Source: Primula veris (taxonomy: Eukaryota > Streptophyta > Magnoliopsida > Ericales > Primulaceae). Taken from it: DNA of 64,000 nt. This document shows positions 1-64,000 of this stretch, piece after piece (the first letter of the stretch is position 1; every line of letters starts with the position of its first letter). The position numbers and the translations under genes were made by a program. The DNA is taken from the NCBI GenBank assembly GCA_963682055.1, contig OY821743.1, positions 27,328,702-27,392,701 of the forward strand. Direction: 5' to 3'. The notes beneath the pieces were generated by a model. The model was not told the origin of the DNA, searched no databases, and saw only the letters and a program-made list of their open reading frames with translations.

Positions 1-70
1 CAACTTTTTACATGGTAATAAGTGTAAAAAATTAGTAGTTTTACGGTTGGATTTCTGTTTTTTTTATTAG

Positions 71-3000
71 GTGTGTTGAGTGCCGATGTATTTGCTCGGT
101 ACTGCCGGCTTCGTGGATATAACACAATATACATATGTGGGACCGATGAGTATGGTACAGCCACCGAAACAAAGGCCACGGAGGAGAATTGCACTCCTAA
201 AGAGATATGCGACAAGTAAGACTTGGTTGTCATTTTGAAAAGAATATTTATCTACTAAGTAAAAATTAACCTGTAACAGCATCTTGATGTTGAGTTGTTG
301 AAAAGCTTAAGCAGAAATTTCAGAATATATTATAACGTATTTCGAACGTATCAATAATACTTTTGGCGAGAGGAGCAAATTAACATCTAATAAAAATTAT
401 GATAGACTTATTGGTTCATCTTAAATTTTGTTTCTCTTTCCTTTGTGCAAAGAGGATGCATGCCTTTAATAGTGATAGTGTCATGTAAAAGCTGATTGGT
501 GTTAGTACATTTCTTCTTAATTTTTGGCTATCGCTGTGGGGGTCAGAGTTCTCTTGCCAATTGCATTTAGTGTTAATAAGTACCACTTCTCTGTACTTCT
601 TTCCGGAAAAATTGTAGGAAACACAATATTTAAGGCGATAAGAGGCGCCGATACTGTCTCGATTCTCTTTTTGTTTCCTAAGGTTAACGGATGTATTGTT
701 CGCGTGCTAGGTCTGACCAGCAGAAAAACAAGATGATTATCATACATGCAATAATGTTTACTTTATGTCTTTTTTCTCTTTTAGATACCACGCAATTCAT
801 AGCGAGGTCTACAAGTGGTTTAATATAAGTTTTGATAAATTTGGACGAACATCAAGTCCTCAACAAACTGAAGTCTGCCAAGCAATTTTCAAGAAATTAT
901 TGGACAACGATTGGCTTTCTGAGAACTCAATGAAACAGGTTTGATCCCCACTTCTTTTAATGGTATTACCGAACTGATTATAATAATCTAAAGCTCTTGT
1001 TTCGGAGCACTTGTCTTGGATGTGTTTTTAAGCTTAGTATGTTATTTGCTCGTCGCCTTTATCTTGTTTCCAAGTTTATTTAAGTGCAATATTCTTTCGT
1101 GTAGCTATATAGGGTGTGTTTGGTAACAGATTTTTTGGTTAAAAATCAGATTTTAAAAATCTGTTTTAAAAATTCACTGAAAAGCTAGATTTTAGAAAAC
1201 TGGATTTTTTTAGCCTTTTCAGACTAAAAATCTGAATTTGAGAAGCTAAAAAATCTAGCTGGCCAAACACCCACAGATTTTTAAAATTTAAAATCCAAAA
1301 TTTGTTGCGAAACGGACCCATAGTGATACATCGGATGTGTTTTTTATCATTTGATTTGCATATCGCCTTTTTCTTGTTCCAACTTGATCAAAGTGCAATA
1401 TTCTTTTCTGCAGCTATATTGTGAAACATGTGAAAAGTTTCTAGCTGACCGACTTGTAGAGGGAAGTTGCCCAACACCCGGTTGTAATTACGATTCGGCA
1501 CGTGGAGATCAATGTGAAAAGTGTGGGAAGCTTCTTAACCCGACAGAACTATTGAATCCTAGATGCAAGGTCTGTATATTTATATTTTTGCTCCCTTGTG
1601 TTTTTCAATGAATGGAGTTGATCTGAGTTAGGTTGGAGAGTTAGATGTTTCGGAAATATAGGTTTTGAGTTTAAGTTTCCCCAATATCTAGTCTGAAAAT
1701 TATAGTAGGTCAGAAAATTTGAGAACAAATTTCTGAAAAATGGGGAGAATGAGAAGTCCTCTAGAAATGAAAAAAAAAATACATTATACGAATTATTAAC
1801 CACATACACAAATATTGATATTTTCGTGAAGCTCAATTTTACAAGATCTAATCTTCAGTGTTCAGCATACTATTGGGTTTGTGGTAAAATTTAAAATGTA
1901 CTCAGATAGAAATATAAGAACAATTTCAACAGCTCCCACAAAGGAGCTTTATATCTATAACTTTATGCAAAAGAGCATAAAGTATTGCCCAACAGTCTAG
2001 TTAGGAGGCTTTATAACTCTTCAAGATTATAATTTTCTCCGTTTCCTCTTTGCATCTATACAGTCGGTCTATATTTATAAAAATGTTTTATTATTATTTT
2101 CCCATGAATAAAATCACCTTCTTCTTTCTTTCTGTCTCCTTTTCCATGTTTGATTCTCTCTAGAGTATAAGCACCTCCGTTTCACCTGTTGCTCACCACC
2201 ACCACTGGATTTTACTACCACCGTGCTTGATCAAACTTACGGTTTAGATCCCCTCGTTCTTGCAATAATCGCGGCCTAGATTCGTCATGTTTCATCACCC
2301 ATTACGTACATCTTTCAACGTACACACCATTAATTTCGTCCCAGCTACCCTTGGGTGTTATGCCTAGATGAACCCTAAATCAATTACTGAAGTTGACTTG
2401 TTCTCCAACTTTCCCCATTCATTATAATTTGGCAATCTTCTCAAATCTAAGATTGATTATTGTAGACGAGAGCACCAATGAATAGTAGAAGGTTAAAGAG
2501 GAGTATGGTTATTGTTATTGCAAAACTAGAATGCAGTAATGCAAACTGTTTGTTTAGTGCTTTCATTTTTTCTGCTCTCATTTATAAGGAAAGTGTAAAA
2601 CATGCTTATGCCATTCATTTTATTTCTATAATGTGTAATATTCTTCTGCAAACAGGTCTGTCAGAACACTCCACATGAGCGTGACACTGAGCATTTGTTC
2701 CTTGAGCTGCCTAAGTTAAGGGAAAAGCTGGAAAGTTACATTAATAAAACGTCTGTTGACGGGTCATGGACTCCAAATGCTATTCAAGCAACTAATGCTT
2801 GGTTAAAGGAAGGATTACGAGCTCGATGTATTACCCGTGATTTGAAATGGGGTGTTCCTGTTCCACATGAAAAATTTAAGGACAAGGTGAGATATGGGTT
2901 TGAAATTTATTTCCACATTTGTTACTATTATTTATTTTCCACTTATGAACTGATTGAGTTTTTCTTTTTGTGGAATTTGACCAGGTTTTTTATGTCTGGT

Positions 3001-6000
3001 TCGATGCACCCATTGGTTACGTCTCGATAACATCATGTTACACACCAGAGTGGGAGAAATGGTGGAAAAATCCTAAAAATGTGGAGCTATATCAGTTCAT
3101 GGGCAAAGATAACGTTCCATTCCACACCGTAAGTAGAAAGTTCTCCTTTCAACGGTCAGTAAATAGACACAGGACTTATATTAGTATATGAAAATACAGT
3201 TTAATAGAATTATGCTAGAGTCTAAAAAATCAGCAGTTGATGTTCGTGTCATAGTTAATGTCGGTAATTCACTGTATATACTTTACGCCGTATCACATTT
3301 TGTTACAAACCAAATTGTAGAAGAGTGCAACGTATTGTCTCATATGCTACTACATCTTAGAGTTAAATTTAGGTAAAACCATTTTTTGAGTTTCGGGAGG
3401 GTAAATGGGACAGTTGAATTAAAAATATAATGTCACAGAGTCAAGCCCTCCTGGGGAACAAAGTTACAAATTTATCAGAACTCTTTACTAAATGACATTT
3501 TTTAATTCTTAAGGAATACAACTGTCTAGCGCATCTCATAATGAAACCAATAAATTTTGGTCATTCGACATTTGTTTGGAAACAAGTTTGCTGGTAAATG
3601 AGCCTCAAAGATAGCATCACAACTGAAGTCTAGCTATTGATAAAACAAAACAGATCACAGCCTAGTGGTTCACTAGGTAAAATGTCAGTCGCATAATGAT
3701 AGGTTCACTCCTCCAACACTCCTCTCACACTCCAATCCTATGTGTCAGAGATCAATGCAAAATTAAAACAAGCTCATTAACTGCTAAACTATCTTTAGTT
3801 TTTTATATCATCTTTTGGTCCTTGCCACATAGGATTGGAGTCTTAGAGGGCTGCAGGGAGAGTCATTATATCTCTACTCTTATCCCGATGGTAACCAAAT
3901 TATGTATTTTTATCAATAAGTAAATAAACATTACACTGTGGCCCTTCTAATGAAAGAAACAACATCATAGCGCTACAAACTACATGCTATGGAACAATTT
4001 ATAGTATCTAATTAGAAGTTGTGGCATATCAATCTTACCTATAATTTTCAGGTGATGTTTCCGTCAACACTTCTTGGAACTGGCGAGAGCTGGACTATGA
4101 TGAAAACAATTAGTGTTACTGAATACTTGAACTATGAAACAGGTTGGTTGTGTACTGAAGCGAGTGATATGACATCTCTGCCTTTTTCGAATTGAAAAAA
4201 GATGCTCCTTGTCATATTTTACTTTGTTTCAGTGCGTTCGGTATATTTGAGTTTCATGTTTGCCTTTTGAGCAGGGAAGTTCTCAAAGAGTAAGGGCGTG
4301 GGCGTATTTGGAAACGATGCAAAAGATACAGGCATTCCTGTTGAAGTTTGGCGATATTACTTGTTAACAAATAGGCCAGAGGTTGTCTCCTTCTTAAACT
4401 GGCAATGTCTTTTCATATACTTTTTACAGTATTTCATATAGTTCATCTGTCCAGCCTTAAAACAGAAAATAATAATAAAATATTAACAAATGGAATAAGT
4501 AATGAATGTCCTCCACTCTTCCCATTTATAATTCTAACGAGATCTCAACGTCAGGTATCAGACACATTGTTTACGTGGGCGGACTTGCAAGCGAAGCTGA
4601 ACAGCGAGTTGCTTAACAATCTAGGCAATTTCATCAATAGAGTTCTCAGCTTTATTGCTAAAGATCCAGGTAACTGGTTTTAGTATGAATCACCTCATCA
4701 TATTATCTGTTTTTCTATATGTCCTGGTGTAGTAAATTCAATTCATATTTCAGAAAATCTGTAAATAGTGTTAAACATTCTTTTGTTTTCTTTCTCAGCT
4801 AGTGCTAAACATATTGATGTAGGAGTATGCTGGTTGAAGCTTTGTTTCTTCTCTTTTTACATGAAAACAATTAGTTTTACTATAGTTGCAGAGTATACAA
4901 ATAATTTCATCAAGACACGATAACTATGATTTACGATTTTACCCTCCTATTTGAGTATCAGTAGATTTTAGTTTTTACGTATTAACCGTCATTCGTCAAC
5001 CACTATTTCAGCAATGAAATGCGAGACGTATAATATTGTGTTGCATACTAATTTATCAAGCCCTGAGCGAATTTTTTTATCCAATATATCGTAAAAGGAT
5101 AGTTTTTGCTAAACCAACAGGCTTGAACTAGAAGTCAATTTAGTATGCTTTTCTTTTGATATTTTTTGAGCTCATTATTGGCCTTGGCTTGTAATAATGC
5201 AATTTTGGCAGCCAAAGAGGAAAACAAAGGTGTGGGATACTGCTCTATCATTCCTGAGGCTACAGGGGCAGAATCACATGACTTGACAAAAAAATTTGGA
5301 GAAAAAGTTGGTGACATTGTTCAGCAATATGTTGAAGCAATGGAGAAGGTTTTGATTTTCGCTATTAGTATATTGAGTTCTAACAGGGAGGGGGCTTTGA
5401 TTATCAGTTTCCTTTTAATTTTAGATGGTAATGTGAAATGTTTGTCGCAGGTTAAGTTAAAGCAAGGATTGAAGTTGGCGATGAGTATATCGGGTGAAGG
5501 AAATGCATATCTTCAAGTAAGCTTGTTAGTTCTAGAATATTTTTTTGCGTAAACTGCAAATTTCTCCCATTTACTACTATAAGTGTTGCATAAATGTCAG
5601 CCCTATACTTTTGCAAATTTTGTTAACCCCAACTTATAATAAATTTGCAATTAACCCCCAAACTGCATTTTGAAATGACATGACCCCAGACCGTATTTTG
5701 AAATGACATGACCTTGCACTTGATGGTTATTTTTAAATATTTATGTTTTCTATTCCATGTTTTGATATCTGTACATAGGCAGCAACTAGTTGCAGAATGA
5801 CACCAATTCTTTAAGAAAATTCCACTTTTCGGATTTAATACGATCTATCCCCCCTACTTATAACTATTGTCTTCTACGAAACTAAGGGCAACTTTGACTT
5901 TCCAAATTAACATAACTAGAGGTCGAAAAGAATTTTTCCTAAAAGTTAATCATATAGGTATATGGTTTTAACTAAACTTGAAAAAAACAGCAATTTTGAT

Positions 6001-9000
6001 ATGTTAATTTCCAAGTCAAATTGCATGTAGTTTCGTAAGGAACTAAATGGATGGAGTATTAAGATTTTTTTTTGGCAACCACTATCGTGCATGTATAGAT
6101 ATTGACTAAATTCTAGTATCAGAATAATCCAGAATGGGGAAATTATTTTTTTGTCATTGGGATTATTTGCAGTTAGGTGGTATGTCTTACTTAATTGATA
6201 GTAACCAAAGTACACGAGAGTAATTTGCAAAACATAGATGGTAGATGGCGTTATTTGCATTTTATCCATATTTCTTGTGATGAGTTCGAGTTCTTGTCGC
6301 ATCCTTGTAAAACAATAAGTCTTAATCTCTTTTTTCCTTTTAAGAAATTGAATCCCATTCTCGACTTTTATTATTTAGGAGGCAAAGTTTTGGAAGCTTT
6401 ACAAGGAAGATCAGGCTTTGTGTAAAGTAGTCATAACGAGTTCAGCGGGGCTAGTATATCTTCTAGCGAGTCTGTTAGAACCTTTTATGCCATCTTTTTC
6501 GCAAGAGGTAATTGAAAAGTGTTCCATTTAGCATTGTATAATTCTCATTATTATGTTCATGATATGCAGTCAAATATTATATGGGACTTTGTTGAAGACA
6601 GTTTTCTAATGAGGTCCCCCCTCTTGTTAATAGCTTAATTCTTTAAATCTTATTCTGATCCGCGATTTACATTATCACAATATTCTAAGTTTTTGGGTCA
6701 AAAACTAAAAGCTTTTGAACTTAGCTGCCGACAAAAGAATATTCTGGTTCCAGTGAGAAGGCCTTTTAAAGCTATTATATAATACTATTGTTATTGCTCT
6801 ACTCTCTCATACCTTGTGATCTTAGATAAGAAAGATGAATTAACATCCTTATACTCTTTAGGTACTAAAGCAGCTCAATTTGCCTCATGAATTAGAAGGT
6901 TCTTTATCGGAAGAAAAATTGCAAAAGGCTAAGACACCGTGGAAGTTCTTACCAGGTGGTCACAAAATTGGAACACCAGAGCCATTGTTTAGGGAACTGG
7001 TATAAATGCTACCCCCACCATTTAGAATTGTCTGCTATTCTGTTAAATTTGCTGTAAATAATAAATTGAAAAACTGGGTTTGCAGAAAGATGATGAAGTT
7101 GAAGTATTTAGACTAAGGTTTGCTGGAAGTCAAGCTGACAGAATTCTCAAGGCAGAAACTGAAGCTAAGGAACTCTCTAATAAATTAAAGAGAACTGATA
7201 TATCAGGTTTTACTCTTTTATGAAACTTTTTTCTTTACCACTTTTCCTTCGCGAAAGTTTTTTTTTATCATATGGTTCATGGTTGTACCCTGGCCATTTG
7301 AAATATAGGTATAATTAAATTAAGAAGTTGTTTTTAATATATTTGATAAAATTACTTGGCCACATGTGAATTCTATGATTAATGTATTTGCTTTGTACTT
7401 ATCTTTAAGAATTACCTAAAATTACATAATGCTTTTGACTATCGGATATACTCATTCATGTTTAAGTAGAGTATTTACATCGGTTCCTTCTGATAAATTG
7501 TGTAGCATTTTTTATTTATGTATTATCAGAGTATTAGTTGAACTCTTTAGGACAGGGATTGTAATACCCCAGGGCCTCGTTTGGTTATCGGACTTGTAGT
7601 CCAGGGACTATTAGTCCCACGAGTATTAGAAATGAAGATAGTATTTCTAGTCCGGGTCACTAATCTGAATGTAGTGTTTGTTTACATTAGTGTTGTGACT
7701 GGACTATTTTTTCAATTTACGATTTTACCCATCATTTGAACTAAATATACAACTAAACAAAGTTTGAGAGAAAACAATGAACAATGCCTGATTTTTATAA
7801 CAAAAAAAAAATGAATTAGAAAAGAAAAAACCTTATAATGCGAAAAAGCTAACCAAAAATGGAAAATATAATTATCAATAATTGTTTTGCAAGAATATAT
7901 TAAAGACAAAGCAACACTTCATACAAAATCAATTAAAAAATTGTTTTTTCAAAGAAAAAAAAAGTCTCATATTATAGAAAATAAAACTAACCAACCTAAC
8001 GGTTTTTTTTTGAATTAGAGATGAGGTAAACCTAATAAAAAAAAAACCCAAAAACATATATAGAGCAATTTGAAATTAAACCCATATTCCTAAAAAATTC
8101 AAAATAAAAGAAGGAAGCAATTTGAAATCAAACTTATATCTCCAAAAAAAAAGATGTCCAAATCTATATGATAGTTATTGGATGGATTTATGTATATATG
8201 TATTGCTGTGTATAGAATATATGTATGTAAGTATTAGTGGTGACGGGTGAGACAGAGATGAAAAGGTCGAGTGCAGCTTTAAAAGAAAAAGAAAGACAAT
8301 ATTGTAATTTGTGAAGAAAAAGCTTTGGATTATTTTGAATACCACACCCCGGGTGGGTTTGTATATACACCTAAATTGGGTATTTGAAGTCCAGAGTGTA
8401 TTAAAAGTCCAAACCCAAAAAGTTGTACCAAACACATAAATAGTGGGCCCATTGGTATTTGAAGTCCAATCTGATCTGCTAAAGGTGTAAACAAACAAGG
8501 CCCAGGGGTTTTCATTGGAATCCTTAGGCAAGAGATGTAAAAACACCAAATAAATTTACTTAAATTCTCATTCCGAAACATTTCATATCCCAAAAAAAAG
8601 TTATATCCCACAATGATTGAATCATATTATATATTTGTAACGAGGAACGCTTTACGACACAAACGTTGATAAAGTTAAGACCGAATTAAGACAAGTTTTA
8701 ATGACCAATCTGTGCAAAAACTGTCTCGTGTCTGTTCCTCTATGAAGTGTCAGGTCCTTGCGAGCTGAACGAGATTTGTATTCAAAAGAAAAACCCAAAC
8801 AAAGAAACAATGCAAGGTTGCAACCTTAAAACTACTATTTAAGTATTTAAGCAAAAATGGTTATTGTTATTCCATTCGATAAATAAGTTCTTTTTGTCCT
8901 TTCTTCCCACCCGTTAATTAAAAAAATACATATATAAATATCCGAAATTTGGAGGACCAGGACTTGGCTAATTGGCAAGTCGACTCAATATGATAAATAA

Positions 9001-12000
9001 ACGTGCAGTAAAATGCCTTGTAACGAGAGTACCGGGACTTTAGCGAGTCGACTCAAGGTTGTGATATACTTATGGCCTATTTCGGGAGCACCGGGACTCT
9101 ATTGTGAGTCGGCTCACAACTTTATAATCTGTACACTCTGTTTTGGGGAGCATCAAGACTCTAGCGAGTCAGCTCAACAGCTTTATGTTGCATATCTATC
9201 TATACTATTATAATAAGCAAACTCAAGATTTTTTTAAGTTGCCAAAATTTGTCACTTTTTTCCAGTAATACCCCTACACTCTTTTATTAATTATTATACT
9301 ACCTTACTCTCATAAAAAATATATAAAAAGGAAAAACTAATAACACTATTTCTCCCTACTTAACAACCCATAATTCTTTTTAAGTCTTATCATCTTAAGA
9401 GTATATTCTATCTTTTTTTACTGTTCACATTTATATCATCACCACACTTATTTCCTATCTGTTGTCATAATACGCGTCGCACACGCAATGTGTGTGCACG
9501 ATTTACTAGTTAATATTATAGCAAATGTGTTAAATTAAACAAACCCCAAAATATTGTAACAATTGGAATTTTATGCAACGTGCATATTGTGGCCCAAAGT
9601 TCAATATTCAACAAGTCTATTTGCTAATGAAAAGAGACACCAACAACAACAACAAAATACAAACGCTGTACCCTTTGAGAACTAGTAATCATAAACTTCC
9701 CTTACCTCATTAAAGGCAACATTTTTCATACTGAAATTTTTCAAAATTTATTGGACTTCGTGCCTAGTAAATCGCATCAAACTCCTCTTTCGTTACCAGA
9801 CCAGACTGTTTATAAATTTTATCACAGATAACTATGACGATTTCTCACAGATAACTATGACGATTTCTCACAATATTGAATCCAGTCTCACAAACCATAC
9901 ACGTCCCTTCTTCGTTTCAACAGAGAGAAATGATATATGGTGACACGAGAACTTAAATCGTGTCTTCAAATAAGTACAATATGACAAGTAAACCATCTCA
10001 ATTTCAGCCCTTATTAATACCTGTACACACCAAAATAGTCCTTGCTCTTATCCAGATTGATCAAGAAATTTGAAGCATAAACTCGCTCTTACTTGATCAG
10101 AATTTCTAAACGAGTTTCACTTCGAACCACCAAATTGTGACAAGCAAAATGAACAGTTCCATCACCTAAGGAGGGTTGATTATAAATTGATATCGCTTCG
10201 CTTTTCATCCCTCAACAAACCTCAATTCAATCAATACAAAACTTGTAGCAAACCCAACTCAAATGGTAATCCACCACTGATTCATTCGAATTGAGAAATA
10301 TAGTAGAAAGAAGGGAACGAAAAAGGTAATTCAACGGAAAGAGGGGTAGGACCAACCCCTCTCTTGAAAACAGGGCTTTGCATTCTTATCTGACTCATTT
10401 TAGAGAGTTACACAAATAGTCCCTTATATAAGGATAAAGTTCACAATTTAGTTAAAAGGTTTCCACAAATATTTCCAAACATTACTTTTATACAACCTAT
10501 TTTGTAATAAAATAGCAGGTTGTCACAGAGATGCTATTTTTTTATCCTTGGACTTGTTAGAAGAGCTCTTATGTTGGACATTTTTTCCCTTTTCTGGACT
10601 GATGCATTTGCTTTGACAGATGGAAAGGCGAAGAAAAAGCAACCTACAAAACTTGCTGGTGGTGACAAACCCAAGAGTAGTGTTGAACCAGAAATATCGA
10701 TAAGTAGACTTGATATTCGTGTTGGTCTTATTACAAAAGTTCAGAAGCATCCTGATGCTGACTCTTTATACGTGGAAGAGATTGATGTTGGAGAAGAACA
10801 ACCTCGAACCGTTGTTAGTGGACTTGTCAAGTATATCCCTCTGGAAAACATGCAGGTATTTCTCTATATATCCCTTGTTCATATTTTGCCAAATTTTAGT
10901 ACTACTGATATTTTACTTGCCCTAAGTCATGGCTGAAAATAAAAGAGTTGTGCACCTTTCATAGTTTCTGTTTTTTTGAAAGAAAAAGAAAAGTTCACGG
11001 CCTGTCATTTTGATGATTGTATATTAAAATAAATAGCATTATTTTTGGGCCACGTTAGAACTTTTGAAATCTATGGCAGATGCTATTTGTTGTAACGGAA
11101 AAACAAAAAGTTCTTTATCTTGTGGATTCTTATCTGTACTCTGATTCTCTAAAGATTATAGATTGGGAACATATATGACCAAACTCGGTTTTGGGACAGT
11201 TACACTTTAAAACTAATAAAATTGTCGTTCCTTACCTGGTTGCTGCATTTTGTGCTCAATGCCCATATTGCCTTATAAATATTGGTAGTCTAGGTGAGCT
11301 TTTAACAATAAATTCTAATCCTGGGCATTTTGTCAACCATTGTAATTTTTGATATTTAACATATTTGTGGTTAGCTTTTCACAGTAAATCCTAAACCTGG
11401 GTCAGTTGTTATCTAGTCTAAAGTTTAACCGAAGTCCATCCAGTTTTTAGTCTTTTGACTGAAGTATTACCCCGAATATTAAATGAAATAGGCAGGTCTA
11501 AAAGAATAACAGTCTTCTGTTGGTTCTTCAATCAAATGATGTCGTAACCTTTTTAACAGAATCGTAGGGTTTGTGTGCTTTGCAACTTGAAACCAGCAGC
11601 CATGAGGGGAATTAAATCGCACGCAATGGTTCTGGCTGCATCCAACAATGATCACTCCCGCGTAAGTAAATATTTATTTTTGCTATGATGTGCATGTTGA
11701 TGATGTTACTGCTAGACATTTTCGAGTTTCCATAACGTAACCCTCTTCTCTTACGGCTTACGGAGCTGTTGCTTCGGCTGTTCAGAAGGTGTGCTTGATT
11801 TTATATTAGGACACTGTTAAAGTGTATTTTGAAATTGAAGAAAAAATTATGGAGGTTATTTTAGTCAATTAACGAGTCGTATTAAAAGATCTGAATAACT
11901 CTTGGTGTGCTGTATGTGAACTTTGCCTAAAAACTTTTTAGCTCAATCTCATAATTCATCATTTAATATTTGAAAAGGAAAAGGAAAGCATAACCAAACA

Positions 12001-12736
12001 TGTTTCACGTAAGACCTATACTACAAAAAAGGAAACCATACTTCAAACTTGTTAGTTCTAATCCAATTCAATATTTCCTCATTTCATGTATTATCTATCA
12101 TATACATGATTCCAGTGACTGTAAACTTGCATTCGAAATACTTAAATGAAGGGAAATTATTCAAATTTGATGTGTATTTTTTTTATAACCGTTAATCGTG
12201 TGAGTCACCGAGTCCTACATTGTGTTGCTATATAATTACTCCCAAATTTCATGTCCGTTCATATAAATAAGAGGAAGAGCATATAAGTTGTTTAATTCAA
12301 ATATCCTGGACGATACTATATGCTTCTCTTTTAAAAAACGTAGTGGCATAAGCCATCCCTTTGTTAGTAATTTTATATGTTTTTCACTTTGTAGCATAGC
12401 TATTTGAAATATCTAGAGACACATTATTTTAATCATTTGTGAGACCATCGGTTCATTCAGTTTTGAGGAGAATACAAAATGATTATTTTGGTTGTTAAAA
12501 TTTAGGTTGAATTAGTGGAACCACCTGAATCTGCCGCAATTGGAGAGAGAGTGACATTTCCAGGTTTTGAAGGCGAAGCTGATGTTCTCCTAAATCCAAA
12601 AAAGAAAGTATGGGAAACCCTTCAAGTTGATTTACATACAGATGGTGAGCTCATTGCTTGCTACAAAAACGTGCCTTTTACAACATCATCTGGCGTTTGT
12701 AGGGTTCTATCTATATCCAATGGAATTGTTCGGTAA
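71..12736 (+). CDS. Methionyl-tRNA synthetase, cytosolic type (5' exons missing)
   Basis: Charges tRNA-Met with methionine (class I synthetase). Exons: 71-215, 785-938, 1414-1569, 2656-2886, 2985-3128, 4052-4142, 4275-4381, 4555-4669, 5212-5348, 5451-5516, 6379-6507, 6862-6999, 7086-7206, 10620-10855, 11560-11661, 12506-12736 (TAA). They join in frame to 766 residues plus a split first codon. Visible: Rossmann-fold start ([21 protein letters not shown]), paired zinc-knuckle cysteines (CETC, CX4C, CEKC, CKVC) at about 102-155, WFDAPIGY, the KMSKS-type motif KFSKSKG at 308-314, an anticodon-binding helical region, and a C-terminal EMAPII/Arc1p-like tRNA-binding OB fold from about 590 ([15 protein letters not shown]). 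Plant cytosolic enzymes are about 800 residues, so only the N-terminus with the HIGH-type motif lies upstream. The third-last intron (7207-10619) is enlarged by repeats. Family and exon structure are well supported; exact splice sites are inferred. Confidence 0.96.
1018..1420 (+). repeat. Duplicated intron 3' end flanking the MITE
   Basis: Segment 1018-1110 and segment 1333-1420 align along their whole length: both begin GGATGTGTTTTT, share CGCCTTT..TCTTG and AAGTGCAATATTCTTT, and end ..GCTATAT. The right copy holds the real acceptor (CTGCAG at 1408-1413) and the first bases of the next exon. The left copy has a degenerate acceptor (GTGTAG). The MITE at 1112-1319 sits between them. Confidence 0.65.
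1112..1319. mobile_element. 208-bp MITE in a MetRS intron
   Basis: Starts GGGTGTGTTTGGTAACAGAT and ends with the approximate inverse (rc GGGTCCGTTTCGCAACAAAT). Flanked on both sides by ATA, a 3-bp target duplication (1109-1111 and 1320-1322). It is internally rich in AAAATCTG / CAGATTTT inverted motifs and has no coding capacity. Its terminal style resembles PIF/Harbinger- or hAT-derived MITEs; the superfamily is not certain. Confidence 0.6.
3696..3876. mobile_element. Small inverted-repeat (MITE-like) sequence
   Basis: ACTCCAATCCTATGTG near 3728 is matched by its exact reverse complement CACATAGGATTGGAGT near 3826. Weaker inverted similarity extends outward for about 20 bp (CACTCC..CTCCTCTCA). 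It lies in a MetRS intron and is non-coding. No clear target duplication was seen, so the limits are approximate. Confidence 0.4.
5848..6056. mobile_element. Stowaway-like MITE, diverged copy
   Basis: About 209 bp bounded by TA dinucleotides (5846-5847, 6057-6058). Termini are CCCCCCTA... and ...GGATGGAG. The subterminal motif TTCTACGAAACTA is mirrored by TAGTTTCGTAAGGA at the other end. Same family as the near-intact copy at 42907-43141, from which it has diverged. It lies in a MetRS intron. Confidence 0.6.
7567..8508. mobile_element. Putative non-autonomous TIR element in the large MetRS intron
   Basis: The left end CCCCAGGGCCTCGTTTGGTT is matched by the right end read in reverse (CCCCTGGGCCTTGTTTGTTT). 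Both subterminal zones carry short repeated GAAGTCCA / GGACTTGTAGTCC motifs. The 0.9-kb interior is A-rich and has no convincing ORF. I could not define a target duplication, so the exact end and superfamily (hAT or PIF-like) are open. Confidence 0.42.
8957..9180 (+). repeat. Degenerate tandem repeat, about 60-bp period
   Basis: Four diverged units share the core ACCGGGACTnTAGCGAGTCGACTCAA: near 8957 (ACCAGGACTTGGC..), 9030, 9090 and 9152 (ATCAAGACTCTAGC..). Units are separated by about 60-70 bp. The array lies in the large MetRS intron and ends immediately before the Helitron. Confidence 0.55.
9195..9509 (+). mobile_element. Short non-autonomous Helitron
   Basis: Begins TCTATCTATACTATTATAAT after an A and ends CTAG before a T, the A/T insertion preference of Helitrons. 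A hairpin (GCACAC..GTGTGC, around 9478-9497) lies about 11 bp before the CTAG end. No TIR, no target duplication and no RepHel coding. It is 315 bp long, in the large MetRS intron. Confidence 0.66.
9812..9870 (+). repeat. 24-bp tandem duplication
   Basis: The stretch TCACAGATAACTATGACGAT followed by TTC occurs twice in direct succession (about 9822-9868). Non-coding, in the MetRS intron. Confidence 0.7.
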
Positions 12737-14741
12737 AAACATTGATTTCTACATATTCTTTCCATCTGTGTGAAAGAAATATTAATGGAAAAGGAAGTAG
12801 CTTTTCTCTTCCCTTGTTTGTTGTCTTTCCTTTTTTCCCACCTAAAGTCGGAGAGTAACAATTTTTTCTGGGTCATTTTGTGAATTTATATATTCTTTCC
12901 ATCTGCGTGAAAGAAATATCACTGGAAAGGGAAATTACTTTTGTTCTCATCCCTTGTTTTCTGTCATTTTCTTTATTTTCGCATAGTCATAAAGAACTAT
13001 GTATTTCGTATCATTTTGTAAATTCAAGATCAACAAATCATAGTTGTTCCTGCTTATGTGTTGGTTAAGGTTGTTGGGCGTTTAGTTGGATTATGTTTTT
13101 TCTTTTTTGAGTTGTTATAGTTGTTTGGAGACGTTAGTCGTTAAGTATGAAAACTCATTTTTGACCTTTATTGTTCGAGTCAAATCGACATTAACTTCCT
13201 GTATGATCAACGACATGTTGAACCTGACTGAGTTACATTGCTTTGTGTTAGAAAAAAACGTGACTGCTCGCTCGCATGCAGATCTGCAAATATGAGTGTG
13301 TTCATGAGGTTTACTTTGTTTGGAACTTATCGAAGAGTAATTAAAGAAAATCGGAGTATATTCTGTTTTCCACATAAGAGAACATCTTTTCCTAGTCACA
13401 TTTGTAGGCAATCACTTTTACTACTGCCAGTACTATAGTTTCTTTTAAGGTTAATTTAAAAACAATGATCTTTATCCGCTTTTGTCCCATTACTTTGTTT
13501 TTCTTTAATGCTTTTATATTACACAGTTTTATCAAGGCGTATTTTCTTATGAAACAAATACCTTTCCATTTATTCACGTTGGTCCTCAAACTTCAATTTG
13601 TTAGCAAGGTTTAGTAATAAACACTTCACTATACCTTGCTAACAAGTAAACTAAACAACTTGTTAGCAAAAAGCCACTGTTAATTATAGCTACGGATTTC
13701 AATGATACTCCCAGTTGTCTTATTTATCTATGTAGTGTTTCTAATGACATTTCAAGAATTTTGAAAGATAGAAAGCATATCATGTAACAAGTGATCTATT
13801 TATATTATGCTAATCTTCTTTCGATATGCATAGAAACTTTCTTCTCAGTAATCAGTAAGCCGAAGCCGCCATTACAGGTTTTCAATAAAAGATAAAAAAT
13901 AAATTAAGAAAACAAGCAACCAATCACAATTTAAAAAGGAAGTTACATAGATACCCACTTCACAAACAACCAATTTTATACAATACATTAGGTAAAACAT
14001 TTTCCTCAAATCCTAAAAGAAAATCCAGCATCAAATAAAAACCATGCAACAGCATTCAGTTAAACGTAATGCATACAACAAATGCCCGATAATCATCACA
14101 AAAAGCATGAACAAAGCTGGGAAGACAACCATCAGAAGAAGCATTTCATTGACATATCACTCAACTTAACTACTTCCCACCAATCAGCTCACACTTGCAA
14201 CTCTAATGCCTTCGGTACTTCTACATCAAAATATGAGTAAAAAAGTGAAACCATCAGAGAGCACAAAATTAGACGCCGAGAGGAACGGAGACCAACAATT
14301 CCAAAATTCCAATATCAATTCATTCACTATTCACTAATAGTCTAATCATAAAATATACAACAAAATAATTTTCTAGGGATCACATGACTGCTAAATATTT
14401 GATGGTTTAACTTTTATCTCTGTTTCTGTATCTTTTTTGCTTCAAAACTGGACTACATTTGGTCGACCCGCTTATAAGCTTAGGCTAATTTTCTTGAAAG
14501 TTGTACCCAAACAGCCTTTGATGGAATTTTTCCTGCCTTACTCTCGACCGGAACTTTTGTGGGATGTGGACCTTGTGGTTCCCTGATTAGATCCTTTAGT
14601 GGGATGTGGTTTCTTAGCTACACCCTTTTATTTCTCAACTCTTCATTACCACAGGAAACCTTGATAACTTTTTCCCTTTATTTTTTCTTGCAGATTGTTA
14701 AATTCTTTTTAGACCCTGAAACTATCAAAAAGTGAAAATTG
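12737..14741. other. Intergenic, no gene supported
   Basis: MetRS 3' flank. It contains a short duplicated stretch (TATTCTTTCCATCTGNGTGAAAGAAATA at 12754 and 12890) and a TTGCTAACAAG inverted pair around 13604-13665. Around 14195-14340 the minus strand looks UTR-like, with a possible acceptor before a very short frame, but I cannot support a gene. Confidence 0.5.
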
Positions 14742-15653
14742 GGGTTTATTATATTTTTGTACTTTTAAGTATGGTAAGTTTTTCGTTTAGTATATCAAAC
14801 TATAGTTTTTTCCGTTTAATACATTAAACTATTGAAATGTTAGTGTTTTGCACAATTCCGTCAATTAAATGGATGAAAAATTAACATGTGTAAGTGACAT
14901 GCCAATTTTAAGGTAGTTTTACTACAATGCCCTTCTAATTCTTATGTATTTACGAAAATAACCAAAATTACTAAACATAAACTATCAAGGACTTATTTGA
15001 AAACACTGAAACTTATCAAATATTACAATATGGTGCTCGTATTCTTGAAATTTACAACTATTGGACCTTTTGACATTAAAACTAGTGATCCCTCCATCCG
15101 AACCCTAGTCGCCGCCACACCCTTCCTCCCCCACCTCCGCCGTCACCTCCTCCACCAGAATAATCTCTCTATCTCCCTAAACGAACCTATATATCTTAAT
15201 CCCAGCGACGGCGTCCCCACCGAACACTGTCCCAACGAACCTAACCGTTGTACCCATCGAATGACGTCACCAACGGTGAAGGTGGGGAGCTGAGGGTGGT
15301 GTCACTGGTGTGTGACCCGTATATATGTATATATACTATAATTAAATTTAATTATGATAATAAATTTTTATTTTATTTATTTTAATTGTATTTTAGTCGT
15401 AGACCTTTAGATCATTTTGTCTCATCCAACATGTGTAGTAAATAGTTAATATAAAATGAAATTAATCATTATCATGAAGTGACCAAAATACCTCTCAATT
15501 TAATGGTTTCCATCCAAAAATAGTTTGGGTTAACAAAATTGTACAAAAATAAAAAAACAACCAATGTTCATGGTACTAAATGGAAAAAGTTATACTTTGA
15601 GTTACTAAACGAAAAACTGACCATACTTAAAAGTACTAAAGTATAATAAACCC
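14742..15653. mobile_element. 912-bp long-TIR element with GC-rich insert
   Basis: The left end GGGTTTATTATATTTTTGTA and the right end read in reverse (GGGTTTATTATACTTTAGTA) continue as inverted repeats for about 100 bp (both then read CTTTTAAGTATGGT, AGTTTTTCGTTTAGTA). The arms are AT-rich. The centre (about 15085-15300) is markedly GC-richer, with CCGCCGCC / CCTCCACC-like content and a 98-codon ORF (14997-15293) of no recognised family. This arrangement resembles Pack-type elements that captured gene sequence. Flanks show only a weak GAAAA match, so the target duplication is uncertain. Confidence 0.62.
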
Positions 15654-17542
15654 GAAAAAAATACATTCGAGTCCCAAACATTTTCTTTGGCACACTGTAA
15701 GCATCATCTTTTACGAAGCCAATCAATTAGCAATTCTTCCATATGAAATCTGTGAAAAGAACTTAATCCATTTAACTTATGAGAGTTCAAGTGCTTCGTT
15801 AAAAGTTCAAAGATCAAAGCAAGAAAAAACATGTTTGGACTTGGCATTTTTTACTTTTTTTCTTTTCAGAGTTTTCTCGGCTTAATATATGCAAGCATGG
15901 CATCTGGTTTGCGAGTGGAGAGTCTGAGAGTATTAACATTAGCTTCTTCGCCATCTTTAAGCCTCCACTCGAAATCTTGTACCAATCTTGCGATTGAGGT
16001 ACACGCAATTAGCATAAGCTTGAAGACACCCCATACACACTCGCTTTCCCCCTCCAAAAAGCCATTGTCTTGAATAAATCATTTTGTTCATATTTTTTGC
16101 CGAGAAACCGCTTGGGGTTCCATTCTTCTGGATTCTCCCACTAGTACACTTTCTCGTCCATGTTACATCCGAAGATATTTATAGCAATCTATGCCAAAAA
16201 AGAAATAATTATGACGTAAAGAAAATGATAGATAGGCACATAATGTCATCCGTGTATCCTACACATAATGTGATACTAAATTCTTTAGATGGAGATCTCT
16301 TACAATAAGCAGATAAATTATTATACTACTCCATGTCTCATAAAAATTAAAATAAGGAAAGTTGATATTTAAAATCTTGAAAGAATAATTTTTTTAGTTT
16401 GACTGAGAAAGAGTTTACTGGGAAAGATCAAGGTTTGGATGTTGCTTCAACCACAATGAAGCAAAATAGGATTGCTTGTAATTTTTGTAAGGTAGAAACT
16501 ATTATCCAGAACCTAGAATTTGGATTTTGGAAGTACAATTTTCGTACACATTAAATCTTATTTTAGGGAAAAACTAATGAGTGGTTTGCTTCAGGGATCG
16601 GGACAAAAGTAGGACAAAGAACATAGGATATGAAAGCCCTTTCTCATCAACTTAAATTTTGGATTATAATTAAGTTGGTGCCAACTTTGGTAACATCGGT
16701 AAGCATACTATTCTAGTCCTGTGGTCGGGCCAAAGATACGGTACTGTTGTTTTCCGAATTATGTTGGAATTACAGAGTTGGTCGAGAACGCGTAATTAAT
16801 GCAACTTGTTTAAGAAATTTAGAAGTTTTTGCGATACATGTAACGTTTACACTGAATCGAGTGCAAGTCGGAAATCGTAGTTAAAAAGTCGCAACTCAGA
16901 TTTCCGACTTTGACCTACAGTGGACCTTTTTTTTTCAAAAAATAAAAATAAAAATACTTTAAAAAAATATTGTTCGCCAATGATTTTTTTAGTTTTTTGG
17001 TAAAATTTTTTTGAAAACTCAAAAAAATAATTGAAAAAATTAACAAACTTAGCAGAATGAGCTTGTAAAGTTAAAAAGTAGTGTAGTGTGTAGTTTAAAA
17101 AATAAAGTAAAACTGAAATACAAGGGAAGTAACTAAGTAAGTACACGGGACAAAACGTAATTTATCGGAAAAAATGCTACATTAGTACTTAACTTATCGT
17201 CTTTTCATAATTTAGTATCCAATTTATGTGCTTTAAATTCGTACCCAAACTTTGTGTTTAACATTCAATCAAGACTCGTATACAATGAAGCAGTATAGAC
17301 CGATACCAAATCAGTAAAAATTGGTCAGTATACATACTAGTTTGATCACGTGTACTGTATGTTGGATTATGCTTTTCAATTAAAAAGTAGATTGCATTGA
17401 AAATAAACCATAAGGTTGGTTATCAATTTAAAATATTATGTAAATCAGGTACTAATTGCTAAAATATCAGGTACCATTTTTACTTTTATCACATTTTCAT
17501 TATTAGTTATATATTTTGAGTGCCACTCATATATATATATAG
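15654..17542. other. Intergenic, no gene supported
   Basis: AT-rich DNA. A short inverted pair (GTCGGAAATCGTAG / GATTTCCGAC) lies at about 16867-16908, next to a long A/T-rich stretch. I see no coding signal. Confidence 0.5.
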
Positions 17543-17578
17543 AGGTTGGATTTTTATACTACACTTTTTCTGAAAAAA

Positions 17579-17730
17579 CGCACAAACCGTACATTTAATT
17601 TACGGTTTACAGAAATTACATGTAAACCGTACATTTAATGTACGGTTTGCAAAAATACATGCAAACCGTACATTTAATGTACGGTTTACATGTAATTTTG
17701 CAAACCGTACATTAAATGTACGGTTTACAT
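17579..17730. repeat. AAACCGTACATT palindrome array, left arm
   Basis: Near-perfect palindromes of the form AAACCGTACATT-(T/A)-AATGTACGGTTT repeat about three times, joined by ACATGTAA or GCAAAA linkers, and are followed by a T homopolymer (17737-17758). The mirror copy is at about 20107-20262. Each unit could fold into a hairpin. Confidence 0.85.
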
Positions 17731-17897
17731 GTAAATTTTTTTTTTTTTTTTTTTTTTTGTAATTTCAATTTGTAAAATAGGAAAAATATATAAAATATGC
17801 AAATCCATAATTCACTTAGCTATATATAATTGTTTGTTGTTTGTTTATATTAATTATAGAAATTATAATAATTGTTGATATTTGTCCCATTTTTTAC

Positions 17898-18342
17898 AAC
17901 TGTTCGGAAAGGAAGCAAGCAACTGTTCGGAAAGGAAGCAAGCAACTGTTAGGAAACGAAGCAAGCAACTGTTCGGAAAGGAAGCAACTGTTCGGAAAAA
18001 ATTTCGAACGGGGCGCTGCCCCGCACCCCGCCCGCTGACCTGGCAGCGGGACCCCAGCCAGGGGCTCTCGCCCCTTGGACCCCGCCAGGGGCTCTGCCCC
18101 TAGGACCCCGCCAGGGGCTCTGCCCCTTGGAACCCCGCCAGGGGCTCTGCCCCTTGGGACCCCGCCAGGGGCTCTGCCCCTTGGAACCCCGTTTCAATTA
18201 TTCATATTCAATTATACGTTGGCTCGACGAGCGTGCACTCCGCACTTCCCTAACTCGTTTCCGAGTTTAACGCATTATTGCATCGGCCTATAATAAATCA
18301 CATTACTACTAAAATACATTGATGATACTAAAATCACCAACA
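17898..18342 (+). repeat. LTR fragment in left arm
   Basis: Matches the 3' part of the solo LTR at 37135-37831, ending in the same AAAATCACCAACA terminus. It contains CAACTGTTCGGAAAGGAAGC repeats, then GGGGCGCTGCCCCGCACCCC and five units around GACCCCGCCAGGGGCTCTGC (the solo LTR has three), then the unique CGTTGGCTCGACGAGCGTGC region. ORFs read through the GC repeat are artefacts of a repeat length divisible by three. Confidence 0.85.
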
Positions 18343-18344
18343 GG

Positions 18345-18559
18345 TTAGGGTTTGTAATTTAGGGTTTAGGGTTTAGGGTTTAGGGTTTGTAATTTAGGAT
18401 TTAGGGTTTAGGGTTTAGGGTTTAGTGTTTAGGATTTAGGATTTAGGGTTTAGTGTTTAGGATTTAGGGTTTAGTGTTTAGGATTTAGGGTTTAGTGTTT
18501 AGGATTTAGGGTTTTTAATTTAGTGTTTAGGGTTTAGTGTTTAGGGTTTAGGGTTTAGT
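18345..18559 (+). repeat. Degenerate telomere-like TTTAGGG tract
   Basis: Runs of TTTAGGG mixed with TTTAGTG, TTTAGGA and GTAATTTAG variants, starting 2 bp after the LTR terminus. They are of plant telomere type but degenerate and internal, so not a chromosome end. Confidence 0.9.
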
Positions 18560-18600
18560 AATTTCAGCAATATTGGTCCAAATCTTTCATCTATAATATA

Positions 18601-18738
18601 CAAACCCTAAATCCTAAACCCTAAACCCTAAACCCTAAACACTAAATTAAAAACCCTAAATTACAAACCCTAAACCCTAAATCCTAAACACTAAACCCTA
18701 AACCCTAAATCCTAAACACTAAACATTAAACCCTAAAT
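18601..18738 (-). repeat. Telomere-like CCCTAAA tract in the core
   Basis: Opposite orientation to the tract at 18345-18559, separated from it by a 41-bp unique stretch. It carries the same variant classes (CACTAAA, TCCTAAA). It has no counterpart in the right arm, so the core carries an extra tract. Confidence 0.88.
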
Positions 18739-18757
18739 TAATTTGCTAACTCAGTAA

Positions 18758-19402
18758 CTAGAAAACCTGAATATTGGGAAAGGTAAAAATATAACTGTTT
18801 TATCAGAAAACTCGGATGATATCGATCATATAAATAGTTTTGAAAAACAACTTTTAGCTATGGATACTCCAGAACAACAGGCTAGTGTTAATCAAAATGT
18901 CTTGAGAAAATCCACTCCTTTTGGCAGAAAATCAGTTCCAACTGCCCCTATGAAGCATTATTATTCTCGACCGAGTCCACAAGATCTTCTTTATGAAGAA
19001 GAAGGTGGTAATATTTTTACTAGTTTTAGTGCTACAACCATTTATGAATGCAATATTGATGGTATGACAGAATACCAAATTATGGTTATGTTACATAGAA
19101 TGACTATGTATTCTACAGTATGTTTAGGTGCTAATAACACCGATTACCAAATTGCTGAATTCATTGTTGCTGGCTTTGCCGGTCAATTACGCGGTTGGTG
19201 GGATAATGTTTTAACCCTTGATCACCAACGCACGATATTAACAGCCACAAAAATGGTTAGGAATCCTATTAAGAAGACTGAACAAGGTGTAGATACTAAT
19301 ACAGATACTGTCGCACCTAATACAGATACTAAGGTGTATATTACAAATGAAAGATTTGGACCAATATTGCTGAAATTACAAACCCTAAACCCTGAACCCT
19401 AA
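18758..19402 (+). pseudogene. Gag/capsid-like ORF fragment in the palindromic element
   Basis: From the ATG at 18860 the frame encodes 180 residues, but it is open without another Met back to the stop at 18755-18757, as expected for an internal piece of a polyprotein. Residues about 60-115 hold a pattern typical of plant retroelement or pararetrovirus-like capsid regions: a YECNIDGMTEYQI segment, then AEFIVAGFAGQLRGWWDN. The C-terminus (TLNPEP) is encoded by the inverted-arm piece and telomere-like repeat, so it is not native. No protease, RT or integrase is present. The parent family is uncertain: Ty3-like LTR element or endogenous caulimovirid-like. Confidence 0.5.
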
Positions 19403-19560
19403 ACCCTAAACCCTAAACACTAAATTAAAAACCCTAAACCCTAAATCCTAAACACTAAACCCTAAACCCTAAATCCTAAACCGTAAACACTAAACCCTAA
19501 ATTACAAACCCTAAACCCTAAACCCTAAATTACAAACCCTAAACCCTAAACCCTAATTTA
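19379..19560 (-). repeat. Telomere-like CCCTAAA tract, right arm
   Basis: Mirror of the tract at 18345-18559, joined directly to the LTR fragment without the last about 60 bp of the LTR. Confidence 0.88.
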
Positions 19561-19945
19561 CAATAATGCGTTAAACTCGGAAACGAGTTAGGGAAGTGCG
19601 GAGTGCACGCTCGTCGAGCCAACGTATAATTGAATATGAATAATTGAAACGGGGTTCCAAGGGGCAGAGCCCCTGGCGGGGGTCCCAAGGGGCAGAGCCC
19701 CTGGCGGGGTTCCAAGGGGCAGAGCCCCTGGCGGGGTCCTAGGGGCAGAGCCCCTGGCGGGGTCCAAGGGGCGAGAGCCCCTGGCTGGGGTCCCGCTGCC
19801 AGGTCAGCGGGCGGGGTGCGGGGCAGCGCCCCGTTCGAAATTTTTTCCGAACAGTTGCTTCCTTTCCGAACAGTTGCTTGCTTCGTTTCCTAACAGTTGC
19901 TTGCTTCCTTTCCGAACAGTTGCTTGCTTCCTTTCCGAACAGTTG
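19561..19945 (-). repeat. LTR fragment in right arm
   Basis: Reverse-complement copy of the LTR piece at 17898-18342, with the same five GC-rich units and the same CAACTGTTCGG repeats. It lacks the terminal CATCGGCC..CACCAACA stretch present on the left. Confidence 0.85.
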
Positions 19946-20300
19946 TAAAAAATGGGACAAATATCAACAATTATTATAATTTCTATAATTAATATAAACA
20001 AACAACAAACAATTATATATAGCTAAGTGAATTATGGATTTGCATATTTTATATATTTTTCCTATTTTACAAATTGAAATTACAAAAAAAAAAAAAAAAA
20101 AAAAAATTTACATGTAAACCGTACATTTAATGTACGGTTTGCAAAATTACATGTAAACCGTACATTAAATGTACGGTTTGCATGTATTTTTGCAAACCGT
20201 ACATTAAATGTACGGTTTACATGTAATTTCTGTAAACCGTAAATTAAATGTACGGTTTGTGCGTTTTTTCAGAAAAAGTGTAGTATAAAAATCCAACCTT

Positions 20301-20322
20301 ATATATATATATATATATATCT
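20301..20322. repeat. (AT)n microsatellite at the element/gene junction
   Basis: Pure AT/TA dinucleotides between the right end of the palindromic element and the Whirly start region. A matching (AT)n flanks the left end (17529-17540). It could serve as a target duplication or as TATA-like sequence. Confidence 0.7.
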
Positions 20323-20343
20323 GCGCTGAAAGTGGAAGAAAAT

Positions 20344-23300
20344 ATGTCAAAAATCAGCTCAACCCTTTTTCGTCTCAGGTAAAATTAAATAAAATAAACC
20401 CTTTTCATATTTTTATTTAAAACCATATTTATATAATTAAATACTGTATCTTTCTGCTTATTTCATTCACTACCCTTTGTTTAAAACCCTAATTGTTATC
20501 CACTTTCTTTATTTTTTTACTACTATAAATTACTCACCCTTTTTATATGTTTTTTTATTACTATATTATTATTGATTACTCTTATCTCTTTCTCCTTTAT
20601 AATCATAATTACATTTTACATGAAATGGATATTAAGTTTTCATACATTTAAAAAAAAAAGATGTGTTTTTATTTATTTAAGCAACTTTGTTTATTTTTTT
20701 GGGGAAAATTCTAGAACAGTACATAATTTCACCTTTGTATATCACGCAATTTACTTGGATTGAGGGTATTGAAAGTAATTGAAATTCACGAGGTTGAATC
20801 TTCGCTTCGTTTGTGTTTTATTGGATACTAAATTGTTTATTTGGTATAAAAAAAATGGGATTTTCCCCTTTTTTTAGAGTATGATATCGAAAGCTTCAAC
20901 ATAAACTCTGATAGTTTCTTATGAAAAGGAACTAAGGGAGTTGGCATGTGATATTCTACTTATTCGTGATTAGCGAAGTAATGTCTGTACACAGTTGATG
21001 TAATTGAATGTTTTGCATAAGCGTTTTTTGGAAGAGTGGCAACTCCGGAAAAACAATGTACAAAACATATGGTTGTATGCAAAATGACGAGTTTTCATTC
21101 ATCCAATTTTTCCATACACCTGTGTGTTGAAAACATTTTTAAGGTACATCATACTGTTATATGTTCATTTTGGTGCCTTTTCTTATACATGTAATACAAG
21201 TAATATTTTCAGTATGCAGCTCAAATTTTACATAGTAACTGTACGAACTAAGGGAATTTTGGGATATATAGGTTACTTGACGAGTTTCTTGTTAGTTTGT
21301 AAGGGATTTACTTGACGAGTTTCTTATTAGTTTAGCAAAGTTCTCCTTCTCCAAAAGGAGGATATAGCCAATTCAGTTAATTCTCCACATAGATTGTTTA
21401 AGTTCAGCTAGCAGTGTGAGGCTTGATAATTAATTCTATTTAAGACAGCCTTCTTTATATGAATGTCCAATGGTTTAAATTATGATGACTTTTATTAATG
21501 CTTAAATCTTTTAAACTTTTGAACCATACTAATTACTGTTTCCTACCTTGTTTGCTGATTCCAATTTGATTAGTGTGTTAAGGAGACTGACATAAAAAGC
21601 TATTTTTGTTCTCTTTACTTTAGAAACCAACATGACTGAATACGAGACTTTAAACTCGCATTCGATGAGTTTTTCTAGATTGAGTTTTGCTGTCTCATTA
21701 GTCATGCCAATATTTGTAATAACGAAACAGATTCCTAGAGATAAATCATGAACTAACCCCCTACAGATCTGCTACACATGGATCCAAGTTCAAGAACATG
21801 GCATGCACTAGCTCTTGAAAAAGAATGAAAAATAAACCAACTCTATTTAGGAGTTAGGGAAAATGGGTGAAGGGTTGTATCTCTTTTTAAGCTATATCGA
21901 GTGAAGCATAACATATTGGGAACCATATGTCATCTTCCACTGTTTGAAAAAGTGTGAAAAAGGATACTAATTAGTCTTGATTGTTTGGACTCGAAGATTG
22001 CAGCCTGTGGAATCGTAGCATTTTCTACAAGGCTTGATAATTCGTTTTTATATTGAAAGCACTGTTATATGTAGTTTAGGGGTTCATTAAAATTGGATTA
22101 CGTTTAAAGGGGGTGATAATTTAAGTTGAGGTTGTTTTTGTGGGGCTACTTTGCTTTAGGACACTCATTAGATTTTACAATTTATTCAACAGAGCAGAAC
22201 AAGTTTTGATAGTACTTATAATTAAGTGAATTTATCAACAAGACCTGAAGCTTGAACTAACATCAAAACTCATCATTTAATATGGGCTATTTTCCGTTGG
22301 TCTAAAATATACACCTACTGTTTCAGCAGGAGTCATTCTTGTCTGAAAACATCACCTGGAAAAGATGTGGCCACTATTTTACCATTGCACAACTATTTGT
22401 CTCAAGCAAGCATTTCAACAGCTCGAGAAGCTTATTCTTCCGGAGGTATTTGCACTTCACTCAAATTCAAATTCTCCTTGCTTTTTGCCTTATTAGCTGT
22501 TTCTTTTTCTGATTATTTTTTTGGTCCTTCAGGAAAATCAGCTGGTCTGGTTTTTGCACCCTATACTGTTTACAAAGGCAAGGCTGCGCTCTCTGCCAGA
22601 CCTGTTCTCCCAACATTTAGCAAACTTAATGTATTGTTTTTTCTTCCAATTCTCATGTCTTAGTTTTTCATCCCTGTAGATATAGTGACATGGAAACAGT
22701 TACCCATAAATGGAAATGATTGGATATGTACAATTCAATATATTCTTGTGTTTTTGTAGTTTAATTTCTAATTTCTTATTCCTTTTTGCTATAAGCAGTC
22801 TGGTGGTCTCAAAGTTGACCGTCGTGGCGTTATATTGTTGACGGTTTGGCCTGCTGTTGGAGAGCGCAAGTATGACTGGGAAAAAAAACAGGTTAGCTTC
22901 ACCACCCCTATTTTCTCAACTACGTTCAGGGCTCAAATTCTTTGTACACTGAGCAGAATTAGAATCATGACTAGTTTTCCAAATTTTAAGGTTTTTCACT
23001 TGGCAAGTGTGGCTCAACCGTTTAACATGATTTGATTGCCAATTCAGTTTTCTTTTTTCTTGGGGAGGTCACAATTTGAATTTCTGGGCAACCTATTCAA
23101 ACTAATGCTACTAATAATTTGTTAGATTTTAAAACACATCCTCACGGGTCTATATAGAATAAATATAGTTTCCACGAAACTAATTTATTTTTTGTGAACT
23201 GCAGATGTTTGCATTGTCTGCTACAGAGATTGGATCTTTGATAAGTCTTGGTCCCAAGGAATCGTGTGAGTTCTTTCATGACCCATCAAAGCTATCAAGG

Positions 23301-25704
23301 TAATCGCAGAAGCATTGTTCGAGGAGTCTAGCTACAATCTGATGTTGGTTGTAACGTACTTTTCAAGTTTTGCAATTTATGTTTTTATATATTTTGGCTG
23401 TTTTTTAAAAGGCATCTAAAGTTTACATTCTTCTGACTGGTCAAATTTTGCAGTAACGAGGGACAGGTTAAAAAGAACTTATCAATCAAGCCAAATGACA
23501 ATGGTTACTTTGTTCAACTGAGTAAGTGTCTTCCAGTTATATGTTCTCTCCATCCAACCTTTTCTATTTGGCAAAAGAAAATAGGTGAATTATTGAATTT
23601 GCTGTGCCTGTTAGGTGGACGCTATTATTGTGATAAGGCATCTCTCGTATTACTATAAGTAGGGTATCTTTTGGCTTAACTATTAATAAAGTATCAGAGT
23701 AGTTCTGAAATCATTTAGAAATTGGAATGTATCTATGATTTCCCATGTAGTGCGATAGGAACTAGTCATCTTATTTGAACTCACAGCCTCAATTTGTGTG
23801 ACAAGAAGGATTTACCATTGACCAGGAGATTCTTACCGCTGTGATTTTCTCTAAATCTCTCTTTTGTTTTATTATACTGAAATCGTTTACGAATGGTAGT
23901 GTCTATGGAAGAAGAACTTAAACTTCTCTGAAACTTGTATCTTATTTCTTGTATCACTTCAACTTCTTGTATGCCTGGCAGTGATCTTAGTTATCTTTTG
24001 GCATTTTTGCTGCTTATTTTTGGCAATATGATAAGTAAAAAGCATCTCCCTAAACTGTTGTCTGTTTCTCTTTAACCGTTTGCTTGCCATTGCTTTGCTG
24101 TTTTAATTGGTTACTGGTTGCCCGTTCTTGCACTAGCAACTCAAGAGTAGTGCAACAGCTAAAGCTGAACTGTTCGTTTCCAATATTCAAGCATAGTTTA
24201 TTTTTTTTAACAAGTTTGCTACTTTCTTGCAGATGTTATAAATAGTCTCCTGAAAACTAATGACCGGTATACAGTACCTGTCTCGACTGCTGAGTTTGCA
24301 GTTATGCGCACCGCATTCAGTGTATGTGAAACTGTTCCTTAACTCTCATTACATTGTCATTATAAAGCCTAAGGGATGAGACACTTCGTGATGTGATTGA
24401 TGTAGATTTCCAGGTAATAGTATAATCAACGATGGAATGTTCCAAATCATTTTTATTCACCAAAGGAAATTTCAATGTTTGTACTTTGTCCTTTTAGCGT
24501 CATGAGAGTCTTTTACAACAAAACTTGACTGGAACATTCTTTTGCAGCCCTAATGACGAGTAAGTAAGAATATTATTGGCTCATGCAGTTTTTTAACAAA
24601 TAGATAAACTCATGCAATTTACTTTCTAATCTTTCGAATTCGATACTTAAACTGTACCTTCAGTGATCTCTTTTTGGTAAATATTGTATTAAACACTAGC
24701 ACGATAACTACCGCACCTTTGTCTCAAGATCTACGCACCAAGACCTTAATGAATTTGAAGTATTCTCATTAAAATTATGATTTCTTGAGCACATCCATAA
24801 AAGATGCAAGTGCAGGAAAGCCCCTTTTGGCAGCACGAGGTTCTAAGCAATTTTTATTCAAAGATCTCTACTGTTTCTTCAGTGTGTAAACTTCCCAGAG
24901 ATCTTTTACTTTGTGCAAGACCTTTGTCAAAAAGTGAAATATTTCAAATTTGCAGGACCTGGAAATTGTAAAAAGTTACTCACAAGGCATGATTAGTTCA
25001 AAAGTAGAAACATTGCCAAGTTTTACTACCTCCTAAGAATGAAATATTAGTAGCATTGTTTTGACTTCTCCCCTTTTGAATTAACACTTTTTTCATATTT
25101 TGAAATAATAAAACTGAACATGAAAGGGTGCTCAATTATCTTTTGAGGTCTTATTTATTTTTCTGCATCATCTCCGACTCTTACTTAACTTGCTTGTGAC
25201 TCTTTTGCTTTGGAAAAACATACACCTGAACTGGAGGTTTTGTTAATTTAGCATTTATTAGTGTTCTTTGTTTCTGGGGATCCGCGATTGTTTATGTGAA
25301 TATGATAGCTTTGTAGCGGAAAAATACTTTAGTTGTTTACTTATCCCTGATTACGATACATTCTCGCAGCTTGTTTTAGTGTACTTAAATAACTAATTTA
25401 GAGGAAATGACCATAGTCAAACCCATGATGACTAGATTGTAATGATAACACGATTTGTAATGGTCTATAACTTTTTTGTTGGAATATAAGAGCAGCATTT
25501 GTTTAATTGTGCAATGATGCCATAGTTAACCAGCAAAACAGTTGGCTCTAATTTTCCTAACTGGAAATGTTCTACCCTTCACTTGTGCAGTTTGCTTTAC
25601 CCCACATCATGGGCTGGGACAGGTATACCAACCAGGCTCCGAAGAACACTCAAGAAAATCCACAGAAGACACCGCAGTTCATGGGTTCAGAATGGGATAA
25701 ATAA
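20344..25704 (+). CDS. WHY2: Whirly ssDNA-binding protein, WHY2 type
   Basis: Exons 20344-20378, 22330-22445, 22533-22630, 22799-22891, 23205-23299, 23454-23521, 24233-24321, 25591-25704 (TAA) join in frame to 235 residues. Whirly proteins bind single-stranded DNA as tetramers. WHY2 is the mitochondrial form that limits error-prone repair of organelle DNA. Seen: a basic, Ser/Thr-rich N-terminus suited to organelle import, the KGKAALS oligomer/ssDNA-binding motif at 65-71, [49 protein letters not shown], and a C-terminus ending GSEWDK. The acidic EWDK tail and KGKAALS fit WHY2. The first exon is short (11 codons) and less certain. It begins 44 bp after the palindromic element, so its promoter may lie in that element. 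Exon 2 has two possible acceptors (CAGCAG at 22324-22329). Confidence 0.93.
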
Positions 25705-26995
25705 AATCAATTCACTATTTTCTTAGGGTTATTTCTTCATGTTCCTTTTGGCGTCATCGGGGGGGTATTTAACGGACAACGTTTTTATAATTTTGAATCC
25801 TACTTCTGAGAGTGAACATTTGGTAGAAGAGAAGATTCCCTAATGAAAGTTTTGTGTTTGAGTTCTGGTTTTAATGATCTCTTGTTTATTCCCCTTTAAA
25901 GAAGGTTGTTAAATATATGAGATGGAATTAAAATACAAGGATGTAGTTATAATTGCAGTGTATCAGGGAGTTTCTTTTAACGATCTTAGGATTCATACTG
26001 TTGGTTGGGTTGCTCAAACCAGTAACTTAGTGTTAACGAGCTGAGAGTTTACCTAAGTCGATACTTAGTGGACTTAATCGTTGTGTACTTAATATTTGTC
26101 ACTTGTAAAACTCTCATCGCAAAATTTGTTAACTTAGTCATGGATGGGAACACTTCTAAGTGTGTAAGCATTGACGTCAAAAAAATCTTTTTCATTGGCT
26201 TGTATGGAATTTAATCTGAATTCTAGTTCTGGGTATCAAGCAACACCAAAAAGTTTACTCAATCTTTTCTAAAACAGTTCTGTACATATTCTTTGCCAAT
26301 TTACATAAAAATTGGACATCTGATATCTTGCAATTAGGTGTGTAAATGTAAACTAGGTAATGAACAAGTAAATGGCATCAAAAGAAACTGGCAAGGAATG
26401 GTTCATGATCAATTAGTTTTAACATAGAAAAGAGCTATCCATTTGCATTCAACGGTTCTGTTAATAAGTTTTCTCAAACAAAATTTAAGGACAAAATAGC
26501 GGAAGGGGTGTGTGCTTTACTTCAAGCTCATTGTTAAATTAAAATATCACTTGGGAATGCATAATCTTGAGGATACTGCTCGTAATCTGGGTAAACAATA
26601 AGTTCCTCAAAAGTACCATTAAAGATTTAAATTTGAAACTAAGGCAGAATTTCTATCTAATGTAGGCGATTTCGAAATACTTTCGTTTGAACGACAAACC
26701 AGTCTCAGCTTTTGAATTTCAACTCGCCAGAAAACATGAACGAATCTGAACAATTTCTAAATAATGTTTAAAAACAAAGTACTAAATGCGAAAAGAAAAG
26801 AAAACAAAAATTTCTGTTTCCACAAACTTCCACCGTTCAAATTCTACAACCAATGATATATAACAGAACCGAAAAACTCAAACCTTCAGGGTACACATAA
26901 CGAAAAAGCCAGGCCAGTTTAAATAGTCAAGGTATGAACGTAAAACAATCAACTATAATCAACTTTCTTATATTTAAAAGAAGAAGGGAATGGAC
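25705..26995. other. Intergenic between convergent genes
   Basis: Contains the 3' flanks of the Whirly (+) and phytolongin (-) genes. No coding signal, RNA gene or clear repeat seen. Confidence 0.5.
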
Positions 26996-27799
26996 TTAAC
27001 GTACACATTGAATACCATCACAAATTATTAACCACACCGCAAGTAACACCAAACAGACAGCTATGTCAACAACGATAACAATTCTTAGTAAGCGACACCA
27101 CTTATTTCTAACATTTCGGTTACCATTAAGTGACCTTGTCCTCACATAACTCACTTCCTTGTTCAACGAGCTCATCGAATCCGAGCTATTAATCTCACTC
27201 TTAGCTGCTTTGTCCGTAGATGTTCGATGCTCCTCTATCTCAACTCCTCTGATCCCAATCATATGGTCCCTATTCTTCATTTTCTTCTCTTTCTTGCCAG
27301 ACTTGTTCAACAATGGAGCTTTCGTTGAGGTTATAACTTCACTATTAGACTCGATACTCGGTGAAGGAGAGAGACCAGAAGAACAACCAGGCTGCCAACC
27401 ACTGTTGTTTTGAGCTTCCAATGCAGTGATCAAACGATTAATAGCAGGAACTAATTGTTCTTGGACGGAAAGTGCGTTCATATTGGAGAAACTTTTTCTA
27501 AAGCCCTTTTTAGATGAGAGCCTTTTGTATTCGTCCTTAACATGGTTTAGGAACTGGAGAAGGCCGGAATTACAGAGACCTTTATCAGCAATGCCGAAAT
27601 AGACATATCCATCTTCGATAAGAAAACCGTATGTCTTTCTACCCATAGTTTGAAAATAGCATTTGTGATAAGGTGGAGTTTTTTCCAAACACAAAGTAGC
27701 CAAGTTTTGAAGCTCCTGGTCTCCAACACTATGTGAATATAAAACTTGACCACCCTTTGACACTGAGCAGTAGTAAACCGTGTTTTGGTTCGAAGCCAT
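26996..27799 (-). CDS. Phytolongin (Phyl1-type non-SNARE longin)
   Basis: An intact single-exon gene of 267 residues. Phytolongins are plant-specific relatives of VAMP7-type R-SNAREs that keep the longin domain but replace the SNARE coiled coil with a non-SNARE region; they act in endomembrane traffic. Seen: N-terminal longin domain about 5-125 (VYYCSVSKGGQVLYSHS, YGFLIEDGYVYFGIAD, FLNHVKDEYKR), a low-complexity Ser/Lys-rich middle region, and one C-terminal membrane anchor at about 237-260 (LLRIVIVVDIAVCLVLLAVW) followed by a short Cys-containing tail. No R-SNARE central arginine heptad pattern is apparent. The start ATG is the first in frame and gives the usual MASxxNTVYYC-like beginning. 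An AAAG|GTATTACC donor near 28375 suggests an intron in the 5' UTR. Confidence 0.92.
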   Translation of the reverse strand: MASNQNTVYYCSVSKGGQVLYSHSVGDQELQNLATLCLEKTPPYHKCYFQTMGRKTYGFLIEDGYVYFGIADKGLCNSGLLQFLNHVKDEYKRLSSKKGFRKSFSNMNALSVQEQLVPAINRLITALEAQNNSGWQPGCSSGLSPSPSIESNSEVITSTKAPLLNKSGKKEKKMKNRDHMIGIRGVEIEEHRTSTDKAAKSEINSSDSMSSLNKEVSYVRTRSLNGNRNVRNKWCRLLRIVIVVDIAVCLVLLAVWLIICDGIQCVR

Positions 27800-28461
27800 T
27801 GATTTTAAACCAGTATCATAAACAAAAAACCCAACAAATTTTGGTTTTGTGAGCTAATAATCTTGATCCTTGTAATCACTAAACGTTTAGTAAAGGGTCT
27901 TTTGTCTCAAAATCCTTGGCAGTTTTGATATCTATAACCAATCACAAGCATCGACGAGTCAAATATTCCAAATTTTCGCAGCAATTTATCTGAAATTTCA
28001 AAATTCTAAATTCAGACAGTGAACAAATGACTATGGCTTTTGCTAACACTCTGAACAAGAAAGCGAATACAGAGTAGAAGTCGGAGCATATACACTAAAC
28101 TATAAAACCATACAGATTCTTACTCAGAAAACAAAATTCTTCATAACCCTGAGACACTACTCAATATTATGCCTTTTCACAACAAACCCAGATCAAAAGA
28201 TTCAACCTTTATCTCAAATCTGCCAAAAAATTACTAAAAATTCAACTTTTGCTAACTCTAAAATAACAATCTAAGATAAACCCAGTAAAGTTTGGATGAG
28301 TTAATTTAGAATAGAATCACTAGATCGAGCCAATATAATAACCAAGTTAAACAATATATAAATAAAGGTAATACCTTTAGAATCTCAAAAGACCTTGTCT
28401 TGAAGCTAGGTGAAAGTATAGGAGTAGAAGAGAGATGTTGAATGTATTAATTTGTACTTAA

Positions 28462-28528
28462 TATATATATATATATATATAATATGTGTTTCCAAAAATA
28501 AAATAAAATAAAAAATATATAATAAATG

Positions 28529-28589
<61 letters not shown>
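28462..28589. repeat. (AT)n and (GA)n microsatellites
   Basis: (AT)n at about 28460-28481, then (TA)n followed by about 38 bp of GA repeats at about 28529-28589, upstream of the phytolongin gene. The Ser/Leu- and Tyr/Ile-repeat ORFs here are low-complexity artefacts. Confidence 0.9.
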
Positions 28590-28594
<5 letters not shown>

Positions 28595-30801
28595 CATAAG
28601 TCAAAGTCAATGGATGGGGTAAACTAAGGTAAAGAGACAAGAAGACCAATGAAGAAAAGAAAGTTATCTTGACTCTTGACCCACACCACTTTAATCAATA
28701 GGGTGTTGTTTATTTACGTTTACGGTTCGGGTTTGGGTTCGGGTTCGGGTTCGGGTTTGGGTTCGGGTTAAAACGATTTGGTGGGTTTGAGTTGAGATAG
28801 AAAATCGAATCGAGTTGGTTTCCGATTCAATAGTCTGGTTGGGGTTCGTTTTGGTTTACGACTATGGCACATGCTTTTGTTATTTTCTTTCTGTATTTAT
28901 TTTGTATTTTTTGTTTTGCCGGTCTAATCTGTTAAGTCGTGTAAACTTGTTTTGATTGTAAATTTAGCTAAATTAATTATGTTCAGTTTTTTTTTTTTTG
29001 CTAAATCTTGTGTATTCACCAAATTTATGAGTATTAAAGTTTGAATGATTGATAAACATATGTTACATATCGATATCAATAATGGTATGTGCACATAGTC
29101 TCACATGTACAATCATACATATGTCATACGTGACATGATTATAAGGGTGCGATTCTTTCATATTTTAAGGTTGTTTTAATTGTATTTAATTACTTTATCC
29201 AGCATAACGTATTATATCCACGATATGTGCACTGTGCACATAGCATTTCCGACTCCACGAGCTCACGGTTTTTTGCACAACCTTAACCGAAAGATTAGAA
29301 TATTTTTCTATATGGAGGGTTATTTGCGTTTTGAAAGTTAATCATTATTTCTTTTCTTTTTGACTTATTTAAAATTCAAATTACGATTTGGCAACCCGAT
29401 GCACTAAAAACTAATTTTCTAACTTAATAAAAACTCAAATAAAAATAAAAAACTCTAGTTGAACCCCCTCTAAACTAAAATATTATTTATTTATTAAAAA
29501 ACTGTAGATTATAGTGTTTTTTTTCTTTGTTTTTTGCGTTTCTATTTGTCGTATCGGTTCGGTCCCTTCGTGTTTTTACACATTGACAATGACAACTATG
29601 TTCCACTCCCATAGGACAGGTAACATGACTCTAAAGTCTCAAGTCTTAACCGTCTCCCTTACGGAATAATATCTGTATTCAATCTTTACACCAAACTCGT
29701 TTTTACAAGTGTTTCAACAGCCTGTGATTGAATTTTCTTTATTGCCTTTTGTTTTCGTTGATACTTTCCCTAGTTTGTTTGATGTTTCTAAGAATATGCT
29801 AAAACTTTAAAATAAAACTACAAAAAATGCAAAAAGACAGAAAATAAACAAAAACACAAAAACCCAAGTGGCCAGAAGTACACGAAAAAAGTAAGAGAAT
29901 TAAAAATGTTAAATGTACGGAAAAAACAAAAAAAAAAAGCCCCAAAATTATGGAAAAAAAAAACTATAGAAAAAAGAAAAATATTTAATATAGACTAATA
30001 AGAATAAAAAAAAAATGAACAATAGAAAGCTCACAACTTCAGAGAAAAAAATTCAAAAAGAAGCCAAATGAAATCTTTGTAAATTAGAAATAAAAGAAAG
30101 GCATAATTGTCAAATAAATTAGAAAAGTTTAGAAATGTCAAATAACCAAGACTATTCAACTACACGTAAAAACAAAAGAATCAGAAAAATGAGAGTAAAA
30201 AAGTATCAACAGCTGACTATAGTGTCTGAGGCAACAAGAACCGGATTTAATAACCTTGCATATGCTCACGAGTTTTTTGCTTCAACTGAATGAAAAGCTT
30301 ATTCCTCGATTGTTGAGCTAATTAACTATTACCATAAGACTTAACTGTTAGTCACCATTCATCAACGGATGTAAATGGTTCCGATTGGACCAGATCGGCC
30401 TGAATCCTAAACCAATCCTATAAGTGACGAAATGGAAAATTTGAAACCAAACCAAACCAAACCATTTTGAATCCAAAGCAAATCAAACCAAACAGAAGAG
30501 TATTTTACTGTATTTGAAAGAGTAAGGTGCCATGTAATTAAGAAAATCGGATAAATTCCAATAAACTGAAACAGAACACCCTGCCTGGTTATGAACCTGA
30601 AGAAATACAGGCATAGAGTGTTTTAAGGACCCAAACAACCTTAAAAGTCCATCAAAGCTGATAATTATTGGTGAAATCTACAACTGAATTATACATAAAA
30701 CACAACTTAAATTCATTCCCGATAATTACTACCATGTACTAAACTAAATTGATACAATACCAGCTTATCATCGGACTTAGCTTTCTTCCTCATAGTATGG
30801 C
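28590..30801. other. Intergenic; GGGTTC and AAACC short repeats
   Basis: Hexamer repeats GGGTTC / GGGTTT at 28733-28769 and AAACC repeats at about 30450-30495. The rest is A-rich with no convincing coding frame. Confidence 0.5.
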
Positions 30802-33800
30802 TTATAACAGTAATACTTCATTTCTCGACTCTGGGTTCCCCTGGGAAGTTGTTTGCGCACTATTTTCCTCGGAGGATGACATATGACTAGTTTCCTGAGA
30901 ATCTGACAAGCGGTCTGAGGGTTTAGGAGATGGGACGAGAGAGAGGCGACAAAGGGGGCAGGTCGGGTGAGTAGCAAGCCAAATGTCGATGCAACACATG
31001 TGAAAAGTGTGACCACAAGCTGGTATTTGTTGTAGCTTTTCTTCTGCTTGGTAGTCTGCTAGGCACACAGGACACCTGCAACAAAGGAAGCTCTAAGCCC
31101 AACTTAAATCTTTCGAACATTACATTATACCATCATATATGACAAAATAGAAATGCCATAAAGGAATGAAACCAGTATAAACGAAAAATCTAGGAAACAA
31201 CTGAAATTCGACTAGGTAAGACAATCTGGATAAGAGTTGCAACTAAAAGTCGTTGCATAACGACCAAAAAGAAGGAGATGAGTAAGATTTTGCATCAAAA
31301 CGAGCAAGTTAGTTGAGATATGGTCTACGAGTTTCCTTTCGTAAAAAATACTTATTACCAAAAAAGGAATAACGACAAGAAGGTAAATCACTTGGCGTAA
31401 CTGATAGATCTACCAACAGAAGTTCGGCAGTTCCATTGTTATCCAATAATGACGAAGTAATTTCCCCCAACTCTTGTGATTCGTATTTATGGCAAAACTC
31501 AAATGAGAGAAAAACACCCTTATGTAGGACACCAAACCTTTAATAGATACGAGGGACAGCACGAATCCAACCAAAAAAAGGTAAGATAAACAATAAAAAC
31601 TAACCTAATAACGGGAAATCATTGACCACCAAACTCAAAGTAACAAAAATCACCAGATCCTCACAATTATAGTCCAAATGAAAAGGATTGAAAAACAACG
31701 GCATGCAAAATTATAATTGTGGGTATGGATAATTTCCCAAAACAACTGCATGCAAATATTCTAGATTGAAAAACAACGGCATGCAAAACAACGATTTCCT
31801 GTCATTTACCCAAAACTAAAGGATTGAAAAACAACGGCATGCAAAATTTCCAATTGATTCCTCAAATGAGACGCAATAAAAGCAATTTTAAACCCAAATG
31901 AAAAGATTCTGGATTACACTAAATTAGAAGGCCCGAAAGCTAAAGGACGGTTAATTAATCAAGACAATGAAAGAGAATGTGCTGAACAGCGTCTTAGGTA
32001 AATAAAACCAACAAAAAAGAAAATTTAAAAGGATACAGCCTACTTACTGTGTGTCTTTGACAGAGAAGCTCTCCTTGAATATAATAATGGGCAACATTTC
32101 TCTATGTTCCCTCTTCAGCCCCAACTCGCACTATCCAAATTACAAAATCAAAAGATGAATTAGCAAGCTCGTACACTTGTTTGGATGGAAGTTTAGGTTG
32201 GGTAAAGGCTTTTATCTCATCTTTAAATATAAGGAAAGATAATTAGACCTTTATAAAGACGAACAAACCCAAAAGCACTACGCTATGGAATATCAAAGAA
32301 CGATTAATGATATAAGAGTTCCAAAATGCAAGCTGTTCAAGTATAATACCTGAGACAGTTTGAATTTCTTGCCTTGTGGGTATAAAATAATTTAATTTCC
32401 CATGGTTGCTAAAAACGCCTATGATACTCAAGACACAGTATAAGAACATATACTAAAACCTAAAATAGTTTCCAATATAGGAAACAGAAGCTATAAATGC
32501 TGGGTTACATTGGGATTTTGTAACCGAATATCAAAAGACACCCCCACCAGTCCAGGAAATATAAGTCAACTTTGTAAGCGAAATATTTTCCGAGGCAAAC
32601 TGATTGTTACTTGAATAAAACTATCGCCTATCGGTAATTCCCCTTTTGATAATTGTTGATGAAAAAGAGGAAAACTCATTTTCCATTCCATCTTGAGATG
32701 CTGCTTGTTCACTTTTCTTACAAAAATAATACCAAATAAGATTTCGCTGTTTCCTCTTTGACTTTTAGACGAGTTTCCTTTTTTCTTGTTCAAAGTTTCT
32801 TAAAATATTCCTTAACATTTCCCAAAACATTTTGATATTTCTCTCTCCAAAAGAGCGGATTAATGAGTGTCATACCCGCATTCTAAACATACGTCTTCAT
32901 CAAAGTGTATTACTTTGTAGTTTGTAACTACTCCTACTGTACTTGTGTTACAAGCCTTCAACTAGAGAGTTAACAGTACCGTTTCTATCAAGTGAAAAAC
33001 ACCTACTCGATTGCCTCGTGTCTGAAAATAACTGTAAATTGTACTAATACATATTTCTAATTCTATGTGCACGGTTCCACCCAGTGTCGGACCTAGGATC
33101 CTGGTAAAACAGCGGAATTCCATATTTTCTTCTTGTTATTATGTGGTATGCTCAAGGCTAAAGTTGTAAACAAAATTTAGCAATAAAGGGTAAAAGATCG
33201 GTTTTTTATCAATGTGGGGTGTGATGTAGCCCTACATTTGCACCTATTATCAATCTTTATCGACCGACAAAGGAAATTATAGCTAGTGTCTAAACTCTCA
33301 CAGTTATCAAATTCATAGTTTCATACAGTAATTCACATGCTGCAAAGAGAGTATAATAAGGATCGAAAGCCGACACAAAGTTTAGTCACAATGAAATTAC
33401 TTAAATTAAAAATGAAAGATCAGTTTTTTTTATTAATGTGGGGTGTGATGTAGCCCTGCATTGCACCTATTACCAATCTTTACTGACCGACAACAGATAT
33501 TTCAGCAAGTGTCTAAACTCTCACAGTTACCAAAATAATCCCCCCCCCCTTCATAATTCATATATTCATACAGTAATTCACATGCTGTAAATTGAGTATA
33601 ATATGGATCGAAAGCCGATACAAAGTTAACTTCATTGCCATTGTGATCAACTCCTTGTCCGTTATGCATTGATAGCCGATACAAAATTTAATCACAATAT
33701 AGCCAATACAAATTCAAAATGTAGCGGTTTGGTCCCCCTATTTAACAAAAGTAGCGTTTTGGTCCCCCTATTAACCAAAAGTAGCGTATTTTTCTCACAA

Positions 33801-34159
33801 TTCATAGTTTCATACAGTAATTCACACGTTGTAAAGTGAGTATAATATTGATCGACAGCTGATATAAAGTTAAATTACAATGTAATTAGTTAAAAGAAAT
33901 AAAATTATGAAAAATCAGATACCCTGTTGACTTCATTGCCATTGTGCTCAACTCCATGTGGGTGGTTTTGAACCGAGATTCGCATACGCATAGATCTCCA
34001 ATCAACCCTTCGATGGCGAAGATAAAACAAATAAAACAAGAACAAAACAAAAAAAATAAAAACTATAGGGACTGTAAAGATGAATGTTTGGAACTCAGGT
34101 TTGGAACAACATTTTGTTGGAGGAGTTGTTTCTTCTACTTCTTGTGTTTTTTGAGTCAT
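30802..34159 (-). CDS. ATL58/59-like RING-H2 membrane E3 ubiquitin ligase
   Basis: Three exons on the minus strand: 34159-33923, 32130-32048, 31075-30802, joined in frame to 197 residues. ATL proteins are membrane-anchored E3 ubiquitin ligases. Seen: one N-terminal transmembrane helix at about 24-47 (FQTFIFTVPIVFIFFVLFLF), a basic stop-transfer segment (RHRRVDWRSMRMR), the GLD-like region ELGLKREHREMLPIIIFKES at about 81-100, then the RING-H2 finger: C108, C111, C127, H129, H132, C135, C146, C149 with the conserved Trp before the sixth ligand (IDIWLATHPTCPLC). The Ser-rich tail ends NEVLLL. The composition CPVCLADYQAEEKLQQ is typical of the ATL58/59/ATL7 subgroup. An extra Cys precedes C135 where relatives have Glu. 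The first intron (about 1.8 kb) holds tandem duplications that include part of exon 1. Confidence 0.88.
33187..33890. repeat. Tandem duplications in the ATL-gene intron
   Basis: A unit of about 230 bp occurs at about 33195-33420 and 33421-33640 (both with TGTGGGGTGTGATGTAGCCCT, CTAAACTCTCACAGTTA and ATACAGTAATTCACATGCTG). A partial third copy lies at about 33793-33890. The second unit includes a copy of the exon 1 tail (minus-strand GTTGATCACAATGGCAATGA). A run of three 30-bp TAGCGTTTTGGTCCCCCTAT units lies at about 33721-33785. Confidence 0.75.
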
Positions 34160-37129
34160 AACTAGAAGATTTCTTCAAACATCCATTTTAATTATTCAAA
34201 GTTTTTTTAAAAATAAAATAAAATAAAATGAGAGTAACCCAGAATAGGGAAAATGGTGTTAAGAGCTATAAATGAAAGTTGAGTAATAAATGTGATTATA
34301 AAATAAATTAGGAGAAAAGGGTTGGAAATAAGAGTAGTAATAGTTGGGTTTTTTCTTGGTAACGAATAAACTTTGCCCAAATCTATTTATTTATTTATCT
34401 ATCTATGAATATACTATATGAATACATACATATATATATATATAGAGAGAGAGAGAGTCGTGAATATGATTGGGATGGATTTTTCGACGGTAACAAATAT
34501 TTTTTTGATGGGATTTTTTTTTTTTTAAGTTATAGTTTGTTTTGACAAATTATAACATAGTAGTAATAATAAATAAATAAATAAAAATATAAAGTCAAAT
34601 TTTACATTTTTTCTTTGAAAAAACACTTTATAAATAAAATAAAATGTTGATTTAAGAAAAAAAAATCGAAACAAAATTACAAATACATATAAAAAAATCG
34701 ATAACATGAACAAAACATGATCTTACAAACATGATCAAATGTGCATACTAGTTATATACTTACATAGTACTAATATTCCAACTTATTAACAAGTCAAAAT
34801 TATAGATAAATAGTTTCACAACCGACAATCAAATTGGATTTGAGGAAGTAATTTCTATAAATAATGTTAATAGTTAACAATGATAAGGTTCATGTTAACT
34901 ATTTTTCTTTTGGCCAAAGAGGCTCACATGACCCGATATTGGAGGTTGATCAACTGTTTTTGTCCACGACCATTGTTGTAAAAGGTGTAAGGTCAATATT
35001 AGACGAAAATAGCCTATATAACGCCTAATCCGCTTAATCGCAACCTAATCTACTAGACGCTTAAACTTTGTTTAATTTCCACCTAAGCTCGCTTTTAGAA
35101 AACCAGTCACGACTCTTCAAACTTATTTCAGCATAATGGGATGGTGAACTTGTGCTTAGATGTGTGTTTTTTCCTCTTTTGCTCTATATAGCATAAGCAA
35201 GCGAGATTGTGTGGATTACCACCAAACATCAGTAAAATATGAAAGACAATGAGCAGCCTATGGCCTTCTTTCTTTTATTATCGAATCGATTGGAAGTTAC
35301 CGAGGTCCCGAGTACATGGTAAACATGATTGCAGTCGAGTTGGTGTCGGAGATAGAGGTAAATTGCTATAGCTTCCATTAGCTAGCCAACAATTCGTTTA
35401 CACTTCCCTCAAGGTGGCAAGATGATCTATGGATCCGTTTTAAGTAAAGAATAGTCATGACATTTTTTATTTTTTTTGTAATCAATAGTCATGACACCTA
35501 CTTAATAGCCGAATTTCAATTTTGTTATTTGCTTTTGTTTATATTCCTATTTCGGTTTTCATCTAGCTACTTTCTTAACTATAACAATACTTCCTGTAAT
35601 TTCCTTGTATGCTCAATCATGAATTGCATAATATCTCGAATGTTTCCTAATTATAGTGATAAACGTGCCAAACTTTTAATTTTGCACACGAACCTGAATT
35701 ATGAGCACGACTCTAGATGACAATAACACTAAAAAAACAACTTACTAACAAATAGTGTGAGAGAACCACTAGAATAACTATAATAACACTGCTAAACGAT
35801 AGTTACGCGTTACGTGCGAGACGTTGTAAATTATGATAATGATATAAATATAGAGTAAAAAAAAATATAAGATATGAGAAAAAAAATATAATATAAATTG
35901 TGATGATATATAAATATTTAGAGTAAAAAAATATAGTATATAAGAAATTTTGTGTGGTTAAATAGAGATAAATAGTGTAATTAGTTTTTATTTTTTATGA
36001 AAGTAGTTACTATGGTAATTAATAAAAAAATATATAGCTATTTTTTTTTTAAAAAAAGGTTAAATTGAACCGTATGATTTGACTTCGTTTTCGTTATTAT
36101 AATAGAATAATTACTCAAATTATTAGGAAAAATAACGACAGATAAGTGAGAACAACTACAATCAATATATTCATATGAAATGAGTATATGACAAAAGTAC
36201 ATTTTGTTGCATGCACCACGTCTATATCTAAATGCAGGGGAAGCTAAGTGGAAACGATCGGGTGCCACGGTACCCCCATAATTTTAGAAATCCCAAGTGA
36301 CGCAATTTTTTTTTAGTACAATTTCTTTTTAGGTGTAGATTTGGCACCCCATAAAAATATGTTACTTGTACATATATTTTGGCACCTCCCATTTACACAT
36401 CCTGGCTTCGCAGCTGTCTAAATGTATGACACGCACTCAGTTGAAACTTACAAGTCTTATTCAGAGGGTGGTATGATTCTTTTACAGCACAAATTATATT
36501 ATCCTTCTCCTTGGCACAAATCATGTAGAAGTATGATTGCCCAAATTATAGTTCAGTTTTTTTTTTTTTTTTCCCTTACTGCACTTGGCCCTGTACCGCC
36601 CTTGAGTATTGTAATATCCTTAATAAAATACTGATATATAATATACTTGTTTTATATTTAAAAAAAAAATTGAAGAATTTGATTTATGTATACATTATCA
36701 GACGAAAAATATGGATGTATCTTCACCATTAAGAATAAGTATGATGTCCACTTGAGTATTATACCCACCTCTTTCCTTTTTAACTTCTTCTTTAACCTGA
36801 TGTATATCAGTATAGTTATATATTAATATGTACAGATTAACATGCATACGCACGCAGAATACACATCATCACTCACTTTTAACCCTGTTTTCTCCCTGAC
36901 TCGATTATCCGTTTTTTGTACCGTCTGCTTCGTTGCGTAGCTATCGCACATGAGAATATTCTGAGGTACATATTCAGTTGTTTATTTCCACTTTTCAGAT
37001 CTGTTTTTAAGCCATTTAAAGGCTGGAATTTCTTTTACAGTGACCAGTTTTATCGGGTTATTGTATTTTGATCATAAGTGGAGCTGGGTTTGGAGGCAAG
37101 GCGCGGGTGGTTTTATTCCTTTCGGTGCT
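34160..37129. other. Intergenic; microsatellite and MITE remnants
   Basis: Contains (TA)n(GA)n at about 34428-34458 and a dispersed repeat at about 34530-34710 related to the one at 59560-59850. There is a short inverted TTTGGCACC / GGTGCC pair at about 36330-36395. The stretch 36890-36990 (ending ATTCTGAG then GTACAT) looks like a 5' exon with a donor site, but no frame could be confirmed. Confidence 0.45.
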
Positions 37130-37134
37130 TGTTC

Positions 37135-37831
37135 TGTTAGAAATTTAGGGTATGATAATCCTGGATAACTTCGAAGAATCGTGTTCGTACACTTTCCGAA
37201 CAAAATATTTCGACCCTATTATTGCATGGGTTCACGAAATCTTTGTGGGGATAATTCTTGAAGAACAATCTGTTTCTGGCAAGTAGAATAGATTAGGAAT
37301 GTAGAGAGAATTTTCTTATATGTTTCTGTCACCAAAACCGAGGCCAAATGACTTCTTATATAGGAGATCAATAACCGAAACTGAAAGGAAGCAACTGTTC
37401 CGGAAAGGAAGCAACTGTTGGGAAAGGGTCCAACTATTCAAAATCTTCCGGAAAGGAAGCAACTGTTCCGGAAAGGAAGCAACTGTTGGGAAAGGGTCCA
37501 ACTATTCAAAATTTTCCGGAAAGGAAGCAACTGTTCGGAAAAATTTTCGCTCGGGGCGCTGCCCCGCACCCCGCCCGCTGTCTTGGCAGCGGAACCCCAG
37601 CCAGGGGCTCTCGCCCCTTGGACCCCGCCAGGGGCGCTGCCCCTAGGACCCCGCCAGGGGCTCTGCCCCTTGGAACCCCGTTTCAATTATTCATATTCAA
37701 TTATACGTTGGCTCGACGAGCGTGCACTCCGCACTTCCCTAACTCGTTTCCGAGTTTAACGCATTATTGCATCGGCCTATAATAAATCACATTACTACTA
37801 AAATACATTGATGATACTAAAATCACCAACA
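37135..37831 (+). mobile_element. Solo LTR with 5-bp target duplication
   Basis: 697 bp, beginning TGTTAGAAATTTAGGG and ending AAAATCACCAACA (TG..CA, TGTT/AACA ends). It is flanked by TGTTC at 37130-37134 and 37832-37836, so it is a clean solo LTR. Contents: repeated GGAAAGGAAGCAACTGTT units with a GGGTCCAACTATTCAAAAT spacer, GGGGCGCTGCCCCGCACCCC, three units around GACCCCGCCAGGGGCTCTGC, and the CGTTGGCTCGACGAGCG region. Its 3' two-thirds is the same sequence as in both arms of 17543-20300. ORFs here come from the repeats. Orientation is by the LTR convention that the shared CACCAACA end is 3'. Confidence 0.88.
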
Positions 37832-37836
37832 TGTTC

Positions 37837-39307
37837 ATCACAGCCCAACTGTCCAACCTTTCGTAGCTTCATTCAAGATAACATTTTGGTACTAAAAGGG
37901 GAGTCTTTTTGTTTTTAGTTGTACAGTGACAGTGACTGTATAGTTGTACATTGACTGTATCAAGCTACCGTTCTGGTACGAAGAGGCTGAATTTTACTCA
38001 TTGTGATGGAAGTAATATGTTTCATGTGTTATATTTATTTGTGTTGCTTATAGCAGCTGTAGTTTAATAGCAGAACTTAGTTGATTGGTTTTGATGAGGT
38101 ACCGTTTCGGTACTGAAAAATGAGTCTTTTAGGTGTATATCGTATTTGCTTTCTTGTTGCTTTTAATGTGCTTATTTGTGGTAGCGAGTTTACTTGGAGT
38201 TGATAGGTGAGATCAGTCAATTGCTACCTTTGCCAAGGTACCAAGTTAGTAGCAAAAAGGAGAGATTTTATTCTTGTCAAAGGTAGGAATCGGATTCCTG
38301 CTTGTGTATGTTGCTAGGTGGTTTATAATAGTAATACTAATCATAGTTGTGGTCATATAGTTACTGTCTCGATTTTTAGAATATAAATACGAGTTCTACT
38401 CTTGATGAGAGACAAGGATTTTAGTTCCTGCTTGTTCTCTTATTCATTTCAATGTTGTTTATATAGTTTAACTATGTGTTTTAGCATATAGAAGTTTGAA
38501 TCGCTCACGTGTAACTTGTCCAGCAACGGACCAAGGCTCGGGATGATTTTAGAAAACAAGTTTTGTAGTCCATCGACTAATAAATTATATGAGTATTTGA
38601 TACTATTGCAAATTCATGTTTATTATACCGTTAGTGTAATTTGAGTAGCTTTATTTTACAAACATTAGTGGGATTTCAGTAGTTTTATTTTACAAACATT
38701 GATGTTTTTATCATATAATTCGTGAACAAACGGGAATAATGACGCTAAGTAATTGAGGAGAGGTGTGGTATTGTCGTGAGTCCTTTGTTGTTGTCGACCT
38801 TTTTAAATTTATTTTAGGATTCACGTGCTGCGTATGGTTTCATGAGGAGTTGACTCTATACATAGATCTGAGGAGTGATCCGACACTTTATTTGTGAATC
38901 CAACTTTGTCGGTCTTTTATTTGATTTAGGAATCACGTGCCAAAAGGGTTCCGGTGGGCCTGATGTTTACGGAAAATACAACAATAGCCGGTGTATAGTT
39001 TCATGAGGAGTTGATTCTATACGTGGATCTGAATAGTGATCCGATACTATATTTGTGAATCCGACTTTATACACATTTGATTCATACACTTTTGAGTCAT
39101 GTGTAGAGTTACGCCACTTGATGTTTCTAGTCGAGGTGTAGTAAAGGTGTAGGAAAGGAGATACAACAGGATGAAACATTAATATGAAAAGAATAAAATA
39201 CATATACATTTGCATTATTATTTATAGTTTGTAGACGTATACGTGATGAATTTAGTTGACCCACTCTTTGTTCTGTTTCTTGTTTTTGTTTACTTATATT
39301 ATATTAG
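37837..39307. other. Intergenic or intronic, no gene confirmed
   Basis: T-rich plant DNA with repeated short phrases (TACCGTTCTGGTAC, TACCGTTTCGGTAC and TGCTACCTTTGCC). Two similar segments at about 38790-38900 and 38920-39060 share ATTTAGGAATCACGTGC, GTTTCATGAGGAGTTGA and GTGATCCGA, a diverged tandem duplication. It may be an intron of the exon proposed at 39308-39391. Confidence 0.4.
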
Positions 39308-39391
39308 GCGGAGGCACTGATCTACATGGTCGAGGCATGTTTGAGTGCTCTAGCAGAACTCGAGCGGGAACCATTTGATGTGCACGTGTAG
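39308..39391 (+). CDS. Possible terminal coding exon, unrecognised
   Basis: After an acceptor-like TATATTAG, 28 codons read AEALIYMVEACLSALAELER then EPFDVHV and TAG. The composition (amphipathic helix, no bias toward the local AT-rich codons) looks protein-coding. I do not recognise the family and found no convincing upstream exon; the solo LTR at 37135 may have split the gene. It could be a gene remnant. Confidence 0.3.
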   Translation, partial: AEALIYMVEACLSALAELEREPFDVHV

Positions 39392-40328
39392 TAGGTACTC
39401 AAGGCCAAGTTAGTGTCGTTTTGTATATACAGTAGATGTTTCTTAACAGTGTTGGTGTAATATATAAGTGAAAATGGTGTGTTTTGAAGATCGTATATTC
39501 TATAGTTATTTTTCTTTATTTATAATCACGTTACCGGGTTTTTGTAAATTTAGGTTGTGACAGGTATGAATATTCTTTAAAAGCAAATAATGTTGTAGAT
39601 TACCATTTGTTCGAAAACTTGTACGACAGCAATTACAACCCCACTCTATTTGCAGTTTACATGTTGGAAGCATATTTATTCAATACTTACGTGTATTGAT
39701 AATAGATAGAAGGGAAAATTATTGTTTATTACAACAACGTATTATTAGTTAAGAATTTACATTCCCATCTTATATAATTAACAATTTACATAGCCACATA
39801 TAAAATATTTATCAATCAACACACTTTAGTTAATTTATATTAATTTTTTAATAGAAGTTTGATCACGTGATCACTTTCAGTTATGATTTAAGGGTAAAAC
39901 AAACATCACAAATGACAAAAAATCGGTTACAAAGTTAACATAAATCAATTAAACTGTGTTGATTGATAGATCTATTATAAGTGAGTAAGTAAATTGTTAA
40001 TCTTCTAAGATAAGTATGCAAATTATTAACCATCAATATGTTGGTGTCCTAAACAATAATTATCTCCGGATAAAATACCAGAGTTTTTCTTTACATGGTA
40101 TAGTTTTCATTTTATCAACATACTATATTTGTTCTTACAGGTGGAAAGTAAAATAAACAATCAAATCGGAGGCCAACTGCAGATACAAATAACATTGTAG
40201 TACTTAATATTACAGCTTGTTAGTTCCAGAAGCGAGTCGATCAGAGTCATGATTAACAAAGCAAACATATACAACTAGTTATGAATTACGACTATAACTC
40301 AAATAGAAACCCTTATCCTAATCCACAA
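39392..40328. other. Intergenic
   Basis: AT-rich. Short related phrases (TTAACATTTACATAGCCAC, TTAAGAATTTACATTC) recur, and GATCACGTGATC is a palindrome near 39863. No gene seen. Confidence 0.5.
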
Positions 40329-43300
40329 TCAGACAGGAGGAGCTTGAGTAAAAACAGCTGGTAAATCCTCCGATTCAGAAGTTTCCAGCAGCTGATAAAC
40401 AGAAACAAAGTCACCATGATACGTACTCTGATATACATATAACAACAACAATTTTAAAACAACCAACCACAGCATTTTCTCAATCATATACCACACTCTG
40501 GATATGTTTGCTACAAGGATTTGCCGTACGAAATCATTATAGGATGTCCTTGTACTTATACACAAAGTATGGCTTGCCAAAACATAAGCATGACATGCAT
40601 TGCGTGACTTTGCATAAGATTATATTATATCCATATGAAAAAACTAGAAGACATAGCATAGCCATTGGTTTTAGAATAAAAAAGAACAAAAAAAAATAAA
40701 TACACAACTTGATATAATTCTGCACATTTTGCCAAGGTGTATAATTAACATTTACTCAAGAACTACTATAACTAATGATCATAAAACACTTGAACCATAT
40801 AAAGGTTTTCTCATTTAAAACAAAAAACAGTAGATTTGGGTTGGGGTAGTGTTTTGGAAGAATAGAAATCTTAAGCTTTTCATGTTCTGGAGCGGAAAAA
40901 AGCGTGGCTCAAAACGTAAAAAGAGTAAGCTATTAGAGCTTTTTTTAAAATTTACTTTTAGCAAAATGCAACGTATTTTCTTTACCTCTACAACGAAAGC
41001 CGAGTTTGAAGCTTTGAAATGAGTTCCCAAACAGAGCTTTTAGAGGCTTTTCAAACAATTCTTAAGATTTTCATGTTCTGGAGTGGAAATATAGCAGGTC
41101 GTAAAGGAAAAAGGCTAGTAGACGTTTAAATTAGCAAAATGATACTTGCATTTTTATCTCTACCATGAAAAGCAAGCTTTGAGCTTTGAAACAAGTATTC
41201 AAACAAAGCTTTAACATACACAGTAGTGGAGAAGTCAACTATTCGTTGCGTTTTCCAAGAAGTTAGTGAGCCAAAACAACATTGGTGTATATTTTTAGGT
41301 TACATACCCTATTCAGTTACCTTTAGCCTGAGTTCGGCAGGGGAAATGAGCGGCTGTTTAGGATTTGGCAGACTTGAACCAAACTTTGCAATAAGGAACT
41401 TAAAGCAAGGGAAAAATAGTATGTTTAGGATCACCAGGATAAAGGGCGCTGAGACAAGCCATCCTAACAACTGAAAAGTTGAACAAAAAAAGTAGAATAA
41501 GAATTGACGAGAAATTTCTTTAGAGATCAAATTTTGAATATGAGATGTTGCACAAACTTGAAATAAAGAAAATTTCAGATAAAAAATTATATTTATATAT
41601 GTTATAATGAGATCTGTTGTCAAGGTAGCTTTATTGACGCCATCTTCAGGTCGTATTATTTAATTGCTACAATGACATGTTTAGTGGTGCGATTCAATAA
41701 GCCGCGGGAAAGCTACATAAATCTAGGGAAAAAATCACTTTTGAGCAGAATCAATTAACTTTCAACAATTAGTACATCAACCTATCAAAATTCACGATGT
41801 AGACACCAATCTACATTCAAATCGAACAATTGGTCACTAATGTATCAAGATTCAATTAGTACACCAACCTTTCAGAAATTAGGATTGTTTAAAAGTTCAG
41901 ATTTCAACGTTGGCGTACTAAATGTGCAATTTTGTGTAGAATGGGGCGTGACATATACAGACCTGGCGTTGTTAAGTTGAAATTGTAATGCCACCGTGCT
42001 AATTGCTTCATCAAATTGGTGTATAAATTGTTAGTTTTCATCATATGATGTACTTACTGTTACTAGGTGATACTGAAACTGAAACTTCCCCTTAAATCTA
42101 TTCACATTTAAAACTGCCAGAAAATAATATGATACTTACAGCATGCATAATACTTTGAAGAACTTCCGCTGAAGCTTTGCCTGTGAGGACTTTCATTAAA
42201 GCATCAGAAGTTAATGGAAATCGAAGTCCACCAGTTATAAGTTCCCCAAGCCGTAAGAAGGGTATCACCAAACTAAACCAGGAAAAAAACGAACATGGGT
42301 ACTTAGTTTATGGACATTCATGAAGCAGAGCACACAACAAATAAATACATACGAAAAGGCCAACCTTTTCATTTTTCAACAAGATAGTGAAAGAGGGAGA
42401 GGAGTTTTCTTTTTCTTCCTTAAATAAAAAGAAATCTAAGGGTTTCCCTCCTACCCCCTTGAGTTTCAAAACCCACAACCTCCTAACTGGGAGTGTGAGT
42501 TTTGGCAGCTTGTCTTCACAAGCAAATTGCATAAGTTTCTTATTTGACATCATGACATATCAGTAATTAACATTGTGAACAAAGACAGATCCGACTATTA
42601 ACAAATCAATAGTAGTCAGAAAGTACAGACTACGCCATACATAATAAACAAATGATATTGGTTGCAGGTGATTTTGAGTATCAGTTAATTTCAGATAGCA
42701 TGATACTGTATATGCAAACACAAGTGACGACTTAGTGTCACACATAATATATAAAAAAATCGGCATAGGCAAGAGATTTTACCTTAATTCGATAGGAGTG
42801 GCAATAAAGTTAGCAAGCATTAAGGTTGGAGCATGACAATGAGATCCAAGAACAGGAATAGCTATCCCACATAGGAACACTGTAACCCCTGCTCATGAAA
42901 ATAATACTCCCTTCGTTCCCATTTAATTGTCCACTACGAAACTACGTGCAATTTTGACCGGCCAAGAACTTTTATCAAAATTGTCGGAATGAAAATTTTC
43001 AAAAGTTGATCATATAGTTCAAATGTTAAATTTTATGATTAGATTTAAAAAAAATTGATTTCGACAATTTTGATACAAGTTATAAGCCGGTCAAAATTGC
43101 ACGTAGTTTCGTAATGGACAATTAAATGGGAACGGAGGGAGTATAAAATTTAATATTTACAAGCCAAAAACTGCATGGAAGTTGTGGAACGCATATAGCA
43201 TGATATAAACATAGACACATGCTGTTATATCAACGCAAGTGTGAAATACAGTGAGTGAAGGCTCTCTATAAGCCGTGAAAACTCTTTCATTCACAGATGA

Positions 43301-45120
43301 CCTACTAAACAAGAACATAATCACCAAAAAGATGTGATAAGGATTTCAAGCAAAATACTCTCGTTCATCAGTAAATGTTTCTAAACACTAACTATGTCTC
43401 CATATTCTTGCTAAACTGCTACCTAATTGATCAAACTACACTCTTACCTTCCCAACTACTTGGTCAGTTCACATGCGTTCTCTCAGCCACTAAATAAAGG
43501 CGAATGGTCTAAGTCAAGGAAATAAACATCTACTTTTCAGAAATTTTCATAGGTGGCCTCTAAAATTTTCACAACTATATAAAACTAATATGTACATTCA
43601 CACACCCAGAGACATAAATCATAAGATGAACATGCATTAGAATGGAAAGAGAACCTACTTAATAAGAAGAATCACTAATGGTTTGGCCTATATTCATTAT
43701 TCAATATGATTGAATATGATTTATAAATTACATCTTAGTTCAAGTTTGTAGAGTGTGGGTATATAAAATCAGAAATGGAAAGTTCAAATCCTACCGAGAG
43801 TCCTTTAGTTATTTTTAAGTCTATAATGGAATGAATTCACTAACTCATCTAAAATTTATGATATGCCATTACTATTTTTAAAAAGTATGATTATGTGATA
43901 TGTTAGTTCTGCTATTTCACTTCAATATGTACTAAAATTTCAGTTTTTGTTCCTGTTCTTTAATGAAGTTTTGTTTAGCAAATATATGAGAAAACTTCAT
44001 AAAAAACTAGTCCACTGGTTCTATTTTGACATTGGCTTTGTCATGTCACTATTTCCTAGAAATAATATCCAAGCTCGTTAATCGTTACAACTTACAACCA
44101 ACAAAAGCTTTCCTATTGATTTCTTTCAATGAGCATACGTATTTCAGATATGCCCACAACTAATTTCTTTAATCAAAATAGGGTGTAAAAAATGCACAGA
44201 AACAGAAATTCCAGGATTTAGTTTATAACTGCAGCATATACATACCAACATTCAATTCTGAAAATGGTGCAAACCAGTTTAAGGAAACGTGACAAACAAT
44301 AAATGTCCAGCTACAACATACCACATATCGGGAAGACTCCTAAAGTGATACCGAGAGCAGCTGAAAATGCTAATTGCTTTGGCTCCGCACCCCTAGTTAC
44401 AACAAAACAAAAGGAAGAACCTTTAATACCAATTTGATCATTTATCATCACAAGAGATATCTAAGCATAACATAATCTTTTAGCCCTTCTGTTATGGTTT
44501 TATTGTTTTGACTCCAAATTCTCTATTTTAATGGTGTAAAACAAAAAAATGTAAAACGCTTTGGGTAAGTAATTTTAGTCTTCAAATAACTTTTGTAAAA
44601 CAAGAAATCGAAACGTTTTCAGGATTTTTCACTTCTTCAACAATTTTGAATTTAATCCCAACGCTTGAAACAGACTCAAACAAAAATATTACATAGTATT
44701 TTGAATCAATTTTAACAAACACATGAAACTCAAAATAAAATTCAAAGGGGGCCATCATTTTTCATTTCCAGTGTTAATCAATCTACAAACTAATTATAAC
44801 AAAACTTTAAGAAACAGCAAATTCATAATATAATAATTAAAAAAAACAAAAAAAAAAACCAATTCAAGTATTAGCTTATTTAGGTATTTCTTCAACTACA
44901 CTTTTTTAAGTTTTAAGCAAATAAGTTCACCTATTGGAGTATAAATAATGGGTTCTTCTTAAAATCAAATAAAATTTTAAAAACTGAGCTAAATAAATCT
45001 GCAAAGAAATTAAGGTGGAAATAATTATAAAAAAAAAAAAGAAAAAAAAAGAAAGAAAAAGAACCTGCTAATAATTTGGATAAAGGGGTCGATGATCTTT
45101 CTGCGAAACCACGAACCCAT
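40329..45120 (-). CDS. DUF2062-type small membrane protein
   Basis: Six exons on the minus strand: 45120-45065, 44392-44322, 42888-42783, 42272-42140, 41470-41321, 40427-40329, joined in frame to 204 residues. It begins MGSWFRRKIIDPFIQIISRG. Residues about 20-80 match the DUF2062 pattern: GAEPKQLAFSAALGITLGVF, PICGVTVFLCGIAIPVLGSH, then ANFIATPIELSLVIPFLRLG. A last hydrophobic segment at about 125-150 (LGWLVSAPFILVILNILFFP) is followed by a polar tail. About four membrane segments are expected. The biochemical function of the family is not established in plants. The last exon (STYHGDF..TQAPPV) is the least certain. Introns contain a Stowaway MITE (42907-43141) and a duplicated 190-bp stretch (40860-41215). 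Confidence 0.8.
40860..41215. repeat. Diverged tandem duplication in an intron
   Basis: Two consecutive segments of about 180 bp share CTTAAG.TTTTCATGTTCTGGAG, TTAGCAAAATG, TCTCTAC.A.GAAA and GAGCTTTGAAA..AG then CAAACA.AGCTTT. It lies in the last intron of the DUF2062 gene. Confidence 0.65.
42907..43141. mobile_element. Stowaway MITE, well preserved
   Basis: 235 bp with TA target duplication (42905-42906, 43142-43143). Terminal sequence CTCCCTTCGTTCCCATTTAA is mirrored by CTCCCTCCGTTCCCATTTAA. Inverted similarity continues past 55 bp (TTGTCCA.TACGAAACTACGTG, CAATTTTGACCGG). The CTCCCTCCGT end and TA duplication are the Stowaway (Tc1/mariner-derived) hallmark. Confidence 0.9.
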
Positions 45121-46084
45121 ATATGTAATTGGTCGGAATATTTAATTATTTATTTATTTATATAGATATGTATGTATTATGTATCTATTGTTTCTCTCTT
45201 TTATGCTTCACCTTAAGAAAATGAATTTAAGATACTTTAAAACTGTTTTGAATCTGACAAAACTTATAATATGTGGAACTGTTGTTGTTCGGTTCGGTTA
45301 ACGTTCGGTTAGTTTCATCGTTTATAAACGAAAACGAACACGATAATGATAATAAAGAACTAAAGAACAAGAATATATGGTTCGTTTGAACTGAAAATGA
45401 GACTCTGTTTGGTTCGTCTAATATCGTGTTTGTATAACTATATATAAAGTTTGATAAAATAAAAAAACTAAAACTATTAATGATGTAACAAAACTAGTAT
45501 CACTACAAATTAATAAAATTATTTATGGTATAATAATATTAATGATATGATTGTATTATTTCAAACTTGTTAATATAATTTATATCATTGTATTATAAAT
45601 ACAATAATCGATTTTATTATTAATTGCTCGACTTGTGAAACTAATCAATTATATGTATATAAAAAATAATTTATATTTTATTAGAATATATAAACTTAAA
45701 AGCTATGACAAATTTGTGTTATAATGTCAAATAAATTAATTAGCTAATGATTTATTTATGTGTAGACAAGTTTATCATAGTAAACAATATAATCATAAAT
45801 GATAAAATTAAAATATATTTTAACAAAAAGAAAAAAATACTATATTTTTTTAATTATTGAATGTTATGAATGAAATTAGATATTAACGAACAACTCGTGT
45901 TCGGATCATCAAACGTTCGGTTCATGTTTGTCAAATTTTCGTTCGTATTTAAATGAAAATGAACTGAACATGAATAAATACTTAAGTTCATAACATAACA
46001 TGAACAGAACCTTGTTCGATTCGTTTTGCTTCATTTACAGCCCTAGTCATAACATACAACAATTGTGTTAATTTTGAGGCTGAA
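45121..46084. other. Intergenic; diverged GTTCGGTT repeat
   Basis: Upstream of the DUF2062 gene. About 45285-46050 carries GTTCGGTT / AACGTTCGGTT at one side and ACATGAACAGAACCTTGTTC with TTTACAGCCCTAG at the other. The AGGGCTG-type end is seen in many plant hAT-like non-autonomous elements. Ends are not well defined. Confidence 0.4.
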
Positions 46085-46630
46085 TTTTTCCACTATAATT
46101 TTTTTTTTCACTCACAAACCGTAATTCAGATTTATGGCCTGCTTTTTTATTTATTTATTTATTTTTTGAAAAAATCATAAAAAATCAAAAACTAGTTATA
46201 CTAGTTAAAAAATGAGTAAAAAATATTTCAAAGTTAATTTTAATTTTTTATCGATTTTTTGCCTTTTATTGTTACTTTTTACAAAAAATACCACAAAAAT
46301 TATAAAATTAATACAACATAGTTGTAAAATTAATATCTAACTTTTCCAACCATGTTTTATTAATTTTACAATTTTTGTAGTATTTTTTTTTTGTAAAAAG
46401 TAGCAATAAAAGATAAAAAATGAATAAAAATTAGTAAAAAAAAGTTAAAATTAACTTTGAAATATTTTTTAGTCAATTTTTAAGTAGTATAACTATTTTT
46501 AGATTTTGTATGATTTTGTATGATTTTTTTCAAAATAAAAATAAAAAATAAAATAAAAAGACAAACCGTAAATATGAATTACGATTTGTAATTTGAATTT
46601 ACGGAGTGAAAAAAGATTTTTTATAGGGAA
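46085..46630. mobile_element. Foldback (long inverted repeat) MITE
   Basis: Two AT-rich arms of about 250 bp in inverted orientation. The left arm has TTTCACTCACAAACCGTAATTCAGATTTA, AACTAGTTATACTAGTTAAA, AAAGTTAATTTTAA and TTTTTACAAAAAATACCACAAAAATT. The right arm has their reverse complements down to TTACGGAGTGAAAAAAGA. The centre is near 46320. No coding capacity. Confidence 0.7.
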
Positions 46631-47374
46631 AAAATTTGTCCTCATTAATTTTGTTACGTCGTCATATAATTGCATTTTAAATAACACTTGTGTAATTTAA
46701 AATTAACATTTATATTAGTGGGTTAACTTAACAAATTTATCTAATTTTAATTAAAATTAATTATTAATTGAAATCTCATTAATCAGTCATTTTGTAACTC
46801 ATAATAAAATAGGAGCAGTAGGATTTAACGTAGAAATATAGGACACATTAGTATTTTTTTAACGGTTAATTACTTAATCGTGTAGTGGGTGCCCAACCAC
46901 AACATCAATTAAAAAGATTGTTATGTTTAGCAATTTTTTTAACAAAAATAAAAATAACACATAGTTTAACACAACTAATTGAGAGAAAATTACCTAACAA
47001 TTTTAGTTAACAAGATAGATAACACACGTATTCTAGATGCTCTAATGGTAATAGTAATAATAACAATATACACGTGCCGCTGTGTGCGAGATGTGTAATG
47101 ATTTAAATTTTATAAAATATTTTATTAATATGAGCACCATATTTATATTTGATATCATTTATTTAAATTATACAAATTAAAATGAATTGTTAATTAAATT
47201 GAGAAACATCCGTCGTAATAAGAGTGTATTTGCATATAAATATCAAAAAGCCTATAACTTGAACTTCCCCTATATGTTCGATATGCACATATGATTTGGT
47301 CCTTTGGATTACATATAATCCTTGTATTACAAATGATCTGTGGTATTAATAATTTAGTCCATACTTTTTCTTTC

Positions 47375-47399
<25 letters not shown>

Positions 47400-47405
<6 letters not shown>

Positions 47406-47632
47406 TCGTTTCTATTTTAATTGTTTACTATAAAACTATGTGTAATTTTGATCGGTCAAGAACTTGATCAAAACTGTCAGAATCAAAAATTTCAAAAGTT
47501 AATTGCATAGTTCAAATGTTAAATTTTATGATTATATTTAAAAAAAATTAATTTCGACAATTTTGATACAAGTTATAAGCCGATAAAAATTACACATAAT
47601 TTCGTATTGGACAATTAAATGTGAACGGATGG
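47400..47632. mobile_element. Stowaway-like MITE, third copy
   Basis: Diverged copy of 42907-43141 throughout its length (AAACTATGTGTAATTTTGAT, TTAAATTTTATGATTATATT, CGACAATTTTGATACAAGTT). The left end is merged with a (TA)n tract (47377-47404); the right end is GAACGGATGG followed by TA. Confidence 0.75.
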
Positions 47633-47687
47633 TACAAATAGGACAAATTATTTAATCTTCGAGGACAGAAAGCATGGTCCTCTTCAC

Positions 47688-49737
47688 CATTCATAGGCCG
47701 ACACGTGTTATGTGGACCAATCTCTCTCTTTTAAAGTAATGCTCCTTTGTTTGTTTACTTATTCTTTGGTCATTTAAGTATTATTATTTTTAATTTGAGA
47801 CATAAGATCTAGTTTATTTAAACTAAGTACATTACTTGATGATAACAATTTAAAATTATTAATTTCAGTTTATCTGATCAATTATTGGGGGACAAATATT
47901 AGCGGAAAATACCAAATTTATGTTCATATTAATTTCAATTTGTGACCATGTAATTAACTAATTGAAACCTTGCTTTCAATCATCTTTAATTCTAAATAAT
48001 TTGATTTTTTTTTTGGCGGAAACCTACAAGATTTCAAGCAAGCTCAAATTCTTGATTCGGACATGAAGGAACAACATCCTTTAAAGATCGATTATAAAAA
48101 AAATGAGTACTCTAATTATTATTTTTAGTGTGGAGTTTATTAAATAATAAAATGATTCGAAATTTTTAAGAAATAAGTAAAAAGTTAGTCAATCTTGGTG
48201 TTTTTAGATACTTTCATAAATTCTGAATAATCACTTTTCAACTATATATTTTTCATTTCAATAATTTGATGGGTTTTGCTAACTTGTGCCCACATGACAT
48301 ATGTTAATTATTTAATGTGTGCTTGAATAACTAATAAGCAATTAATATGTACTCCAACTAAAAACCCGCCATTGCCAATCACCCAATAACTCATTTGATC
48401 AAAAATTGCACTTGTATTTTCTTAATCAAATTAGGCAAATGCTAATGTGTGTCCGGGGGCATATGTTAACTTTCCATTTCCAATAGTATTCCACTATATA
48501 ATCATGTCATTTATTATAAATATTATTGGGATTTAGAATCATTAATTATTATCTCATTAAAAATGTGATGATCATTAATTGACCATTTAGTTTCACACAT
48601 TAAATGCTATTAGTTGTATGTAATTATGGTTACATTTATCCCTAATTTTTTTACTACTCCGTATATTGTTTGTATTTTTTTATATATTTTTGAAGTTTAG
48701 CATATATTTTTGAAGTTTATGATAGTATCAGTTAGGGTTTATTTTATTTTATTTGAGTTTTTAATAATAGATGTAATAACTCATTTATCTTAATAAATAT
48801 TTAAGTTTAAGTTAGTCTCAACTAGGGTTCTATATTTTTATATGAGTTTTTATTAGGTTGGATCGTTAGTTTTTAGTTTGCCAAATTATAGTTTGCATTT
48901 TTATTTAAAAATTGAAAAAAAATATACACTATATTATTTATGCGATATTTATTAAATTATTTTAACAAGTAACATTTAATGACATGGTATGCATTGTTAT
49001 CATAACACATTAAAACCTTAAAATCATGGAATTAATTAGTTGGAGTACATATTAATTGCTCATTAGTTATTAAAGCACACATTAAATGCTTAACATATGC
49101 CCCGGGGGCAAAGTTAGTAAGACCCATCAAATTATTGAAAGGAAAAATATATAGTTGAAAAGTGATTAGTCAGATTTTATGAAAGTATCTAAAAACTAAA
49201 AACTCCAATTTGATAAGATAGACTAATTTTTTTTTACCTATTTCTTAAAATTTTCGAATCATTTCATTATTTAATAAACTCCACACTAAAAAAAAAAATA
49301 GAGGACTCATTTTTTTTTATAATCAATCTGCAAAAGGATGTTGTTCCTTCAAGTCTGAATCAAGCATTTGAGCCTCCTTGAAATCTTGTAGGTTTCCGAA
49401 AAAAAAAAAATCAAATTATTCAGAATTAAAGATGATTGAAAGCAATTTTTGGGTTTCAATTAATTAATTCCAGGGTTAAAAATTGTAATTAATATGAACA
49501 TAAATTTGGTATTTTCCGCTAATATTTGTCCCCCAATAATTGATTAGATAAACTGAAATTAATAATTTTAAAGTGTTATCATCAAGTAGTGTACTTAGTT
49601 TAAATAAACTAGATCTTAAGTCTCAAATTAAAAATAATAATACTTGAGGGATAAAAGAAGAAGTAAAAAAATAAAGGAGCAGTATTTTAAAAAAGAGAGA
49701 GATTGGCCTACATAACATGTGTCCTCCTATAATTCCA
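47688..49737. mobile_element. 2-kb inverted-repeat element
   Basis: Arms 47688-48360 and 49037-49737 are inverted repeats of about 670-700 bp. The outer part has CCAATCTCTCTCTTTT..GCTCCTTT; the middle has ATTATTGGGGGACAAATATT then AGCGGAAAATACCAAATTTA; the inner part has ATTAATATGTACTCCAACTA. A 676-bp spacer lacks an ORF but repeats arm motifs (GGGGGCATATGTTAA). Arm identity is moderate with indels, so it is older than the element at 17543. No clear target duplication or transposase. Confidence 0.78.
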
Positions 49738-50452
49738 TGACACACGTGACACCTGTCACATGTTGGTGAATTCCCACCTTCCTGTTTTGCCTATAAATGT
49801 AGGCCTATTCGGCCACTTTCAACACGTGAAAACAAAACAAAAAGAAAAGGAGTGTATTATATTATATGGTAGTGTACCTGCTATTGTAGTTTCCCATTTT
49901 GATATATGGTAATAATATTGGCAGTCTTTTTTTTTAGGACTCAGATGGCTCATTTGACGATTCAAATGACTCGTTTGAGTACCTGTAAAAGATTCTAAGT
50001 TCACCTCATATCTTATTTTTATTTATTTTTCTAATTCATTTCATTCAATTTCATTACAAAATAAATAACTCTAACATCATTTCATTAGATCTCATTACAT
50101 TTCATTTATCTATAAAATAAATAAATTTACCCACTCTATCACATTATTAATTAATACATTCTTCTACTTTTTTTTCCACTCAAACTAAATACAAAATTAA
50201 AATATTTTATAATCAAAATATTATATCAAGTTAACACTTTCAAGTAATTTATATTTTGCACTTTTTTATTTATTAATTTTGTTACTTCCGAGTAAATAAT
50301 TAAATTGTCCCTAAAAACCCTACACGTCATTATTTTCTTCCACATTTACCTACCCATATTTAACCGGGTTCTTTGCTGCAATATTTGGTTTCTTGATTGG
50401 AAATTGTTCGAATTTGGGAAAATTAAAATTTTAAGGTTCATAGCTGAAAATA
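49738..50452. other. Intergenic / upstream of the Copia remnant
   Basis: AT-rich. Repeated phrases TCATTTCATT and CATCTCATTACATTTCATT lie at 50030-50110. I looked here for a 5' LTR matching 54800-55031 and a primer-binding site and found neither. Confidence 0.5.
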
Positions 50453-51995
50453 ATGGAAAGTACAACAAATTCATCGACTTATAATGCTAGTACAAATGTT
50501 AATAGCCCTTACTATGTCAATTTTAATGACATAAATGGATCAAGTCTGGTTAATCCATCTTTGAATGGAAAAAAATTATCATACTTGAAAAAGAGCAATG
50601 AAAATCTTTATAGGGATGAAACACAAGACTGGTTTTATAGATGGAACTCTATTGTGCCCTGGAATTGATACGGGATTGTATATTATATGGAAAAGATGTA
50701 ACCTAATTGTGGTATCTTGGATCTTAAACTCTGTGAGCAATGATATCTCTCAATCAATATTTTACATTGAGAATGCTAGTAAAATATGCTTTGTGTTGCA
50801 AGAGAGATATTCTCAGGGAAATGAACCTAGAATTTTTAAGATTCAGCAAGATATACATTATTTACATCAAGGAAATATTAGTGTTTCAGCTTATTTCACA
50901 AAATTGGAGAGTTTATGGTTAGATCTGCCTACTCTCAATCCTTTACCTATGTGCACTTATAGTGCAATGAACAAGTGTAGCTATGATCTTATAGAAAAGT
51001 TCAAAAAGAGGGAGGAAAATCATTTTAGAATGACCTTTTTGATGGGTCTAAATGATTCTTATTCTACTATAAGAGGTCAAATTCTAATAATGAAACATAT
51101 TACTCCTATAAATGAGGTTTTTCAAATGATCATTCAAGAAGAAAAATAGAGAGGTATGGGGGTACAGAACATAGATTTTCATGACCAGATGACTATGAAT
51201 GTGGGTACAGAACAGAATACTGTTGCTGTTGCATATGGAAATAGATCTAGAATGGAAGTTAGATGCTCTTATTATCACAAAGTTGGGCATATAGAAGATA
51301 AATGTTATAAACTGCATGGGTATCCTCCTACTTGAAAAATAACTGGTTCAAGTGGGCAAAAAAATAAAATTAGGGTAATCAAAATGGACCTCCTTTTGCT
51401 CATCAAGTTAGTGGAATTATGGATATTACTCCTCTTGGGTCTGAAAAATATGATTTCCCTATAACTCAGCAACAGTTTAATCAGTTTGTGGCTAGTTTCT
51501 AAAGGCAAATGAAAGGAGTTGGTGGATACTCTGGCTATAAAGAAGAAGGATCTAAAGCTGCTAACATTGGTGTTTCTAATCTGGCTTTCACCAATATAGC
51601 TTGTAAGTCTCAACATTTTACTTGTGCTAATGCTTTTTCAGTACATAGTAAAATTGGACAATCTACACATTGGTTAATAGATATAGGTGCTAGTGAGCAT
51701 AAGGCCAACTCTCTTAAATATTTTTCGACAAATATATAGTCAAATTTGATTATGAAGTTTATTTACCAAATGGACAAAGTAGTTTATTTACCAAATGGAC
51801 AAAGTGTGGCTGTTACACACATTGGAAGTGTCCATTTGGGTATATGGCTAGCTATGAGAAATGTGTTATGTGTGTCTAAGTTTGGATATAATCTAATATC
51901 TGCTAGTAAGATCACAAGGGATGCACATTGTTGTTTATACTTTGTTAACAAATATTGTATAATACAGGACCTGACAACATGAAAGATGATTGGAA
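50453..51995 (+). pseudogene. Copia gag-protease region, broken
   Basis: The gag starts MESTTNSSTYNAS and continues, after a frameshift near 50590, as a capsid-like region (AMKIF-type start to EVFQMIIQEEK, stop at 51147-51149). The zinc knuckle follows the stop in the same frame (about 51263-51304), but its second Cys is Tyr (CSYYHKVGHIEDKC). The protease motif is LIDIGASEH at about 51675-51702. A 25-bp stretch (AGTTTATTTACCAAATGGAC then AAAGT) is tandemly duplicated at about 51755-51804. Plainly non-functional. Confidence 0.8.
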
Positions 51996-52019
51996 AGGCT
52001 ATTGAGAGTCAGGGTTTGT

Positions 52020-52890
52020 ACTATCTGCAAAGACCAGAACATTCTTCATCTTTTACTACTTCTGTACAAGTTTCCTCTTTGTTATGGCACAATATGTTAG
52101 GTCATGCTTCTCATGACCAGATTAGTATGTTGAAATCATAAACAAATGGCTTATCTCTTTTAGAAAACCAGTCTTGTGATGTATGTCATTTAGCCAAACA
52201 ACATAGGCTTTTTTTTTTCACTTAGTAGTATACAAACTACTGAAACTTTTGAGATGATTCATTATGGCATGTGGGGACCTTATAGTGTTGTTTCAAATAA
52301 AGGTTTTCATTTCTTTCTCACTATAGTTGATGATTTTACTAGATGTACCTGGGTGTATATGTTGAGAAATAAAAATGAAACTACCAATCTATTACCTTCT
52401 TTTGTCAACATGGTAAAAACTCAATACAATAAGATTGTGAAGATTATAAGGAGTGATAAAGGAATTGATTTTTTTTGTCAAGAATTCTTTCAAAACACTG
52501 GTATAGTACATCAAACAAGTTGTGTAGGTACACCACAACAAAATGGGGTAGTTGAAAGGAAATACCAACATCTTCTCAATGTTTCTAGATCATTGAGATT
52601 TCAATCTAAGTTACCTTTGGAGTTTTGGGATGACTATATATTAGCTGCTACTTATCTAATAAACAGATTGCCAAGTAAGAAATTACAAAATAAGTCTCCT
52701 TTTGAAAGGCTACATAAAAAAGTTATTTTATCTGAACTACCTGAGAGTATTTGGTTGTCCTGCTTATGCAAGTTCTTTGACTAGAAATCGTAGTAAATTT
52801 GATGCAAGGGCAAGGAAATGTGTTTTTTGGGGGTACCCTTATGGAACTAAAGACTATAAGTTAATGGATTTAGAGAATCAATAATTTTTT
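52020..52890 (+). pseudogene. Copia integrase region, broken
   Basis: The pre-integrase zinc-binding part (LLWHNMLGHASHDQISML..CDVCHLAKQ) has an internal stop. The core domain (52254-52784) shows FFLTIVDDFTRCTWV, IIRSDKG, TPQQNGVVERK and [10 protein letters not shown]. The first core segment reads HYGMWGPY where the family has an Asp before WGPY, so a catalytic acidic residue seems lost. A frameshift near 52740 moves the C-terminus ([24 protein letters not shown]) to another frame. Confidence 0.82.
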
Positions 52891-53229
52891 GTATCAAGAG
52901 ATGTGATTTTCTATGAAGAACAATTCCCATATATAAGTGTTTCTTCTCCAAATATACATTTATTTCCCACAAATATTCAAAATCCTAATACAGACACCAC
53001 TAAAAGGCCTTTTGTTGAACCTACTCCAAATGAGCCTATATCTTCACCTTCTGTTGTTCTGTCTGAATTTCTCAACCAGTCGGAAAATCTTGTAGACCTA
53101 CTAAGCCACCATCAAGTCTAAAGATATATGAATGTAACTTCACTTCTTCTAAACAACCATCTTTGTTTCCCATAAAAGCTTACCATACTTACTCTAAAGT
53201 TTCTGAACAACACAAGAAATTTTATTTTT

Positions 53230-54767
53230 CAGTATTACAAAGAAGCTGTTTTAAATCCAAATTGGATTGAAGCCATGACAACTGAAATAACAGCTCTAGA
53301 AAACAACAAGACTTGGACTCTTACGAATTTGCTTATTGGAAAGAAAGCAATTGGGTGTAAATGGGTGTATAGAGTAAAGTATAATGTTGATGGAAGTATA
53401 GAAAGTTATAAAGTAAGATTAGTTGCTAAGGGTATACACAAGAAGATGGCATAGACTATGAAGCTATGTTCAGTCATGTGGCAAAGATGACTACAGTGAG
53501 AGTTCTAATAGCTGTAGCAAATGGCTGGTTCTTAGAGCAGTTAGATGTCAACAATGCTTTCTTACATGACGATTTAAAGGAAGAAGTATATATGACATTG
53601 CCACTTGGTTTTGTAAAACAAAATTCTCACCAGGTATGCAAACTCAACAAATATCTTTATGGTCTAAAACAAGCAAGAAGACAATGGTTTCAAAACCTTA
53701 TTGATGCTTTGCAAAAAATTGGTTTTCTACAAAGCCAAACAGATACTTCATTGATTACTCTTAGACAAGAGAATGCTTATATGGTACATCTTGTGTATAT
53801 GGATGATGTAATTATTTCCAGCAATGATCATTTTTTAGTTTCTATTGTGAAGACCTATCTTGATCACACTTTTAAGATAAAAGATTTGAGAAAATTAAAG
53901 TATTTCCTAGGGTTGGAAATAGCTAGATCGTCTAAAGGATTGACTGTTTGCCAAAGAAAATATATACTTGAACTGCTCACAGATACATGTCTCCTAGATT
54001 GTGCACCTGTCAAATTCCCTATGGAAACAAACTTGAAACTTAGTAAAAATGATCTAGAGCCATTAGAGGATTCAAGTGTGTATAGAAAATTGATTGAAAA
54101 ATTACTTTATATGACAATCACTAGGCCTGATATAACTTTTGCTGTCAACACACTTAGCCAATTCTTAGAGAAACATTGTGCTTCTCATTATAATGCTGTC
54201 ATAAGAGTGCTCAAATATCTCAAGGGATCTCCTTCTCAAGAGTTGTTCTATCCTAATGCAAATAAATTACAACTAAAAGCAAGTGTGGATGCTGACTGGG
54301 CTTCTTGTGTTGATACAAGAAAGTCAGTAACTGGTTTTTGTGTATTTCTTGGTGATGCTTTGGTTTCATGGAAGACCAAAAAGCAACAAGTGGTGTCTAG
54401 AAGCACTACTGAATCTGAATATAACACCTTAGCTGTATGTACTACTGAAATGGTATGGTTAATGAAGATGATGAAAGATCTATTAATTGAGCAAAGTAAG
54501 ATTATGGTATATACTGACATTAAATCTTCTATTGCACTTGCTGAGAATCCAGTTCATCATGAACGTACCAAGCACACAGAGATTGATTGTCACTATGTAA
54601 GAGAACAAATTCAAGCTGAGATAATTCATTTGATGCATATTTACTCATATAATCAAGTTGCAGACATCTTGACAAAGCCACTCGGATTGCATTTATTCAG
54701 TACTTTTGTGGGCAAGATGGGTGTTTTAGATATTCACACTCCATCTTGGGACGACATGTTAAAATAG
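53230..54767 (+). pseudogene. Copia reverse transcriptase-RNase H region
   Basis: The RT begins about 53235 (YKEAVLNPNWIEAM, WVYRVKYNVDGSIESYK) with a frameshift near 53440. It then runs open for 433 codons from 53466: QLDVNNAFLHDDLKEEVYM, CKLNKYLYGLKQA, the catalytic YMDD-type VYMDDVIISSND, then RNase H with DADWASCVDTRKSVTGFCVF, STTESEY and the C-terminal HTEIDCHYVREQI, VADILTKPL. This is the best preserved part of the element. Confidence 0.88.
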
Positions 54768-55031
54768 TTTGTATTAAATGTTTTACTATTTCATGTTGTG
54801 GGGTCTGATTGTAACATTCTCAGAACTCTTAGAACTAATTTGTAATTAGGCTATACTGTTATAATTAGCCAGTGAGATAATGACATGTGACAACTCATGA
54901 ATTGCTGAGCTATTAATCTCGTAACTGTATGCGAATTACAGTTAGAACTGAAAATAAAAAAGCTACAGTTTCTCTTTCTAAATTTTTTTCATTTTTTTTT
55001 ATTTTTCTTCGCAAATGCTGAAGTTCTTCAG

Positions 55032-56464
55032 TGACCATTTCTAAGAACTTTAAATTTTTTTTGAGATTTAGATTGTGTATTGGAAATTCTTTTTTCTACC
55101 AACATGAGAAACCCAATGAACCTATAGATGTAACCCAAAAGCAAGATTAATGAACCATATTTCGTAGGTTTAATGTCATGAATGCAAAAGATATTTTTTT
55201 TAACTAATATATATATAAAAGGGAAAAATCTCAAGTTCATCGGGGCATAATTAACATTAAAAGAACGAAATTTGCCTAGAAAGGAAGTATAACTAGTACT
55301 GTTAGCGATATCAAACCCAGAAGCATGTTTCAAATTGGACAATGAAATAAAGATAGCAACTTCTACAACAACAGAAGGTAAACGTGCCAGATGTGTAACA
55401 TCTAAGATAGTGAGAGTGAGGAAACCACAACTCAAAATCATAATATTGTACGAGGATGACCATAAACAAGTCGCAGCTGCTATTAAGTATGAAGGTGGCA
55501 AGATTTTGGAAATAGACACATGAACTATGAGGTAAATACTCATTGACTTCCAATTAGAGTGAACATACAAAGAAATTATGTAAAATTCACATGACTTATT
55601 AGTCAATTCAGAAGTCCAAGAACGGAAAACAAACGTTTGAGTGAGATTTCAAACTGGACCAAGATAAATGAGTAAGTTGGTGTAGAAATTCAATTTTCTT
55701 ACCCCAAAGAAGCAAAAATACACGAGGGGTCATTCGTTGACGAGTTAGTCACAAGGCCAAGGGCATAAATCTCAGACTGCCATTTTTTATGGATGAAGTA
55801 AGATTGAGAAGTGGTTGAAGAAGTGTTTGACTTTTGATGAATAAGGTATGCATTTTTATGAGAACTATTGTCGGCAATTAAAGAAAAAAAAGAGTTTTCA
55901 AAGGACCTAATCAGAGTTTAGCAAATGTGCAATCGCGAATTGATAAACAACGAAAGAAATGCGAAAAGAACAACTCTACAAAAAAAGGAATGTTGTCATC
56001 TATATCGACCAGTTTCGGAGCTTTTGGAAATCCAGACTGGCATGAAAACACATAAAAACTCTGGAATGGAAACGGAAAAGAGATAGAACTCCGTTCTCCA
56101 AATCCTTGGGATTTTGAACAAAATTCAACCACATTGGAATGGATGGTACAATCTAAAGAGGTTAGAAAAATATGTAACTACAAAAAAAGTAGCTTTAAAG
56201 AGGTCAGAATAACGAGACACCGTTCAATTAGTTTATAATAAAACTAATTGGACGAGTGTGATATTGTTTACACCATATTTGTCTCGAGACCAATAAACAA
56301 GCTTATGTTGTCGATCGGTTTCTATATAGAATGTTGCTTATGTAGCAACAAATTTTTGTAATAACAACGCTTTTATTTTACTATTCTCTTGTTATGTTAC
56401 AAACTAGAATACATTATTTGTTTATCATTTCCTCATCTGGTAACTTTTTCGTGTACCGGATATG
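55032..56464. other. Unassigned; open minus-strand frame
   Basis: The minus strand has a 192-codon frame (55606-55028) and another of 73 codons (56132-55911). Neither shows a motif I recognise, and the hydrophobic composition is compatible with antisense of AT-rich DNA or an old gene remnant. Not called as genes. Confidence 0.4.
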
Positions 56465-56537
56465 GCATGTGTAACGACCCGGTCCCACGGACCGAACCGC
56501 CACGCCCGTATCAACAATATTGTCCGCTTTGGCAAAA

Positions 56538-56600
56538 CTTCCCAGGGGGTCACCCATCCTGGTACTACTCCAAGTTAAGCACGCTTAACTGTGGAGTTTC
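56538..56600 (-). ncRNA. 5S rRNA-like segment of the Cassandra LTR
   Basis: The minus strand reads AACTCCACAGTTAAGCGTGC, then GAGTAGTACCAGGATGGGTG and ACCCCCTGGGAAG, matching the internal promoter and 3' half of plant 5S rRNA. The same segment recurs in the other three LTRs (near 56940-57000, 57338-57402, 57830-57892). It is a retroelement-borne 5S domain, probably keeping RNA polymerase III promoter motifs. Not a functional 5S gene. Confidence 0.82.
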
Positions 56601-57430
56601 GTCCTCGCTATTGTGCCGCACGACTTTAAAAGGCCTTGTTAATAGGAAATGGATCTTTAAGCTCATATACTGCACGGGTACTCTCATATCTGGGCGATGT
56701 GGGACTGACGCACAACACCGCACCACAGAATTTCCTTCATGGAAATCTGGGTCATCACAATCACCCTCCCTTTAGGCATGACGTCCTCGTCGGGCACGTC
56801 GTCCTTCAGGGGCTCACACACACGTGCTAGTCCCCATATTTCCGGCCAGATAGAGGTTCTGATACCATATGTAATGACCCGGCCCCACGGACCGAACCGC
56901 CACGCCCGTATCAACAATATTGTCCGCTTTGGCACAACTTCCTAGTGGGGTCACCCATCCTGGTACTACTCGAAGTTAAGCACGTTTAACTGTGGAGTTT
57001 CGTCCTCGCTATTGTGCCGCATGGCTTTAAAAGGCCTTGTTAATAAGAAATGGATCTTTAAGCTCATATACCACACGAGTACTCTCGTATCTGGGCGATA
57101 TGGGACTGACGCACAACACCGCACCACAGAATTTCCTTCCTGAAAATCTGGGTCGTCACAATCACCCTCCCTTTAGGCACGACGTCCTCGTCGGGCACGT
57201 CGTCCTTCAGGGGTCCACACACACGTGCTAGTCCCCATATTTGCGGCCAGATAGAGGCTCTGATACCACCCGTAACGACCCGACCCCACGGACCGAACCA
57301 CCATGCCCGTATCAATAATATTATCCGTTTTGGTACAACTTCCCAGGGAGGTCACCCATCCTGATATTACTCCAAGTTAAGCACACTTAACTGTGGAGTT
57401 TCGTCCTCGCTATTGTGCCGCATGGCTTTA

Positions 57431-57604
57431 AAAGGCCTTGTTAATAAAAAATGAATCTTTAAGCTCATATACCGCACGGGTACTCTCGTATCTGGGCGAT
57501 GTGGGACTGACGCACATAAAAGGTCTTGTTAATAGGAAATGGATCTTTAAGCTCATATACCGCACGAGTACTCTCGTATCTGGAAGATGTGGGACTGACG
57601 CACA
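57431..57604 (-). repeat. 87-bp tandem duplication inside one Cassandra LTR
   Basis: AAAGGCCTTGTTAATA... (57431-57517) is repeated as AAAGGTCTTGTTAATA... (57518-57604), making this LTR 389 bp against about 290 bp in the other three. The two halves differ at several sites. Confidence 0.85.
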
Positions 57605-58055
57605 ACACCGCACCACAGAATTTCCTTCATGGAAATCTGGGTCATCACAATCACCCTCCCTTTAGGCATGACGTCCTCGTCGGACACGTCATCTTTCAGG
57701 GGCTCACACACACGTGCTCGTCCCCATATTTCCGGCCAGATAGAGGCTCTGATACCATCTGTAATGACCCGGCCCCACGGACCGAACCGCCACGCCCGTA
57801 TCAACAATATTGTCCGCTTTGGCACAACTTTACAGGGGGGTCACCCATCCTGGTACTACTCCAAGTTAAGCACGCTTAACTGTGAAGTTTCGTCCTCGCT
57901 ATTGTGCCGCACGGCTTTAAAAGGCCTTGTTAATAGGAAATGGATCTTTAACCTCATATAACACACGAGTACTCTCGTATCTGGGCGATGTGGGACTGAC
58001 GCACAACACCGCACCACAGAATTTCCTTCTTGGAAATCTGGGTCGTCACAGCATG

Positions 58056-61000
58056 TGTTACTACCGACACAAAGCTAAATTATACATCGAGAGTACAATA
58101 CTACAAGTAGCTCTGATAACACATGTTGATCGATTTTTTCTTTCTAATATGGCCTCATTTTTTTTTTCAGTTTTGAGCCTCTAAAAAAACCCAGGGCTGA
58201 CATTGACTTTATTGTTACTTATATGTTGCCAATGTGGGTAATAGTAATGTATTGAAAAATTGTTATTTGAATTGAGCAAATATTGTAGAGGATATTTGAA
58301 ACAATGTCATCCCATATCATCTAATAATTAAAATTATTTTATGTAATGTAATATATGTTGTACACCCTACTTTGAAAATATAGAGAGATTTGTATCATTT
58401 GAACTTTTTACGTATTCATTTTGTATAAATGAGTTTACGCTACATTATTATAGTATGTCTATAAAGCTCGTATATTACACAAATAATTCAACCCAAATCT
58501 GAAAAGCTTATAGTATTGTGGGTAGACTTCTCATTTATTTACGTAAAATACTAATATATCAACATTATATTATTTTAGATTTCATAGAAAGATCAATAGA
58601 TTAAATTTCTTTAATTATTATTGGTCATTTATATTACTGGATGCCATGCCCCTAAGTTATAGCAATGCGAATTTGATCGAGGATTTTCACAACACTTTTT
58701 TGTTCTGGATGCTAACTCTTCGCCGATATTTTTCATGCGAGTCTATATCTTTTACGCCTTTGAACAATCCCCATGCTTTAAAGGCCAAAAAAAGTTAAAA
58801 ATAAAGTTGTTTCTGAGACATCAAAAATCAAAATGGGGCACGGCTCAAAACTATTTCCTTAAAAAGAGATAAGATGCTAATGATTTAATATTCACATGCT
58901 ACCTATACTACTTCGACATGATTCTTTTAAAATAAATTGCCGATCATATTTTATAGCATATATGATTCTTTCGAGTGACATATACTTCAGATCATACTTA
59001 AAATTGCTACGACTAAATCTCCTCTAATCTTGCTCCAGTGACGTCCATCGTCATTACGTGGCCAAATTTGAACCTAATCGATTAATTCCATCTAAGTAGT
59101 GATTTAATCGAGCTTTTATATGATTAAGTTGTGATATCCAATTATTATTTAAGGTTGCCACTGTTTTTCTGATTAGTTCACTGTCTCCATCGAGTTCCTC
59201 TCGTTGGAGTTGACGACAATTGAATTTGATTGATGGTTTCTCAACAGTAGATAGAGAGTGTTTTGGAGGTTTTTCAAAAATGTTGATGATCAGATATGAG
59301 TATGGGGTTGCTGGAAATGTGTGGTGGCTGAGCTGAAATTGGATGGGTTGTTAGAGGTTGTCTTCGTAGAGCTTGATTATGATTTTTAGAAATGCACAAC
59401 TTTTTTAAAGTGACACATATTTTAAAAGAAAGAATAATATAAATATTTTTGTAATGCCGTTGCGATCGACGTTTAATCGATTATGGGCATGAAACATATA
59501 AAGTGTATATACTGTATATATAACATGTTCAAATTTTCTTAAGTTAGTATGGTTAAGTTTTGGTCACGTTAATTATTTTTTGTTTTTTTAAAATCAACGT
59601 TTTATTTTATTTCTAAAGTGTTTGTTTAAAAAAATCTGTAAATTTTGACATTTTATATATTTGTTTTATGTTAATTGTTTGTTTGACAATTTATAAGATA
59701 TTAATATTAATAAACAAAAAAAATAAAAAATATCAAATTTTACAGATTTTTTTAAACGAACACTATAGAAAATAAAATTAGAATGTTGATTTTAAAAAAT
59801 TTGTAAAATAATTACAAATACGTATGAAAAAAAATATACGATCATACTAGAATTAATAGTTTGGTAGTTTATATATATCGCTATCATTCGTATCAACTAT
59901 CAACATCTTAATTCTCATTTAATTATTGTGATTGATCAAAAGGTATTTTTAATATTTTTTGTTCTAGATCTAATTGTCTCGCGTGAAATCCTCCACACGT
60001 GTATATGTTGCATTTTTTTTTCAATAATTTCCCCCTAAGACCTAGCCTTATTTGCTAATTTCTTAATAAACACCATGGTTAGTTAAAGGTCCTATTTAAC
60101 TTGAGGTCTAAATCAGAGTAGATAAAACTAATAGTTCCAGCGTTCATCGATATGAAATCAGAAGGTAAATTTACGATCTATGTAAGCAATCAAAGCATTG
60201 TTTGTTTACTGTAATAAAATGTCAATCTACCATCAAATTTGTTATGCAAAAGTGAGTGTTATTAAATTTTACAATAGATTTTATAACCTTAGTGACACTC
60301 CATTTACCATCTTTATAGCTCTATTATCATAGTTTAATGTAGTGGTCTCTGTAAAAACATTATAAACAAACAAAGCTTTAGTTCAATTTAGTTGGATTTT
60401 CGATTTGTTGTTCGTGTTAAGGAACATCATTTATAAATATTAAACCATCTCAATCCTCAAATATTATTTTTAAGAAAATTTGTATGAAGCATTAACGAAC
60501 ATTATTTATAAAGAAAAAAGTGCCTTATTAAATGATGATTCGTCGAATTTGAACGCCCCATATATGTGGTTACAATTTGAGTTGTCATAAACCAAATTCA
60601 ATTTAGTAAAAGTATTATTACTATCACAAGAATGACACATTAATTATGACTAATGATGGGTTGTAAAAAAAATTTAATTATATATTTTTCAAAATAGAAA
60701 TAAATCTGAAACAATGCATGTGAATAAATTTCTCTTGGCCAAATGTCTAGACATGTTGTGTTAGGAAAAAAAGATATTATCTATTGTAGTAATATTCCTT
60801 TATAAGAAAATAGACCTTAAGTGAAATTGGTTTACATTATTTGCTTGTATCAATTATTCTCCTTATTAATCATTAAAATAATTTTAATAAGTGATTCTAG
60901 TTATCTGCATTAATTACAATTCCAATACGATCATAGTTTCATTTGAGAAGTTCTAAAGTTTTCCTATAAATAGTCTTACGACATAAAGGAATTATTCATC

Positions 61001-62849
61001 CATTATGACCGAGATGATTTCAAGTCGATCGTGTTCATCGCACTTCGCCAATCTAGATAATGTATAACATTGTTATTGTGGTGAATTGCGTTGAATATCG
61101 ATCAATTTGATAAACATTTCAAAGATACTATAATACAAGAAACACATATGCCTAGAAGTCTTGAGAAAACATCTACAAAATGGTCTGTTCATGTCAATTC
61201 ATCATTAATTAATTGTTAGACTATATATATTGTGTATATAAGTATGATGAAATGATACGAGCATCGATCAATTTGTGTGATGTTTATGCTAAAATTAATC
61301 ATGATTCATTATAAGATGAGTTACAGGGCCAGGTGATGTTTTTCCTTCTTACTCTCTTGCATTCACGTTAATTTTATGCAAAGCCTAACGAGTTTCTTGA
61401 ATTTCATACATTTTCAACATAATTATTGTTTAAATATCATATTTGTTTTGATTTCAAAAAACAACTGTGAAATATATGGCGTTTCTGTTTTCACATTATC
61501 AATTTAGTCACGTAAAGTTGTCTCGTTACTTTTTGATTTACTCCTAAAAGTGTAAGCGACTTTCTAGATGTTCATAAATGGATAAATAATTTTTTCACCT
61601 TTGTGAAATCATCAGAAAGATAGAAAAAAAAAAAAAAAAAAACTCACATGCGGTTTGGAGAAAAAGAAAAAAGGTATCTGAATTGAACATCTTTTCCAAA
61701 AAAATTCTAGCGTGAATTCACATTATTTAAGCCAAAGCGGCAAGCGGTACCGGTATTGTATTAAATGTATTATCTTCTAATAACTTTGAATTTTGTTAAG
61801 AAAAAACACCATGGGCTGTATTATAGATTTATAGTCTGTATACTCTAAGTTCTTCAGCAAAAAATAAACAACATAAAGTGAAGATAGAAGCTGGCAGAAG
61901 GTCCTTAAATACTAAACATGAATTAATTTTTTTTTTTTGATTTATAAATATATCTTTATATTCCGCTGAAAATGTATATATACTTTCATATTTTAGATAT
62001 ACCACCATTTTAACAAGGTCACTGTATCTGAATTAAATAATTTGCTCGATAATGAAAGTAGGAGTGATCCGTAGTATTACACAATTTTAACTAATTATAT
62101 TGGTTGTACTAGCATGCTAAACGCTCACATAATAAAGAAAACAAACAATAGATGAAAATCAAACCTTTGTCATTTCAGTAAATAAACACAGTTAGAAAAG
62201 AAAGAATAATATTTCAGAAACTAAATTCCATAGAATAATTCTTCGTTGAGAATTGTCGGCTGGCACCTATATAAATGACGGTAAATAACCGTTTGGCTAA
62301 CGAGTGCTCCGATCGTTTAATCATTTAATAGATTTTCAAAATTAAGTTGCATTGAGTACAAAAATACTTGTATTTATTTTATCTAATTTTTATATACTAC
62401 CATATCATTGTAGCATTACCAACATTATGTATTTAATCTACTTTTTTTAAAAAAATTATTAGTGGGGAAACCCCATTTTTTATTTATTAATAGTGGTAAG
62501 AAGAAATAGCAGCAGAAACGAAATTACAAGGATTAAAAAGCCCTAAATCAAAACTTAAACTAACATAAATCAAATAGAGATGAAAAATAGAAAATTATTG
62601 TAAATTTGGTGACCTACTTGTAATATTAACCTATGAAGTAGTACCGCCTACCGCATTACACTCTCCATATATTTCCAACAAAATACATGTAGAGAGAGAG
62701 AAACAGTGATCTCCCCCATATTCATCTTTTTCAGCAAACATGTTCGTTTCTAAATTAAAAACGCAAGTAAGTCATCTCGTTCTTCTCTAATCCCACTATA
62801 TTCTTCAATTTTTGTGGAAAATCTTTTATTTTTTCTGAGATCATTCTTC
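58056..62849. other. Long intergenic stretch; one small foldback repeat
   Basis: Very AT-rich. At about 59575-59815 two arms of about 90 bp (AAAATCAACGTTTTATTTTA.., TTTAAAAAAATCTGTAAA) face each other, a MITE-like foldback. The right arm is related to 34530-34710. Elsewhere I see no coding frame, tRNA or long tandem repeat. Confidence 0.5.
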
Positions 62850-63364
62850 CTTGTAGACTTTCCCAACTGGCGAGTAGATCCGCACCAGTGTTAGTCTCTC
62901 TAGCAGCAAATCGGATCAGATAAGTGTCTCCTCTCAGACCCTGCTCTATTTGATTTACAATATTGCAAATTTTCCAGGGACATATAGTTTTTTTTATTGA
63001 GAATATTCACAAGTATTTGACAATTAATTTCTATAATAATATTCGCGCTGCCTGTGATTTTTATCCCCATTAATAAAGGTTGAGGCTCGGCTTCAATGTT
63101 CGTAGTGCAGTCACTTATATCACATAACCCTAAAATAAATTCTCCATAATGATTTATGAGAATTCCCTCAATACCACTTAAAGAGCTAGAAGATTTATAA
63201 CAACCATGTGTATTTAATTTGATTTTACCCCTTGGAGGAAGATTGCACTTGACTATTTTAGAATGTTTTCTTTTTATTATACTTTGCAAAATATGTAAAC
63301 CACACCATCTCCAATTACTAGAAAAGCTTTTATTGAATGTACATAAGAAAGCGGCTCTCACCAT
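62850..63364 (-). pseudogene. RNase H-like (RVT_3) retroelement remnant, copy 1
   Basis: The minus-strand frame reads CNLPPRGKIKLNTHGCYKSS, GIEGILINHYGEFILGLCD, NIEAEPQPLLMGIKI and IIIEINCQILVNIL. This is the RNase H-type domain found downstream of plant LINE reverse transcriptases and in related stand-alone genes. The usual KLNTDG acidic residue is His (KLNTHG). After an A-homopolymer near 62990 the frame shifts; the domain end continues in another frame (PWKICNIVNQIEQG, FAARETNTGADLLAS). Inactive. Confidence 0.75.
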
Positions 63365-63649
63365 ATATAGTCCACATCACAAAGATGAGCCATTTCGAAC
63401 CAAAATTATCAAAAATAATCGTTTCATAAATATTAATTAAGTACTTTCATAACTTGTTGCACATGTCAACAAAATTAGTTGTGTACTTCATTTTTAAAAA
63501 ATATAATTGATGAGGAAAAACCACATTTATATTTATTTATAATGAGTAGAAATAAAAACGCACCCCCACAAAGCATCACCCAAATAAGTGACACTAAAGT
63601 GTAGCAAAAACAAAATGTTTAGAAAGAAAAAAAAAAGAATTACAACTTA

Positions 63650-64000
63650 ATAGACTAGGTTGTTTTTTGGCATCCATCATCACAATGCCCTTAAAAATGA
63701 CTGGGAAATCCACAGTTCTTGTTGAGTAGATCGATCTCCCACTCTTTGCTAGAAAATCTGCTGCAAAATTTCCTTACCTAAAAGTATGAATCAATTCCAC
63801 CTTCTTCTTTTTGATTAGATCTCGAATTAAATTAATAAGCTGAATTATCTCCCAAGGACACTGATTATTATTTAAAATAATGTCAATGAACTGCTTAGAA
63901 TCAATTTCCACTATAACTTCTTCCTTAGTAATCAGGCTTATACATTTGTAAAGAGCTTTGCCTTCATTTCTTTCATTCCTTATTATACTATAACTTTTTT
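63650..64000 (-). pseudogene. RNase H-like (RVT_3) remnant, copy 2, truncated by window edge
   Basis: The minus strand reads NEGKALYKCISLITKEEVIV, EIDSKQFIDIILNNN, PWEIIQLINLIRDLIKKKKV, then an in-frame stop where relatives have Glu, then GNFAADFLAKSGRS. It aligns with copy 1 (PWKI.. / PWEI..). The domain start lies beyond the window. Confidence 0.7.

Follow-up and report, generated by a model that had tools for sequence, protein, structure and literature searches.

Foldback Mutator-like transposons and their relatives

Mutator-like transposons (MULEs) are recognizable by target site duplications (TSDs) of 9-11 bp (PMC3310237), and foldback versions of such elements are known from Medicago truncatula, where the MuTAnT elements have been described together with a mudrA-type partner (PMC4486113). 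Here we analyse a stretch of 64,000 nucleotides of the Primula veris genome (contig OY821743.1, positions 27,328,702 to 27,392,701; hereafter, the window) that contains a large palindrome, and conclude, with a probability of roughly 0.92, that this palindrome is a copy of a non-autonomous foldback MULE. The element resembles MuTAnT in being a short non-autonomous MULE with long, modular foldback terminal inverted repeats (TIRs), 9-bp TSDs and AT-rich insertion sites, the window copy being located in a (TA)n run. It differs in that MuTAnT insertions lie mostly inside (TA)n whereas this is the case at 1 of 25 target sites here, in that the window terminus GAGGTTGGATTTTTATACTACAC is, compared by eye, unlike the printed TIR mask of MuTAnT, and in that the available sections of the MuTAnT report do not mention the capture of LTR, telomere-like or viral sequences (PMC4486113).

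With the Pack-MULEs and multi-TIR MULEs, the element shares a TSD of the 9-bp class, acquired DNA, rearranged TIRs and amplification as a unit, but compared with the available account of those elements its cargo is viral, retrotransposon-derived and telomere-like, and is in part an inverted duplicate (PMC3310237); the acquired central fragment is, in our reading, endogenous viral and not an ordinary host gene. Tetris and Galileo likewise possess long TIRs with internal tandem arrays, and Tetris copies lack a transposase, but these are Drosophila elements, and retrotransposon or telomere-like arms are not mentioned in the available parts of their description (PMC4079207). Mu killer of maize is also a MULE-derived inverted duplication, for which a hairpin RNA has been proposed, but it duplicates part of a transposase gene whereas the arms of the present element consist of TIR, LTR and telomere-like DNA (PMC3440606). 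The foldback MULE class is thus known; what is new is the composite cargo, above all the spread of an apparent caulimovirid coat-gene fragment by a DNA transposon.

Architecture of the palindromic element

The element spans 17542-20300 (2759 bp). The original prediction placed its boundaries at 17543 and 20300; the end stands and the start moves by one base, to the G at 17542. The last base is T at 20300 in the window copy, whereas 17 of the 19 copies in the first TSD set (see below) have C. The predicted near-perfect palindrome is confirmed. Complementarity is 100% over the outermost 621 bp of each arm (17543-18163 and 19679-20299); in the alignment of the entire inverted repeat (17543 to ~18602 and ~19335 to 20299), 945 columns contain 938 identities and 7 mismatches, with a further 129 gap bases. 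Inward of the perfect 621 bp, there is one 1-bp indel, followed by substitutions and unit-length indels in the inner telomere-like arrays. The TIR of the window copy amounts to ~740 near-identical bp. The terminal 22-mer, with up to three mismatches allowed, occurs in the window at the two ends of the element and nowhere else, and was found in none of 100 shuffles; a hairpin of ~115 nt is present in the TIR (z of -15.3 as DNA and -15.6 as RNA).

The order of the modules in the arms is as originally described. The left TIR (17542-17755, plus strand) starts with the terminus GAGGTTGGATTTTTATACTACAC and continues with an array of the AAACCGTACATTTAATGTACGGTTT palindrome, with a 39-bp period, that forms a long hairpin, and then with poly-T; the right TIR (20087-20300) is its minus-strand counterpart. 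Next come an AT-rich subterminal segment (17758-17896, plus; 19946-20084, minus) and a piece of an LTR (17897-18342, plus; 19561-19945, minus), the right one lacking, at its telomere side, ~60 bp that are present in the left arm. The predicted contrast between five GC-rich units in both arms and three in a solo LTR elsewhere in the window holds, the counts being 5.2-5.3 per arm vs 3.2. A degenerate TTTAGGG array follows in the left arm (18345-18558, plus), with an inverted telomere-like array in the right arm (19380-19556, minus). The short tag noted at the inner end of the left arm (18558-18602, minus) is there, but it is not unique: it repeats, in inverted orientation, the final ~45 bp of the open stretch in the centre. 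A third telomere-like array (18602-18737, minus), oriented as the right-arm one, separates the tag from the central stretch itself (18740-19379, plus; open frame 18758-19402), which we read as a caulimovirid coat-gene fragment. With arms of ~1 kb in a total of 2.76 kb, a hairpin, GC-rich units and telomere-like arrays, this is a foldback structure.

The capture of LTR and telomere-like DNA by an element devoid of a transposase, as originally proposed, agrees with our analysis, and no transposase was found inside the window element. No match to Rfam at gathering scores was detected in the window, nor one to the hairpin unit and terminus among viral contigs, nor any in the phage records searched.

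Dispersed copies and target site duplications

The own-genome search (436.5 Mb, 34 contigs) with positions 17543-17900 (358 bp) as the query scored 40 of 1798 candidates, and the counts are accordingly minimal and biased toward close copies. It yielded at least 82 matches, namely 41 of arm length and 41 short ones caused by the self-complementary hairpins. The arm-length matches, at least 41 in number and 96-100% identical to the query, extend over all 358 bases in 40 cases and over 343 bases in one, and represent at least 27 places on several contigs, including the window; the other 26 were retrieved. Among the matches listed, 25 of the 27 places are two-ended. The remaining two (L051 and L052) show one end only within ~9.9 kb, and could be truncated copies or much longer elements.

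The TSD of the window copy, ATATATATA (17533-17541 and 20301-20309), is uninformative alone because it lies inside a (TA)n microsatellite. The other copies are informative. When the terminal base is counted in the test and, in a second set of six copies, the right end is allowed to slide by one base, an exact 9-bp TSD is found in 24 of the 25 two-ended copies (18 of 19 in the first set and 6 of 6 in the second), that is, in 23 copies besides that in the window; the exception is L034. In the control, in which ends from different copies were paired (19 copies), none of the 342 combinations matched with at most one mismatch. A pure TA run is the target in 1 of the 25 cases, and some copies have single-base differences in the terminal GAGGTTGG. 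Thus, the termini do recur elsewhere as a mobile unit, and the length of the target duplication, which the original prediction proposed to determine, is 9 bp.

At least 17 copies carry the coat fragment, one of them (L047) with a shortened left arm, and 8 two-ended copies lack the full fragment. LTR material is present in at least one arm of all 25 two-ended copies and the coat fragment in 17, a distribution that would fit the acquisition of the LTR piece before the coat fragment. However, two of the copies without the full fragment (L048 and L056) retain its tag-end, so at least some of the short copies are deletion derivatives.

Class of the element and a candidate source of transposase

The original prediction held that no standard class explains this structure. 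This view is not supported by our analysis: the element is placed among the foldback MULEs because of its 9-bp TSDs, which in 24 of 25 two-ended copies fall within the 9-11 bp range of MULEs, its long hairpin TIRs (the 40 matches over 358 bp and one over 343 bp) and its termini, which are homologous to those of an abundant resident MULE. The last point emerges from a 1065-bp family member (L054; TSD TAAATTTAT) that is nested in a larger MULE. The host element encodes a MULE transposase domain (PF10551, E 2.9e-27) and a plant mobile domain (PMD) ORF (PF10536, E 6.9e-27), its right terminus is 76% identical to the window terminus over 150 bp, the very end included, and the AT-rich segment of the arms is found twice, at 96-98% identity, upstream of the PMD ORF.

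The region in question (L054:1200-10000) belongs to a very abundant MULE family of this genome, with the PMD ORF beside the transposase. The transposase stretch, used as an own-genome query with 150 of 1597 candidates scored, has at least 150 matches at 93-100% identity; in at least 56 of these, the open frame, measured from stop to stop and not to be equated with a gene model, is 907-917 aa long. At another locus (L062), a terminus located ~2 kb downstream of a 915-aa transposase frame is 81% identical to the window terminus over 97 bp, and both termini contain GAGGT, TACTACA, CTGAAAAAACGC and the AAACCGTA hairpin. An autonomous element with exactly matching TIRs was not found in these searches, the homology of the termini being at the level of 76-81%, nor could a left end and TSD be recognized for the putative autonomous partner. 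To judge from the sequences, then, the abundant resident MULE family with homologous termini is likely to be the source of transposase.

Could the palindrome do more than move? If read-through of its ~1 kb produced double-stranded RNA, every insertion would be a mobile hairpin-RNA locus and a trigger of Mu killer-like silencing. The double-stranded RNA would then cover the MULE TIR, the retrotransposon LTR, the telomere-like DNA and 45 bp of the viral coat gene, and each insertion would silence its own putative transposase source, the retrotransposon and perhaps the virus. We consider such a role unlikely.

It is very unlikely that the element only looks like a MULE and is a foldback transposon of another superfamily, for example, of the hAT or P/Galileo type. 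The foldback architecture is presumed to have evolved in several lineages (PMC4079207), and the exact autonomous partner was not recovered, both of which are compatible with such an origin; against it, the TSD is 9 bp long and the termini are homologous to those of a resident element that bears PF10551.

A single founder and recent spread

Near-perfect palindromes are a classical assembly hazard. So could this one be an artefact, for example, a chimeric contig, or else a one-off, immobile inverted duplication produced by local fold-back repair? At one locus, a repair-born palindrome would indeed be indistinguishable from the structure we describe, but the presence of the element in at least 27 places on several contigs, with exact 9-bp TSDs in 24 of the 25 two-ended copies, makes either origin highly improbable.

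The internal junctions of the foldback MULE are common to its copies. Among the 14 coat-bearing copies tested (L053, L055 and L058 were left out), the junction between the LTR piece and the telomere-like array is present in 14, that between the tag and the telomere-like array in 13, and the break in the right LTR piece in 13; the misses are L041 and L047, and in L041 the junction search string was not found, yet the tag matches at 95%. These common junctions indicate that the composite was built once, in a single founder, and then spread, in agreement with the single inverted duplication event that had been proposed. In all 17 coat-bearing copies, it is the same side of the coat fragment that is occupied by the longer LTR piece, and hence nothing suggests that the middle part has been inverted.

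Compared with the window copy, 13 other copies show from 1 to 61 mismatches and from 1 to 542 gap bases. The closest one (L031), located on the same chromosome ~4.9 Mb away, differs from it, over 2758 aligned positions, by a single mismatch and a single gap base, which bears out the suggested recent origin, and recent spread of the family is supported by these comparisons. The other suggestion, that the similarity of the arms results from gene conversion, fares less well: in what is a weak test, the arms differ on average by 11.3 positions within a copy and by 11.0 between copies. L053 and L058, each with 74 within-copy differences that probably stem from a mis-cut block, inflate both means; L042 gave no within-copy value, and L047 was left out. 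Since the within-copy and between-copy differences are about equal, the youth of the family as a whole is sufficient to explain the similarity of the arms, with no need for gene conversion. A tree of the arms contains too little signal for gene conversion to be read from it, with 18 of the 22 inner branches open and 2 well supported.

The viral coat cargo

The central 640 bp (18740-19379) match DUF7746 (E 4.1e-32), a domain of which no mention was found in the literature searched. The central ORF has 13 database relatives. Scanning of three of them revealed the Caulimovirus coat domain above its cut-off in two (E 1.5e-6 and 4.2e-13) and no match to it in the remaining one. It is on the strength of the DUF7746 match and of the coat domain in the two relatives that we interpret the centre of the element as part of the coat gene of an endogenous caulimovirid. 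In the comparison of the coat fragment with viral contigs, two stretches fit the pattern, and neither encodes a relative.

An endogenous caulimovirid would be expected as an integrated viral stretch with boundaries of its own. What we find is a coat fragment of only ~640 bp that is bounded by telomere-like arrays and enclosed within TIR ends with TSDs. If caulimovirid DNA had integrated independently at (TA)n sites and the TIR-like arms were repair debris, the coat-related ORF would be accounted for, but the TIR, not viral DNA, borders the (TA)n, a pure TA run is found at only 1 of the 25 target sites, the alignment of the viral fragment covers the same 639 bp in each of the 14 copies compared, and the copies have common TIR ends with 9-bp TSDs. 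This scenario is accordingly very hard to credit, and the coat fragment is better seen as cargo of the foldback MULE.

The fragment contains internal stops in some copies. Among 14 copies (L053, L055 and L058 excluded), the 17 substitution columns comprise 16 non-synonymous changes and 1 synonymous change, against a neutral expectation of 0.757 non-synonymous, and hence give no sign of purifying selection, with the caveats of a small sample, non-independent copies and a majority rule for the direction of change. The coat cargo is probably a passenger.

The LTR donor family

The LTR in the arms derives from a family that is represented in the window by a solo LTR, apart from the element, at 37135-37831 (697 bp, TG...CA; minus strand, assigned by eye), with a 5-bp TSD, TGTTC, at 37130-37134 and 37832-37836 (also by eye). 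The element's piece corresponds to one end of this LTR. An own-genome search with the donor LTR, in which 40 of 472 candidates were scored, gave at least 40 near-full-length matches, including that in the window, and among the matches listed four same-strand LTR pairs are spaced by ~4.4-4.6 kb, as in full-length elements.

In one of these pairs (C5), a C run adjoins the LTR end used in the element, and a reading frame on the opposite strand starts beside the other end. By eye, we take these inner sides to be the polypurine tract and the start of gag, respectively, which would place the arm piece in upstream U3; the solo LTR has a TATA-like stretch, but outside the part that corresponds to this piece. 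At the matching junction of the C5 retrotransposon there is no telomere-like DNA, and the LTR/telomere junction is therefore a feature of the composite.

That the copies multiplied by retrotransposition through their LTR pieces is extremely improbable. These pieces are present in both arms and the donor family is numerous (at least 40 matches), but the truncation and inverted arrangement of the pieces, the TIRs at the ends of the unit and the TSDs of 9 bp, as opposed to 5 bp for the window's solo LTR, speak against this route.

A possible history and its implications

As to the origin of the foldback MULE, the copies point to a single founder that gained the LTR piece, telomere-like DNA and the caulimovirid coat-gene fragment and turned palindromic via inverted duplication, after which the composite spread as a unit. 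Break repair at the element, through template switching or filler synthesis, may be what gave rise to both the cargo and the palindrome. The hairpin TIRs would be bound by a MULE transposase acting in trans, most probably that of the resident family, which would move the element; for the element itself, the cargo presumably does nothing. The family is an example, from a single genome, of a foldback MULE turning retrotransposon and telomere-like scraps into arm sequence.

According to a 2023 review, highly similar copies of endogenous caulimovirids are evidence of recent integration; other routes given, besides single integrations, are segmental or genome duplication, hybridisation and proliferation of the endogenous virus, and spread by a DNA transposon is not among the routes named in section 3.2 of that review (PMC10377300). 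No description of a caulimovirid fragment spread by a Mutator or foldback DNA transposon was found in the titles or abstract openings searched. The 17 coat copies described here reside in a TIR element with TSDs of its own, and recent infection is therefore not a necessary explanation of numerous, nearly identical copies of a viral fragment: a DNA transposon that multiplies a viral coat fragment can give rise to near-identical endogenous viral copies without repeated infection.

Other features of the window

A broken Copia-type retrotransposon is located at 50589-54767, with RVT_2 and integrase core matches above the cut-off and a gag match below it. At 56466-58005, there are tandem units of 401/489 bp, including a weak match to 5S rRNA on the minus strand (56521-56621; 27.6 bits, under the gathering score of 38); these units are reminiscent of Cassandra-type TRIM elements, with their 5S-like LTRs. 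Finally, a minus-strand ORF at 26996-27853 resembles phytolongin/VAMP, with a Longin domain match below the cut-off; its best relative is 70% and its best named relative 57% identical, and the closest relatives, among the best 120 of 209, are in eudicots.
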